Shown: positions 1 to 64,000 of the stretch, in pieces
Layout of the letters: each line of letters starts with the position of its first letter
Numbering within the stretch: the first letter of the stretch is position 1
DNA from: Tetraselmis striata
Lineage: Eukaryota > Chlorophyta > Chlorodendrophyceae > Chlorodendrales > Chlorodendraceae
NCBI GenBank assembly: GCA_006384855.1
Contig: VCJN01003216.1
Location: 62,001-126,000 of the forward strand
Direction of reading: 5' to 3'
Length of the DNA stretch: 64,000 nucleotides
The notes under the pieces: model-generated
Databases searched by the model: none
What the model was told of the DNA's origin: nothing
Seen by the model: the letters and a program-made list of their open reading frames with translations, nothing else
Made by a program: the position numbers and the translations under genes

Positions 1-318
1 GCACGCCCGTGGCGCCCCGTTTTGGGTTGGACCCCCCCACTTCCGCTCCTTGCTGCGAGACCTCAACTTCGAAGCTCCTTTCCTGTCGGCGCCTTCACAT
101 TACATTCGGCCTAGTGCCGCTATTGGAGTGGCCCGGGATTGTGTGCTGGGGAGAGCGTCCCTACTGCGTGGAGCGGCGGCTGGCTGGTGGCGATGCCTGG
201 TCGGAGGCTACCATGGCGGTTCCTGCCTCTGTTGGCCCGTAGCTGGATTTCCTTCTGGATTTCCTTCTGGATTTCTGTGTGGATTTCTTGAATGTTGCGT
301 CTAGCTCATGTAATCATC
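1..318 (+). repeat. Dispersed non-LTR element fragment, copy 1
   Basis: This stretch is the reverse-complement match of 31105-31520. Shared landmarks are a GGCCACTCCAATAGCGGC-type block (here inverted, near 110-135), the TTCGAAGCTCC block near 68-80, a GGATTTCCTTCTGGATTTC tandem near 243-280, and the end GCTCATGTAATCA near 304-316. Its last bases resemble the 3' end of the LINE at 42551-42574. It is cut by the window edge, so its full length is unknown. No protein is assigned; the open frames here are by-products of base composition. Confidence 0.7.
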
Positions 319-324
319 AATTGC

Positions 325-556
325 ATCGCCAGCTTTGAAGTACCAGCAGCGAGCGTTTGCATTGCCAGCGCTTTGAAGTACCAGAGTTTTTTTTTTCATT
401 ACCAGCAGCGAGTAGCGAGTACCAGTACCAGTACCAGCAGTGATGGGGAACTGCCTTTTTTGTAATTCACACCAGTACCAGCAATACCAGCAGCGAGTAG
501 CGAGTAGCGAGTACCAGCAGCGAGCGTTCGCATTGCCAGCGCTTTGAAGTAGCTAC
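325..556 (+). repeat. CCAGTA/CGAGTA-rich dispersed repeat (foldback-arm family)
   Basis: The stretch is built from short degenerate units such as ACCAGTACCAGTA, GCAGCGAGTAGCGAG and CATTGCCAGCGCTTTGAAGT. The same units, in the same order, occur at 3590-3660, 43590-43860 and inverted at 44195-44460. An internal block GGGGAACTGCCTTTTTTGT near 445-465 recurs at 30076-30095. It directly abuts the left end of the DNA transposon at 557. Confidence 0.75.
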
Positions 557-863
557 TAGCGAGAAACGGCCCTATCGTCAACACATTTTTGGCTTCCTGC
601 CACCACCTGCCCTGCCACAGGACCCAGGAAGCAGCTGCAATGGCACAAACCCCACCGATCTAAGCCCTACAGTTGCCCTAGGTGTGGGTGGTCGGGCGTG
701 GTCAACGGTGCTCGTGTAAGGGTTGCATGCCTATTGGCTAGCCGAGTGGGTCAGGGCAGGGGTGCAGTAACCCGGGCGGCCCTATCTTTCAACACTTTCG
801 ACATCTCCGCCGAGCCCGCCCTCTCTGCTGTGCTCGCCGCTCTATCCGCCTTGGTACTGCCCG

Positions 864-893
<30 letters not shown>
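864..893. repeat. Poly-C run (30 nt)
   Basis: An uninterrupted run of 30 C lies inside the left untranslated part of the DNA transposon. A second homopolymer, 16 G, lies at 988-1003. Both are likely length-polymorphic and prone to sequencing error. Confidence 0.9.
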
Positions 894-894
<1 letters not shown>

Positions 895-1034
895 CCCTCC
901 GGTTATGAGTCCGCGAGTCCGTATGCTGGGCTGGGGGACGCTTGATGAGTGGGTGATGAAGGCGGACGAGGGCGGGATCTCGTGCAAGGGGGGGGGGGGG
1001 GGGCTGAACCTTACAAATTCGTAGCACCTACTTG

Positions 1035-3177
1035 CTACCAGTTCAGCCACTCGTCGTCCTCATCTATGTAGGCAGGGTCTAGCTCGTCCTCGCCTTGCTC
1101 CCCATCCTCCTTTTCCCCCTCCTCTATCTCCTCCTCGCCTTTCTCACTGTCGCTGCTATCAAAAACGCTCATTTCGTCACGCGCATCTTGGCGCTCGCGC
1201 GCACTTGAATCTTGCCATGCGGCGATCTTAGCGTCCGCAACCTTGACGTGGGCACCTAGCACACTTAGCTTAGCTTCAGCCACGGCTTCGGCTAACTCTG
1301 TCTTGCGGCACATGGCGTTCGCCACCTCCTCATGTGCCTTGTTTACTTGCTGCTCCTTCTTTTCTCCTGCCTTCGCTGCTGTCTCCAAGGCAGCGCCAGC
1401 CCTCTGCAAAGTTGTTGGCGTCACCTTCTTGGGTAGCTTGGGTTCGGGCTGGCCGCCTGCTGCAGCCTGCAAGGCTCCTTGGAGCGTTCATTGCAGGCGC
1501 GGGGTTGTCAGGGCTCTCTTCTGCGCTGAGGGTTGCAGTCAGCGCGCACTCCACCGCCGCCTGGAAGCGCTTGGCCTCGTTGTGCTTCGCTTGGGCTGCC
1601 TCGAGCTTCTCTAGCAACACGTCTAGCTGGCTCTCCGCGTTAGAAATCTTGACATCTGCTTGATCCAGCGTTGCCTGCAGCTTGTTCAGGGTAGTTGTAG
1701 CTACTTGCGGCTCCTTCTCCGCTTTCTGCACGCCAGCTTGTGCCTTCTCCTTTGCCGCCTCTCTTGCCTTCGCTGCGTCGGCGATCTTCTTCTCAGCACA
1801 TCGTTCCTATCGCTCTTCCTTCTCTCGTTTCTTAGCAGCCCTATCCTCCTCCCTAGCCTTCTTCATCTCCCGGGCCTCCGCATTTGTCCACATGATGGCG
1901 CATGTGTTCGTTGACGCTCGTGCCCTCTTGGCATGCTCCTCGCGTATCGCAGCCTCTGACAGCCGCACCATGTTGTAGACAGTGGGGTATTTTGAACCGG
2001 TCTTGTGTTGTAGACGGGTTTCACAGATGCCAATAATGTCCCTGGCGACATTCATTGCATCTGTGAGTTGCTTCTCGGTGAGGTTCAGGGTAAACCGCTC
2101 GTCCAGGACGGCGCTGAGAAGCTCGCCCTTGCTACAGGCTGGGAAGGGGCCTGCGGGGCTGCAGTGAATGATGCCCGAACGATTTGCAGGGCTAGTTGCA
2201 GCGGCTTTGGGAAGTGGGGACAGCATGCTACTTGCCTCTAGCAATAGATCCACTGCCGGCTCGCAGAGGGCAGCATGCAGGGGGCACTCATAAAAGTCCA
2301 CACATAAATGTAAGATGATAATTGCAAGTTTACCATGCCATCTTTTGAGCTGGTAGAAGTCGCTAAGTGCAAGCTAGCTTACTCACCTGAAGTTGTCAAT
2401 GATCAGCAATATTTTGCCTGTGCGGCGTAGTTCCTTGTGTAGGGCGGGATCCAACAGACCATGTTCTTTCTCAAATTCAGCGATGGCATTGTATAGTGTG
2501 AGCATATCCTTTCTGGTTACAAGCCATCGCTTGGGGTCTAAGCGGTCAACTACCCGCGCACGCAGCTCAGGGTGGCGGCGCATGAAACCGCGAAACCATT
2601 TTCTAGACATCTTCCCTCGTTTGATCCAGATCTTGGCGACAGGGTCTTTATCATAGCCACGGCTTTTATTGATGTCCACCGCGTGCTTCTTGACGGCTCG
2701 CTTGCTTAGCGCCAGCCCACGGTCTGCCCAGATCAGGACGCACTTTGCTAGCGACGATTCGTCCTCACGGGTCATGGTTGTTGGGCGCGTTCCAGCAGCA
2801 ACAACAGGAGTCTTGCCATGTTTCATAGCCTCTCTTGCCCTCTTGACAGCAGCGATAAGCGTCGTTATGTTCACGCCATAGCTCTTTGCAGCTTTGGCCG
2901 GCTTTTCGACACCAGCAAGAACAAGTGTGACAGCATGCTCCAGCGCGCGCTTCGCCTTCTCACCGACGTTGTAGTCACCTCGAGCGTTAGAGGGGTCACT
3001 CGACTGACTGATGAGGGGTTGTTTACGGGGTCGACCTCGCCCACGTTTTGCGTCGGTGGCGGCCTTGCGGGTTGCCGTGTGCTTCTTGGGTGGGCGGCCA
3101 GACGAGCGCGCTGAGAATTGTCCCGACCTTTCCCTCGTACGACCGCGCATCGCGGCGCGCGATGGCCCACCCGCCAT
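1035..3177 (-). pseudogene. HTH (psq/CENP-B-type) transposase-like protein, broken
   Basis: From ATG at 3177 the first exon encodes about 264 residues. There is a basic AT-hook-like N terminus (GRGRPRKQ), an HTH region around residues 70-115, and a second helix-turn-helix with the pogo/CENP-B signature KMSRKWFRGFMRRHPEL around 190-205. The exon ends at a strong splice donor (CAG/GTGAGTAAG at 2384). Downstream coding resumes near 2300 with a C-terminal region, a long K/E/A coiled coil, and an acidic tail ending DDEWLNW at 1035. The coiled coil continues in the same frame through an in-frame TAG at 1807-1809. It then needs a one-base frame change near 1470-1500 to reach the tail, so this copy is inactivated. 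No DDE catalytic core was found between the HTH and the coiled coil, so the middle may be deleted. Confidence 0.55.
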
Positions 3178-3588
3178 CGAGCTGGCTGACTGGCGAGCCG
3201 GCTATGTCGTCCCCCAGGGACTTGGGCAGCCACGCCCCTCCTTGACAGACTACCACGGCCTCTAAGCGGCACTGCAAGGACGGTGGTGAGAGTTAGCGGC
3301 GACGCACGGCCACGTGCAGCCGGATGATTCTGATTTGTTGAAACGCGCGCCCGTATTTATTTTCCCGCGACCCGGGAAAAAATGCTGACCGCCATCGCTT
3401 CACCCCTGCCTGGCACACACTAGGAAAGTCCATCGGGGGCGGCCCTCCGCCCTAAGGTAGTTCTACTCAAGGGCTATCGGACGCGCCATAGACAGCTCCT
3501 AGTAGTGGCCCAACGGCTGGATAGCTAGGGCTTCTAGGGAAAGTGTTGAAAGATAGGGCATGTTGAAAGATAGGGCCTTTTCTCGCTA

Positions 3589-3850
3589 CAGGTACCCGGT
3601 AGTCGCTACCAGTTTTTTTTTCCATTACCAGCAGCGAGTATCGAGTACCAGTACCAGTACCTCCCAACCGTGAGATCGTAATCCGACGGCTGTGTAATTA
3701 AGGACCGTGTGTGGGCGGGCGGGTGGGTGGATTATAATACTTAGTAGTACATGCCGGTAGATAAGCGCTTTAGTCATGCACCTATAGGCCCGATCCGCTG
3801 CAGTATACGGGTACCTGTACGTCAATAAAGCTCACCGCCGAAAAATCGAC
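3589..3850 (+). repeat. Foldback-family repeat, solo arm
   Basis: This stretch closely matches 43800-44053: the T-run/CCATTACCAGCAGCGAGT block, CTCCCAACCGTGAGATCGTA, a GGGCGGGCGGGTGGG tract, GATAAGCGCTTTAGTCATGC, and the end CACCGCCGAAAAATCGACG. It directly flanks the right end of the DNA transposon. Together with 325-556 it suggests the transposon sits inside, or between copies of, this repeat family. Confidence 0.8.
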
Positions 3851-4260
3851 GTTTCGCTGGATTACATATAGCACATACATGCCGAAATAATATTAGTGTA
3901 TGATGAAAATAATATTAAAAAACTACCACTGCTATTCAGTACATGTTGATGTGCTGCCATTGAAGCATGCATCGATTTGCTAGCACTACCTAGCACCGAC
4001 CTTTGATATTGACATTTGCCTCCACACACAACAACATTTCAGTGGAATCGTGCTTCTTTAGTGACCTTGAGGTCACAAACCCACTGCCGCCGTCACAGAC
4101 TTGCGAGTGATGTTCATGGTTTTGAGTTATGCCGCCCACAAAGGGCAGCCTTTAAAACGCTCTTGTGGTACTCTCCCATCAGAGCGGCATATTGCTTGAC
4201 GGGCGGGGTATCATAGTCTGTGGTCGCACCATGTGACATAGGCATAAAGCAACTGAGCAC

Positions 4261-5441
4261 ATGTGCGCAATATATTTCGCGTTGCTCATAACTTTATGGA
4301 CACAATGGCAGCAAACAGGCGGTGCCAGCGGCGCACCACCACGGCGGCAGAAGCGGTCAGCCCAACTGGCCTTCATAAGACAACACTTCGATCATGGCGG
4401 TTTGGACTGCCGCCCAACCCCACTGACCCGCACCCTGCAGCGGGATTTGGAGTGGTTCATGCGGCTGGCTGATACATTCACAGATTCCAAGCGTCTTGCC
4501 CGTGCCATGGGACATTTCGTCAGGCAGCCGAGGATGGCTGCATGCCTGCGGGTGCTTGAGCAAAATTCAAGCACGATGCTGCGATGTACAATGTCCGTCA
4601 GGCAGATATGGCGTCCTATCAGTTGAAGACAACGGCTGACATGGTAGGCTTTGGCCGGCAATATATGGTGGACGCCAAGGGATCAGAGTGCCAATACCGC
4701 AAGGCCGCCCTAACCTTGGCATGCCGGTGCTTCCATCTGGCGGAGGATGGGGATATCGACCATCGCCGCAAAGCCAACTTGAAGCATGTGGAGGGAGCAC
4801 GTCGCAACCACAGCATGATCTTTACTCCTGGCCACGAGGTGGAGAAAATGCTGATGCGGCTCAGTGTGCTATGACTGGAATTGGGATCAGTGTTTCAACA
4901 TCCATATGGCGCCCAGCCCAACGCTGGTCAATCTGGAGCTCACTGGCCGGACGACACAGATTGTCACCCGCCAAGTGGCTGCGAGGACGGGTGAAAACCT
5001 GGCTGAGATGATCGACCCCGAGAGCAACGAGTGTTGAATCTTTCCCACAGTGGAGGATGGCTGGGAGTTCTTCATTATGAAGGTTACTGTCGCCGTCCAT
5101 GTCCTTGTCGACAACGTTGAAGAAGACTATGGTGTCACTTGGTCCAAAGGCTCTGCCGTCCTCGGGGGGCATTACATGGGCAGATACCCAATTCATGTCA
5201 GCGACCAGGATTGGGACGCTACACCTGCTGACAAGCGGCTCTACTATCTGGACACCAGCAAGTATTGCCTGCAATTCAGTCACCTCTGGTGCCATGGCTT
5301 TCAAGAAGTCTGACTTGACGCGCCGTGGCCGCAAGGGCTCGAAGGTCCCTGGCGCGCCACAGGTCAAGAAGGCCAAGTATGATGTCTACACCATCCCCAC
5401 ATCATTACATGCTAATATGCTGGCGGCGGTTTATTAATGGT
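4261..5441 (+). pseudogene. Unclassified coding remnants, several frames
   Basis: Protein-like stretches occur in successive plus-strand frames. One at 4261-4626 contains RDLEWFMRLADTF. One at 4584-4874 contains a Cys/His-bearing ACRCFHLAEDGDIDHRRKAN. One starts after 4875 with TTQIVTRQVAARTGENLAEM, one lies at 5050-5313, and a basic piece at 5299-5437 begins MAFKKSDLTRRGRKG and runs to TAA. A 171-residue ORF is open on the opposite strand over 4861-5376. I do not recognise a family. The succession of frames suggests a decayed gene or gene pair rather than a working one, and I cannot settle which strand is coding between 4.86 and 5.38 kb. Confidence 0.25.
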
Positions 5442-5449
5442 GCATGTTG

Positions 5450-7140
5450 AGATAAGCCGTGCGCAGTACTTAATGTAGTACATTTGACAGTCACACAAAT
5501 CACATGTAAGTCGTGACCCTAGTGGGCTTCATAAGCAAATTATCTGCAAAACCCTCAAAAATGATGTATGGGTGAGATTGAGGGCTGTGGGGACTCATTC
5601 TGTGGGGTTTGTGTGGGGTTTCAATTTTGGGCTTGTGTGACCGCGACGTACACATTGTGTCGCACACGGACACATTATTGCATGTGACAGACTACCATGC
5701 TTCACTTCGGAGGTACAAGTGAAACTTTTGTCAACTCCTATGTATATCAAGAACAACATCTCCCAACAGTTGGAGGCCATTCTGAGTTTGCCACATATGG
5801 CGTACAAAACTCAATGCATTTGTGATTGACTGTACGATTGTATCGTCTCAGCATGGCAATTATTCATATATTATTATATATCGGAGCAAAACCATTATCT
5901 GATGATGACAAGCCTCAGAGATCGATATTCATATGTATATGTCATGCCCACCTACAATCGCATAAATTTTGCGCTATCTCTGAATGTGTATTGAATGGGG
6001 TCACTGTGCTATAATATTGTGACAATGTGTGCGCACACAATGTGTTGCACAACACATTATAGTACATTAAAATGTGCATTCTGTACTACTCGCGCGGGCT
6101 ACACCCAATGTAAAGCCAGTTTCCGAGAGCCTATGATGTATATATTGATCCCTGAAGACCATAGGCTGTGATTCGAAAGTTGAAAATATCGCGATTTTGA
6201 TGGCTCCCAACTTTCTGCCACATGCCAAAGAACACAATGCCGGTCGATAACACTGCAAATGGACTCTAAATGTATGTACACCGTTCTGATGACAACCTCA
6301 CAAACTTTTCTGATTGTCCTCTTCGAGGTCGTCGCTCCAAAAGGCGTCCTCGTCACAGTCATTGCTCAGACGCTGGTGTCATGTAGTCGCCCACGCACTA
6401 CTTGGCAGATAATGCTGGATTGCAGCCTGTGCAGGCGCCTTCCCCTTCTCGGCGGCGGCGACACTTCTGACGAAAGAGCAGGGCGGAGAACCAATGTCCG
6501 ATTATGACGAGCTCTTGGTCATGGTCATAGGTGGCATGTGTTGGAGGCCAGCGATAAGTGATGTGGAGGGCTCCTTATCTGCAGAGTCGCACGCTCTGAA
6601 CAAGACGATGAGGCGCCAATCAAGGATGCCGTCCATGGGAACGACTCAGACGACGACTTGAGGTCTGGGTCAAGGACGAAAAGTTGGGATCATGTGGCGT
6701 TTACCCCAGCATCGACAGTCTCGGCGAACCAGGTGATCTGGACGCACTAAGTTGGGGTGCTAATATTGTATATGTCCCAGACTATGTTATTCGTCCCTTG
6801 GACTACGTGTTGACTCGTATCGGACATCCTCCAAACGCGGCATCATTTCTTGCATAGTCTGCTGATGCTCCCACTCTGCCCCTATATCGATACAAATGTC
6901 ACATCTTTGGAAAGCCGACGTTCATCGATGGCGTAGTATGTAGTGATGTGACGACGAGGCCAAAAATACAAGGCTTGGGCGGCAGCGGGGCGGCATGGGG
7001 ATATCACCCACACCGCCAGTCACGCTAGCGGGCGTCGCAGGAAACGCGTCGTCCACTCGCTGTTTCTTGGAATGATCTTTGCTGGGAGTGCCGTCGGCGG
7101 CGGCCTCCGAAGACTCGCACGTAGGTCGATAAAGCTGCTA
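5450..7140. other. AT-richer spacer without recognisable gene
   Basis: Only short ORFs in random order are present. The base composition is more AT-rich than the flanks. There are small palindromes such as TGTGTGCGCACACA near 6030 and repeated ACAATGTGT/ACACATT words. No domain, RNA gene or repeat family was recognised. Confidence 0.5.
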
Positions 7141-7651
7141 GCCACCTTACTAGCCTACATGTTGTATTAAGTTATCTATTCTTGCTATCCTGCGCACGAC
7201 TACGCGAACGAGTGTTCGCATATCCTTGACGCAAGATGCTAGTAGTGTCGCGGCGCAGGCAACGCTGAGAAGTGGTAGCACCGTACTGAGGTGGTCGGCG
7301 CCGCCCCCTGAGCAGTATTCCGCGCTCGTCGGTCCGGCCGATGCCCAGTGCCCAATGCGGCTGACCCTGCTGATTCGCATCTACCGCGCGCGCGACTTCC
7401 TGCGCGCTCAAGCGGTATCCGTCACTATCCGATGCGTACGAGTACCCCTTATTACACACACGAGTACTCCTTGCAGCGCAGCGCGCGCGCGCGTACTCCG
7501 CCCTCTACTCGTGTTGTCGGGGCCCGATGACAGTACGAAGTGCGAAAGTTCGGGTGTTTATTATCCGAGACGGGAATCCCACTGATACATATTCGGCGAC
7601 GCAGAATATCTGTTGTTTTAGGTGGCGGATATTCTGCAGCTTGGGGAGAAA

Positions 7652-7679
7652 GGGGGGGGGGGGGGGGGGGGGGGGGGGG
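7652..7679. repeat. Poly-G run (28 nt)
   Basis: An uninterrupted G run is followed by two GGTTCCGGAGG-type repeats. It lies just beyond the 3' side of retroposon A copy 1. Between 7150 and 7650 I see only GC-alternating tracts (GCGCGCGCGCG near 7485) and no convincing gene. Confidence 0.9.
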
Positions 7680-7804
7680 TTCCGGAGGGGGGGTTCCGGA
7701 GGGGGGGTACTCTTATGTACCAATACACACATATACATACTGAGCTGCATGGTGCTCAGTAGTATTTATATACCGCTGAGCCGGCTAGCTTGGTCGGGTG
7801 GGGG

Positions 7805-8512
7805 CTACAATGCGCTCCATCTAATATTTCTGGCACAATATAACGCGTTTAATGGCATGGTGACTTCGTCGTGTGCATGTACCAAGCCCGCGGGTCGGGC
7901 GATACACTGTCCGTAATACTTGCGGGGGAAAAGTGCGGGTAAATTCGAAGATGATGCAATTCCGGGCGTATCAGCTAAAAGTGTCTGTAGTTCTTGGGTT
8001 GGGGCGTTAATAGTCGCGGGTGTGCGTCCGGCTTGGGGTTGGGCGCCTTGCCGGCGGAGAATATCAGCAGACGGCCCACCGGCGGCTGCAAGGGGATCGT
8101 CCCGCACGGGGGCCGACGGAGGCGGTGGGCGTCGGCCGCGAGCTGGGCCAGGCGGGATGCCATGGTTGGTTTGCTGGTTGTGGAACTATGCTCGAGGGGG
8201 GCTGTGGCCTCCGAGGCACCTCTTTTCGCGGTGCTGGGGGCTTGGTTTGCGGCCGGTGGAGCTGGCTCGGAGTGCGGGGCTGGATCGACGCTTTGTCGCC
8301 GGCTGGTCGACTTCATGTGGCCGGTCGTCGTCGTCCATCTCCGTGTCTTGTGGGGCTGCCGCGGCCGCGTGGTGGGCCACTTGTAGCTGGCTAGTTGATG
8401 GTGGCGGGAGCTCCCGGGGGAGCTGGCCGTGGTGCATCGCCGTCTGATGGTCGGCTGTAGTTGGCGCCGGTTGGTGAATAGTCGCCATCCTTTCCCGCCT
8501 ACGTAGGTGCAT
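7805..8512 (-). pseudogene. Retroposon A 3' ORF (gag-like?), frameshifted
   Basis: Two overlapping minus-strand frames correspond to one protein in the other copy (38615-39205). Shared peptides include ATKRRSSPAL/DKRRSSPAPR, SRLAQLAADAH/SRLVQLAAEAH, LRRQGAQPQAG/LRRQGTQPQAG and TQELQTLLA/TQELRTFLA. The copy here ends FPRKYYGQCIARPAGL. Conservation of the peptide between two diverged copies argues for past coding function. The composition (Ala, Pro, Arg, Ser) suggests a disordered nucleic-acid-binding protein; no domain was recognised. Confidence 0.4.
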
Positions 8513-8570
8513 GGTATAGCTGCGACGAGTTTCGCGTCGGACCCCGTGTGAGTGGTGAGTTTAGCTCTTC

Positions 8571-9425
8571 TCACCCCTGCCGGAGCGGCGGCAGCTGGCA
8601 TAGGGGCTGGGTCACCGCGCCCGGACGTCGTGAGTTGATGTGTGTTCCCCAAGCTTGGGGCTGAGGGTACGGATCGGGTTCAAAAGCATACGGCTGAGGC
8701 GCAAGCCGACTCCCGTCGCACAGATGCGGGTCACCGGATCGCGGAATAGCAAGGCGACTTGTGTGGCACCGTCGGCACCATGAGGGAGATCGATTGGGAG
8801 CTGGCGGGACTGGCGGTTCAAAACGCGGAGGAGGCGGCGGGGCAGGTGGGAGTCGAGTGCCTGCGAAATGTTTCGCGGCAATGGTTGTTCGGATCTCATT
8901 GGGGGTTTGGGCTCTGCCGCCGCACGGCACCTCGAGCGTGGCGCCGACCGCGGCCTCATGTTGCTCCTCGGGTCTGTTGATGTCCATGGTGACTGTAGTG
9001 ATGGTCTTACGTGGAGCCCATTCTTCACGCCTCAGTGGGCGCTGGCCGGCAGCTAGCGTATGGCGGGCAACAGGTGGGAGCCGGGTGCCTGCGGCAATGG
9101 TTGTTCGGATCTTGGGGTGTTGGCTCACGCCGCCGCGTAGCGCATCGAAAGTGGCGCCGACTGCGGCCTTCTGTTGCTCCTCGGGTATGTTGATGTCCAT
9201 GGTGGCTGTAGTGATGGTCTCATGGAGCCTGCTCTTCACGCCTCGGTGGGCGCTGGCCGGCAGTTGGCCTAGTGGTGGGTCGTCCGGTGGTCGGTCGTTC
9301 CACGGTTTCATATGAGTACACTATCAACACCGGTAGCCGCGCCGGCTCGCCCGGATTGAATGCATACGCAGTACTTCGCCCGATGTTAAGGGCCGGCTTG
9401 AATGTGAGAAGTTTGGGCTTCTAGA
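8571..9425 (-). pseudogene. Retroposon A 5' ORF with internal duplication
   Basis: An ORF of about 246 residues starts at 9311. It can be extended upstream in another frame that contains NPGEPARLPVLIVYSYETVE. It contains two copies of a roughly 75-residue unit, each with TMDIN-PEEQ--AAVGAT, then IRTTIAA, then GTRLPP. The homologous plus-strand ORF at 37647-38216 carries the same duplication with substitutions, so the duplication predates the split of the copies. The Pro-rich middle and the C-terminal PPVPPAPNRS are also conserved. The function is unknown. Confidence 0.45.
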
Positions 9426-9569
9426 GCCAAATGCAAAAATCGTTTACCGTGGATGTGGCGTCGCGATGACGTCTGATATGTGCCTGATGGAGTTTATTAC
9501 AAGTACGCCACGGAATGAGTACATGCGAGTGTCATTATGCTAGTAAGATTACGGGGTGATCAAAGCGTA

Positions 9570-10094
9570 TTACATGCTAATTACGAGGTGGACGGGGAGG
9601 CTTGTGGGCGTTCGCGCCCGCCTACATATACGAGGGATCAGCACCGGCGTGCACGGCGCAATTTCCCCCGGCTTGATCGTCATTGGCATGTTCCGCACGC
9701 GCAGACAATCCGGGCGGTCTGGGTCTTGCTCCAGGTGGATCCGGATGTAGCGGGTTTGAACCGCTAACATCACGGCGATGGGCGACTCGCAAGCCACCAT
9801 CACGAATCTGCGGGCGTCGAGGATCGTGTCGTCGTCCGCACCCACCATTGTGGTTGTCTCTCCGTTCGGTCCCGAGGGTCGGAGGTCGAACGAGTGCGGG
9901 TACGCCTCGGGGTCTAGCCCCGTGTCGGTTTTCAGCGGCTGATGTAAAGCCGCGATGCGCATACGGTCTGTGCTACCTCGGTTGAAGCGATACGCTAGGG
10001 CCCATGTCATTGCACCTGCACCTATCATCTCTTCCTCTTTCGTAGGGGGGAGGGGGGGCTGATTATCCACACCATAGAGGGGAGGAGTCGGCAT
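9570..10094 (-). CDS. Hypothetical protein upstream in retroposon A
   Basis: A continuous 174-residue ORF begins MPTPPLYGVDNQPPLPP and contains GAMTWALAYRFNRGSTDRM and IHLEQDPDRPDCLRVRNMP. It has mixed composition typical of a folded protein rather than the Pro/Arg shadows around it. It lies upstream, on the same strand, of the duplicated ORF of retroposon A, and is missing from the 5'-truncated copy at 37561. I do not recognise a family. It could be part of the element or an older host fragment. Confidence 0.4.
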   Translation of the reverse strand: MPTPPLYGVDNQPPLPPTKEEEMIGAGAMTWALAYRFNRGSTDRMRIAALHQPLKTDTGLDPEAYPHSFDLRPSGPNGETTTMVGADDDTILDARRFVMVACESPIAVMLAVQTRYIRIHLEQDPDRPDCLRVRNMPMTIKPGEIAPCTPVLIPRICRRARTPTSLPVHLVISM

Positions 10095-10119
10095 TCGAAA
10101 ACATATATCACAAGATTAA

Positions 10120-10600
10120 CGCTGTTGCCGTCACGTTAATTGCGCGATCGTGTTGTGTCCGCCGGCCACAGCTCCTTGGCGCTGATGCGAAGACGCCACT
10201 TGCTGCCGCCCTTGTGACCGGGGATGCAGAGTAGCGCGTCCTCCAGGGAGGGCATGGGCCGCATGGGTGGAGGCGAGTTCCACTGAGACTGACGTAGCAC
10301 GGGGATGGGTGTTGGAGATAAACATTATCTCTATATAGCAGCTCTAGAAGGGTAGTAGGGGCAGGCGAACCTCCGCGCCCGGGCCTCGATTCTCGAGGTC
10401 GTCGTAGAAGTCTCAGCACGCGGCGCTCGCGGTCGCGCGCATCGCGGTCTCCAACTCCTGCCGCTCGACCGCTCCCAGATCCACAGCTAGGTACGGGTCC
10501 AGAAGGGTCTCCCCTATGTGCCGGTTGATCTCCTCGCCGGTGAGGCCCGACAGATAGGGCTGTAGATCCACACGGTGTGATGGGGCATGCCGCGTATGGT
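10120..10600 (-). pseudogene. Hypothetical coding remnant
   Basis: Two minus-strand stretches in different frames look coding. The upstream one contains VDLQPYLSGLTGEEINRHIG and LDPYLAVDLGAVERQELE. The downstream one contains PPPMRPMPSLEDALLCIPGH and GGSKWRLRISAKELWPAD, ending in TAA near 10137. They may be two exons or one frameshifted ORF. No domain was recognised. Confidence 0.3.
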
Positions 10601-10979
10601 AGTACCAGCAGATAGTACGACTGTAGTCGTACCTTGGTAGCAGTACGAGTACCGCCAGTCGTTATTGCATGCATGCCGCTTTTATAAGCGGCATGTTTTT
10701 ATCTCTTAGTACTAATTTTGGCGCTAGATTTTTTACTGGCGCTTACACGAGTACCGCCAGTTATATCGTTATTAGCGACTAGCGACTACCACCCGGTAAT
10801 ATTCGTACTCTGATTAATAGTTCGTGTCGTCTACATATACGGCACCCGGGTACCCCGCCGGCCATGCCGCGCAGATAAAGGTTAATAGTCGCTGTAGTAG
10901 CAGCGAATCCGAGCCAATCGAGCAAATATATGTTAGTCGAGTGTCCGTGGTTGGGGTATCACCGCCATAATTTGGGTCT

Positions 10980-11195
10980 AAAAAGTTAAGTTCGCCCCAG
11001 ACATCGGCCGAAGCCGCCCCAGCACTTGACCTCTTGCGCCAACTGCAGTCTTTGGTATTGCATAGCCCGTAGACCATTGCCTCATTCGAACCCCAAAGGG
11101 CTAATGCATCAGGATTCGCCGGGACGATATTGCCGTAAAAACATCGACCAGGAATCGATGCCGAAACCTCTCGCGTACGAGACGACAGCTCAACC
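10980..11195 (-). mobile_element. tRNA-derived SINE, copy 1
   Basis: Read on the minus strand, the element starts near 11195 with a tRNA-like head. GCTGTCGTCTCGTACG resembles the A box of tRNA-Glu/Asp, and GGCATCGATTCCTGGTC resembles a B box and T arm about 30 nt later. The unrelated body continues with ACGGCAATATCGTCCCGGCG, GGGGTTCGAATGAGGCAATGG and GCGCAAGAGGTCAAGTGCTGG, ending near GGGGCGAACTTAACTTTTTAG. The same head and body occur at 31034-31104 plus 32411-32612. It is not a functional tRNA gene, since the acceptor and anticodon stems are absent. Confidence 0.55.
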
Positions 11196-13180
11196 GAGCG
11201 GACAAAGGATGTACCTTGTTCATTTGGGGTCTTGTTCCGGCAATCGGAAGGACTCGTACTGAAGCAAGGATAGAAGACATAAAATGAAAGATAAATGTGG
11301 CGAGTTTCAGTGCAGTCAAGCTTGCCAGTACTACAAGGGGCAGGGCAAGCTACGGAACAGCGAAAAATTGTGCTAAGTTACTGCAAAAAAACCCCGGGGA
11401 TTTCGCGCAAGCTTTCGCTTTTTCGCGCAAGCTTTTTCGCAAGACTTCGCAAGATTTCGCGCAAAATTTACTGGCCCCCAACAGACCCAGCACGCGACAT
11501 ACGGTAAACTTACGATTAAAGTAGGTACTACCATTGGATATCCAATTGCCACCCGCATTACATCGCTCTTCGGTGCTGCTGCTAATAAGAAGACCGGAAG
11601 CGGGCCGAGCTGCACACCGACTTGTAATTACCGACCAGAGCCCCTCGGTGTCAGACTGCCAGTCACCCCGCGTTCCCGCCGTTCCCCCGGCGAGCCCCAT
11701 GCAGCATGCTGGCATCTACCGAATGTTGCATGTCTGGTCCGGTTTCAAGCGCGAAAGTAATGTCGAGCTAACAGTCTATTCCGGTATCATCCCCGCCCCA
11801 TTGGGAGTCTGGGACTACAACAGCTAGCCTGCGGCGGCCCGCGATCGGGCGGTCGCGACTGCAAATCTCGAAGTGATGATGGCGTGCTGATGCATAATTC
11901 GAAATATGTATTAACATCTCTCAATGAATTACCAGATTGCCAAATTCGGGCCTGCTGCATACAGCGCGCCAGACGGGCATCATCATCGACGACACAGCCG
12001 ACACACATGGGAGACGACACTGCGCAAGAGAGCGTACATCAGTAACATGACCTAAAACGTAACTAGTCTAAAAGCCGCAAAATCAGCAAGTCCACTGTCC
12101 ACAAGATGGTGCAACAAGCCAACAATTCAGAGGCAGCATGGCCAACTTAAATTGCGCAGTATCGCAGCTTTACTTGCTCTCTCTGCCACTTGCTGCTTGT
12201 CAAAGCGCCAATAATTTGTGAAACGCTCAAATTTATACTGCACACGATCATGCGAATTGTACAAAGGGCAAGATAATGACATGATAGCCCTCGACCCCGT
12301 ATTCCCCGATATGATCTTGGGTCCTGAGCAGCCCGAAGCCACACCGCCTAAGCAGAATATATTGTCTAGAATTACAAGAGTTTGAAAGTTTGTGGCTTTG
12401 TGCGCTGTAGTCGATTTCCGAGAGGCACGACAAGATTGCAAGAGGCACTGCGGCACATCAAGCGTTGCACATTGTGACGAGCTGCCGCAACTATACTGTC
12501 GCAGACGCTAACTATTCTGTCTGTGTAGAGGCAACACATGGCCTCTTGGTTTCGGAGCAGTTGTGCTGTTGGGTTTCAAAAATGATCTCTTGTCTCATTA
12601 ACGAGAATTGTGATTTCCGCTGTGCAGATCCCAGAAAAACCTGCCCCAAATTAAGTGCATAGAATGTCTGGTGTATTTTAGCTCTCGAGCAGGGAGCGGC
12701 AGCAGCACTATAAGAGCGTTCCTTATTATTTGCATCGACGTGGCAACCCATGCATGCACTGAGCCAGAGTGCTACTGCTGAGGAGTGGCCCTTTGGGGGG
12801 CTCCATGCAAAGCACGTGTCACAAAGGGATGGTGCATTGCTGCGATGTAAAAAGCCCACAGCAGTCGTGATACCGGTATTTTTTAGGAAAAGCCAAGCGA
12901 GCTGCAGGTTTTCTGGAGACAGAGTCAGACAGATGCGATCGGCGGACGGGCAGATGATGATGTACGGGCATACTAAGTCACACGCGAAGTACTGTACTTA
13001 TTTAGTAGGGCGGCGCATGCTCTTGATCGGAACAAGAGGGGGCGCACTGTAGGGGCTGCGCTGCTTGTGGTGCTCACGCCTCACCGCGCCTCACCCAAGC
13101 ACGCACACCAACCCCGATGAGTGGAGCAGAATTAAACAGCCTTCACGAGATCAACCCCTTGTACGCGCACAAGTATAGGT
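11196..13180. other. Intergenic spacer, no recognisable gene
   Basis: Short unrelated ORFs only. A cluster of CGCAAGCTTTCGC / TTTCGCAAGACTTCGC words lies at 11405-11465. The stretch separates the SINE from the 3' end of the minus-strand SANT-domain gene. Confidence 0.5.
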
Positions 13181-13189
13181 AGGACCGCC

Positions 13190-13194
13190 TTACA
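13190..13194 (-). terminator. TGTAA polyadenylation signal of SANT gene
   Basis: On the minus strand the chlorophyte-type signal TGTAA lies about 75 nt after the TAG stop at 13269-13271. TGTAA is the usual polyadenylation signal of green algae; its use here is inferred from position. Confidence 0.5.
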
Positions 13195-13268
13195 CCGGCA
13201 TGCTAGCACTCTACCTACATCTCACAGGCAGGACAGTTGCGGTTTGTGCGCACCCACATGTGACTAGG

Positions 13269-16200
13269 CTAGCGCGATGGCGGTCTGCCTGCAGGTGGGC
13301 TGCTGGACCGGCGTGTCGGTGGCGGCCGTGCCTCGCCCCACCCTTGTGGCGGCATGCCTATGTGGCCGCCCAGCCCTAGAGCGCCAGCAAGCGCCTGGTT
13401 GAAAGCCATGCCCGGTGGCATTGCCATGCCGGGCGGCATGCTGCTCAGGCCATGCAGGCGAGGCGGCATGCCGGCCTCTGCCTCATGGGGCTCTCCGGGC
13501 GGGGGGCTTCGAGAGCGGCCCATGCCCGCAGGCATGCCGCCGAAGGGCATTCCATGCGGGAACATGCCGAAGGGCGGTCGCTGGTGGGAGGCCCACATGG
13601 GCGGCGGCCCTGGCTGGTCCTCTGCGCCGCGGTCCTCATGGGCCAGGTTGCCAGAGGAGCCGCGAGAGCGCGCGGCGGCGCGGTGCAGCAGGCGCTCCAT
13701 CTCTTCACTGTGCGGGTGGGCTGCGCCGCTGCCCGACGGGGTCGGTGAGCGGGGATGGTTGCTGGGCGACGCGGTGCGCTGCCGCTCCTCCATCATGCGG
13801 CGCAGGCTCGGCCTCGGCTCTTCGTCTCGGGCGGGCGGGCGCCCCGCCCACGCGGGCGGCTGCACCAGCCCCAGGAGCAGGCGCTGCAGGTGTGGGCTCC
13901 CCTCCAGCGCGTACAGGTCCAGGATGCCCGTCTGGTGGTGATGCTGCATCAGCGCGCTCAGCATTGCGCGCTCCTGGGGGCGCAGGGACGCCAGCTCGGA
14001 GAGGGCCACCTCGCGCTCGTGCTCGGGGTGAGCCTCCCGGCGCGGCAGCATGCCCATGGCCTGCAACAGCACAGGCCAACCGCACCATCAGCGCCCTTCC
14101 ACAGAGGTTACAAGCACAAGGCGTGCGCCAGCAGCAGCAGCACTGCGCCAAAAGCACCGACAGGACACGCCCTAGTATCCACTTCCAGCCTAGTGGAATG
14201 TCCGGGGCGAGTACACTCGTGAAGTAAGGGTGCCCAAGTGGGTATTGCGCACTCGCTCACCGGTCTTTGCACTATGTATAGCAAACTTCAGGCCAGAAGG
14301 TCGGCCGGTGAACATCGAATGGCGAGTACGGCATGTGGAGAAAAGACCTATAAGTTGACAGACAACGCATTTGGCTATTCACTCTCACCGCCATAAGATT
14401 TCTGGAGGTGTATCGTAAGTCAAGTAGAGGTGTATCAAGCAGGTCATACTAATCTTTATTGAATATTTTGACATGTAATCCTTAGAAGTACGGAACCCCG
14501 CTAGCGTTTTGACTTGAATGAAATCACTAGAACGAGGACATTTCGAGTACCGGCCGGTCTCCTGGGCGGGGACCAAGACTGCAGAGCACTAGTAGGTGTG
14601 ATAGGGATGCTGCACCTACTAGTGAACCACCGCAAGTATTATCCGACAAGTGTGCAGGTACGCGCTCGAGGACAGAAAAACAGTCCTGAGTGAGCATTCC
14701 CGATTTGGGCGGATGGCCGAATGCAACATTGTGCGCACCACAACAGGGACTGCATATACATACATACATACATACATACATATACAGTACATATGCCAAG
14801 GAGGGTAGGAAATGTGCTTCTGCAGCAGATCCGGAGGGCCGCGCGCGGACCTCCAAAGCGTTCAGCCGGGAAATGATCTCCATGTTCTGACGGTCCACGT
14901 CCTGCCGGACAGCCTCCGCCTCCGACATGGGGCGCCGGGAGCCCGAGGGCGAGCCGACGCGGTCGTTGCGCTCCTGCTCCGCCGCGGCCCGGGCAGCCAG
15001 CGCCGCAGCCATCATGTCGGTGGGCCTGTGGACGCCGCAGGTGCAGAGCCTCATCAGTTGGCCATCATAGTTGCATGGAGTGAGTCGTAACGCGCCCAGC
15101 CTGGAGGGTCCGGAATGGTGGCAAGTGGTATTCGTGCATCGATTGATGGGAATCTTGGATAATTGACGTATGTGGGGCATAAGCAAGCGGGCTGGAATTT
15201 GCTCCCTGTTGCGCTTACATAAAACGCAACACCAACTACCTGCAGTTCCTACAAACACTTTCATATCATGTTGCCGATTCCATGACGATGATACAGCTAC
15301 CCATGCTCTACCGGTATAATCTCATACTATCACCTTACTATCATTAGCAGCACAGCAACCTGGACATGGAATCGACGCGGCACCCATCCCGATACACATT
15401 CTTGAATGCCATCATGGCGCCCACAGTGTATACGAAGTGCCGAGTTTCTATAGTAGTTGGTGACGCTGGACCCTTTAGGGACTCTGTGATGCCTAACAGC
15501 CACCATTGTCGAAATCGGTCCTACCCTCCCCTCTCTACCCCTCTCCTGAGATCCAGCATGTTGAGCAGGTGGGGCAGTAAGACCGCAAATGGCAGCCGGG
15601 TGTCCATGGGCATGAGGGGACGCACCTGGGCGAGGGGCTGTGCGGGCGCGGCCCGCCCTCGTCCTCTGCCCGCCGGGCGAGGTGATGGTCGCCATACTCC
15701 AGGCCGCGGTCGTCCTTGGGCGCGTCGCCCTCCTTCCCGTCGCCACCCTTGGCGTGCGAGCGCGCCGCAGCCTTCAGAGCCGCCAGTGAGTCGGCCTTGC
15801 GGGCGCCGCTGCCGCGCGAGCCGCCGCTGCTGGTGGGGCGCTCCTCCTGCTCGCGGCCCAGGGCAGCCCGGGCAGCCTCTGCGGCCCCCATGCCGCCCAG
15901 CAGGCCCAGCTTGCCCAGCTCTGACATCTGGCGGTGCATGGCGGCGGCTTCCAGCGAGGGGAAGAGACCTCCGTACATCCCCTGTGCAAACACATGGCGG
16001 CTGCAGGTTACCATGCTGCATATATTGAGTGAACACGCACATGACAGCACAACACTACTTCACTACACCATTCAATCGCCCTCGCAGGCACCAAGCAGCA
16101 ATTATCGCTGAACAGCGGTCGATATTTTCGGTGTATTCTGATTGATGTACAATGTATGATACTTTCCATCTCTTTAGTGCAAGAGGGGGAAGGGGGGGGG

Positions 16201-18068
16201 GGGGGGGGGGGATTAATTGCTTTGCAAGCCTGAAGTGTGATTATGTTGCACACAGCAAGCCTAGGGAGCAGCCACATGGGCCAAGACAGCACTGGGAAAT
16301 GGGCTATGCTGACCTGTGAGGGAGGGATCAGCCCCAGCTGCATCAGCTGTGAGGGGCTGAGGCCGGGCGGAAACCCGCCGCCTGCTTGCAGGCGGGGTAA
16401 CAGCGCCGGGGGCATGCCAGCCATGGGCATGGGCATCCCGCTGCTGCCGGCGCCCCCATGCATGAGGTAGTGCTGCAGCGCCTGGCTTGTCAGCGGGGCA
16501 GAGGTGGCACCTGGGTGCATCATCATGCCAGCCAGGGGGTACATGGAGCAAGGCATGCCGCTGGAGGCCGCATGCTGCTGCTGCTGCTCCATGATCAGCT
16601 GCTGCATGTGTAGAGATGCCATGCCTTCCGCCGAGGACATCCCGGGCGTCAGGATGCCCCCCATCAGCGCGGCCCTGCGGGCAGCAAGCACGGGCATTGT
16701 CAGAGGTTCCGATTGCGCTGTGCCACTCCAGGGCTGGCGCGTCTACGTGGGATAATACGCAAGGGCATTGAGACGGGGCAACGTCAGCAGTCTCCGTCAT
16801 CAGCCACTCCATCTAGGGGCACCTGTGAAGCTGTTTTGATCAGCTAGGTGGACGCGAGAGACATCATTGCACAGTTCATGGAAGTTTTATCTTTGTGCAT
16901 AATTTGTGGGAGGTTCGGGGCCGGCTGAGGCCAGGGTTTCCCACCTTGCAGCCGCATCCGACAACGCCTCCTCGCGCCGGCGCCTGTCATCTTGCTCAAT
17001 CCACTCCTCCTGGCTCTGCTCGTGCTTGACAGCCGCCTGCTTGATCGCCTTGCCGGCACTCCGCTCCCTTGCCATGCGGCTCAAGGGCCGGTGGCCATCG
17101 TCCGCCATGTGGTCGCCGGCCTCCAGCTCACGCTCGGGCGACGCGTCCGCCATCACTTCGTCCGCCATCAGTCGCTGCAGTGCGTCATCAACTCTAAGCT
17201 TGTCCTTTCCGTCAGTTGCCCTTGCGTCGGTCGGGCGTGGCGGCTTTGCCCTCTTGGCTGGCGGCGGAGCTGCCGCAGGATCCTTGACACCGTCGGGCTG
17301 CGCCGGGCGGTCAAGCCCCAGGCGCTTGCGGTGCTTGCCGTAGAATGCCTTGATAGAGTTCTCTGACTTGTTCTTGAGCTTGGCGGCCACAGCCTGCAGG
17401 TCGCACAGGCAGTACAGTCAATGCTCGGCACACTTGCCACATGGGGTTTGGCCAGACTGGCACATGCAGCTCCACAGCACATGCCCCATACACTGGACTG
17501 GCACTGGTGGTCATCACATAATTGGTGTCCTGTGGGCTGTTGCAGCTAAATGCACACATTGGCATCACGCAATGTAGGCATTGATGCTCCTGTGACCATC
17601 AGATCCACCCTCTGATACTCGAACAGCAAACAATATCCACACATGCTGCAATTGCAGCAGATGGCAGCGGCGGCGCGCGGCAGGGCCTCACCTTCCAGTC
17701 CTTGCCGTGCTCCCGGAATGCTTCCAGAAAGGCAATGTGATCTGCCTCGGACCAGGCCACCGTGGTGGGAATTAGCGTGCCGCTTCCGCCCTCGCCAGCC
17801 TCGGATCGGCGCTCCCGGTCCCGGTTGCGCTTCTTGTTCTTCCCGCTATCCTTTGGCTTGCTGGGCTCGGGCGCTGCAGCTGGCGCTGCCGGAGGCGCCT
17901 CCTTGCCCACCTCCTCGTTCTCGTCATCCAGCCCAATCGTGCGAACGTTGCCCCGCAGTGCCGCCCGCTCCGCCCGGGCCTTGGCAGCCTTGGCCGCCTT
18001 CTCCTCCTCCTTGGCACGCTTATCGGCCTCTTCCTTGGCGCGTGCCTGCGCCTGCAGACACACACACA

Positions 18069-18161
<93 letters not shown>

Positions 18162-21100
18162 GCAAAACAGTCAGCCTGTCTGGAGCAGCATGAGGGCTCA
18201 ATCCACAGCAATGCAGCGCACTGCTGCAGACGCGCAGGCCGATGCGATAATATAAGCATCCACATGTGGCAGTTGTGCGCACTGCACACACAACGTTGAC
18301 CTACGGAGTAAACTTGCTGCCCCACTGCAATGATTCAATGTGACGCCATACGGCGGGCATGATTGATGTCGGCAATAATCTGCCACACATATATACTACT
18401 ACACCTCAGGATGGTGCAGCAACCCCCTGCAACGATGATATTTCCAGACTGTACATTGTAACCCTAAAACCCTAATTACACAGACTTCCATCCACATACT
18501 GGGCTACCATGAAAAAAAAATGGAATAGATAGCGACTCCGGGGGCGTACCACAGGTCCATCTGTCCTAGGGCCAGCCGCAGCCACCATGAAACCCTTCCG
18601 CTTGCTGGCCTCGCTGTACAGGCGCCGCTTCTTGATCTGTTTCTTCCGGCGGTAGTTTGCAAACTCCTCTGACTTCTGGTGCTCGTAGAAGAAGCGGACG
18701 CAGTCACCAACAGAGCGATGCTCCAGGAAGGACGAGATCTTGCGGAAATCCTGCACGCAGCAGGCACACATGCGCAGTGCTCAGCCCTGACGAGAGCAGC
18801 ATGGGTGGCCCAGCGGCCCCCTTTGCTCAAGTTGAATAACAAGTAATGTGTGGGAGGCTAGCGTCCACCTCATTTGACAATAATAATTGTGAAATGAGGT
18901 GGACCAGCACCAACCCGGGGCTCACCTTGGGGTACTGCTGGAACTTGTCCACAAAAATACGGCGCTCCTCAGGGGTCCAGATATTGATGAGCGATTGCGC
19001 CTTGAGCTCCGCCACCGGATCCTCAATCAACGCGCAGTCGCTGGGAAGCACGCGCGAGGCACGGTCGCGCTCGTCCAGCAGCATTGGTGGCAGCTTGCAC
19101 AGCGTTTTCAGCTTTTCAACCGCCTGCAGAGCGCTAATGACCTGCATCTCCTCGTAGTCGCTGTTCACCGCGGTTGCGCGGGCCGAGCGGCTCAGCGCTT
19201 GCTTGCCCTCCCGACCGCTCTGCTTGACCTCCGCGTTGGCCGCAGTGCGCTGCTTCTCCCGCAGCTCGTAATAGCGCTTGACCAGGCCCAGCATGCGCTT
19301 GTTGACCTCTATCTTGCGGGTGCGCATGAAGTTGCGGATGGCGTCGCCGCGTCTTGCGTGCGCGGCTTCGTTGCGCCGAAACATCGCCTGCTCTCTGGGC
19401 TCCAGGGCAGGAGGCACACTGATGGGGGTGCGGTACGGATTATGCGGCGGCTCCGCGCCAGCCGACATGTCATCTTCAGTGGGTGGCGCGGCGTTGGGTT
19501 CTATCTTCGGCGGCGGGGCATCCGGGGCCAGGTGGATGTCAGGCAGGCCGACCATGGAGGAGGGCAGGAAACGGTGCAGCGTCACATCTGCTGAGGCCGC
19601 GCGCCGCATGTTGGCGTCCCAAATGTGCCGTACGTGGACCCAGCGGCGTACTGCCTCCGCCTCTCCAGCATCCTCCGCCCCGGTGAGGGAACGGGCTGCC
19701 TTGTTGATCTCTTGCTGCTTGTGCAGAATGTCCTGGGATAGAGCGGAAGCATAAGGGCGTTATCGGACTTGCTATGGCTGCGAACAAATGCACAATCACT
19801 GGCCTGAATGAGACCAGCAGCTGCCTGTCTGCTTTGAGGGGTTAATCTGTCTGCACTAGGCATGGCAAAGGAGACAATCCCCCCTATACGACAAGCATGG
19901 CTAACATGTCCATGGACGACGCCACACCCACCTTGATGGCAGCCTTACGGCGCTGCTCGGCGGCTGTGATGGAGACCCCGACGCGCTTGACACACTCCTG
20001 CACCTCCTCCAGCCGCCGCCGAATGTCCGCCTCTTCCGCGGCATCCTCCTCCGCCTCCTTGTCCTCCTCCTCTGATCCCTTGCCCTCGTCCTCCGACATG
20101 CTGCTGATGTCGCTCTCGCCACTGCTCACCTCGGGCGGCGGACTGGCCCCCTCCAGCGCCGCCACCTGGGAGGTCAGCCCATCCACCTCCCCCTTGACGG
20201 TGTCAATCTCCCCACGGGCGGCGGCTAGGGACGTCTCCATCTCCTCCATGTTGTTTTCAACCTCTTCAATGCGCACAAACAGTGCTGCCTTGCGTGCCTT
20301 GGCCTCAGCCGCAGCCTTGGCCGCCGCAGCTTTGGCATCAGCCGTCGCTTTGGCGCGCTCCTCCGCCTCCCTGGCCGCCTTTGCCGCACGTGCCTCGGCC
20401 AGTTTTGCCTCCTTCTCCTTGCGGCTTATATCTTCACGGCTCATGATTCCAGGCGCAGGTGTGTTGCCCTCTGTGCCGCTTGTCTGCCCCATCGTGCGGA
20501 AAGGCGGCGGCGGCGGAAGCGGCAGCGAGGAGGGCAGGGGCGGGGGCGGAGGTAGCGGTAGCGCTTGCGTCTGCTGGGGCAGGATTGGCGGCGGCGGCGG
20601 CAGCCTCTCCTCGGGCTCTTGCGGCCGCCCCCCCTCCTTCTCGTTCCTCTCCTCCACAGCACCGGGTACCGACGCAGGGTCCTTGCTGGCGCCAAACTTG
20701 GCAGTGCTGACACTGCCCAGCTTGGAATCACTGGGCACAGAAGGAGCGATCGCAGGTGCCGGGGCAGCAGGTTCTTCTGCATCTGCCATCTCGACCTCCT
20801 CCAGCACCGCGGCAGCGCCCTCCGCATCGGAGGCTACCGATACAGCCTCAGCCCGGGGCTGATCTTCTGGGGGTGTCTGTGGCAAGCTGCCTTGCGCCTC
20901 TGGCTGCCCAGCCACCTCAGCTTCATGCGGCGCACTGGGGACACTGTCTGAATCTTCAGCTGTAGCACTGGCGGGCTCTGGCGTGGAATCTGGCTTGGCC
21001 TCCTCATCCGCTGGGTCAGGCTTGGCCAGGTCCACCGCCAGTGTCTCGGGGTCAGTGGCGGCCTCAGTCGCAGAAGGGCCTGCTGCCGGCTCAGGCTCCT

Positions 21101-24100
21101 TTGCAGTTGACTCCGGATTGCCTGTAGCTGCCTGGCCTGCAACCGTAGGCTCTGCCGGGGCGACAGATTCGCTTGCCTCGGCAACTCCAGCGCCTGCATC
21201 CTCTTCCAACGCCTCCTCGGTCGGTGCCGCAGCTGCTGGCGTGAGCGGAGTTAGCTGCGGTTCTGCCGGGGCAACTGGCAGAGGAGGGGCAGCAGAGGTA
21301 GCATCCGACTTCTTCACATCCTCTACATCATTTGCAGTGTCCACCTCCTTCTCCTTCTCGCTTCCGCCCGACACAGCGGGTACCTCCTCCTGCCCGGATG
21401 CGGTCGGAGCAGGTGCAGTGGCCGCTTCAAACAGCGCTGCACGGCACTCTTCCCCAGTGCCCTCATCACTGGCACGCGGAGTGAGCGGGTTCTTGCTCGC
21501 GCTGCGGCGCGCCAGGCCTTGCCCCCAGCCCAGGCGCTTGCGCTTTACACTGCCCTTCGCCCCAAAGGTGACTGTGTTGCTTAGTCCAGCACCGGCATTG
21601 ACGGGCACAGTGACTCCGGGAGTAGTTAACCCTCCAGGCGGCTCTGGCAGCGCAGTGATGGGCGCTCCAAGCGAGGCAGAGTCGCCACGGGACAGAGGCT
21701 CACTCGGAGCGGAGGGGTCCGAGCCGCGAGAGGTCAAAATGTTGCTGAGTCGGGGCGGTGTCAGGTCCACTGAGGAGGATGCCCGGCCGCCGAAACCCAG
21801 GGGCTGGCTGCGCGGCTCCAGGCGCACCTCCCGCTGCAAAGGCATAACAGTCGTCAGCGCCAGGTGGTGCTGCCATGTCCTCATGCCAGGCATGCCAATA
21901 ACACAGGATCAGAAACTGAACCTCCTTCAGCCACTTAAACCAAGATTCTAGTGCGGTTACCCGTCTGCATGTCAGCCGCGCGGGTTGCATGCGTCCAAAA
22001 AATGCCAAAATGATATATAGTTATGTAATTCATGAATGCCTGTGCGCATGTGACGCATGTGACAGCCATATAGCCGGCGTACACAGCAGGCTTTTGCCCC
22101 ATCGCTCTCACTCGAGATACATCATACTAGTGCCGTTGCAACTGGCTGGCATCCCTGGTACCGACACAGACGCCCTGTATCCGTGGGAAACCCTGTCAGA
22201 ACTGTGCTCCGCCATTGTTTTCAATGACACTCAGATGGGAATGGCGTCACTGCTTTGAGTGCCATGGTCGCCGCTTTTTCGACACCGCTATTTGCACAGC
22301 TCCACAGCAAACAGCAATAACTGGGTATTAAAACGTTTACCCTTGCAGGACTGACATAAGTGGACTGTATAGTTTTGGCCGCCGGGGACTGAAAACACTT
22401 GCCTTGTTCTTCAAACCGGTTTCGGGAATAGAACGAGCAATCTTATTGAACCAGCGCTGCACATATATTAAGTGTGTGAAAGCAAATCGCATTAGTGGTA
22501 CTTTGAAATACAGTTACTTACGACTTATGTGATGATGATGAACACCAAAGTGGTAAATGGTGGTTTGGTAAAGCAGGGAACAGTGAGAGTGGGTACGCGA
22601 GATCAGCAGAATCGAGATGTAGTCGTTGGCACCGAGGTGCGCCCTCAGAGATGACCAACGCACATGGCATGGCTAGGGAGGGGCGGCGGGAGGGGCCCAA
22701 GACAGCAGGCAGCGTACATCAGCGACGGGTGGGTTGATTGCCCCCATTACGGGGCGGCGTGGCTCCAGGCGGAGTGCGCCAGTCTGCAGCTCTTCTCCGG
22801 ATTCGCGCGAAGCCTGACGCCGGTGTATTGCCGGGGCGCCGCCAGGGATGCCGCGCCCAGGAATCTCGCCCACCTCCGAGGCGCCCAGCTCCCGGCTGGC
22901 GGGCCGTATCGCCAGGTCCGACTCGCCGCTGCTGTGCCGCGACATCGGGCGCATGGGGTCCGCCATGAAGCCCACGTCTGAGCCTTGACGCTGCAGCCGA
23001 TTCATGGGCGGCTCCTTGCCGGAGAATCCAGAGACGCTCGGCATCGACAGGGTCCGGTGGACAGCAGCACCTGTGCGCACCCAAACATGCGGGGTATAAA
23101 GCCCTGGAGCTTACGTCCACATGAGCTATGTTCATATTCACTCAAGGGGAGAGCAGGCCCCCACAAAAACCCTTCACAACACCAAACCATAACACCATCC
23201 CACACCATCTGCCAATAGGGTGAAGCCTCAAACCCTGAACATTAGCCTACAGACCTGATGAAACCCCAATACGCCTCCATCTCCCATCGGAGGTGTATCG
23301 GAGATGGACTACAGTCTAGTCGAGCGATGGGCACCTGCCCCATCCACACGCCATGCACAGCCACCCTAGTCGACTGCCCACTCATGTCCCGGTTCCGCCT
23401 CCTCCAGACTGTCCTCCCCCCGCTATCCCCCATTTACATACACAACATACCGCAGGTTTGGAAAGGGGGCGGGGAGGGGGGGCTCACCCGGGCCCATCGC
23501 GGCCGCAGACGGTGCCTTATCCCACCCCGACTTGCTGCCCAGCGGCTTCACCACCGGCGGCGGCGGCGGCTCCAGCGGGATCTCTCCCGCCTCGATCTCT
23601 TGCACCCCGGCGGAGCTCGACGGCCCAGCGCCGTCCGAGCCGATCGGCGGCGGCGGCGGCAGCTGCATGCCCCCTGGCCCTGAGGGCCCCGGCCCTCCGC
23701 CCATGCGCTCCCCGCCACGCCATGGACCATCCATTCCCCCGCCGCGGCCGCCGCCCATACGGGGCGGTCCGTCCCAGCCAGGCCCCATCCCCTCGCGGGG
23801 AGGGCCCATCCCATCCCGCACCGGCCCGCCGCGTCCGTACGGCGCTCCCGGCCCCGGCCCGAAGCTGTCCCGCCCGTATGGTGGCCGTCCGTCCACCTGC
23901 ACCGCGGGACAAGCATGGTGGTCACCGGATGTTTCTATGGAGGTGTTTGGGCCGCTCATGGTGGCAGCGGCGTGGCAAGCAATGCGTTGACGGGCAAGAC
24001 ACTGACCCCCGCAGGTGAAAAGCCACTGCCACGGCCTCCTCGGTCCGGCATGAACGGCGGGCCTGCACACAGAGCATGCCTGAGAACATGCCAGGCGCGA

Positions 24101-24999
24101 TGGGCGCGCCCTCGTGCGGGGTGAGGGGGGCGGGGTCAAGGGGGGTGGTTGACCTGAGGGCACTCGCCGGAGCGGGCCGGGGCCGGGCCCTGGGCCAGGA
24201 ACAGGGCCCCCGCGGCCGCCGAAGAAGCGGCCGCGGTCGAAGTCGCGCGCGGATGGGGAGATGGGGTCCAAGCGGCCTCGCTTGTCCATGGGGAAGGGCG
24301 GGAGGCCGGGGCCGCCGGGTCTGCCAGGGCCACCAAAGGGCGATGGGCCGCCGCCCCGCTCTGGCTGCCCCAACCAGTCGCGTTTCTGCGGCAACAGGGG
24401 GACACTGGTTGGGAGCATGCTTCCAGCAGGGCCAGGGAGCAGCTGCAGGGTCCAGGAACACGGCCGTGCGGTACCTTTCCATACGCACGCTCCCTCTCCA
24501 ACCGGGTGTACTTCACCCCGGACTCCGATGGCGGTCGGTCCCCGCCCTGCCGCCCAGACAGACAGGATTGCGTGCACACCTCTCAGACCCTGGTGCGTGC
24601 AAGCGCGCTGCGTGGGCTCAAGCAAGGGTGCTTCGAGGGAGAGGCGCGCTGAGACGGGGGTCCTCCCGATGCGCAGGAGTAGGGGGGTTTCTGGGTAAAG
24701 CGTGGGGGCCGGGGGAGCACGTGAAAAAAAGGGTACAGACCCCCAGGATGGGGTAAAATCGAAACCACCGCGCGCGCGCGTGGTGTGTGGGTTGGGGGGG
24801 GGAGGGGGGGGGTCCCCTGGAAGCTTGGCACTGGCAGCGAGACATTGCCGCATCGATAACGGGGGGCAGGTCCCCAGTGCGAGTAGGGTGCAGATGGTGT
24901 CAGCTTCCGTGGACTCATCTGTTTGGTTTTGTCTAAATTTTTTTAGGGGGGGAGGGGGGCAACCTGCCGGCCAGGGGGTCCCCTTGGAGTGTCTCCCAT
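13269..24999 (-). CDS. NCoR/POWERDRESS-like co-repressor with two SANT domains
   Basis: Sixteen exons join in one frame to 2,205 codons: 24999-24964, 24546-24475, 24385-24154, 24062-24007, 23896-23488, 23070-22718, 22456-22403, 21833-19932, 19732-18926, 18750-18550, 18051-17692, 17393-16945, 16674-16314, 15981-15626, 15025-14851, 14060-13269. All introns have GT-AG borders except intron 7 (GC-AG). The Gly/Arg/Pro-rich N terminus contains RDWLGQPE. The motif RLGWGQGLA lies near residues 505-512. A charged region with a coiled coil follows at about 870-990. SANT1 (WTPEERRIFVDKFQQYPK, then DFRKISSFLEHRSVGDCVRF) spans about 1289-1340. SANT2 (WSEADHIAFLEAFREHGKDW, then AVAAKLKNKSENSIKAFY) spans about 1474-1520. 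The C terminus is Met/Pro/Gln-rich. In known relatives, tandem SANT domains bind and activate class I histone deacetylases and histone tails. A nuclear co-repressor scaffold is therefore inferred. Confidence 0.85.
14751..14787. repeat. (CATA)n microsatellite in last intron
   Basis: About seven CATA/CATAC units lie within intron 15 of the SANT gene (14061-14850). They have no effect on the splice sites. Confidence 0.85.
18056..18157. repeat. (CA)n microsatellite next to splice acceptor
   Basis: Roughly 48 CA units on the plus strand (TG on the coding strand) end only a few bases before the AG acceptor of exon 11 of the SANT gene at 18051. The TG tract takes the place of a normal pyrimidine tract and may influence splicing; this is an inference. 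Confidence 0.95.
21834..22402 (-). other. GC-AG intron of the SANT gene
   Basis: Exon 7 (22456-22403, 18 codons, RWFNKIARSIPETGLKNK) ends AAG followed by GCAAGT. This matches the consensus of the minor GC-AG intron class. The acceptor is CTTTGCAG before CGGGAGGTG at 21833. Phase is preserved on both sides, which supports the exon. Confidence 0.6.
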
Positions 25000-25639
25000 A
25001 ACGGCGGCGCTCGTGGCCGCCCAGAGAAGTTGCTCCCGCTGACGACGGCCACCTCACAGCAGGTCGGGCTTGATGACCACCCCGCCTGAGGCCGTGGTGC
25101 GAGCTTTCGCCTCTGCAGGTCGTAGCCGGTATGTGGGGACGTGCCGGGGGTATACAGTACTGCAGCTTATCTACAGCAACAATGTAAATGCGGGTCCGCC
25201 GCGGAGTCGAGCCGCTGATAACCCCCCCCCCCCCCCTGGCGCCCGAGGTGGCGTCTGGTATCGGTAGCGGAGCTCCGGCCTGTTGTGCGCAGAGGCTATA
25301 TCTGCTGAAACCCGGGGAAGGGATGGTACGCGGGAGTGCAGTCCACTTAAAATCTGTGCTCTGCCCTCCGCCAGGCCTGCCTGAGGTTTGCCTGGCGGTG
25401 CTGGTGCTACTCGTCTTCGCAGGAGGGTACAGGTACCTGTAGTCGTCGTCTCCCGTCGGCCGGCAGGCGGGTGATTGTACTGGGTGTCAATATTGGTACA
25501 ATACTGGTGTCTATACTGGTACCAGTAGTACACCCGTCGACTTTCCCAGTGTTAAGCGCAGTTCTGCCGTTAACTACGGTGGGACCCGTCTCCGCCCGCC
25601 GCCCGCCGCGCAGCGGGGGCGGGCGGGAGATCGGAGGAC
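25000..25639. other. 5' flank of SANT gene
   Basis: This is an intergenic stretch upstream of the minus-strand SANT gene. It contains a C run near 25216-25233 and a GGTACAATACTGGT / ACCAGTAGTACACC cluster near 25490-25535 that belongs to the CCAGTA repeat family seen at 26790 and 30100. No TATA box was recognised, so no promoter position is claimed. Confidence 0.4.
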
Positions 25640-26716
25640 ATGCTCGTGACAAAGCGTCACGGCGGGCAGCCACCAGGCCGTCCGAGGCGTAGGAGACGGT
25701 GTGCTCGTGCCGCTGGCGGCACGCTGGGGGTGGCGCGGGCGGGCGCGTGGTCGATGCCGCCTGGAGCCGCAGGCGTTGACTGCGCTGTCCGTGGTCGTCC
25801 CGGTTTTTCGATTTCTTGCAGTACTTTATGCAGTACTTCCGATGCCGGCGTCATTCCCACCCAGCCCACAGCCCCCTCCCGACCCCTCAGCCCAAGCCCC
25901 AACCCCGCCCCCATCCCCGCAGCCACACCACCGCCGGCGCGTATCCCCGAGTCACCCGCGGCACCGTCCGAGGCAGCTTCACAGCACCTATCTTCGCCCG
26001 TCGGTCCGCACTTCACGGTGATGACTCCGCGTGCGCGCCGCCCGCCATGGTCCAAGCCGCACCCCTCCGCCCCCCTTTCCCAAACCACACCCGCCCCCCT
26101 CCCCAACCCCGCAGCCACACCACCGCCGGCGCGCATCCCCGAGTCACCCGCGGCACCGTCCGAGGCAGCTTCACAGCACCCATCTTCGCCCGTCGGTCCG
26201 CACTTCACGGTGATGACTCCGCGTGCGCGCCGCCCGCCATGGTCCAAGCCGCACCCCTCCGCCCCCCTTTCCCCAACCACACCCGCTCCCCTCCCCATCC
26301 CAGCAGCCACACCACCGCCGACGCGCATCCCCGAGTCACCCGCGGCACCGTCCGAGGCAGCTTCACAGCACCTATCTTCGCTCGTCGGTCCGCACTTCAC
26401 GGTGATGACTCCGCATGCGCGCCGCCCGCCATGGTCCAAGCCGCACCCCTCCGCCCCCCTTTCCCCAACCACACCCGCTCCCCTCCCCATCCCCGCAGCC
26501 ACACCACCGCCGGCGCGCATCCCTGAGTCACCCGCGGCACCGTCCGAGGCAGCTTCACAGCACCTATCTTCGCCCGTCGGTCCGCACTTCACGGTGATGA
26601 CTCCGCATGCGCGCCTGCGCGCAGCGGTGTGGGTCGCCCCGCCAACTCCACAAGACTCAAGACATGAAGACGGAGGCGGTGCTCATTCTCGCGTGGGCTT
26701 AAGGCAGCTTTATTGA
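25640..26716 (+). CDS. Hypothetical Pro-rich protein with 64-residue repeats
   Basis: An ORF of 358 residues contains four near-identical 64-residue units. Each has ATPPPARIPESPAAPSEAAS, then SSPVGPHFTVMTP, then RRPPWSKPHPSAPLS. The DNA repeat is 192 bp (starts at 25919, 26111, 26303 and 26495). Because 192 is a multiple of three, other frames and the minus strand (25657-26592) stay open too, so coding cannot be taken for granted. Before the repeats there is a short hydrophobic stretch in another frame. No family was recognised. Confidence 0.25.
   Translation: MLVTKRHGGQPPGRPRRRRRCARAAGGTLGVARAGAWSMPPGAAGVDCAVRGRPGFSISCSTLCSTSDAGVIPTQPTAPSRPLSPSPNPAPIPAATPPPARIPESPAAPSEAASQHLSSPVGPHFTVMTPRARRPPWSKPHPSAPLSQTTPAPLPNPAATPPPARIPESPAAPSEAASQHPSSPVGPHFTVMTPRARRPPWSKPHPSAPLSPTTPAPLPIPAATPPPTRIPESPAAPSEAASQHLSSLVGPHFTVMTPHARRPPWSKPHPSAPLSPTTPAPLPIPAATPPPARIPESPAAPSEAASQHLSSPVGPHFTVMTPHARLRAAVWVAPPTPQDSRHEDGGGAHSRVGLRQLY
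25870..26620. repeat. 192-bp tandem repeat, about 4 copies
   Basis: The word GCAGCCACACCACCGCCG recurs at exact 192-bp spacing (25919, 26111, 26303, 26495), with a few substitutions between units (for example GCGCGTATCC versus GCGCGCATCC). High identity indicates recent expansion. Confidence 0.95.
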
Positions 26717-26992
26717 AGTTGCCCGTGACGTTGTACTACGCAGTAGGCTCTTGTTGCTTACGCTTTTGTAATTCAAACCAGTAGTACACCCCTGCCCTGC
26801 CCTTTTGTAATTCACACCAGTAGCGCTACCAGCAGTAGCTTTTATTAGGCGGCTTGCTGTGTTGATATTCTAATTTCAAAGTTGAGTCTGGTTTTGCCAA
26901 AAAGGTTGCGCAGGCTGTTTTACACGGTCAAGAGCCGAAATTGGCAGGATGGTTTAGCGAAAGCGTGGAGGGAAAACGGAGTCAGGGGGGGG

Positions 26993-27181
26993 CGCTGCGT
27001 GGAACGCAGCGAAAACTGGAAGATGGCAGGCTCAGCTGTTCTGGCTGCTTTTATGTCTACTCGTGCTGCACCCAAAAAGGGCGCAACAACAGATGCCTAG
27101 TTCCCGTACCACTGAGCAGCACTTGTAGCTAAAAAGCGGTTAGGTCAAGGAGGGAAACCCCATAAACTAGTTTAGATCATT
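26993..27181 (-). repeat. Split direct repeat A2
   Basis: This 189-bp unit matches 29887-30075 with only a few substitutions. It abuts B1 on one side (overlapping by about 3 bases) and is 94 bp from B2 on the other. A related, diverged piece in inverted orientation lies at 30594-30690 and shares AAACTAGTTTATGGGG and GGTACGGGAACTAGGCA. Confidence 0.9.
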
Positions 27182-27258
27182 TCAAAGTTGAGTCTGGTTT
27201 TGCCAGTCTTGAGCGAACGGAGAGAGCGGTGGATTGACGGAGAAGAGGTAGCGCCAAG

Positions 27259-28425
27259 TCATGAAGGAGGCACTGGGAAGGCCACCGCTGCGGAGTCCTG
27301 TTGGACTTGGAAGTGGCGGAGGGGGGCGATGTGTCCAAAGAAGAACCATGCGCCAGGTGAAGGAAGAACGTTGGGGTCGATGTAGTCCAGAACGACGTCA
27401 GAGTTAGTGGCCCAACCGCCTTGGTAGCGAATGTGGGACAATGGCACTCCGATGGCGTTCGCTGCAGAAGCTGCGCCCTTGCGAAGACTGTGTGAAGTCC
27501 AGGAAGTGCCAGCAGGGGGGGCAGCGTTGACTAGACTGATAGTTGCAGACAGCCAGTCTGACATTGTAGCCGCAGTCCAAGGTTTTGACTGCTCGGCCGC
27601 AGTGACAGCCCAGAAGTTTGATGTGGCCAAGCCAACAGTAACCAGGGGGACAGATTGGACGTTGTCGATGAAGTGGTGCAAGAGACGTGCCACTCGAGGG
27701 TGCTCGGACACCGGAAGGAGAAGTACGCGCAGGTCGTCGGGTCCCCGTCGGCCAGCGCGACCTTTCTCGCGGTACACTTGCAGGGTGATGTTGTAGTCGT
27801 CGACATGCACGTCTCGCACTCGACAGGACACGCCAGTAAGGCACCTGGCAAAGAACATAAAGTTGACAACCGAGGCCAGGAGGGCCCGGAAGTTGTGGTG
27901 GTACTCTGGGTAGGGAGCAGACACAATCAGCTCGGCCCTTGTGACGAAGCGGTAAGCCACATCCGCAGGCAGAGGGACACGCAAAGGGGCAGCGTCCAGT
28001 CGGGGCTGACGCAGCATCAGCCCACGCCTTGCTGAAGTTAAGTGCAGGCTGTCCTTGGCGATTGGGTCGAGGTTGTGCAGCTCGAAAACGTGTTGATCAC
28101 AGACAGGTAAGGTTGCAGTGACTTAGCGGCGATGTGCCCCCGCTCGCCGATCCAGGCAACGTACCGAACGACAGTCGCAGTAGTCGCCTCCAGCGGGCTG
28201 ATGTTCTCGGAGTCGTGGCAGAATTCCGCGAACTGAGACAGCCGGCCGGCATAGCTCTTGAGTGTCTGAGCGCTGAGGGAGCTGGAGAGTAGGTCGAGCG
28301 TCCGCTGCCCCAGCTCGTCTGAGCCGAACGCGTCCTGCAGCCGAGCTCGCAATGAAGCAGCCCAGGGAGCGACAGCTTCGGGCTCGTCAATTACGTAAGT
28401 GCGTCGTTTTACTGACAGAGTTCCA
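27259..28425 (-). pseudogene. Tyrosine recombinase of Kangaroo-like element
   Basis: The N-terminal core-binding part is in one frame: DEPEAVAPWAASLRARLQD, later LKSYAGRLSQFAEFC and YVAWIGERGH--AKSLQPYL. The catalytic part is in the next frame, from 28085 to the stop at 27259, so one base has been lost or gained near 28085. The catalytic residues of tyrosine recombinases are present: an Arg in FFARCLTGV, a Lys in YREKGR, HSLRKGAAS (His and second Arg), GGW, and the nucleophile Tyr in VVLDYID. It would cut and rejoin circular element DNA at the split repeats. Apart from the single frameshift the domain looks intact. Confidence 0.75.
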
Positions 28426-28918
28426 CCGGTACGACTACTGTTCGCAAAGTACTCGGCAGCAGCAGTTAGGTTCCCGGCGGTTGGCCGGTAGCTGCTGGAC
28501 GGGTTTGCAGTAGCATCGGTACGGGTTTGCGGGGCTATGTTCAGGTAAGAGGGCCGCCCTGCGCGCCCTTCGCGCTCGTAGCGCCTGTCTCGCGGTAACG
28601 TACCCGCGCAAAACTTGGTCGTTGCGAACCAGTTGTAACACGTAGTGTAACAACCGACGGACGCAGTGGTGGAATGGTACGGGAGGCGGTTAGTTGAGCC
28701 GCCATATGCAGGTGTGCGGATGGTTGAGCCGCACTCGGCTGTAGCTGTGACAAGCGCCGCACCGAGGAAGGTCTAAAGGAAGTCTGTAAAATGGGGGGGT
28801 CAGGCCCTAACACGGGGCGCTCATCTCGCCGTTGAGCTGCAAGGGTGCGTCTTGCGGCGGTCACCGAAAGGTGGCCTCGCAAAGCTCCAGCAGCTCCGAC
28901 GAAAGGCGCCCCACACCG

Positions 28919-29773
28919 TCAATCGTGCTCACCTTCGCGGCCACGCCCACGTCCACCGCCACGTCCTCGCCCACGCCCGCGACCGGCAGCTGCAGCCACC
29001 ACTCGAGCAGTAGCGGTTGCTTTCGCGCTGCTGGCAACGGTCGCCTCGAAGACACGGCGCTCGTAGTCCCGCATGAGGTCCCCAAAGATCGCGGAACCCA
29101 GATGCCCCGAAGCAGCCTGAAAATGCTGGGCTCGCAGCACATCCAGAACACCTTGGTCACCGTGCACACGCTTGATCTCATTTAACCTCCGCAGGAAGGC
29201 CAAACGAAACCGAAACGCCTTGTCGATGGCCTCGGCGTGGTTCCGAGCTCTCGCGAGGTAGGGGGTGAAGTCCTGGTTGGTGGCAGGGACGTAGGGCAGT
29301 AGCTCGTCGAGAGCCACGAAAAGCGCGGCCATGTGGGCCCCGAAACACGACATCCACAAATACTCCTCCTGGGCCGGCAGACGCCGGTCATCCTGCTTGA
29401 GGTACTCGTTCGTTAGGTCGGTGCTCAAGGGAAAGAGTCCAGGCACTTGGCTGACCGGTCGAACGGCCTCATAACCAGACTCTGCTCTCTGCAGTAATTC
29501 TGGCACCGCGAGGTAGTCATCCTCGGCACTCACGGATTTTGCTCCGACACGGCCGCTCTGAGCTAGCTCTAGCAAGTCGGGGCGCTCTGCGGCTCCCCCG
29601 CTGCCTGTCGGCTGTCCCGCGATGCGCTGCCCGGAGCGAGAGCCATGTGCCCCTTCTCCATCAACAACACGCTCACGAGCCGTCAATTGAGCTACAGCCG
29701 TAGCCAATGCACGCACATCTGCTTGCAACGACTTTAGCGTCGGCTCAGCGACGGGTTCTTCTCCATCTGACAT
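28919..29773 (-). CDS. Gag-like protein of Kangaroo-like element
   Basis: The likely start is the ATG at 29773 (MSDGEEPVAEPTLKSLQADV); an upstream in-frame ATG at 29806 adds 11 residues. An N-terminal helix (LKSLQADVRALATAVAQL) may be a coiled coil. The middle (EYLWMSCFGAHMAALFVALD, then RARNHAEAIDKAFRFRLAFL) is helical. The C terminus is an RGG-type tail (GRGRGRGGGRGRG) likely to bind nucleic acid. It lies just inside A1 and upstream of the recombinase, where DIRS-group elements keep gag. The frame is intact. No sequence family was recognised beyond this position and composition. Confidence 0.5.
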   Translation of the reverse strand: MSDGEEPVAEPTLKSLQADVRALATAVAQLTARERVVDGEGAHGSRSGQRIAGQPTGSGGAAERPDLLELAQSGRVGAKSVSAEDDYLAVPELLQRAESGYEAVRPVSQVPGLFPLSTDLTNEYLKQDDRRLPAQEEYLWMSCFGAHMAALFVALDELLPYVPATNQDFTPYLARARNHAEAIDKAFRFRLAFLRRLNEIKRVHGDQGVLDVLRAQHFQAASGHLGSAIFGDLMRDYERRVFEATVASSAKATATARVVAAAAGRGRGRGRGGGRGRGREGEHD

Positions 29774-29886
29774 AGTAACGCACGGACGTACGGACGAGAA
29801 TATCACACTCGGATGGCGAGCCGGGTGTGGTCTTGAACAACCTGGGGTGACCTTGCTCGCAACTGGTTACGAGACAGTTTTTACAT

Positions 29887-30075
29887 CGCTGCGTGGAACG
29901 CAGCGAAAACTGGAAGATGGCAGGCTCAGCTGTTCTGGCTGCTTTTTTGTCTACTCGTACTGCACCCAAAAAGGGCGCAACAACAGATGCCTAGTTCCCG
30001 TACCACTGAGCAGCACTTGTAGCTAAAAAGCGGTTGGGTCAAGGAGGGAAACCCCATAAACTAGTTTAGATCATT
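29887..30075 (-). repeat. Split direct repeat A1
   Basis: Partner of A2 at 26993-27181, of the same 189 bp length. It marks the upstream end of the tyrosine-recombinase element. Outside it, at 30076, a different repeat begins (GGGGAACTGCC). Confidence 0.9.
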
Positions 30076-30290
30076 CTGGGGAACTGCCTTTTTTGTAATT
30101 CACACCAGTAGTACACACCAGTAGCTCTGGGAAACTGCCCTTTTTGTAATTCACACCAGTAGTACACACCAGTAATTAACACCAGTAGTACAGAACCCAT
30201 AGCGCATCTCCGCAGAAGGAGGACGCGGGCGCCGCGCCAACGAGTACAAGTACAAGTACGGTACAAATACAGGTACTTTTTTTTTCCCGC
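30076..30290 (+). repeat. CACCAGTAGTACA tandem cluster
   Basis: Two copies of TGGGGAACTGCC / TGGGAAACTGCC with TTTTTGTAATTCACACCAGT lie at 30075-30110 and 30127-30162, followed by extra ACCAGTAGTACA units and a GTACAAGTACAAGTACGG stretch. The same block occurs at 443-477 and 26766-26824. Confidence 0.8.
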
Positions 30291-30593
30291 CCCCGGGACA
30301 GGACTGGCACCAGTGAAACCCTTGCAGCGTCTCCACGACGGCCGTTTAGGCAGCAATCCAGTTACGGAAAGCCCTGGGTAGGCGACGCTCCCTTATAGTC
30401 ATCAAGCAAATTGCCGAAGCATTCTGCAAGACTAATTGGAGGCCAGTGACGGAATTTCCAACACTGTTGGATCACCGTCTAAAACACTGCCATCAAAATA
30501 CCCGGCACTGACCACGAAAGGTCCGCCCTACCCGTTTGGGCGTCGGCCCATTCGAGTAAACAGGTACGTTGATGGAAGGATGGCGCGGGTATG

Positions 30594-30690
30594 ATCTAAA
30601 CTAGTTTATGGGGTTTCCTCCCTTGACCTAACCGCTTTTCAGGTACAAGTGTTGCTCAGTGGTACGGGAACTAGGCACAGGTACTAGTGT
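30594..30690 (+). repeat. Diverged solo fragment of split repeat A, inverted
   Basis: It matches the outer half of repeat A in opposite orientation (ATCTAAACTAGTTTATGGGG, then GACCTAACCGCTTTT, then AGTGGTACGGGAACTAGGCA) with small insertions. It is a trace of another element of the same family. The surrounding 30331-31033 holds no recognisable gene. Confidence 0.7.
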
Positions 30691-31033
30691 TACAAGTACC
30701 GTACCTGCGTCGCGTCGCTCGTCGGCCTGTGTTGCTATGACCCGGGTCACTGGCTGCAAGCGTCCTCGCCGCGGCTTATAGCCTACCCTGGGGCGGTGGT
30801 CCCTTTGGTTCCTGGCAGCTTGGCGACTTCGTGGTTCCCTTGGCTCTTCCTTGGTTCTTGGCTCCCTGGCCTCCTGCTCGACCTTGCTTGTTTTCAGGCT
30901 TATCTTCAGGTTCTTCAGGCTCTCTTTTGCTGGCAACCTTTCATAGTTGGTGTTAGTTCTGTTTTGTAGTGCGCATTTGTTAAAGCCCTGGCGTAATAAC
31001 AAGTACGGTACAAGGTATAAGGAATACATCCCT

Positions 31034-31104
31034 TGATGAGCGGTCGTCTAGTACGTGACGAGGAGTCCCGGGACCGAATCCTGGTCTATGTATTTCGGCA
31101 ATAT
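31034..31104 (+). mobile_element. tRNA-derived SINE, copy 2, 5' part
   Basis: The head GAGCGGTCGTCTAGTACG resembles the A box of tRNA-Glu/Asp. CCCGGGACCGAATCCTGG at 31068-31085 resembles a B box/T arm. The head matches copy 1 at 11195-11120. The element breaks off at TTTCGGCAATAT (31093-31104) and resumes at 32411 with the same 12 bases. Confidence 0.55.
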
Positions 31105-31341
31105 TCTGGTTACATGAGCCAGCTGCAAAATTCAAGAAATCCATACAGAAATCCAGAAGAAAATCCAGCTACGGGCCACCAGAGGCGGGAACCGCCATGA
31201 CAGCCACCGACCAGGCATCGCCACTAGCCAGCCGCCGTGCCACGCGCGCGGTAGGGACGCTCTCCCCAACACACAATCCCGGGCCACTCCAATAGCGGCA
31301 CTAGGCCGAATGTGATAGATGTGATAGATGTGAAGGCGCCG

Positions 31342-31459
31342 AGCGACAGGAAAGGAGCTTCGAAGTAGAGGTCTCGCAGCAAGCAGGAGCGGAAGTGCGG
31401 CGCGCGACAGGAAAGGAGCTTCGAAGTAGAGGTCTCGCAGCAAGCAGGAGCGGAAGTGC
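31342..31459. repeat. 58-bp direct duplication
   Basis: The block GCGACAGGAAAGGAGCTTCG...GGAAGTGCGG occurs twice in tandem (31342-31399 and 31402-31459). A G run of about 20 bases follows (to 31487). Confidence 0.85.
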
Positions 31460-31544
31460 GGGGGGGCGGGGGGGGGGGGGGGGGGGGGTCCAACCCAGAA
31501 CGGGGCGCCACGGGCATGCATGCAACAGACGCAAGCCACCCAAT

Positions 31545-32210
31545 GCCAAATCCGCCGCCAGTTCGGCCGCGTCATTTTCCGCAAAACGTAGAACGCCTTC
31601 CCCAGCACAACATCCCGTGCCACTCCAATAGCGGCGCTGAGCCGAATGTGATGTGGAGGCGCCAACACGACAGGAAGGGAGAGGTTGCTCAAAGAACAGC
31701 GAACGGGGACTTGACCGGACCGGCAACGACGTAAGACGCCGGTGTCGAGCGCGCGTTGTTCCGCCCAGCGCTAGATCCGCCGCCAGCTCGGTCGCGTCCC
31801 CTTCCATCCGCCGAACGTAGAACTCCCTTCCCAGTACAACATCCCGGGCCACTCCAATAGCGGCACTAGGCCGAGTGTAATGTGGAGGCGCCGACAGGAC
31901 AGGAAGGGAGAGGGTGCTCAAAGAACAGCGAACGGGGACTTGACCGGACCAGCAACGACGTGCGAAGCCGGTGTCGAGCGCGCGTTGTTCCGCCCAGCGC
32001 CAGATCCGCCGTCAGCTCGGTCGCGTCCCTTCCGCCGAACGCACGTAGAACTCCCTTCCCAGCGCGACATTATCCTGGGCCACTCCAATAGCGGCACTAG
32101 GCCGAATGTGATGTGGAGGCGCCGACATGACAGGAAGGGAGAGGGTGATCAAAGAACATCGAACGGGGACTTGACCGGACCAGCAACGACGTGAGACGCC
32201 GGTGTCCAGC
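31545..32210. repeat. Approx. 235-bp tandem repeat, three units
   Basis: Units begin near 31549, 31773 and 32003. Each contains GATCCGCCG-CAG-TCGG, CCACTCCAATAGCGGC, GTGGAGGCGCC, GACAGGAAGGGAGAGG and GAACGGGGACTTGACCGGAC. They differ by a modest number of substitutions. A partial fourth unit is inverted into the downstream part of the element near 31280-31320. Confidence 0.85.
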
Positions 32211-32410
32211 TCACACTGCTCCTCCGCGGCAGTGGCATCACGGGCGGGGCCAAGGCTACCATGGCGCCACCCGTGCACGATCCCCGCCCCCATCCCCAGC
32301 CGGGGGTGGAGGCGGAGGAAGGGCCCGCGATTCCGAGGGCCGAGGACGGTCGTCGGGCCCGCCCAGGCGGTGGGCGGGTGGGTTCTCTAAGTGGGTGGGT
32401 GGGTTCTCTG

Positions 32411-32612
32411 TTTCGGCAATATCGTAGTCCCGGCGTGTCATGCATGGGTTTACCCGGTTACTGATGCATCAGCCCCTCGGGGTTCGAATGAGGCAATGGT
32501 CTACGGGCTATGCCGGACCTACGACTGCCGATTGCTTTGGCGCAAGAGGTCAAGTGTTGGGGCGGCTTCGTCGGCCGATGTCCCGGGGCGAACTTTACTT
32601 TACTTTTACGGT
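32411..32612 (+). mobile_element. tRNA-derived SINE, copy 2, 3' body
   Basis: The body continues from the duplicated TTTCGGCAATAT through TCCCGGCG, GGGGTTCGAATGAGGCAATGG, GGTCTACGGGCTATGC and GCGCAAGAGGTCAAGTG to GGGGCGAACTTTAC. It corresponds to copy 1 at about 11150-10980. Joined with 31034-31104 it gives one SINE. Confidence 0.6.
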
Positions 32613-35520
32613 ACTACTTTGTACTCGAATAATAAGAATGCTGTATTACTACCGGGTATAATATGACAGATGTCGTATATATGATATGGCAGATGGCATC
32701 GAATGCACCGGTACAATGATATATAAAATAAGAATCGTCTGTACACACCATCTCGAGATATTAAGATGATAAAAATAAGAATTATCTGTACACCCCCCAC
32801 AAAAGTTTAGCCCTAGAGGAATCCGCATGCGAGCGCATCGCTGCGTGGCAGCATGCAGTAAAAACCACACACACTCCTCTAACTACACTAAAGCTTAGCT
32901 TGAATTGCCTTGGTTGCAGCGCAGCCTCCAAAATGTCGCGCGAAAGCATCGTTTTACGCGATGCGTTTTTTCTGCTCACAGTGAGTAAATGTTGTTTTTG
33001 ATCAGAAAATGGCATAATACGATTGCATGCGTTTCAGCTTTTTGGGGCTGCGCATGCTCCTAAGCTTTCGCGCACGGAAAGTACAATAGATGATGAATAA
33101 ATTGTGTGAGTGTTGTGCCAGTTGGATCATGGTGTGGCATCACACCCTTGCATACACCACTATATATCCCTACGTTTGTCTCGTCGTTCGAAAGGGACTG
33201 GAAATGCGATCCGTTGGTAGCATAGCACGCGACGCGCTATATGGCCCAAGCTTCACCAAGCGAGTAGCCCATATCAAAACCCTTTTGTTGCGCCACTGCC
33301 ATACCGCAGCGCGGGAGGTGTGCATGAAAGATAGGCATTATGCCAAAACACTCAGTATTGCCAAGTCGTCGCAAAAACTTTCATGCATCACTAGCAAAAA
33401 GTTGTCTAGAAACATGGGGAAACGCCATAATGCAAAGTTGTTAGTCCACGTTAGAGCATTTATGGACCCGAGTCTGACGCACAATGGATTGCATCTAGGT
33501 GCCCGTGACGTGACCTAACACTGGGCCCCTATGTCTGAAAACACGTGTTTGGGCCCGTAGATCCCTTACTTAAACGTCAGCGAATCGCAAATCTGAGCGC
33601 GAAAATCCGGGCAATATAAATCCCCTGAGGGCAAATGTGAGAGCGCCTTTGCTATGGCTTCTCCAACGCGACCTCGTATGCCTCAATCCGACGCCGTTTC
33701 GCAAAGATATGCCCCTTGGCGCGCCTCCCGAAAGTGCGATTGCAGCACAATACTCCCGACATTGACAGAGCTCGGATTCGTCTACCCTCTCGCGTAGACG
33801 CTCGTTTTTACTCAATAAAAAGCAGGGAGTGGGCGCATGACACCACTATGTCGACGAATTTCGAAGAAAATTGCACCTATACTTGGCCAAAAACGTTATT
33901 TATATGCTCCGAAACCCCTTACAATGCTGAAATTGGGGCACTGTTGCAGCGCGTCTGCCACTTTGTCTGCGACTTCTCCGCGCCAAAGTAAGCGATATTA
34001 TTTCCCGATTAGCGACGATACACCCAGCTACGATTGAGCATACTTGCGGTTGGTCGAATGGCATATAGTAATCTTGCCATGTATTACCATCACAGCATTG
34101 GATTCCCGTGTGTCGTACGACTTTGAGGGACAAGAGTTTTGTGGGCAGGTGTATGCACGTATAATATATACATTTATTTATTTATGTAATAATTAATATT
34201 ACTATTAGGCCATGAGAAGTTGATTTGTTGTTTTAGGTGCCCCCCTCATTTTTTAGCCCCCCTTGGTCTCTTTCCTGCTGCATCCCCAGGTGCTACAAAT
34301 TACTGTGAAAAGCACTGCAAAATATGCAGATATCGGGCTGTGATATCAAAGATGGTGATGTACAGCTAGTGCACGACATTGGCTAGTAAGCTATTGCCAC
34401 ATGCACAAAAGGGGACAGCTATGAAGAAAAAACACATGATTGCAGTGTGGAAGTGTTAACTCCTTGCACTGCCGCCCGAAGCATATCATACATGGGTGTG
34501 TAATGATGGATGAATGCTACGATGTCATGCAGTCGTGTCATATATTGCACGCGCAATACGCATGGATGTGATGCGCTTGACGGGTGCCTTGGTGCGCCGC
34601 GTATGCTCGCTTGTTGGTTAATGCTGAAATGATGGTTGTTGCTCTTTCCGTCCGCATGCCTTTTTTCGTTTGGCTTCGCATGCCTTTCTGCTCCGATATT
34701 GTCGCACATTTGTACGAGCGGCTTAGCTCTCTTGCATGAGTGTGCACATTGTGCAGACGTGCCGCACCGTTCTCCACTGGTCAAGGCGCACCTCTACCGA
34801 AAGCAAAGTTAATGCAAAGTGGAGGAAAGCCACCTCAATCGTTTCCAGCGCGTCGAGGAGAGGGTATCGTCGATAAACGCAATGCACTCTTGCGCGGTGT
34901 CGACGGTGTTCTTTGGGACACTCATGGCGACAACGGCGACATCGCAAAGCGGCTGGGAGGTGGGGGCACACAACTTATGCATGTCAATGTAAGCTCTGAG
35001 CATGTCGCGGTTGTCGCCGAACTCCCTCGCCTCCTCCACGGCAGCTTGAGCTGTTGGACGATGTCGATGTTAACGCTCACCCATACTGACAGATTGATGC
35101 CGCCAATCAGTTTCACGGGGTGAATGTTGTGAGGGTGGCCGTTGTGATGCCCATTCGCGGCCTTGGCGGGGGACGATGTCGAAAGGAGCCTATAAACCGA
35201 CGTGGCGCCGCCAAGGATAGCGCGCATGCAGCCGTGAGGCCAAGCGCGGCCGTACGCATCGATAGGGATTCTCATGTACAATACGAAGTACTGTTTGGGA
35301 GTCGGCATCTTGTTTTGCGGATAGCCGTTAACCCCCCCCCCCCCCTTTCTGAGGGAGATGTAGGTAGCTAAAACAAGAAATATACTTATTGTCATGGGCT
35401 TACTGGCAAATGATATTGCATGTAGCAGATAATAAAGGATCACAGGTAGCGTGCAACTACATGTCGCTACATAGCGACTAAGGATTATATGGCGCATGCA
35501 CGTCTCCGCGCGCACCGTCG
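32613..35520. other. AT-richer spacer without recognisable gene
   Basis: ORFs up to 142 codons occur, but with no domain, no codon pattern like the real genes here, and no repeat partner. A C run lies at 35333-35346. A TTTATTTATTTATG tract lies near 34171. Nothing further can be supported. Confidence 0.5.
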
Positions 35521-35576
35521 CTATCCGTCATATCGCAGCGTCAGCGCAACAACGACAAGGGTTTGGTTTGAAATTA

Positions 35577-36000
35577 TACACAGTGCGATTCTCATTTGCC
35601 GAGACTTGCGAAGAGCGTGTGACGTGGCACCCGCAAGGCCTAACGAGTAGGGTGGGATGAGGTGATGGGTGCGAGAAGCGCGACAGCAAAAGGGATAAGC
35701 GCAGTGGATTCTCCAGCACCACCTAAGTAGTGTTGGAGTACTCTTGAACTTGAGGTCGGGAGTTGTCGACGGTAAGCTGGCAACAGCCGCCAGCCCCCAC
35801 ATTCTAGAAACTTCGGAAAATCCCATAGAAATTCCGGCGAGTCGTAGTATCAAAATAGCAGCGACAACCGGTAGAACTACTTCACACGTTCAGGAGCTGC
35901 GGCGCGAATTAAATGCCCGCTTCACTTTGTATGTATGGCTTACCTCAGTAAAATATTGAACAATAATTAAACACAGTGCGAGTCTCGTTTTCCGAGACAA
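35577..36000 (-). repeat. Direct repeat at end of second recombinase element
   Basis: ACACAGTGCGA-TCTC-TTT-CCGAGAC occurs at 35577-35606 and again at 35970-36000. The spacing and position just after the recombinase gene suggest the B1/B2 or A2 parts of split direct repeats of a second DIRS-group element. The matching A1 end was not found upstream of 43257, where the foldback repeat begins. Confidence 0.4.
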
Positions 36001-36521
36001 CCGAAGGGCCCGGACCGCGCCCGGAAACGGTAAGTGGACTGTGGATGACGGCGTCGGCCGCGAAAGGCCAGCGGGGTCGAAAAGCAGAAAAAGAAATGGC
36101 CGCCGGCGGGGTCCAATAGGAACGATGTAGGTGTGGACGACGCTGCGGCCGTCCACCAAGCAATCGCCGACCCAACAAATGTTGGGAAGGGAAACGCCAG
36201 CTTCGGAAGCGGCCGATGCACCGCCGCTACGCAGATCGTGCGATGTCCAAACCAAGCCGGGGGGCGGGCGCTCGCCGCGGGCATGGCAGGCGACGGTGAC
36301 CCTTCGGATCACCGTGTCCGAAGTCCAGGTCCGGGGTTGGCCACCGGGCCGCTGCCGGAAGTGCGCATTAGCTACGGATAGCACAGCAGCCCGATAACGA
36401 ACGAGCGCATGTATGAGATTCGCAAGATTCGGGCGGGCTGACCGTAAAATCTGGAGAGGCGGGCCCAAATCGTCCGGACAGTGGGTTCTTGCCTCCCGAC
36501 GCCGATGATCGTATGGGGAGG
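35890..36521 (-). pseudogene. Second tyrosine recombinase, C-terminal half
   Basis: In one frame the minus strand reads from SPYDHRRREARTHCPDDLG through the His/Arg box WTSHDLRSGGASAASEAGVS and WVGD to the Tyr box SVVHTYIVP. These are the C-terminal catalytic boxes of a DIRS-type tyrosine recombinase. The upstream half lies at 42575-43210, beyond the LINE. Removing the LINE and one copy of the 14-bp duplication joins the two halves in frame at SPYD. Confidence 0.7.
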
Positions 36522-36568
36522 TTGAAATTTGTAGCATCCCCCCGACCCGCCCGGCTTCTCGAGGTGGC

Positions 36569-37560
36569 GTGGCCGGTGGGGGTTCAGCACTGTGGGGCGT
36601 CCTCCGGCCCCTCCATGCCCCTCTGCTAGGGTGTCTCCCGTGGGGGTCGCGGTCCCGGCGGGGGCGGCGGTGGTGGTGGGCGCGTGGCGCTGCGATGGCG
36701 CGGGTGCAGTCGTTGACGCCCGGCGGGGGCGTTGACTGGCAGTTCCGGTGTTGCGATGGCAGTTGCGGACGCACCTGCCAGCGGCCCGCCCCCCTGTGCA
36801 CGCACGTGAACCACGGGATGGAGTCCGACGACCCAGCGGTAGCTGCCATGCACCTCGCCTACGCTGCGACTTTCGACCCCTCTGTGTATGTGCGGTGCGC
36901 CCCACCAGCCGGCTGCCCGCGCTCGGGCCACCACGTGTTCCATGGCGCGCGAGCGGCGGCCCGTGCCGCCACCTGCGAGTTCTGCAGCCCCCTCCTCCCA
37001 CGGCTCCGCCCTCCGGTGTGGCTCTCCCGGCGTCGGCAGCTGATGGCGTGCGGGCGCTGCGGGGAGCTGCCGGCGGGCACGTCTCGGAGTGCCCGCCGGC
37101 GGAAGCGCCGGCGGTCCGCGAGGGCGCGGGCGGCTTCTGTAGAGGCTACAGAGGGGGGCGCCGATGCTGCGGCGGATGGGGTGCCGCTGGCGGTGGTACA
37201 CGCTCACCGCCGGGCGGCGAAACTCACCGCCGTGCATGAGCTGCGCCGCGCTCGCCAGGCGCTGGACACCGCCGACCTCGGTATGGTGTCCGACGCCGCT
37301 GCGGCGCTCCCTGACCTTGAAGCCCCCCATCCGCTTCCTGCTCCCACCGACCCGGAGTACTCCCCTCCCGAGGAGCCGCCGGACCTGCGGCGGGCGCCGC
37401 CGTCGTGGGGTGGCAATGCGGATGAGGTTCGGCGGTGGGGGGAGGATTAGAGGCGGGTTTTGCGCCGTGCTCCCCGCCTTTCCGATGGGCATGTGGACAA
37501 GTGGCGTTTGGAGCACGTCATGGACCTAGACGTACCTGCATGGCGCATGTGGGTGAACCG
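36569..37560 (+). pseudogene. LINE ORF, N-terminal zinc-finger region
   Basis: The frame contains Cys/His clusters (CCDGSCGRTCQRPAPLCTHV and CAPPAGCPRSGHHVFHG, then CEFC), as expected for DNA-binding zinc fingers at the N terminus of R2/CRE-type proteins. The frame reaches an in-frame TAG at 37448-37450. It continues in the same frame with RLSDGHVDKWRLEHVMDLDV and AWRMWVNR to 37560, where retroposon A is inserted. The frame resumes unchanged at 39585 (WVNR again, from the target duplication). Confidence 0.55.
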
Positions 37561-37646
37561 GAACTTCTCACTTTCCAGCCGGCCCTTAACACCGGGCGAA
37601 GTACTGCTTATGTACTAAATCCGGGCGAGCCGGCGCGGCTCTACTG

Positions 37647-38216
37647 GTGATGATAGTGTACTCCTGTGAAACGGGGGACCGCCCGACGACCGGACGACCC
37701 ACCACCGGGCCAACTGACGGCCAGCGCCCACAGAGGCGTGAAGAGCAGGCTCCACAGGAGATCATCACTACAGCCACCATGGAGATCAACAGACCCGAGG
37801 AGCAACAGAAGGCCGCGGTCGGCGCCGCTCTCGATGCGCGGCGCGGCGGCAAGACCCAACTTCCCAAGATCCGAACCGCCATCACTGCGGAACAAATCGC
37901 AGGCACCCGACTTCCACCGGCTGGCCGCCCCAGGCTAACTGAAGGCCAGCGCCCTCCGCGGCGTGAAGAACAGGCTCCGCAGGAGACTACCACAACAGCC
38001 AACATGAACATCAACATACCCGAGGAACACCAGGAGGCCGAGGTCGGCGCCACTATCGATGCGCCGCGCAGCGGCAGAGCCGATCGAACCCCCCAAGACC
38101 CCATCAACCATTGCCGCGACAAAATACACATACACCCGCCTCCCACATGCTGTCCGCCGCCGCCTCCGCGTCTCGAGCGGCCAGTCCCGCCAGCCCCCAA
38201 TCGATCTTCCCCTTGA
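37647..38216 (+). pseudogene. Retroposon A 5' ORF, copy 2
   Basis: A 189-residue frame has the same two-fold duplication as in copy 1: TMEINRPEEQQKAAVGAA and NMNINIPEEHQEAEVGAT, each followed by a GTRLPP- or DPINH-type segment. It ends PPVPPAPNRSSP. Upstream the reading continues in another frame through NTGRSTAYVLNPGEPARL. The function is unknown; peptide-level conservation with 8571-9425 is the reason to list it. Confidence 0.4.
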
Positions 38217-38614
38217 TACCGACTCTGCCACGCAAGTCGCCATGCTATTCGGCAATCTGGCGATCCGCAACCGTGCGACGGGGGTCGACCTGCGCCGCAA
38301 CCGTGAGTTCCGCGGAACCCGATCCGTGCCCTCGGCCCCATGCTCAGGGTATACACATCAACCCACAACGTCCAGGCGGTGACCCGACGTGCCCCTGTAC
38401 CGGCTGCCGCCGCTCCGGCAGGGGTGAGCAGAGCCGGACTCGCCACTAACACGGGATCCGACGCTAAACTCGTCGCAGCCAGTATCACGCACCTATATGG
38501 GCGAGAGAAGATCGCGACTGATCACCACCCGCGCCGCCTACAGCCGACCAGTCGGCGATGCACCACGGCTAGCTCCCCCAAGAGCTCCAGCCACCACCAA
38601 CTACCCAGCTACAA

Positions 38615-39205
38615 GTGGCCCACACCCCGGCCGCGGCAGCCCCTCAAGCCACGGAGATGGACAGCGACGAGCGACTCGCCACCGGCAGTCGAGCAGCCGG
38701 CGACAAGCGTCGATCCAGCCCCGCACCCCGAGCCGGCTCCACCGGCCGCAGCCCAAGCCCCCGCCGTGACAAGAGAGGCCTTGGAGGCCACCAACCCCTC
38801 GAGCATCATAACCCCACATCCAGCACACCAGCCCAGGCGTCCCGCCTGGTCCAGCTCGCGGCAGAGGCTCATCACCCCCGCCGCCCCCCACGCCGGACGG
38901 CCCCCTTGCAGCCGCAGGTGGATCGTATGCGGATGCTCCGCAGGCAAGGCACCCAACCCCAAGCTGGAAGCACGCCCGAGACTATCAGCGCCGCCACCCA
39001 AGAACTACGGACGTTTCTAGCCTGTATGCCCGGAATGCATTTTTCGAATTTACCGCACTATTCCCCGCAAGTATTACAAACAGTGTATCGCCCGACCCGC
39101 GGGCTTGGTACCGGTACAGGCACGAGACGAAGTCATCATGCCATTAAACGCAGTATACTGTGCCTAAAAGAAAATTATATATTTGAAAAATGGAGGGCAT
39201 TGTAG
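38615..39205 (+). pseudogene. Retroposon A 3' ORF, copy 2
   Basis: A 196-residue frame with Arg/Pro/Ala-rich composition shares KRRSSPAPR, RLVQLAAEAHHPRRPPRR, MLRRQGTQPQAG and ATQELRTFL with copy 1. It then runs on through YRPTRGLGTG. No domain was recognised. Confidence 0.35.
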
Positions 39206-39584
39206 CCCCCACCCCCCCCAAGCTAGCCGGCTCAGCGGTACATAAATACTGAGCACCATATAGCTATTCCGGCTGGCTCCCCTCCCCCAACACACCTCAG
39301 TAGCAGCAGGCGGGACGCCTCTGGCTGCCTTAGCGTGCCTGCTGAGCTCTGGATGGGATGGGTGTGACTTGGGTAGGGACAGCAGGGGGGCGCTGCTGTC
39401 TTAGCTATAGCCCACTGGAAGGGGGAGGGGCTAGGAAACATTGGAGGATGGCTGGTAGCTTGAGCTGTGATAACACTTCGTGTTCCCCACTGTGGTTAGA
39501 GATAGCAGGCCCTCAGAGCAACTCAGTCTGAGCGAGTGGATGCAGCAGACTAGACGTTGTAAGAAATTTCAATTTCAATTTTCT

Positions 39585-41100
39585 TGGGTGAACCGTTGCA
39601 TGGCGGGGCGGTGCCACTCGCGCACAGCGGCTTTCTTGGCGAGTGGCACCGTCTTTGCGCTCCACAAGGACGACCCCGCCGCGCGCGAGGAGCGGGCGAA
39701 GACCGGCGAGCCGCTTCGAGTACGCCCGCTAGGCGCCGGCTCTGTGCTGGTGCGCCTGGCCTCCACCCACGCTCTCGTGCAGGTGGGTGCGGATGCGTGG
39801 GAGGCCATGGGCCCGGTACAACGCAGCTATCAGTCGGGAGCTGGTTGTGAGACGGCGTATATGACCATGCGGGTGGCGTTGCAGCTTTTCGGCGGGCATG
39901 GTACTGGCGGTTTTGGGCTACTACTGGATATTCGGAATGCCTTCAGTGAGGTATCCCGAGGTGCGATACTTTACTGTACGGCTTGCTTCAGCACCCGCGT
40001 CTACATGGCATGATCCCTTTTTCCGGATGTTGTACGATCGTCCTAGCGACATATACTACTACGCGCCGGATGATCCCGGTACTTTGCATGCCACCCTACA
40101 GTCTCGTACGGGTGTGCGCCAGGGCGATGTATTGGCCCCGCTATATTTCTGCCTCGCTATCGCGGGCCCGGTGCAAGCGGTTGTGGCTCATGCCGCCGCC
40201 GCTGATACTTTTGCCAGAGTTTCGCGCATGATTGCGGCGCGGCTACTGCCGCGGCTCACGTTCCGCGTGTTTTTGGCGAGTATTGTACGGAGTTTTCAAA
40301 GTCGGACTGGTGGTACATGACAATAGGACGCGGTACGTTCGTCATCCTGAAGACAGCGAGGCCGAGTTGCGGGCAGGGCGGGCGAAGTTGGCCTCGGGAG
40401 GGTTTCGTGCCCCGGCCGACGACCCTGTCCAAGATGGCGCCGTGTACCCGGGTGCTCCTATAACCCATTACCCCGGGTGGATGACCGGTGCGTTGGGGCG
40501 GCGCCGGGTGGCCCACGCCGCACCGTTGGAGCGCATCGCCTCCTTTGGCACGTCGGGATACGGCTGCCACCATGGGGCCATGCGGCTGCTGGTCGTATGC
40601 GCGGTGCGGCAGACCGGCTTCCTCAGCCGCATGATGCCGCCGTCGGAGCCGGACCCTTTCTTGGAGGCCGTGGACGCCGCCAACATTTCGGCTGCGTTTT
40701 CGTTGCATGGTTTGGACGCTTGCGACCAGTCTACACCGCGCATGGAGGCTGCGATCGTCCAGATGAGTATGCCCGCGGATTTTGGCGGTTTGAATATGGC
40801 CTTGCTGCAGTCTGAGGCCTCCGCATCGTTTTATTACGCGCGATCGGTTGTCCTGCCAAAGCCGGTAGGGGAGTGTACGGGCCCGCCCTCGACCCCTTGT
40901 ACGAGGCGGTTCGCGCCGAGGTGTCGTCCGTGGCTACGAGTGCTTTGCCATGGGCGCGCGAGACGCGCCGCGTATACGAGACTGTCCGGGGCCGTACCAC
41001 GTTACCGCAAGCAGATGTGCAGCGCGCACGCGCCGCGTACGGGCACGCCCTCGAGATCTTCGAGTTACTTACGGTCGGTAATGCTATGACCACCGCGCGC
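39585..41100 (+). pseudogene. LINE reverse transcriptase, degenerate
   Basis: In frame from the insertion site the product contains RVRPLGAGSVLVRLAS (RT motif 1-2) and GFGLLLDIRNAFSEVSRGAI (motif A, with the D-x-x-NAF variant typical of CRE/NeSL-like RTs). In the next frame it contains SRTGVRQGDVLAPLYFCLAI (motif B). The frame from 40232 has GAVYPGAPI and later MSMPADFGGLNMALLQSEAS, corresponding to the thumb region's LP--GGLGL motif. The catalytic Y-x-DD motif C expected near 40200-40320 is missing, apparently deleted, and at least three frame changes are needed. The enzyme is therefore dead. Confidence 0.65.
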
Positions 41101-41399
41101 TGCACCGGATCCGTCAGCTGGTACTACGGCCCGTACGGGTACGAGCACTAGTGGAGGACTGCGCGTCACCACATCTCCGTTTACGGCCACTCCCCTTGGA
41201 GTTGGTACTGGTGAGACTGCTTCTGCTGCCTAGCAATCGCTTCCTATCGGTGGTAAGAGTATTGCCAATACATTTATTACATGCGCTTAAATATAGCTCT
41301 CAAGATACCGTCGCCCCGCAAATTAGTGGCACCCCCTCCGTGAGTGGCATCTCCTCAGCCAAGCGGTACTACAGCCCCGCCCTCGGGTATGGGTACAGG

Positions 41400-42508
41400 T
41401 GCTGCCTCCGATGATCAACCCACGGCGACCATGGTTGTCCAACGCCACCTCAGCCGTGCGATTCGCTTGCGTGACTTCGTGGCCCTCGCTCTTGGCTTCC
41501 GGCGTATGGGTGCCGCGGCCTCGCGCCTTGGTACCCTGCGCATGTACAGCGCGTGCGGGTCGGGCTCCCTATCGCTTTTCCAGTCGGATCACGAGTCAGC
41601 CCTCAAGATTCCCCATGCTGCTTATTCGGCCGCCGCTGCGCGGGTGCTGGGCCTTCGCCCGCGCGGGGGTTCCGCGCTTGTCACATGTCTTGGCCCCACA
41701 TGTGGGATTGACCCCTTACGGCTTCGCTCTACGGATGGATCGAACCGGAATGCCACGGATTTCGTCGTGGATCATCTGCCCATCTGCCCCGTTGCGAACT
41801 ACAAGCACCGGAAACATACCGCTTTGAAAAATCTGTGGGCTCCCGTGGCGATCGAAGCGGGGGCGGTGCTCGACCGGGACCGCTCGGGAGTCGGCGACTT
41901 GACCCTTGAGACGAGTGGGCTGCGCCCAGCGGACCGCTCGTGGCCGTCAGATTTGACGATGGCGGGATGGGGGGGGCCTCGGCGTGCGATTACATGGTCG
42001 ATTTCGCGTGCGTGTCCTCCACGACCCCCAATTGGGGCAACGACCCCCGCTGGTGCACCCTGGAGTCGCGGCGACCGAGGCGGAGCGCAACAAGCTAGCG
42101 GCGGACCGGGCGTATTCCGCCCCGGCGCAGGGTGTTCAACGGTACTGCCCTTTTGTGGTTGAAGACCGCGGCCGCCTCGGAAAATCCGCTTTAACGGTGG
42201 TCTACATCTTCACTGTGTTACTTGCTGTGCGCAACTTCCCTGGCGGTCCTTCCGTCCCGACTTCATGCTTCCTTATTCGTGGTCAGTCCGTCCAAACTCT
42301 TCAAAACTTTGTTGCCAGCAAGCCCGCTGAGTGCTGCCATCACATGTCGCGCACGCGGCGGGGGTTGTTGCAGCGAGTCTCTACTTGCGTGCATGGTACC
42401 TTGGGCGGCATTCTCTCTGCCGGGGTGCAGACGGCCAAGTCTGATGCGTTTGCCCGTGCTCATTCCGCACCCTCTTCTGGTGCTGCTTCCACCTCGCAAC
42501 TGTTGTAG
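41400..42508 (+). pseudogene. LINE restriction-like endonuclease domain
   Basis: The frame 41344-42162 contains KIPHAAYSAAAARVLGLRP, HLPICPVANYKHRKHTALKN and SGLRPADRSWPSDLTMAGWG. The next frame carries on with HPGVAATEAERNKLAADRAY and CPFVVEDRGRLGKSALTVV. The RPAD block, then E-x2-K-x7-Y, then PFVVE-x-G-x-G match the restriction-like endonuclease of R2/CRE/NeSL elements, which nicks the target for target-primed reverse transcription. One frame change near 41990 breaks it. Confidence 0.6.
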
Positions 42509-42574
42509 TGGACGTTTTCTATTGCCTATTCGGGTAGTTTGCTGATCGCCTTTTGCAGCTAGCTCATGAAACTA

Positions 42575-43210
42575 ATCGTATGGGGAGGCAACCGCGATAT
42601 CCCCGCCGCGAGCGGATGTACTCGTCTGTGACCGGTTGAGGAACGTGAAATTGGCCGCGGTACCGAGGCACGCGCGGAAAACGTACCAATCGCACTCAGC
42701 GCCGCCGAGCACAGCATGCGGGCGCCGCACGCGTCGAAGTGCGACCTCCGCGGGCAAGGGCACGCGGAGTTCCGTGGCACGGTTATCCACCTAGGCCAGC
42801 TTTCAGCCGTTGACGGCCTAGTTGACCAAGCTTGGTGCCTTGGTGCTTGGTTTTTTAAGGGGCCAACCGCAACGAGCTCCATCATGTGCTGGTCGCGGAA
42901 GAAGGTGTTGATCGCCGAAGGGTAAGGCTGAAAAGCCCCGGCCTGGGCGGGTCCGCGGTCGGCAACCCACGAGATGTAGCAGACAACGAGCGGCGTGTCT
43001 GCCTGCGCACATAGCTCCTTGACGAGGTTGAGCTCCGACGACGAGTAGGACGCGACTGATCGCGGCCTCAGCGTCGCGGACAAGAAGTCTGCCGCGCGTC
43101 TACCGATGTTGTCCGCGCCCACCAGGCGGAGCGCGCCCGCGCGCATGATAGCCGCCCATGGTACCGGCGCGACTGCACGCACGGTGTACCGCAGTGGCAC
43201 GCGACTCCGC
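42575..43210 (-). pseudogene. Second tyrosine recombinase, N-terminal half
   Basis: The minus strand reads RRAADFLSATLRPRSVASYS, then CYISWVADRGPAQAGAFQPY and PSAINTFFRDQHMMELVAVG, a SAM-like core-binding domain close in layout to that of the recombinase at 28.4 kb. After a frame change near 42830 it continues VPLPAEVALR, WYVFRACLGTAANFTFL (first catalytic Arg) and IAVASPYD, ending at the LINE target site. The C-terminal half lies at 35890-36521. Upstream, at about 43285, the foldback repeat begins. Confidence 0.65.
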
Positions 43211-43284
43211 GCGCGGGGCGGCGGCATACGCAAGCACCGCCGGAAATCGAACAACAAAGCGTCCGAAGTTAGAGTTATCCAGCG

Positions 43285-44560
43285 CAGCGTCGATTTTTCG
43301 GCGGTGAGCTTTATTGCCGTACGGGTACCCGTATAGTGCAGCGGATCGGGCCTATATGTGCATGACTAAAGCGCTTATCTACTGGAATGTACTACTAAGT
43401 ACTATAATCCACCCACCCACCCGCCCACCCGCCCGCCCGCCCACGGTCCTTGATTACACAGCCGTCCGATTACGATCTCACGGCTGGGAGGCTATGAGTA
43501 CTGGAAGTAACTTTACAGTTGAATCAGCGATGCGTCGATTTTTCAGATAATTTTAAAAGAACGGGTTCTATATCACCGGCCTACAGTACCATGAATTGCA
43601 TTGCCAGCGCTTTGAAGTACAGGTAGCGCTAGTCGCTACCAGCAGCGAGCGTGTGCATTACCAACGCTTTGAAGTACCAGAGTTTTTTTTCCATTACTAG
43701 TAGCGAGTAGCGAGTACCAGTACTAGTACTAGCAGTACCAGCAGCGAGTAGCGAGTACCATTACCAGCAGCGAGCGTTCGCATTGCCAGCGCTTTGAAGT
43801 ACCAGAGCTTTTTTTCCATTCGCAGCAGAGAGTAGCGAGTACCAGTACTCATAGCCTCCCAACCGTGAGATCGTAATCGGACGGCTGTGTAATTAAGGAC
43901 CGTGGGCGGGCGGGTGGGCGGGTGGGTGGGTGGATTATAGTACTTAGTATTACATTCCAGTAGATAAGCGCTTTAGTCATGCACCTATAGGCCCGATCCG
44001 CTGCACTACACGGGTACCCGTACGGCAATAAAGCTCACCGCCGAAAAATCGACGCATGACTAAAGCGCTTATCTACTGGAATGTACTACTAAGTACTATA
44101 ATCCACCCACCCACCCGCCCACCCGCCCGCCCGCCCACGGTCCTTAATTACACAGCCGTCCGATTACGATCTCACGGTTGGGAGGCTATGAGTACTGGTA
44201 CTTGCTACTCTCTGCTGGTAATGGAAAAAAAGCTCTGGTACTTCAAAGCGCTGGCAGTGCGAACGCTCGTTGCTGGTACTGGTACTCGCTACTCGCTGCT
44301 GGTATTGCTGGTACTGGTAATGGTACTCGCTACTCTCTGCTGGTAATGGAAAAAAAAACTTTGGTACTTCAAAGCGCTGGCAATGCAAACGCTCGCTGCT
44401 GGAAGCGACTAGCGCTACCGGTACATGTACTTCAAAGCGCTGCCAATGCAATTAATGGAACTGTAGGCCAGTGATACAGAGCCCGTTCTTTTAAAATTTT
44501 CTGAAAAAGCGACGCATCGCTGATTCAACTGTCAAGTTCCTTCATAATTTCAAACCAACG
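43285..44560. repeat. Foldback palindrome (about 0.5-kb arms)
   Basis: 43510-43985 is the near-perfect reverse complement of 44054-44540, separated by a 68-bp spacer (43986-44053). Paired landmarks include TCAGCGATGCGTCG, TTTTAAAAGAACGGG, GCGCTTTGAAGTAC, GAGATCGTAATC-GACGGC and AAGCGCTTTAGTCATG. A further inverted copy of the inner 200 bp precedes it at 43285-43500. Single arms recur at 325-556 and 3589-3850. There is no coding capacity; it is likely a foldback/MITE-like DNA element. Confidence 0.85.
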
Positions 44561-44699
44561 ACTACCGGCGATTTTATTGGCGACGCTTCGCTGATTTTTA
44601 CTCGTACCGCAGAGGGCCACGTCGCAGCGCCGAAAAGCAGTAATCAAAATCGGCGACGCCTCCAACCAATACAAATCGGTGACGCGTAAGGATTAGTCT

Positions 44700-44745
44700 A
44701 CGTGTAGCCGGGGCATTTTAGAAAAAAGAATGCCCCGGCTACGCG
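44700..44745. repeat. Perfect 14-bp hairpin
   Basis: GTAGCCGGGGCATT pairs with AATGCCCCGGCTAC across an 11-base A-rich loop. Confidence 0.85.
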
Positions 44746-44861
44746 TAGCCTGCGCGTCGCCAGTTTTTCCCACGAGCGTCTGTATCTATATCGAGGGAAA
44801 AAGGGCAATATTTGAGTCAAAATGGGCACATTTCTGGACTCAAAATTACCCCCCCCCCCCC

Positions 44862-44906
44862 TTAACTCAAATTTGTACCCCTTTTGGGGGGTGCAAATTT
44901 GAGTTA
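44862..44906. repeat. Hairpin with AACTCAAATTTG arms
   Basis: AACTCAAATTTG and CAAATTTGAGTT bracket a loop whose C and G runs (CCCC-TTTT-GGGGGG) can also pair. A C run precedes it. The spacer 44910-45330 shows nothing else. Confidence 0.8.
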
Positions 44907-45339
44907 CGCCTAATACTGTACGAATGTACTGTGAAGCTGAGCTTTGACATATTCCTCTTCTTGCCAACATTGTACGAGGTACTATTCACCTAGCTAGTGA
45001 AATGAATCTGCACTATGTACTACACATCTGCCCACCGCCCTTTGACGTCGCTACCCTTCCATGCTAACCGTTTTTGCCTCGAATGCTACTCCGCCACTGT
45101 GCTCTTTACTCATGATCTACCACTCGCATGCACCCTCGCGCTTTTATTCTTCGAGGCATCTCCACACTTCTCGGTGCACAAAAGCATGGCAGACCGTGCT
45201 CGCAGAGCAAAACGCACCTCTGCCCGCCTGCAGAATCCTGTGGCGGGGGCATTTATTTGCGGCTGCATTTGGTTTTGAATAACCAACGAGGGCTCTTGAC
45301 ACACTAGTAGTGACCCCCAGGGCGCGAGATTCTCCGCAG

Positions 45340-45678
45340 ATGCACCTGGCCTCCGAAGACTACCGGCTTGTGTACAACGAGATGCGAGGGATTTGCAACG
45401 AGTATGCCCGAGAAGCTCACCGGCAAATGCGAATCTCGTCCCCTGGTTACATTGCCCGGCACAAGGCCCTCGTCATGGCAGATCCGGACTGCGGCTCGGG
45501 TTTTGCTCATGTCGACGGCGTGGCGGGGGGGCTGCTCCTCATCATCTTTCTCAACTGCTGCGCGCCACTCACTGCTGTCCGGAGGGGGCGAGATGTGACA
45601 ATTGTCGACGCCTTAAAGTGGGCTGCACCTCGAATCGCGAGCCCCCCCTTCGCCTTCCATCGTGCCATTATGTTTTAG
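45340..45678 (+). CDS. Hypothetical protein or exon
   Basis: From ATG (or from the acceptor-like CTCCGCAG just before it) the frame reads MHLASEDYRLVYNEMRGICN and EYAREAHRQMRISSPGYIAR, then degenerates after GSGFAHVDG. A possible donor (CAT/GTCGAC) lies there. The first 60 residues look like a folded protein. No family was recognised. It may join the exon at 45734. Confidence 0.3.
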   Translation: MHLASEDYRLVYNEMRGICNEYAREAHRQMRISSPGYIARHKALVMADPDCGSGFAHVDGVAGGLLLIIFLNCCAPLTAVRRGRDVTIVDALKWAAPRIASPPFAFHRAIMF

Positions 45679-45733
45679 ACGCTAGTCGGGGTGGAATCTC
45701 ACCCTCGCGCCTGTCTCTCCATGCATCTCCGCA

Positions 45734-46039
45734 GCATGGGAAGTCGCAGCAGCGTCGCCGCTTGACGTCGTGCCGTGGCTGGAGCAGAATCGGCCGGAGG
45801 TCCTTGCCGAGCTCCAAAAGGTCCGGAATCTCTGCACTGGGCGCCTGACGCAGAGCAAATCTCTCGTCCCCCTCGGCGTCGCGGACGACCGCTACCGCAC
45901 GGACGTCTACCAAGGAAACGAGGACGTTGCGACATACTCGCGCCTTGGCTTTGCTTTCCCCTTGCATGCACAAGATGTCCACGCCAGCTCTCTCTACCTC
46001 CCACCGTATTGGTCGACGACCGCTACTACTAGGTCGTAG
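45734..46039 (+). CDS. Hypothetical protein or exon
   Basis: After CATCTCCGCAG the frame reads AWEVAAASPLDVVPWLEQNR, PEVLAELQKVRNLCTGRLTQ and YSRLGFAFPLHAQDVHASSL to a TAG at 46037. It could be the next exon after 45340. The family is unknown. Confidence 0.3.
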   Translation, partial: AWEVAAASPLDVVPWLEQNRPEVLAELQKVRNLCTGRLTQSKSLVPLGVADDRYRTDVYQGNEDVATYSRLGFAFPLHAQDVHASSLYLPPYWSTTATTRS

Positions 46040-46140
46040 CGGCGCCGCGTCAGGCTGGCAGGTCCTCCAAGCCCGCATCTCAACCACCGCCAGCGGGGTC
46101 CGGCGGAGATGGCTCCCAAAACGGCGCTGCAGCAGGTCTC

Positions 46141-46635
46141 TTGGAGCTTCGACCAGCTCCGCCCCCTCCCCCGAGCAGGCTTGGTCCCTCGGAGACTGCC
46201 AAGCCGCCGACAAAGCCTCGGCCTTCGAGTGCGACGAAGCGCCCGCACGGTGCGTTGAGCACGGGAGGCAAGAGCACCTACTTGTCGCCCATGAAGCTGC
46301 GTAGGAAGCATTATTCCAAGAAGCGCGGGCCGAGTCCTCCTTTAAAGATGGCGAAAGAGTTGGAGGACGACGACCGCTTCCAGGCGCCTAAGTCGAAACG
46401 CGAAGCCACGTCAAGCCGTCACGCGCCTTCGGGTGCCGCTGGTGGGAGTCGCAGGGCCACATCTTTCCGTGGGGGTGCCCCATCTCCGCCTAAGAAGCCC
46501 TCATCTCGGGACGCGAAGCCCGCACCGCCGCCTGCGCCGACATCTCGCCCCAACGCCGCGTCGCTGTCATCAGAGTTCATAGGTAGCATCTCGTTGCGAC
46601 GAACCCAATCTCTGAGGTCGGCGATAGACTCGTAG
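46141..46635 (+). CDS. Hypothetical basic, disordered protein region
   Basis: A 164-residue frame is rich in Pro, Ser, Lys and Arg (KSTYLSPMKLRRKHYSKKRG, then KELEDDDRFQAPKSKREATS). It would fit a disordered C-terminal tail of the upstream exons. A competing minus-strand reading overlaps it from 46419, so strand assignment is uncertain. Confidence 0.2.
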   Translation: MELRPAPPPPPSRLGPSETAKPPTKPRPSSATKRPHGALSTGGKSTYLSPMKLRRKHYSKKRGPSPPLKMAKELEDDDRFQAPKSKREATSSRHAPSGAAGGSRRATSFRGGAPSPPKKPSSRDAKPAPPPAPTSRPNAASLSSEFIGSISLRRTQSLRSAIDS

Positions 46636-46860
46636 GCCCGGGGCCCCTTCTCTGCGCGAGTGAGGGTCTTTTCCATGCTTTAAACGCCAGTCGCCACGCC
46701 CTCACGTCCGCCATCTTCATGTCGTCCTTCCCCAGTTTCTCCACAAGTCGCATATGCGCATCGTCGCCGTGCTCCGTCCTTCATCTGGGCTTAACTTGCT
46801 GAGGAATGCGAACTTTGCCGTCCACGACGACGTCAACCTCCTCCTCCTCCTCCTCCTCCG
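46419..46860 (-). pseudogene. Minus-strand coding remnant
   Basis: Read from 46860 down: an acidic Glu run then VDVVVDGKVRIPQQVKPR, an in-frame TGA, MRLVEKLGKDDMKMADVRAW and RLAFKAWK. One frame change later it reads TRAEKGPRAYESIADLRDWV and RRNEMLPMNSDDSDAA. The residues look protein-like across the stop and the frame change, which suggests a decayed gene next to the gypsy insertion. No family was recognised. Confidence 0.3.
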
Positions 46861-46960
46861 CGCTTACTGCTTCCTCATCCCACAGTCCCCGGCTCGCGCC
46901 GGGACCCGCACATGTGGCGGGTTGATAAGGACGCTGCGCACAACATCATGGGCATGCCGC

Positions 46961-47916
46961 AGCATCTGTCACATCCGCTTGCGCATGAAGAACGGGACAG
47001 TTAAGCCCTTCCGGGTCGGCTAGGGTTACAGCTAGGGTTCCATACCCGGTTGAGACCACGGCAGGGCACCTGATTGGTTAGGGTTCCATACCCTGGCCAT
47101 AGCCCTGAGCGAGGCGCAAGGAGACATACATATCCGAGATCAAAGACCCGCCCAAGCACACCTCGGCGGGACTTCGAAGGGAACTCAGATAGTACCTTTA
47201 ATCGGGACCTCTAACAGGGACCCCTAAGGTAGACTACCTGCAGAAGACGAAGTACTGTACTGCTGCTGGTACAAGGCGCAAGACTCACTGTAGCCGCGGC
47301 CGAGTAGTAGTATAGGACTTAATGAGTACAATTAGACAAGGGCAGTGCGTAATGCGTATGGCGCGCGGTGCGCGCACGGCGCGCGTGCTATTAGCACTAT
47401 GCGTGACGTGCGGCCGCCTTGCCATGGCCGCGATCGCGTGCTTATAGAGGGCCTCCGCCTTCTGGCGGTCCCTCTTCCCCTTTGTCTTGCCGGTGTGTGC
47501 CTGTGTGTGCTTGTGTTTGCCTATGACAGGCATAGGCAAGAGCCTGTGTACGGGACGGAGACGGTGTAAGAGACGGAGATCGGCTTGAGGAACGAGGGCC
47601 AAAGGTAACCACGGTAGCCTGCGTGCTTGTCGTACGGTCGCGCGCGTGCTGCTCGCTGCATTGTGCGCGCGCGCTGGTGGTGGTGTTGGGTTGTCACCAT
47701 TCGACGCGGTACCGACGTAAAGTACTGTAGGAACGGTTAATAGCCGCGACCAGCACTGCATCAAGTACTGCACGGCGTAACGGTGACCTCTGGTGAGAGG
47801 TTTTATTGCCACTGGCATTCACCCCCCTGAGTACGGGCAAGACCAGCAACGCTGGTCTGAACTAAAGCCCTATAGGCGTCTGAGAGGTGCCTATAGTGAC
47901 TTAGGTTCGCGTTCAG
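46961..47916 (+). repeat. 5' LTR of gypsy element
   Basis: It matches 57510-58459 from AGCATCTGTCA to TAGGTTCGCGTTCAG. It contains GAAGTACTGTACTGCTGCTGG and GC-alternating tracts (GCGCGCGGTGCGCGC). A small indel at the TGTGTGTGCTTG stretch and about 20 substitutions distinguish the two LTRs. A TG...CA core would start at 46967 and end at 47915. Confidence 0.9.
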
Positions 47917-48848
47917 ACAAGGGGGAAGAGCTCTCGTGGGTGAGAGTGAGTGCTAGAGGTGAGGAAAGGTCTAAGGGGTGTTGGAGACAAACCTATATGG
48001 GAACTGCTCGTAAGAGTACATAAGACTCGAAGGGTGAGGGGACAAAACCCACTAGAGGTTGGGCCAGGAAGGCCCTCGGACTAGTGAGGTGACGAGGTGA
48101 GGAGTGATTCGAGTTTCCTTTTGGGTTTGGTGACGAGCGAGAGGCAAAGGGTTTGCCACCTCTGGGGACACTTTGTGTTTGTGCCTGAGCGAGCCGTGAA
48201 CAACGGGGCATTGAGTGGGCGAAGGGCACTAACGCCAAGCTAAGTGTGTTGCTGAGTGGCCCTTTCACCCGGCGCGGCCTCTGAGTGAGAGCCACGGCGT
48301 GCCGATGACGCTCTTTCACCATCCCGCGGGAGGTGAGAGAGCGGCGTGTTCCTTTGGGTACCAATTGGCATGCTCCGGTTCTTGTGGCTTGCTCCGGTTC
48401 TTTTGGCCTGCTCCAGTTCAACGACCTGCTCCTGTTCAACGGTTCAACGACGACAGGTGGTAGGAGGGAGGCAGGGCGTCAGCCCGGGAGTGGGAGGGCG
48501 CCGGCTTCACAGTCGTGTGTCAGTGCCGGAGTGCACTTGGAGGGAGCGGCATCGCCGCCTGAGGGCCCCGGCGAGGGTGACGGCTGGCGGGTGCGTGGCT
48601 CAGCTCGGTGCCAACCTCTTCGTGGCGGTGGTGTGGATCTGAGGTTCACCGGCACTGAGTTATACCGGAGGTTGGAACTGTTCGTGTATCGGCTTGAGAC
48701 AGGTGTGCGCCAACACCGGCGAGGCGACGCGGCGGCAGCCCTCAGATTTCTGAGGCCGCGTGGACGCAGCCCCCACTTCTGAGCTTGAGGGCCCCGGCGA
48801 GGGCGACAGCCAGCGGACGCGCTGGAAAGCGCGGAGGGCGGCTTTGCC
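47917..48848 (+). other. gypsy untranslated leader
   Basis: About 0.9 kb lies between the 5' LTR and the gag start. It opens with ACAAGGGGGAAGAGCTCTCG, where a primer-binding site should lie; I could not match it to a tRNA. No conserved ORF was seen. Confidence 0.5.
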
Positions 48849-50240
48849 ATGGGCGACCTGTGGGCAGCACTGGACGAGCTGGAGGAAGACCAGTTGATCG
48901 AGGAGGTCGTGGAGGGGCTGCTGAACGACGTAGACGCATCCAACCAGGAGGGTGAGGAGTGCGATCACGAGAACACGTACGCATACAGCAGCTGCGAAGC
49001 CGAGGACAACGGAGACGACGAGGACGAGCTCTACTTTTCTCCGCTGCCAACACGCAACCCTAGGCGAGACACTTTGTACGGACACGCGTACTTGGTGGAG
49101 GACGCAATGAGCGACGACGAGATGGAGCCGCGGAGGGGCAAGGGCTCCAGCGGGAAGTTGTGGGCGGGTCACGAGAAGGCGACCTCAGAGCACACGTTTG
49201 AGACGTGGAAGAACTCTACGGACTGTGCCATGGAGAAGGAGCAACAACAGGCATTTGACCGCAACACACCGTTCAACGAGATCCACGAGGTTCACGTGCT
49301 GCGGAGCCGCATTCAGCCGAAGTACTTGGAGTCGCTAGAGACTACACTCATCAGCCGGGGCATCAAGTACGAGGACTCGAGGATCGTACGGAGGCTGGAA
49401 GGCGCAGAACGGCTCGACTACTACCGCCGGTTGTTGGACGGCATGTGGGAGGAGCTCGTCAACATCACCAAGCACATCGAGCTGCATTCGGAGCGGTACA
49501 GCAAGTGCCATCGCTCGCATGGTGAGACTGTGCGCGACTTTCGCAATCTGTTGCTAACGCACACCAGGGTCAAGAACCTGGTCACCGAGGAGACGACACG
49601 CATTGTGGAGATATCGCGCGTCGACGTGGATTTCATCGCGCGGGCCTGGGGCAAGACGCGTTTCAGCCCCCGCATCAACTTCGCACAACAACAACTCGTG
49701 GACTACACGATGGACACCCAGGTGGACAGGACCTGGGAGATGGCTGAGTGGCTCGACAAGCAGGAGCGCGGCAGCATTCACATGCGCGCTCACTCGCGCG
49801 TCCAGAGCGGAGGCGATGGGCGGGGTTTTGACCACGAGGAGCACAACAGCCGCGGTGGCGGTCGCGGCAGCGACAGCCGTGGTCGTGGAGGCAGCCACGG
49901 AGAGGGTGGCAACTACCATCGACGTGGAGGTGGAGGAGGTGATCGTAGAGGCGGGCGCACGGAGAGGAGCGCTTACGCCCGTGGTGGAGATGATGGTGGG
50001 CGAGGCGGCCACGTCAACGAGGCAGGTTGCTATGGTTGTGGGTCGAAAGATCACTACACGAGCGACTGCCCTCTGTGGAGCAAGACGTGCTCCGAATGTG
50101 GCAAGAAGGGTCACATTGCCAAGCGGTGTTGGAAGGCCAACCCTGATCTCCGTCCGGAGACCGCCATGGCAGCAACCAATCCCCGGGAGCACATCAGAGT
50201 GCGCGAGAAGCCCAAGAAGCCGGACGCAAGTCGTGCATGA
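48849..50240 (+). CDS. gypsy Gag with zinc knuckles
   Basis: A 463-residue intact frame starts MGDLWAALDELEEDQLIEEV with an acidic N terminus. The helical capsid-like part includes RIVRRLEGAERLDYYRRLLD and IHMRAHSRVQ. A Gly/Arg/Asp-rich linker leads to two CCHC zinc knuckles of the C-x2-C-x4-H-x4-C type (CYGCGSKDHYTSDC and CSECGKKGHIAKRC). It forms the virus-like particle and binds RNA. The frame closes with TGA at 50238-50240. A third knuckle (CMMCGKDAGHTTEEC) is encoded across the end in the -1 frame, so Gag-Pol is probably joined by a -1 shift just before 50234. Confidence 0.8.
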   Translation: MGDLWAALDELEEDQLIEEVVEGLLNDVDASNQEGEECDHENTYAYSSCEAEDNGDDEDELYFSPLPTRNPRRDTLYGHAYLVEDAMSDDEMEPRRGKGSSGKLWAGHEKATSEHTFETWKNSTDCAMEKEQQQAFDRNTPFNEIHEVHVLRSRIQPKYLESLETTLISRGIKYEDSRIVRRLEGAERLDYYRRLLDGMWEELVNITKHIELHSERYSKCHRSHGETVRDFRNLLLTHTRVKNLVTEETTRIVEISRVDVDFIARAWGKTRFSPRINFAQQQLVDYTMDTQVDRTWEMAEWLDKQERGSIHMRAHSRVQSGGDGRGFDHEEHNSRGGGRGSDSRGRGGSHGEGGNYHRRGGGGGDRRGGRTERSAYARGGDDGGRGGHVNEAGCYGCGSKDHYTSDCPLWSKTCSECGKKGHIAKRCWKANPDLRPETAMAATNPREHIRVREKPKKPDASRA

Positions 50241-51346
50241 TGTGTGGCAAGGATGCGGGCCACACAACTGAGGAGTGCGGGAAGCGGCGCAAGTTCGTTG
50301 CGAACCTGCGGGCGACAGACGGCCACGAACCCAAGCACCCGCAGCTCAACGGCTATGCTCAAGTCGTCGGCGGCGAGGAGGGCATAATGGTGGGGCTGGC
50401 AGCCGCCAGCCAGTTGCGCCCACAGCGTAAGAGCACGGAGGCTCAACTCCATGGCGTCAACACGGTGCGCATGGAGGACGGAGAACGTGAGGCCAGGCAG
50501 CGGAGGCTGCCTCGCGGCTTCACCACCCCATCGGTGGAGATGGCGCAACAAATGCACAGCCGTACAGAGCTGACGGCGAAGCTCACCCGCGCAGCGCAGA
50601 GCGTCACGGTGCCTGTGTCACTGGCCAACGGCGGTGGACAGCCGCGCATGCCGCTGATGGAGATCGCCAAGCGGCTGGTCAAGCACGAGCCCGTGGAGGA
50701 TGGCTGGGAGAAGCATGATGTCATGCGTGCTCTGGAGAGCAAGCGAGTCTCCATCAGCTTGATGGAGGCTTACCAGCTCGAGCGCAGCGGCGGCGGGATG
50801 ATGGAGAGCGTCATGGCAATAGCATGGGGCGGCGGTGCACTGAGTACCGAGCCGATCAGCAGCCACGCTCACTCAGCCAGGACCTCGAGCGGGGAGCGCG
50901 CCTTCGAGGCAGCGCTGATGATGGTGGAGGAGATCGCTGACCAACAAAGCGGCGGCAAGTCTACCGCGGAGGAGAAGACCGCTGGCGGAGAGGCTGAGAC
51001 TGAACGGTCTTTTGCCATTTACCGGCCGGGTTAACTCGCGATACAACGCGAGGAGGAGGAAGATCGCAAGCGTGCAAATGCGCATCGCAATGCCAGCACG
51101 GCGGTTGAGGAGGCATCAGTATGTCGCCGCAGCGGCAAGTGGGAACCCGCCACTGACTATCGACGCAGTGCTACTGAGGCAAACATCAGGGAGCAAGCAC
51201 TACGGCTGCTCAAAGGGTCTGAGACCCGACGCTGCCTGGAGCAGTAGGCGGAAGTCGCCAACAAGGGCATTTTTGCCCTTCAGCCCACAGGGGCTGAGGC
51301 GAAGGAGCAGCCGGAGACGGCTCGGCTTGACACCATCACGTGCGAG
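50237..51346 (+). pseudogene. gypsy Gag-Pol linker region with two nonsense codons
   Basis: This is the -1 frame relative to gag. It begins in the third zinc knuckle and contains a helical region with FTTPSVEMAQQMHSRTELTA and MPLMEIAKRLVKHEP. It meets TAA at 51032-51034 and TAG at 51245-51247, both in frame with coding-like sequence on each side (LAIQREEEEDRKRANAHRNA, and later PTGAEAKEQPETARLDTITC). It then passes without shift into the protease. Confidence 0.55.
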
Positions 51347-51690
51347 TTGTACGCCAACAACACCATGCTGCAGTGCGAGACCATTTCCGACGGCGGCAGC
51401 AGCCACACCCGCATGAACGCGTCAGGGATGGAACCAAGCGCGGCGGAGGCCGTGGTAAAGGGCGCTGGCGTGTGGGTGGACGTCGACATGGTGGTGGTGC
51501 TCGCCAATGGCAAGCGCTCATGCGAGCAGCAACGACGATTGCGGGATGGCGTGGTCTTCACGCTTCGGGACCCCGTCACCTCAATCATGGCAGCTCATCA
51601 CGCACCGCGCGTGTACGAGAATGGAGGCGAGGCACCGGGCTTGCTGCTCGGTGGACCTACCATCACAGCCCTCGGGCTGCGCCCGGACCC
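51330..51690 (+). CDS. gypsy aspartic protease (retropepsin-like)
   Basis: The frame has TISDGGSSHTRMN near its start, aligning with the D-S/T-G-A active-site motif of retropepsins, here in a DGGS variant. About 90 residues later LLLGGPTITALGLRP matches the conserved (I/L)(I/L)LG-D-L flap-side motif. Between them lies VWVDVDMVVVLANGK. It would cleave Gag-Pol. The Gly in place of Ser/Thr at the second active-site position is unusual and may lower activity. Confidence 0.55.
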
Positions 51691-52019
51691 GGCGACCAGA
51701 ATCTGCACTTTCCGCGCACCCAACCGACCAGCCGGCAGAGTGCCGCTGCTCAGCCAGACGGCGTGGGAGCGGCGGGTCCGCGAGCACCAACCTGTGGTGC
51801 GCGTGGAGAGAGCGAGCTACTGCCATGGGGTGGAGCTCGGCGATGATGAGATGGGGGAGGAGAGTGGGGGGGGCAGTGACGTGTCTCACAGCCACGCCGC
51901 CCACGAACCCTCACGGCGTGACATGCAAGAGTCCAAGACCTGCGAGCCGGCAGACCTACCGCCTTTGTGGGAAGTGCAGAGCCTGCAGCGTCACGGGCTG
52001 ACGAGGCTGAGCACCCGCG

Positions 52020-53060
52020 AAGAGGGCATCAGCATGTACGAGCCATGTGGCGGAGGCTACGTTGCCGTGCTGAATGCCATGCTGGCCAACGGTCAGAAGG
52101 TGGCCAGATACCGGCATTCGGACATCGACCCGGCAGCCCGCAAGGCCGCTGGGCAGCGTGTTCAAGGAGCTTAGTAGGAGATATCCGGATCTACTACCAG
52201 CTAGCGCGATCAAGGGGTGGGACTCGTTCCCACAGGACATCACGGCGATCACAGCGGAGGACGTGAGGCGCCTGCCATACATAGACAAAATGGGGTGTGG
52301 ATGGCCCTGCCCAGGCATGAGCAGAGCCAACCGCAACGCGCTGGCATTGCGCGACCGGAGGTCACGTTTGCTCTTTCACGTGGCCGCGTTCATCGAGAAG
52401 CTCGAGGAGAAGCAGCCCACCGGCGTGGGGTGGCTGCTGGAGAACGTGGATACGAGCGGAGACGAGAGACTGTACATCAAGAAGTCTGAGAAATACATCA
52501 CGAAGATCATCGGGAGAGCGCTCGTGATAGATGAGGCGGGCTGTGGATCCAGTCATCACCGAGTGCGACGATTCTGGACGAACATGGGGGACGTGGCGAG
52601 ACTGAAGTTGGCGTGGGAGAGGCGGGCGGACATGCAGCCGCGACTGCTGCGAGAGGTGCTGCCACCGCACCTACGGCCGCATGTCAATCTGCCGACACCA
52701 CCCAACGGAGTTCGCGTCAACAAACCGGGGCAGCCACGCGCGTTGCCAACGATCTTGGCGCGACCGGACTCAGATACCTACTTCGGCGAGGGGGCTGGCA
52801 TGTTGTTCAACATCAACACGGGCGAGTGGGAACGGCCCACTGTCCACTTGAAGGAGGAGCTTTTTGGTTACGAGCCGAACGTCCTTCACGGCATATCGCT
52901 GCCGGACCATGAGCGCCTCATAGGCAATGCCATGGGTCTGCACAGCGTCGCGTGGATCGTCGGGCAGCTCTTCGTGGAGCAGCAACGACTGAGGGACTTG
53001 GAGGAGCTGGAGCGCGCAGCCCGGGCTGCCCAGGCAGCTCAGCGCGCAGAACGAGAGAGA
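52020..53060 (+). pseudogene. DNA cytosine-5 methyltransferase domain within gypsy pol
   Basis: Motif I/II (MYEPCGGGYVAVLNAM, then YRHSDIDPAARKAA) lies in the protease frame. One base change near 52145 moves to the next frame. There, FPQDITAITAEDV is followed by motif IV GCGWPCPGMSRAN (catalytic Cys in PCPG; 52293-52330), motif VI WLLENVD (near 52440), motif VIII HHRVRRFWTN (near 52560) and motif X ERLIGNAMGLHSVAW (near 52915). Order and spacing are those of C5-MTases, which transfer methyl from SAM to cytosine C5. All key residues are present apart from the frameshift. It lies between protease and RT, where gypsy elements normally have nothing. Confidence 0.85.
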
Positions 53061-53118
53061 CGAGAGCAACGCAGGATGCGGAGATCCTGCGGGAGAGCAT
53101 GGCAGCAGCTGTGTCAAC

Positions 53119-54117
53119 ATGCGCTATATATGCTGCTGGCTGCTGCTCATTTGGTTGGGCGGCACGTCAATGCACTTCAGCGAGGCGAGTCGTCTCGGCA
53201 ACACCACGGTGTTAGCCATGTTCGTGGCAGTGATAGTGCGCGCGAGCGCGCGCTACCACCGCGAGGTGACGGCGACAAGCAGGGCGGGGCGCCGAGCTTT
53301 CGGCGCCAACGCCGTGTCGGACGGCGGCGGGACTGCGGAACGGAGTAGCGCTGCTGCGTGGGCCAATCGCGGCTACACGCAGGCAAGCATGAATGATCAC
53401 GTGGAGGATGTTCACAGCCTGAAGGATCCTGAGAAACACTGGCGGTGCGGGCGCGAGTGCGAGGCTTCACAGCAAAGACAGCTCGTGGAGCTCTGCGACA
53501 GCTTTTGGGATGACGTGTGGGTGTGGTCCGTCAGCGACCTACCGGCCGTCAACCACTGGGAGTTCAGGATACCGACGACCAACACGCAGCCCATCAAGCG
53601 ACCCAAGTACCGATTGAGCAAGACTGAGTGGGGCTTCGTGGAGAGCTGGTGCAAGGAGCTGTTGGCGGCTGGGGCGATCCGCGGGAGCCAATCTCCCTAC
53701 AGCATCCCAGTAGTGTGTCCACCGAAGAAGAACGACGACGGCAACTGGACCGGGATCCGGGTGTGTTTGGACGCTCGCCCGTTGAACAGTGTCACTAAGT
53801 CGTGGGCGTATTGTATGCCCAAGACAGACGAGCTACTCAGCAAGGTCGCAGGCGCGCGCATGTACAGCGGGTTTGACGCCAAGTCGGCGTTTCATCAGCT
53901 GCCCATCGCAGAGGAGGACAGACACAAGACTGCCTTTTGGGGCAGCGACCGGCAGTATGAGTGGTGCCGGATGGCGATGGGCTTCAAGAACGCCAGCCAA
54001 GCATGGCAGCGTGTCATGGATGAGGCCCTTGGCGATCTGCCGTTCGTGGCGGTTTACGCCGATGACATCTGTGTCTTTTCAGGCGCAGCCGAGATGAGCG
54101 ACGCTGAGGTGTTTTAG
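53119..54117 (+). pseudogene. gypsy reverse transcriptase (palm/fingers)
   Basis: It contains WEFRIPTTNTQPIKRPKYRL, SPYSIPVVCPPKK, RVCLDARPLNSVT (motif 1-2), MYSGFDAKSAFHQLPIAEED (motif A), QYEWCRMAMGFKNASQAWQR (motif B) and VAVYADDICVFS (motif C, YADD at 54054-54065). The catalytic aspartates are intact. The frame ends at an in-frame TAG (54115-54117), after which homology continues (QHL), and a one-base change leads into the next frame. Upstream, the link to the methyltransferase also needs a frame change near 53.1 kb. Confidence 0.85.
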
Positions 54118-54134
54118 CAGCACCTTCAGAGACG

Positions 54135-56018
54135 GTGTTTCGGAGGCTCGCAAAGGCGGGCATCAGACTGGCGCCCGGCAAGGGGCGCATGGCCGTGAGG
54201 CAGATTGCTTTCTTGGGCCATTGGGTCGACGGCGAAGGCGTATTCCCGCAGCACTCCAAGGTGGAGGCTGTGGTGAAGATGCCGCCGCCGACTGACGTTG
54301 CGGGGCTTCGGCGCTTCCTTGGCATGGTGGGCTACTACGGCAAGTTCATCGAGCAAGTTGCAGTCAAGCGCAAGCCGCTGACCAAGCTCACCAGCAAGGT
54401 GCCGTGGGAGTGGGGATCGAAGCAGCAACGAGCCTTCGAGCAGCTCAAGGCAGACATGGTTTCAACTCCCGTGCTGAGAAATCCGGATTGGAGCCGCCCT
54501 TTCATCCTGCACACCGATTTCAGCGGAGCTGGATTGGGCGCGGTGTTGGCGCAGGAGGACGACGAAGGACAGGAGTACGTGGTGGAGTTTGCGAGCCGCA
54601 TCTGCCAAGGCGCGGAGCCAAACTATGCCAGCTATGAGGGTGAGTGTCTTGCCATGTTGTATGGTATGGACAAGTTCAGATACTATCTGTTTGGCGGGCA
54701 GTTTGTGGTGGTGACGGATCCTCGGCCTTTGGAATGGCTGATGAACACCGCTCAGCTTCGTGGGAAGTTGGCGCGGTGGGCGATGAGGCTCAGCGAGTAC
54801 GACTTCGTGGTTCGCTATCGGAAGGGCGTTCACCACGTCAACGCAGATTGTCTCAGTCGGGGGCCCGTGGAGGGCGACCCAACGGAGCTGGATGGGCGCG
54901 GTGAGTTTTCACCGGAGGGCACCGTGCGACATGCGGCAGCCTTTTGCTGCGCAGCGGCTCAGAGCAGCCGGCAGCCGGAGATGTCAGCGTGGGCACGGCG
55001 CCGCGTGTTGGACACCGCCCATGAGGGCGCGGCAGACGGCGACTTGGTGGCGGTTACCGGCGAGCTGACGGCGGGACCGCGGGGAGGCAATCCGTGGATG
55101 GACGCGGAGGCGATGGCGGAGCTGCAGGCGGGCAACGTCAACATGCCGCAACCTCATGCCCGCTATACATGGAGAAACAACATCTTGTGGTATTTACACA
55201 AGGACGGCACGCACCGCGAGGTACCGCCACCCAGTGAGCGAGACACCGTGATTATGGATGTGCATGTCAAGATGGGCCGTTTGGGGCGGGATCGGCTGCG
55301 CAGTGTTATCGCCGCTTCATATTTCTGGCCGGGGATGGTGGAGGATGTAGCCCGAGTCAAGAAGGCGTGTCCGGACTGCGATCGGCTGCAACATCGACCC
55401 GGCGGCACCAGCGGCCGCCCAAAGGCAGCCTCACCGCTGGACATGCAGCCGCTGCCGCAATTCGGCATGTTCTACCGCTGGCACTTGGACTTGGCGGGGC
55501 CTTTTGAGGCCACCCGCAGTCGCAACGTCAGGGTGTTGGTGATGGCGGAAGCGGCGAGCAAGTGGGTGGAGTTGGTGCCGCTGCGCACCAAGGAGACAGC
55601 CAACATACGACAAGCTTTTAAGGAGAGAGTGCAGGCGCGTTTCGCGGCGCCCGGCGAGGTGTATACCGACGGCGGTACCGAGTTCATCGGCGAGTTCCAC
55701 GAACTTCTCGTGGAGCATGACATCGATCATCCAAAGCCGCTGCCCTATCATCCGCAGCCCAATGGGTTGGCGGAAGGGATGGTGAAAACCGTCAAGGAGG
55801 CACTGATGCGCTATGTGGTTCAGCCCGGCAAGCGCGTCGTGTGGGACACTTTTCTGCCTTCCATCGAGCTGGGCTACCGGTGCAGCAAGCAAGCCAGCAC
55901 CAGGTACAGCCCATACGAGTTGGTGTACGGCAGGGCGCCCGTTTCCCCGCGCAAGCGAGAGCGCTCTTTGAGGAGAGCGCCGTGGACTTCAACAGCCCGG
56001 AGGGCATGTGGGAGCTGA
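54135..56018 (+). CDS. gypsy RT thumb, RNase H and integrase
   Basis: A 627-residue open frame. RT thumb: TVFRRLAKAGIRLAPGKG, FLGHWVDGEGV, then GLRRFLGMVGYYGKFI. RNase H: RPFILHTDFSGAGLGAVLAQ (first Asp), YASYEGECLAMLYGMDKFRY (Glu) and VHHVNADCLSR (last Asp). The integrase has an H2C2 zinc-binding region (VHVKMGRLGRDRL, then CPDCDRLQ) and the catalytic triad D (WHLDLAGPF), D (VYTDGGTEFIGEF) and E (PNGLAEGMVKTVKEAL). These enzymes make and insert the DNA copy. The frame drifts after YELVYGRAPV near 55945, where the real sequence continues one frame over. Confidence 0.85.
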   Translation: MFRRLAKAGIRLAPGKGRMAVRQIAFLGHWVDGEGVFPQHSKVEAVVKMPPPTDVAGLRRFLGMVGYYGKFIEQVAVKRKPLTKLTSKVPWEWGSKQQRAFEQLKADMVSTPVLRNPDWSRPFILHTDFSGAGLGAVLAQEDDEGQEYVVEFASRICQGAEPNYASYEGECLAMLYGMDKFRYYLFGGQFVVVTDPRPLEWLMNTAQLRGKLARWAMRLSEYDFVVRYRKGVHHVNADCLSRGPVEGDPTELDGRGEFSPEGTVRHAAAFCCAAAQSSRQPEMSAWARRRVLDTAHEGAADGDLVAVTGELTAGPRGGNPWMDAEAMAELQAGNVNMPQPHARYTWRNNILWYLHKDGTHREVPPPSERDTVIMDVHVKMGRLGRDRLRSVIAASYFWPGMVEDVARVKKACPDCDRLQHRPGGTSGRPKAASPLDMQPLPQFGMFYRWHLDLAGPFEATRSRNVRVLVMAEAASKWVELVPLRTKETANIRQAFKERVQARFAAPGEVYTDGGTEFIGEFHELLVEHDIDHPKPLPYHPQPNGLAEGMVKTVKEALMRYVVQPGKRVVWDTFLPSIELGYRCSKQASTRYSPYELVYGRAPVSPRKRERSLRRAPWTSTARRACGS

Positions 56019-57370
56019 TGACAGTGCGCGCGGAGCGTTTGGCGCTCATGGTGCCGACGGCGATGCACAACGTGGAGGCGGCGCAGCATCGTGAAGTGAT
56101 GCGCTATCGCAGGAGGCGCGCGGGGTTGGTGGCGCCCGGAGTGCAGCGCTTCAGCCCCGGCGACTTCGTCTACGTGCAACAGCGGCAGCAAGACGCGCTC
56201 TATCCACGAGTGCGACCGGCTATCTACAAGGTTTACGAGGTCAACGACAACGGAGTGGTGGTCATCCAAGGAGCTGACGGCGACACGGCGCGAGTGCGCG
56301 TTGAGGAACTGGCGCGGTGCGCCGTTCCATACGTGGTGTTGCCGGCAGGATTTGAAGACCCAAATATGGCGTGCGAGGAGTGCGACGGGCGCGTCAGCAC
56401 CCAGCGCAACCCGATCATCATCTGCGAAGACTGTGAACGAGGCTGGCACAAGTTGTGCCATCAGCCACCTGTGGCACGTGTGCCGCGGGGGGCATGGCGG
56501 TGTGCGGAGTGCGGCGCTGATGACGCAGCGTTGCCGGCACAGTGGACATCGGTGGCTTTAGCCGCCACAACAATCAGTGACAACGACGACAGCGACGAGG
56601 AGATTCAAGACCCTGCCCCGCCTTTGCAGCCGACAAGAGCGGCGGTGGCAGCAAGACTGAACTGGGGCATGCCTGGCGCCTGGCACCCAGTAACCATGAC
56701 AAGAAGGATGAACAACCTTCAAGCAGCCAATGACTATCTACCGGCGATCAGTAACCAAGTGAGCGAGTACGCTGCGCTAGCCAACGTGATCGGCTGGCGC
56801 GGTCGAGTAATCTTTGATCCGTGGGCGGAACATGGCAGCACCGCTGAGGCCTTGCGGCCGTGCGGCGCGACAGTGATCAACAACGACTTCAATCCGATGT
56901 ACCAAACTGAGATGTGCAAGGACGCGCTGGAGTCCTTTGTGTACCAGTGCGTTCGCAATGTGACGGCGACCGTGGCGACGACAGCCATGACGACGACGAC
57001 GATGTCAACACAGCCGCGGTTAGAGGCCCCTTTTGTAGTGGTGACCTCCCCGTGGTTCCAACTACTTGATCTGGCGCTGCCAATCATGGCGTCATGCGCG
57101 GACAGCCTTTTCGTGCAAGTGCCAATCTTCTACATCGCGCAGGGACCTTCCCCGCGCATGCAGTGGCTACGGCATCTAGGCGACTGTGGGCGGCTCCACA
57201 TTATTGCCGGCGATATGCAGCGTAACCGCACTACGCGCCGATCGACTCTGTGGCTAGCGATCTTCCGCGACAACGAGCTGCGAGAGCGAGAACTGCGAGC
57301 TGAGTGGCGTCACTCCGTGGCGTCAATTCACTTCCACACCGAGGCGTGCGCTGGCGACCAGCGTCACTGA
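55945..57370 (+). CDS. gypsy integrase C terminus, PHD finger, methyltransferase-like domain
   Basis: The first part (ESAVDFNSPEGMWELMTVRA, then RFSPGDFVYVQQRQQD and PAIYKVYEV) is the GPF/Y-like integrase C terminus. A PHD finger follows at about 56368-56515 with the complete C4-H-C3 pattern: C-x2-C, then CEDCERGWHKLC, then CAEC. It should bind histone H3 tails. The last 200 residues contain VIFDPWAEHGSTAEAL, then NNDFNP, and, 45-50 residues later, VVVTSPWFQLLDLAL. These resemble motif I (DP-AG-GST) and motif IV (N/S-PP-Y/F/W) of class I SAM methyltransferases of the amino-methylating type. That assignment is inferred. The stop is TGA at 57368, 140 bp before the 3' LTR. Confidence 0.7.
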
Positions 57371-57419
57371 GCGTCAATTGGCGCCCAGCGGCCGCTCACC
57401 CTTCTGGCAACCAACCGTC

Positions 57420-57441
57420 TGGGGGGGGGGCGGGGGGGGGG
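57420..57441 (+). repeat. G-rich tract, possible polypurine tract
   Basis: Two G runs separated by one C precede GATGGGCC. A polypurine tract is expected immediately upstream of the 3' LTR; this one is about 70 bp away, so its role is uncertain. Confidence 0.35.
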
Positions 57442-57509
57442 ATGGGCCGCCCATTGAGCTGGTGACAGCGCCCCACGCGGGAATGCGAGCATGCGACGGC
57501 AGCTGCCAG

Positions 57510-58459
57510 AGCATCTGTCATATCCGCTTGCGCATGAAGAACGGGACAGTTAAGCCCTTCCGGGTCGGCTAGGGCTACAGCTAGGGTTCCATACCCGGTT
57601 GAGACCACGGCAGGGCACCTGATTGGTTAGGGTTCCATACCCTGGCCATAGCCCTGAGCGAGGCGCAAGGAGACATACATACCCGAGATCAGAGACCCGC
57701 CCAAGCACACCTCGGCGGGACTTCGAAGGGAACTCAGATAGTACCTCTAATCGGGACCTCTAACAGAGACCCCTAAGGTAGACTACCTGCAGAAGACGAA
57801 GTACTGTACTGCTGCTGGTACAAGGCGCAAGACTCACTGTAGCCGCGGCCGAGTAGTAGTATAGGACTTAATGAGTACAATTAGACAAGGGCAGTGCGTA
57901 ATGCGTATGGCGCGCGGTGCGCGCACAGCGCGCGTGCTATTAGCACTTAGCATGACGTGCGGCCGCCTTGCCATGCATGGCCGCGATCGCGGGCCTATAG
58001 AGGGCCTCCGCCTTCTGGCGGTCCCTCTTCCCCTTTGTCTTGCCTGTGTGTGCTTGTGTTTGCCTATGACAGGCATAGGCAAGAGCCTGTGTACGGGACG
58101 GAGACGGTGTAAGAGACGGAGATCGGCTTGAGGAACGAGGGCCAAAGGTAACCACGGTAGCCTGCGTGCTTGTCGTACGGTCGCACGCGTGCTGCTCGCT
58201 GCATCGTGCGCGCGCGCTGGTGGTGGTGCTGGGTTGTCACCATTCGACGCGGTACCGACGTAAAGTACTGCAGGAACGGTTGATAGCCGCGACCAGCACT
58301 GCATAAAGTACTGCACGGCGTAACGGTGACCTCTGGTGAGAGGCTTTATTGCCACTGGCATTCACCCCCCTAAGTACGGGCAAGACCAGCAACGCTGGTC
58401 TGAACTAAAGCCCTATAGGCGTCTGAGAGGTGCCTATAGTGACTTAGGTTCGCGTTCAG
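57510..58459 (+). repeat. 3' LTR of gypsy element
   Basis: Partner of 46961-47916. It differs by about 20 substitutions and small indels (for example GGGCTACAG for GGGTTACAG, and GCCATGCATGG for GCCATGG). Flanking sequence after TTCGCGTTCAG is unrelated to the element interior. Confidence 0.9.
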
Positions 58460-58607
58460 CCCTCTACTAGGGAGAGTTGTCTGACGCTATATATATACCT
58501 CGCATGACGTCCGTCTGGGCGGGAAGCCCTGACGTAAAACTGAGATCACCGCAACCAGAAGGGGTCTCAACACTCAAACAACGACTACACGTCGCACTCG
58601 CGGCGCA

Positions 58608-58823
58608 ATGTCGCCTCAAGATGATTCGCGCACCTTCAACGAAATAAGCGCCACCCGGAAGCTCGCTGCCATGACGCCAGCGACCGCCATGTACGAGCTC
58701 GCCAACTACCAAGACGCCAACGACCGCCGCGTATCGCAGTTCACGCCCGAACTCACAGTTTCTCGGCTTGGCCGATCGAGACTTCGGGCAACGCTTGTCG
58801 ATCACAATCAGAGAAATCCGTAG
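58608..58823 (+). CDS. Short hypothetical ORF
   Basis: 71 residues starting MSPQDDSRTFNEISATRKLA and ending at TAG inside the following hairpin. The composition is protein-like but short. No family was recognised. It could be the 3' or 5' remnant of a gene cut by the gypsy element. Confidence 0.25.
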   Translation: MSPQDDSRTFNEISATRKLAAMTPATAMYELANYQDANDRRVSQFTPELTVSRLGRSRLRATLVDHNQRNP

Positions 58824-58854
58824 TCAGAAACGGATTTCTGACTACTTTTTTTTA
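58820..58854 (+). terminator. 11-bp hairpin followed by T run
   Basis: GTAGTCAGAAA pairs perfectly with TTTCTGACTAC over a CGGA loop, followed by nine T. The shape is that of an intrinsic or Pol III-type terminator. In a nuclear genome its role is unclear, and it may be a miniature repeat instead (ACGTAGTCAAAAATCCG follows). Confidence 0.4.
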
Positions 58855-59129
58855 CGTAGTCAAAAATCCGTATATCTACTATCGGACCGCCCTGGGAGCC
58901 TCAGCACCACGAACAGACGGCAACATGGGCAGCAACATGGGCGTCGGCTACTATACCACGCCAGCTACCGCGCCGCTGCGCGCTGCCCTGTACACACTTA
59001 TGACACAGTCGTGCCCGCTCGCCTCGACCAAAAGAGAAAATAGTATGCGAAGCTCGGCACACCCGCGCCGAGGAGAAGGGGTTAGCCGCGACTTTAGTCC
59101 GCTCGACGGCCCGCGCAGTCAGACTCCCT

Positions 59130-59424
59130 AGAGGACGAGCCCCGACCCACGCCAAGCAAGGTCAGGGCATGGCGAGCTGTCTCTCTAGGCTAGCGACTGC
59201 CGCTTGCAACTCTTCTACTGATTAATCTCGGCACACGAGCCCAAAGGCAGGCGGGAGCTCATCATTTCCGGAGAAGTGTCACTCGACGCAAGCCCGCTTC
59301 GCTCGACACCGTCCGGCTAAAGCCCACGACGCGGCTAGACTTCCTTGAGGGCCAACCCCGATCCACGCCGAGGTCAGGGCATGGCATGCTGCCTCTCTAG
59401 ACTAGGGACTAGCGTCGGCAACCC
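59130..59424. repeat. Direct repeat pair of about 80 bp
   Basis: 59130-59210 and 59346-59424 share CCCCGA-CCACGCC, AGGTCAGGGCATGGC, GCCTCTCTAG and CTAG/GACT words with modest divergence. The 135 bp between them is unrelated. A G run lies at 59456-59471. No gene was seen from 58.85 to 59.55 kb. Confidence 0.7.
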
Positions 59425-59558
59425 TGTTGCTTGGAGCATCCCTTAGCGACATTGAGGGGGGGGGGGGGGGTTGACATCAACAATGTTGGTACACTACTGC
59501 ATATGTACATCAATGTAACTAGGGTATGTATGCCCTAGTACTTATTTAGCACATGTCA

Positions 59559-59870
59559 TCACTGATGGTCCGCACTAGCGCAGCAAAGCGCGCGCGCACC
59601 AGGCACGCATTGCCTGCCTACATGCGTGCGGCGCCCAGCTGGTGTTATTGCGGCAGCTTCGGCCGAGCGGGAAATTCTGATAGAGCTTTGGACGATGTTG
59701 ATAGAGTCCTCTAGTTGTTTGACATGCCTCTCAACCGGCGAAAGGCTAGCCTCCTCACCTCGGACACTATATCGACCCGCGCCATCTAAGGCATCGAGTA
59801 GTGATGGAGTATTAACAAGGGTGCCAAGAAAAAGCGATGTCAACACCGAGCAAAGGAGAGAACGGTCCAT
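59559..59870 (-). CDS. Hypothetical small protein with possible signal peptide
   Basis: A 103-residue ORF whose N terminus MDRSLLCSVLTSLFLGTLVN has a charged start and a hydrophobic core, like a secretory signal. This is followed by VERHVKQLEDSINIVQSSIR, a likely helix. A TATA box lies 55 bp upstream. The C-terminal part (after AAAITPAG) is Arg/Cys-rich and may be read-through into an intron, so the true gene could continue in further exons. No family was recognised. Confidence 0.4.
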   Translation of the reverse strand: MDRSLLCSVLTSLFLGTLVNTPSLLDALDGAGRYSVRGEEASLSPVERHVKQLEDSINIVQSSIRISRSAEAAAITPAGRRTHVGRQCVPGARALCCASADHQ

Positions 59871-59924
59871 TGTGCCGAGCTCATGACAGACTCGAAATTG
59901 ACAGGGAAAATAGTAGACCGGCGC

Positions 59925-59932
59925 CTTATATA
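59925..59932 (-). promoter_or_regulatory. TATA box
   Basis: CCCATATATAAGGCGC on the minus strand, about 55 bp before the ATG at 59870. This fits a start site around 59895-59900 with a short leader. Confidence 0.5.
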
Positions 59933-60607
59933 TGGGCGGGGGCCGACAGCAATAACGAAAACCGGCATTCTCAGTAGACTACACCGGTCTTCAGCAGCTA
60001 CCTACCACTTGCTTCACTATGCAAGCTGCGTACAGCTACATCCACGGTATCTGAAAATGCTCGGGAGTGCTGCGCGCGCTGGTGTTATTGCGCGCGGCGC
60101 GCGTGCTGCCGTGATGGCGGTGCACCTACACCAACAGTCATGCGCTGAAACGAGTGCTGCTTTCGCCGTTTGGCACAATGGCACGCGATGTTTTTTCCCT
60201 CTTTGGGCCCTCGGTCCTTCCACAGCATATGCAAGAGCGGCAGGAACCAGTCGAAGCGCCAACTGTCAGCCTCGGACACCTAGCGACTATTGCTGCTCTG
60301 CTCGGGAAGCACGAGGGCGCCACTGGCACATACTACTACAGATTATGATATTTTGCCGAGTACCCGTACCCGTACCGGCTGCCGTGGTGGTATCCCGAGA
60401 ACCAGGGTTTCGTCGGGACTGGCAGTAACAGGGCTTCGCCAGTTCTCCTGGACCACCAGTGCATGTACTGATCGTCCTGGGCTTATTTGAGGGCCGGCTC
60501 TGCGAGCTTGGCGGGCAAGCGTGGTGGCGCACATGCATCAGTGGCCGGGTCGCACGACTCTGGACTGCAACCAATTGGCCTTGTCACACCTATAGCGAGC
60601 AGCGACC

Positions 60608-63406
60608 ATGTCTGAAGACAGTCCTGTGACCGCGGTGCCCATACGGCTGGCGGACCTCGACTTCGACAGTCTCAGCGTCTTGCAGCGGGAGAACCCCTTG
60701 TTCGAGGATGACGGGGCTACGTCGGCACCGACACCGACACCGGCGCAGAGTGTGCAGCCGCCGTCCGCCGACACTGAGGAGCAGGCGGCCGGTGCGGCGC
60801 AACTAGAGAGCAGCGGCGCAGGCGGTTGGAGAGAGGCTCGGGTGTCTCGGGAGGCGGCGTCGCGCGACGGCGCCGAAGGGAGCCAGTGGGCCCGGCTCCC
60901 TCCGCCAGTACTACGTCGTGTTCTTAACCTCCTCTCCTGGCAAGACGTGCGAGTGGTCCGCATGATATGCAAAGAGTGGCGCATGGCCCACGGCATGATC
61001 GTGTCGTGCCTAGCACCCACGAGGCTCCAGGTGGGCAGCAACTGCTGGTGCTGGCAATAGCTATTAGCGCGCTCTATCTAATAACTGTCCCTAGGGGTGT
61101 CGGCAGTTAACGCCCTTCCCCTTTACCTCCCCAGGCACCCGTAGTCGCGGAGCTCTTTCCGGCATTGATGGTTTTGGACCTCACCCGGGCGGCCGAGCAG
61201 CCAGCGGACAGCCTGAAGCAGCAGCTGCTGGAGCTGAGCGTGGGCTGCCAGTACCTCGGCAGCTTGAAGCTCCCTGAAAACCTGAAGGTAAGCCAGCCGT
61301 GATGTCTGTGGCCCTGCAAAGCCGACATCAGCTGCCCAGGTACTGCCAGTCCACTACCGGTGTATATGTGGCTCTTATTTATTGCCATTCCGGCAGGTGG
61401 ATGATCTGTTGCTTGCCGTTGTGGCCTCCTTTACTGCGCTCACATCTCTGAGCCTGGAGGGGACCACCATCTGCACAGATTCGGGCAGCGTATCCAATCT
61501 GTCCATGCTCCAGCATCTGCAGGTGGGGCACGTGGTTGCGCAATATGCTCTGCATTATTGAGTGTTATCCGTCAGTTGTGCTGCTTGGCTCGACCAATCT
61601 GGAACATGGAGAGCATGTTCATGACATGCACAACATGACCAGGGATTGCAATGTTGCGCGTGTCCCCCTCAATGTAGGCGTTGAACTTGGCTCGCGCAGC
61701 TGGGCTCAGTGACCTAGGAGTAGAAAGCCTGTCCACCCTCCCCGCCATCACCCACGTCAGCCTCAGCGGCTGCTTTGACGTCACCAGCGGGGGAGCAGCC
61801 AAGCTGGGGGGCATCTCCTCGCTCACCAGCCTCAATCTTGAGGGCTGTGGCCACGTGGACGACCATGTCCTGGCACACTTTGCCAACCTCACAAACCTGC
61901 AGGCGCTCAACCTGTCGTTCTGCAGTCAGGTAGTGCTTGGTGCTGTCCATTCATGCTGGCGAGGGCAGGTACATGCTGTTTGCATGGGCTGGATGTTGCA
62001 CGGCATCGTGGATTACCAGGGGAATTCCCCACTGCGGGGTGCACTGTCCCATATGTACAGGTGAGTGACAAGGGCCTGGAGGTCTTGTGCGAAGGCATCA
62101 CAGCGCACAGCCTGTATGCTGCGGGCAACCCCCTGGGCGCCATCGGCGCTGCATTCGGGGAGCTTGGGCGGGCCATGAGTAAGCAGCAAGAGGCTGGGGG
62201 CCTGAAGAACCTGCGGAGCCTGAGCTTATCCGGGTGCACTGAAGTCACGGACCACGGCATCTCCAAGCTGAAGCACCTTGCCAGCCTAACCAGCCTCGAC
62301 ATCCTGGGCTGCTGGATGGTCACCGGGCACGGCATTGCCAGTCTCACGTCTCTGCATGCCCTGGAGAGTTTGAGCATTGAGGTGTGAGCGCGCTGACGAT
62401 TTTCCGCAGTATCCGCAACCGCTACGCGCTTCAGTTGCGTGTGAGTGCTTGTCTTTTGCGTCCGCCGCGCTCTACAGGTCAAGGAAGGATTGGACAACGC
62501 TTGCCTTGGAGCCATCGCGTCGCTGGGGAGTCTCAAGCACCTGCGGATGGAGCGCTGTCACCTGGAGGTCACTGATCATGTGCGACTGGCTATCGGCTTC
62601 GCCTGCCTGCCTGCCGCCGCAAGTATTGTCTAGCTAGATAGGAATCACTGAGAGTCTGGCCATCTTTTACATAGGGCATCGAGCAGCTGGAGCAGCTCCA
62701 CCGCATTGAGCAGCTGGAGCTGACATACTGCACGGGCCTGTCTGACATCTTCATCGCCACCATCGGGCATCTGCCACAGCTGCTGTCTCTCAACCTGCTC
62801 AAGTCGCAGACTGTCTCCCAAGGCGGGCTGGCAGCACTGAACACTCTGCGGAAGCTGCAGGAGCTGGACTTGACCGGCTGCCAAGACGTGAACGACATCG
62901 TTTTCCTATGCCTCAAGCCCCTGCCTCTCACATCGCTCAGCCTGGCTTACTGCGGGACGTGGACGGACGAGGGCTTGGCCTCTCTTGCCGCCATGTCAAC
63001 GCTTCGGCACCTGGACATGGGTTACACCTGCACCGCCGTGACAGACACGTCCCTGGGGATTCTGTCGCGCGGCCTGACGGCGCTGTCCCACCTCAGCCTC
63101 CGCGGCGCGAGCCAGCTGAGCAACGCCGGCGTCGCGCATCTTGCCCACAACCAGAAGCTCGAGAGGCTGGACCTGGAGGGATGTATCGGCATCAGTGACG
63201 CTGCTGTGGCATCCATCTCACAGCTGCCCTCGCTCACGTCGCTCAACCTGCAGGAGTGCCATGAAATTGGTGCTGAAGGCGTGGCATGCTTGACCAAGCT
63301 GTCTGGACTGCGAGACCTCAACCTACTGGATTGCCCAGGAAGCTGCGCGGAGGTTGTCGAAAGTATTTCCAAGTTACCGTTCCTCATGAATCTCGCTGTT
63401 GGATAG
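60608..63406 (+). CDS. F-box / leucine-rich-repeat protein
   Basis: Seven exons, all phase 0, join to 703 codons: 60608-61030, 61135-61287, 61397-61522, 61678-61929, 62061-62381, 62478-62579, 62675-63406. After a disordered acidic N terminus (about 1-90) comes the F-box (WARLPPPVLRRVLNLLSWQD, then VRVVRMICKEWR; about 92-130). From about 170 to the end run leucine-rich repeats of the cysteine-containing type (LTSLNLEGCGHVDDHVLAHF; LERLDLEGCIGISDAAVASI). In known families the F-box binds Skp1 and the repeats hold the substrate, so a role as an SCF ubiquitin-ligase adaptor is inferred; the substrate is unknown. The exon 6 donor at 62579 was chosen over 62567 because it restores the repeat consensus VTDHGIEQL. 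Confidence 0.85.
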
Positions 63407-63596
63407 AGTCAGCGTAGCAGCTGGCAACCCCTGATGGGCTTGCCTGGTAGACGTTTCGCAGAAATGTGCGAGGAATAGATAGGCCAACGAGGTCTTGGAC
63501 AGGGTTCGCCGCAGGAATCTAATAGATACCAGAGCTTTAGTTGAGTTGTTTGGCTTGATTTCACTGCCCGCCGAGCAGGCCTGAGGGGCTCGGGTC

Positions 63597-63601
63597 TGTA
63601 A
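63597..63601 (+). terminator. TGTAA polyadenylation signal of F-box gene
   Basis: The algal TGTAA signal lies 190 nt after the stop at 63404-63406. The remaining bases to 64000 hold no recognisable gene. Confidence 0.5.
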
Positions 63602-64000
63602 TAGGTACATCATGGAGCACATGGACAGCAAAGAACAACACTTGTTAAGTCTGAGAGAGGCAGGACAAACAACAGATGCAGGAGGCCTACCTCTTGCGGC
63701 ATCGACCTAGTACCCGCTAGTTTTCCACTCTGTTTTGCGCTAGTTTCCACTCTATGCAGCCCATTGGCTCCACAAACAGCTCAGACTCTTAAACCCAGGC
63801 GTAACCACACGGAGCCGTAAACGGCAGCACTGCAGTGTTTTTAACGCGCAGAGCTATTCCAGTGAGTCGGGGTAATCCCAACACCTGAGTTTTTCACAGT
63901 TGACAGGGAGCTTCGAGTAGTAGGAGCGACCCTCACTCCAGGAGAAGCCCAGAACGGCACACATGGCCAGGCCCACCAACGACAGCCAAGGAGACGGATG

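What the first reader, a model, noticed from the sequence alone, without database searches (positions are those of the whole stretch)
52020..53060. Ty3/gypsy retrotransposon carrying its own DNA cytosine-5 methyltransferase
Motifs I, IV (PCPG with the catalytic Cys), VI (ENV), VIII (HRVRR) and X (GNA) appear in order between protease and RT of a gypsy element. Capture of cytosine methyltransferases by retrotransposons is known from dinoflagellates and charophyte algae. A copy in an apparently chlorophyte genome, placed inside pol, would extend that distribution. The element could methylate its own copies or its target DNA.
Basis: partly seen in the sequence, partly recalled or inferred. Interest (0 to 1): 0.92.

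Follow-up and report, generated by a model that had tools for sequence, protein, structure and literature searches.

The report
Algal jumping gene with DNA methyltransferase
A virus-like jumping gene in a green alga carries its own DNA-methylating enzyme of the DNMT3 type as a fixed, selected part of its replication machinery, and related enzymes sit in other classes of jumping genes in the same genome, so DNA methylation may be a tool of these elements and not only a host defence against them.

Summary
Window 52019-52985 encodes a DNMT3-like C5-cytosine methyltransferase (MTase) between the protease region and RT of a Ty3/gypsy element with two LTRs (about 46963-58459), in a genome whose protein matches are Tetstr1 models, read as Tetraselmis striata. 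The window copy is decayed and misses PF00145; an intact copy passes it (25.2 bits, cut-off 22) and matches DNMT3A/B first in the PDB. It is no one-off: 38 near-full-length copies; 54 of 66 RT matches checked have the MTase within 800 nt upstream; pN/pS is 0.19. (1) In 30 of 30 copies motif I lies in the gag-pro frame and the rest of the MTase in the +1 pol frame. (2) The polyprotein also has a PHD finger and a probable second, amino-type MTase. (3) Ty1/copia elements and a LINE-like element of the same genome carry MTases of the same clade (96/94). Closest known: KnitGypsy-Dnmt3 of a charophyte (PMC5890265). New variant of a known kind; activity untested.

The parts
46963..47917 (+). 5' LTR (ends approximate; target-site duplication not resolved)
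   Evidence: Repeat blocks D1-D3, alignment A1; K2P 0.0216 to the 3' LTR
48789..50240 (+). gag ORF, 483 aa, with two zinc knuckles
   Evidence: ORF list; PF00098 6.1e-5, two stretches
50147..51034 (+). gag-pro continuation, first fragment in this decayed copy
   Evidence: in 21 of the 30 loci the gag-pro frame is open to the edge of the locus (454-455 aa before motif I)
51248..52174 (+). gag-pro ORF, second fragment; holds SDGGSSH at about 51386, a protease-like motif (recalled, no Pfam hit), and ends in MTase motif I
   Evidence: (no protease family matched)
52019..52171 (+). MTase N-terminal part with motif I (YEPCGGGY) in the gag-pro frame
   Evidence: same arrangement in 30 of 30 copies
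52147..52182 (+). frame-change region (+1), overlap of the two ORFs
   Evidence: 24 of 30 copies identical over 36 nt, the window copy one change off; offset kept in four copies of 66-79% protein identity
52155..52985 (+). C5-cytosine MTase, DNMT3-like, the part after motif II, with catalytic PC, ENV, HRVRR, GNA
53725..54084 (+). reverse transcriptase (RVT_1)
   Evidence: PF00078 1.8e-16
54486..54800 (+). RNase H
   Evidence: PF17917 3.6e-32
55224..55730 (+). integrase: H2C2 zinc finger and rve core
   Evidence: PF17921 2.3e-11, PF00665 7.1e-9
56372..56512 (+). PHD finger
   Evidence: PF00628 4.6e-7, 5.2e-7 in an intact copy
56660..57367 (+). C-terminal domain, probable amino-type MTase (DPWAGHG and TSPWF in an intact copy; DPWAEHG here)
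   Evidence: relative L079 hits phrog_799 DNA methyltransferase 1.6e-6; weak match of a low-confidence model to SAM-dependent MTases; no Pfam or NCBIfam MTase family
57506..58459 (+). 3' LTR (ends approximate)

Best explanation
The window holds one old, decayed copy of a Ty3/gypsy LTR retrotransposon family of Tetraselmis whose gag-pro-pol carries a DNMT3-like C5-cytosine MTase between protease and RT. Shown here: the domain, its fixed place in the family, signs of purifying selection on it, and its kinship with MTases of Ty1/copia and LINE-like elements in the same genome. Inferred: the MTase is made whole only when the ribosome shifts +1 inside it, so that it exists in the Gag-Pol form together with RT and integrase. 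Inferred: it methylates the element's own cDNA, or the new insertion, in the particle or at the target site. Methylated copies would look like host DNA and be stably kept, at the price of silencing. The PHD finger behind the integrase would read histone tails to choose the site, and the C-terminal domain would add a second, amino-type methyl mark.
For: Identity: PF00145 25.2 bits; PDB DNMT3A/B first by phmmer (7e-4), by profile (9.5e-14) and by fold (Foldseek 1.3e-7; the 50 rows shown are all DNMT3 chains or complexes). PC, ENV, HRVRR and GNA kept in 28 of 28 aligned copies; the full motif IV string in 27 of 28. Fixed place. Selection: pN/pS 0.19 (codon bootstrap 0.11-0.34, 28 copies) against 0.64 (0.31-1.48, 25 copies) for the linker to RT in the same loci, and 0.18 for RT in its own 30 loci. 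15 of the 38 near-full-length copies lie in an open frame of 1753-1799 aa. Split: 30 of 30; the offset is kept in four diverged copies, where a 25-nt core has 0, 1, 2 and 3 changes. One clade with copia and LINE-like MTases: 96/94. Second MTase. Some retrotransposon-borne DNMT3s methylate CG in yeast (PMC5890265, section read).
Against: No activity, expression or methylation data. The two-frame enzyme is never seen in one open frame; nothing shows that the shift happens. The four diverged copies that keep the offset are themselves decayed, three with a stop between motifs I and II and one with motif I lost. The copies compared for selection were the top 30 protein matches, which biases pN down (singleton variants: 30 syn, 31 nonsyn), and the intervals for MTase and linker just touch. 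Ty3_L012 is a long branch (1.53) at the base of its clade, so its place is unsure. The structure models are weak (mean pLDDT 57.9; 45.6). PF00145 over the whole genome did not list this family. KnitGypsy-Dnmt3 itself showed no activity in yeast in PMC5890265, called inconclusive there.
Confidence: 0.6

Rival explanations
1. The MTase was captured and is carried, but its split frame means that it is usually not made; what is selected is only the pol frame's segment as a structural or DNA/RNA-binding part (a DNMT3L-like dead helper).
For: Motif I is in another frame in 30 of 30 copies; motif I differs from the usual FxGxG form (recalled).
Against: The motif I part is free of stops in 28 copies and its pN/pS is 0.24, though with a wide interval 0.09-1.72; PC, ENV and HRVRR are kept in 28 of 28, which a binding-only role would not need.
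Confidence: 0.2
2. The two frames are joined by splicing, not by frameshifting: a 151-nt GT-AG intron would restore the frame, and would cut out motif IV with the catalytic Cys, giving an inactive protein.
For: Deposited gene models P0001 and P0009 join ...QRVQGAQ to ANRNALG... in just this way; a GT...AG stretch of 151 nt, 1 modulo 3, fits.
Against: The removed stretch aligns with the MTases of copia and LINE-like elements, whose MTase lies in one open frame; it has no stop in 30 copies, although its variant types are 5 syn and 5 nonsyn, too few to judge. Gene predictors make such introns to bridge frames, and the genomic RNA of an LTR element must stay unspliced to be copied (established knowledge).
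Confidence: 0.12
3. The MTases of Ty3, copia and LINE-like elements come from separate captures of the same or similar unsampled algal or viral DNMT3 genes, not from exchange between elements.
For: The domain sits at a different place in each class; no cellular DNMT3 of green algae was available for the tree.
Against: All ten element MTases share an insert of about 20 residues between motifs II and IV (..YP..LP..A......P.DI..IT) that the five other sequences lack (alignment).
Confidence: 0.35
4. Assembly chimera or one-off insertion of an MTase gene into one element copy.
For: None found.
Against: 38 near-full-length copies, each on its own contig, at a fixed distance from RT.
Confidence: 0.01

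Closest known systems
KnitGypsy-Dnmt3 of the charophyte Klebsormidium nitens (PMC5890265, section read)
   Same: LTR gypsy element with a DNMT3-related MTase in the Pol polyprotein; key residues conserved; purifying selection (Ka/Ks < 0.2 there).
   Different: Other host group (charophyte); its legend describes a DIRS-like repeat structure, this element has an ordinary LTR pair; here the MTase is split over two frames, and a PHD finger and a probable second MTase follow. Whether the two MTases are one clade was not tested: its sequence was not at hand.
SymbioDIRS-Dnmt3 and SymbioLINE-Dnmt of Symbiodinium (PMC5890265, section read)
   Same: Retroelement-borne DNMTs in high copy number, in more than one retroelement class of one genome.
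   Different: There the DIRS enzymes are DNMT3 and the LINE enzymes an orphan Symbiodinium lineage; here Ty3, copia and LINE-like MTases fall in one clade.
LTR copia elements with DNMT3, mentioned in one sentence of PMC12344493 (passages seen)
   Same: DNMT3-type MTase in copia elements, as in L073 here.
   Different: The sentence refers to streptophytes and dinoflagellates; the main text has no occurrence of Tetraselmis, Gypsy or Ty3.
DIRS elements with Dam-like adenine MTases (cited in PMC5890265 and PMC6338049, passages seen)
   Same: Amino-type MTase in a retroelement polyprotein.
   Different: Here the probable amino-type MTase is in a Ty3 element beside a C5-MTase.

Membership tests
Ty3/gypsy LTR retrotransposon | RT, RNase H and integrase in the order RT-RH-IN | tested here: met
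Ty3/gypsy LTR retrotransposon | pair of long terminal repeats flanking the coding region | tested here: met
Ty3/gypsy LTR retrotransposon | aspartic protease between gag and RT | tested here: inconclusive
   SDGGSSH motif seen at about 51386, but no protease family matched
Ty3/gypsy LTR retrotransposon | short target-site duplication | tested here: inconclusive
   flanks printed show no clear duplication
C5-cytosine MTase (PF00145) | score over the curated cut-off | tested here: met
   intact copy 25.2 bits against 22; the window copy has no hit and the family is not among the 123 rows of the genome search
C5-cytosine MTase (PF00145) | motifs I, IV (PC), VI (ENV), VIII, X in order | tested here: met
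   motif I in another frame
C5-cytosine MTase (PF00145) | methyl transfer to cytosine C5 | not testable with these tools
   needs an assay
DNMT3 group | closer to DNMT3 than to DNMT1, DNMT2 or bacterial enzymes | tested here: met
   the tree holds only one DNMT3B fragment and four other outsiders
KnitGypsy-Dnmt3-like (gypsy element with DNMT3 in Pol) | MTase in the Pol ORF of a gypsy element, present across copies | tested here: met
   all but motif I is in the pol frame
KnitGypsy-Dnmt3-like (gypsy element with DNMT3 in Pol) | purifying selection on the MTase | tested here: met
   pN/pS 0.19, with ascertainment bias
KnitGypsy-Dnmt3-like (gypsy element with DNMT3 in Pol) | common descent with the K. 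nitens enzyme | not tested
   no sequence of it was available
Amino-type DNA MTase (C-terminal domain) | SAM motif I and a [DNS]PP[YFW]-like motif IV (recalled form) | tested here: inconclusive
   DPWAGHG and TSPWF present; relative L079 hits phrog_799; no Pfam family; weak fold match

The most novel reading that the evidence does not exclude
A retroelement-adapted DNMT3 lineage has spread between three unrelated retrotransposon classes (Ty3/gypsy, Ty1/copia, LINE) of green algae. In the Ty3 family it is a frameshift-gated enzyme: the SAM-binding half belongs to Gag-Pro and the catalytic half to Pol, so an active MTase exists only in Gag-Pol, beside RT, integrase, a histone reader and a second, amino-type MTase. 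The particle would then write two different methyl marks on its own cDNA or target.
Probability: 0.3. Interest if true: 0.88.

Novelty: new variant of a known kind. Interest (0 to 1): 0.7.

Why it matters
Cytosine methylation is the classic weapon of hosts against retrotransposons. An element that keeps a methyltransferase under selection, in many copies and in more than one element class of one genome, turns that picture round and gives a tractable system: Tetraselmis is a culturable alga with a sequenced genome, so methylation over young copies, expression of the polyprotein and the frame change can be measured directly. If the MTase is a module exchanged between Ty3, copia and LINE elements, it must be useful to retrotransposition as such, not to one element's peculiar life cycle.

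Tried and rejected
Rejected: one-off chimera. Rejected: chance coincidence of motifs (shuffle control; profile and fold matches). Led nowhere: viral contigs has no relative of the Ty3 MTase (17 pattern stretches, none confirmed); alignment A2 was too diverged to make a search pattern; P0007 looks like a chimeric gene model and gave no useful alignment of the C-terminal domain; L078 alone has no PDB hit at 1e-3, though the profile that includes it does. The 66 RT and 71 MTase rows used were typed; left out were the RT rows after E 2e-55, and, of the 139 MTase rows, short split pieces and the 25-30% rows of other elements. No other species with this Ty3 family was found (9 hits, all Tetstr1; the five rows from other sources align to the Ty3 query at only 21-36%, and P0010 and P0012 carry copia-type Pfam domains). 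The organisms of P0010, P0011, P0012, P0020 and P0021 are not named by the tool. Literature: no paper in the held library has Tetraselmis, LTR retrotransposon and DNA methyltransferase together (0 papers) or chlorophyte, retrotransposon and DNA methyltransferase domain (0 papers); the other searches were made, of which I saw listings. Nothing outside that open-access library was searched.

Full report
What was checked. The finding claims a C5-cytosine methyltransferase (MTase) between protease and RT of a gypsy element at 52020-53060. The window copy shows gag with zinc knuckles (48789-50240), a gag-pro ORF in pieces (50147-51034, 51248-52174), the MTase (52019-52985), RT, RNase H, integrase and a PHD finger, between two LTRs that differ at 20 of 944 aligned columns, K2P 0.022. 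No protease family was matched; the protease is placed by a motif. The copy is old and broken: pol is scattered over several frames.

Which organism. The protein matches are gene models labelled Tetstr1, 69-95% identical over 9-81% of the query (9 of 9 hits). I read Tetstr1 as Tetraselmis striata, a chlorophyte (recalled). The window's assembly G000 has 224,097,584 bases in 2903 contigs and the window is C2600:62001-126000.

Is it a C5-MTase. The window copy alone has no PF00145 match at E up to 1, and none of the 123 rows of the PF00145 search of the genome is a copy of this family by coordinates. An intact copy (L012) does match, 1.4e-5 and 25.2 bits against a curated cut-off of 22, and so do the six MTases of other elements scanned with it, 22.5-45.8 bits. 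By phmmer, DNMT3A/B/C chains fill the first 29 of 46 PDB rows, best 7e-4; a profile of nine sequences gives DNMT3A at 9.5e-14. The AlphaFold2 model is weak (mean pLDDT 57.9, pTM 0.53), but Foldseek ranks DNMT3 structures first, 1.3e-7, TM about 0.48. Two PHROG families of DNA methyltransferases match below 1e-6, best 1.2e-8. NCBIfam gives nothing for it. Against the 14 other MTases of my set the Ty3 domain scores 49-78 bits for the nine of retroelements and 17.7-42 for the five others; 200 shuffles reach at most 28.1, so two of the five are within chance.

Is it part of the family. The MTase search of the genome gave 139 rows; 38 are near-full-length at 94-100% identity, window copy included, and 35 of these 38 have no stop inside; 15 lie in a frame of 1753-1799 aa, and the RT and C-terminal searches name frames of the same lengths on the same 15 contigs. 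Of 66 RT rows taken, 59 have an MTase match upstream on the same strand: 32 at exactly 463 nt, 54 within 800 nt, 5 at 1.5-7.7 kb. Seven have none: one 98% RT copy (C2415, minus strand), one of 92% close to a contig start (C2245), and five of 68-77%.

Selection. In the same loci mean pairwise pN/pS is 0.19 (codon bootstrap 0.11-0.34; 28 copies) for the MTase, 0.29 (0.18-0.47; 21 copies) for gag-pro, 0.33 (0.10-1.17; 24 copies) for the next 480 nt of pol, and 0.64 (0.31-1.48; 25 copies) for the linker between MTase and RT; 0.18 (0.07-0.43) for RT in its own 30 loci. The loci were the best protein matches, so pN is biased down; the linker is the internal control, and its interval just touches that of the MTase. 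Two of 30 loci (L027, L038) were left out of the MTase count because the anchor motif did not match. PC, ENV, HRVRR and GNA are kept in 28 of 28; 27 of 28 are free of stops.

The split. In 30 of 30 copies motif I (YEPCGGGY) is read in the gag-pro frame and the rest of the MTase in the +1 frame; the gag-pro frame stops 135-165 nt after motif I, and the pol frame is open for 102-165 nt before RYPDLL. The overlap is the same 36 nt in 24 of 30 copies. In four copies of 66-79% protein identity the offset remains; a 25-nt core has no change in L081, one in L080, two in L082 and three in L083. Those four are decayed: L080, L081 and L082 have a stop between motifs I and II, and L083 has lost motif I. 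I take the split as the gag-pro/pol frameshift of the element, placed inside the MTase. No call shows that the shift occurs. A rival reading is a 151-nt intron that would remove motif IV; the gene models P0001 and P0009 use it. The stretch it would remove is conserved between element classes and free of stops in 30 copies, which speaks for translation.

The rest of pol. After integrase come a PHD finger (5.2e-7) and a 254-aa stretch with DPWAGHGSTAEAL and TSPWF. That stretch has no significant Pfam or NCBIfam match. A relative from another ORF (L079, 34% identical, with DPCAGTGG and TSPWF) matches a DNA methyltransferase family of PHROGs, phrog_799, 1.6e-6, but no Pfam or NCBIfam family. A profile of three sequences has only a weak PDB match, a putative modification methylase at 0.22. 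Its AlphaFold2 model is poor (45.6); the Foldseek list is mostly SAM-dependent methyltransferases, best 5.6e-4, TM 0.36. So: probably a second, amino-type MTase; not shown.

Other element classes. The Ty3 MTase query also finds 25-30% matches in frames of up to 2483 aa. L073 is a Ty1/copia element by Pfam: zinc knuckle, MTase, Pol beta-barrel domain, GAG-pre-integrase, integrase, RVT_2, all in one 2295-aa frame. L071 and L072 read the same way in translation, and in L074-L077 the MTase is followed by a copia-like protease stretch; these six were not scanned for their other domains. Related MTases occur at about 100 places (134 rows with split matches, a lower bound), most of them not read. L078 is an MTase followed by RNase H in a 3505-aa frame, with 3 further copies; its nearest relative in the tree is P0021 (source ENA, organism not given), a LINE-like protein with RT, PCIF1_WW, C5-MTase, RNase H and a sub-threshold endonuclease match. 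L078's own RT was not read, so LINE is inferred. A tree of 15 sequences puts the ten element MTases in one group, 96/94, whole in 94% of bootstrap trees, next to a DNMT3B fragment and a DNMT3A-named protein; the Ty3 enzyme is the first branch and long (1.53). All ten share an insert between motifs II and IV that the five others lack. The tree holds no host DNMT3 of green algae and no KnitGypsy or SymbioDIRS enzyme, so exchange between elements and repeated capture from one unsampled source are both open.

What is known. De Mendoza et al. 2018 (PMC5890265; abstract and sections 6, 9, 10, 11 read) describe DNMT-bearing retrotransposons in dinoflagellates and a charophyte, including a gypsy element with DNMT3 in Pol under purifying selection, and CG methylation in yeast by the SymbioDIRS enzymes. 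A 2025 paper (PMC12344493, passages) mentions copia and DIRS in one sentence and names neither Tetraselmis nor Gypsy. A 2019 paper (PMC6338049, passages) lists methylase-bearing Ty3/Gypsy and DIRS elements in several groups, green algae among them, without naming Tetraselmis. The kind is therefore known; this host, the frame split, the second MTase and the three-class sharing I did not find in print.

How it most likely works. Shown: a conserved MTase module, with signs of selection, in Gag-Pol of a family with many near-identical copies. Inferred from anatomy: enzyme completed by a +1 shift, packaged with RT and integrase, acting on cDNA or at the target, with a PHD finger guiding chromatin choice. 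Why an element would want this is open: self-recognition as host DNA, protection of cDNA, or restraint of its own spread were proposed for the known cases.

Noticed in passing
L071, L072, L073 and about 100 places of G000 (most not read): Ty1/copia elements with a DNMT3-like MTase between gag and protease region; two different ones lie within 9 kb in L072.
   Followed up: partly
L078 (G000:C2687), further copies C2172, C653, C596: MTase followed by RNase H in a 3505-aa frame, LINE-like; sister to P0021 in the tree.
   Followed up: partly
P0021: LINE-like protein of unnamed source with PCIF1_WW (N6-adenine MTase type, recalled) and C5-MTase in one polyprotein, and a PHD-like cysteine cluster before them.
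   Followed up: no
G000, many ORFs of about 217-370 aa, L079: Relatives (36-55%) of the Ty3 C-terminal MTase-like domain in short separate ORFs, dozens of places; what carries them is unknown.
   Followed up: partly
L001-L006 (325 aa), L008 (323 aa) and three places on C1230 (341 aa): A stand-alone C5-MTase ORF in several copies, of bacterial or viral look; possibly another mobile or viral insert.
   Followed up: no
G000:C2237:9733-30547 and C1805:6593-10940: Tandem repeats of parts of the Ty3 element: six copies of the 3' part about 4.0 kb apart, and three copies of the RT part about 1.87 kb apart.
   Followed up: no
window 57421-57441: Run of G broken by one C about 65 nt before the 3' LTR, perhaps the polypurine tract.
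   Followed up: no
window 35890-36849 (-) and 28919-29806 (-): ORF with HDLRSGGASAASEAGV, like the end of a tyrosine recombinase, and an ORF that looks like a DIRS gag (both recalled); Pfam gives nothing at 0.1.
   Followed up: partly
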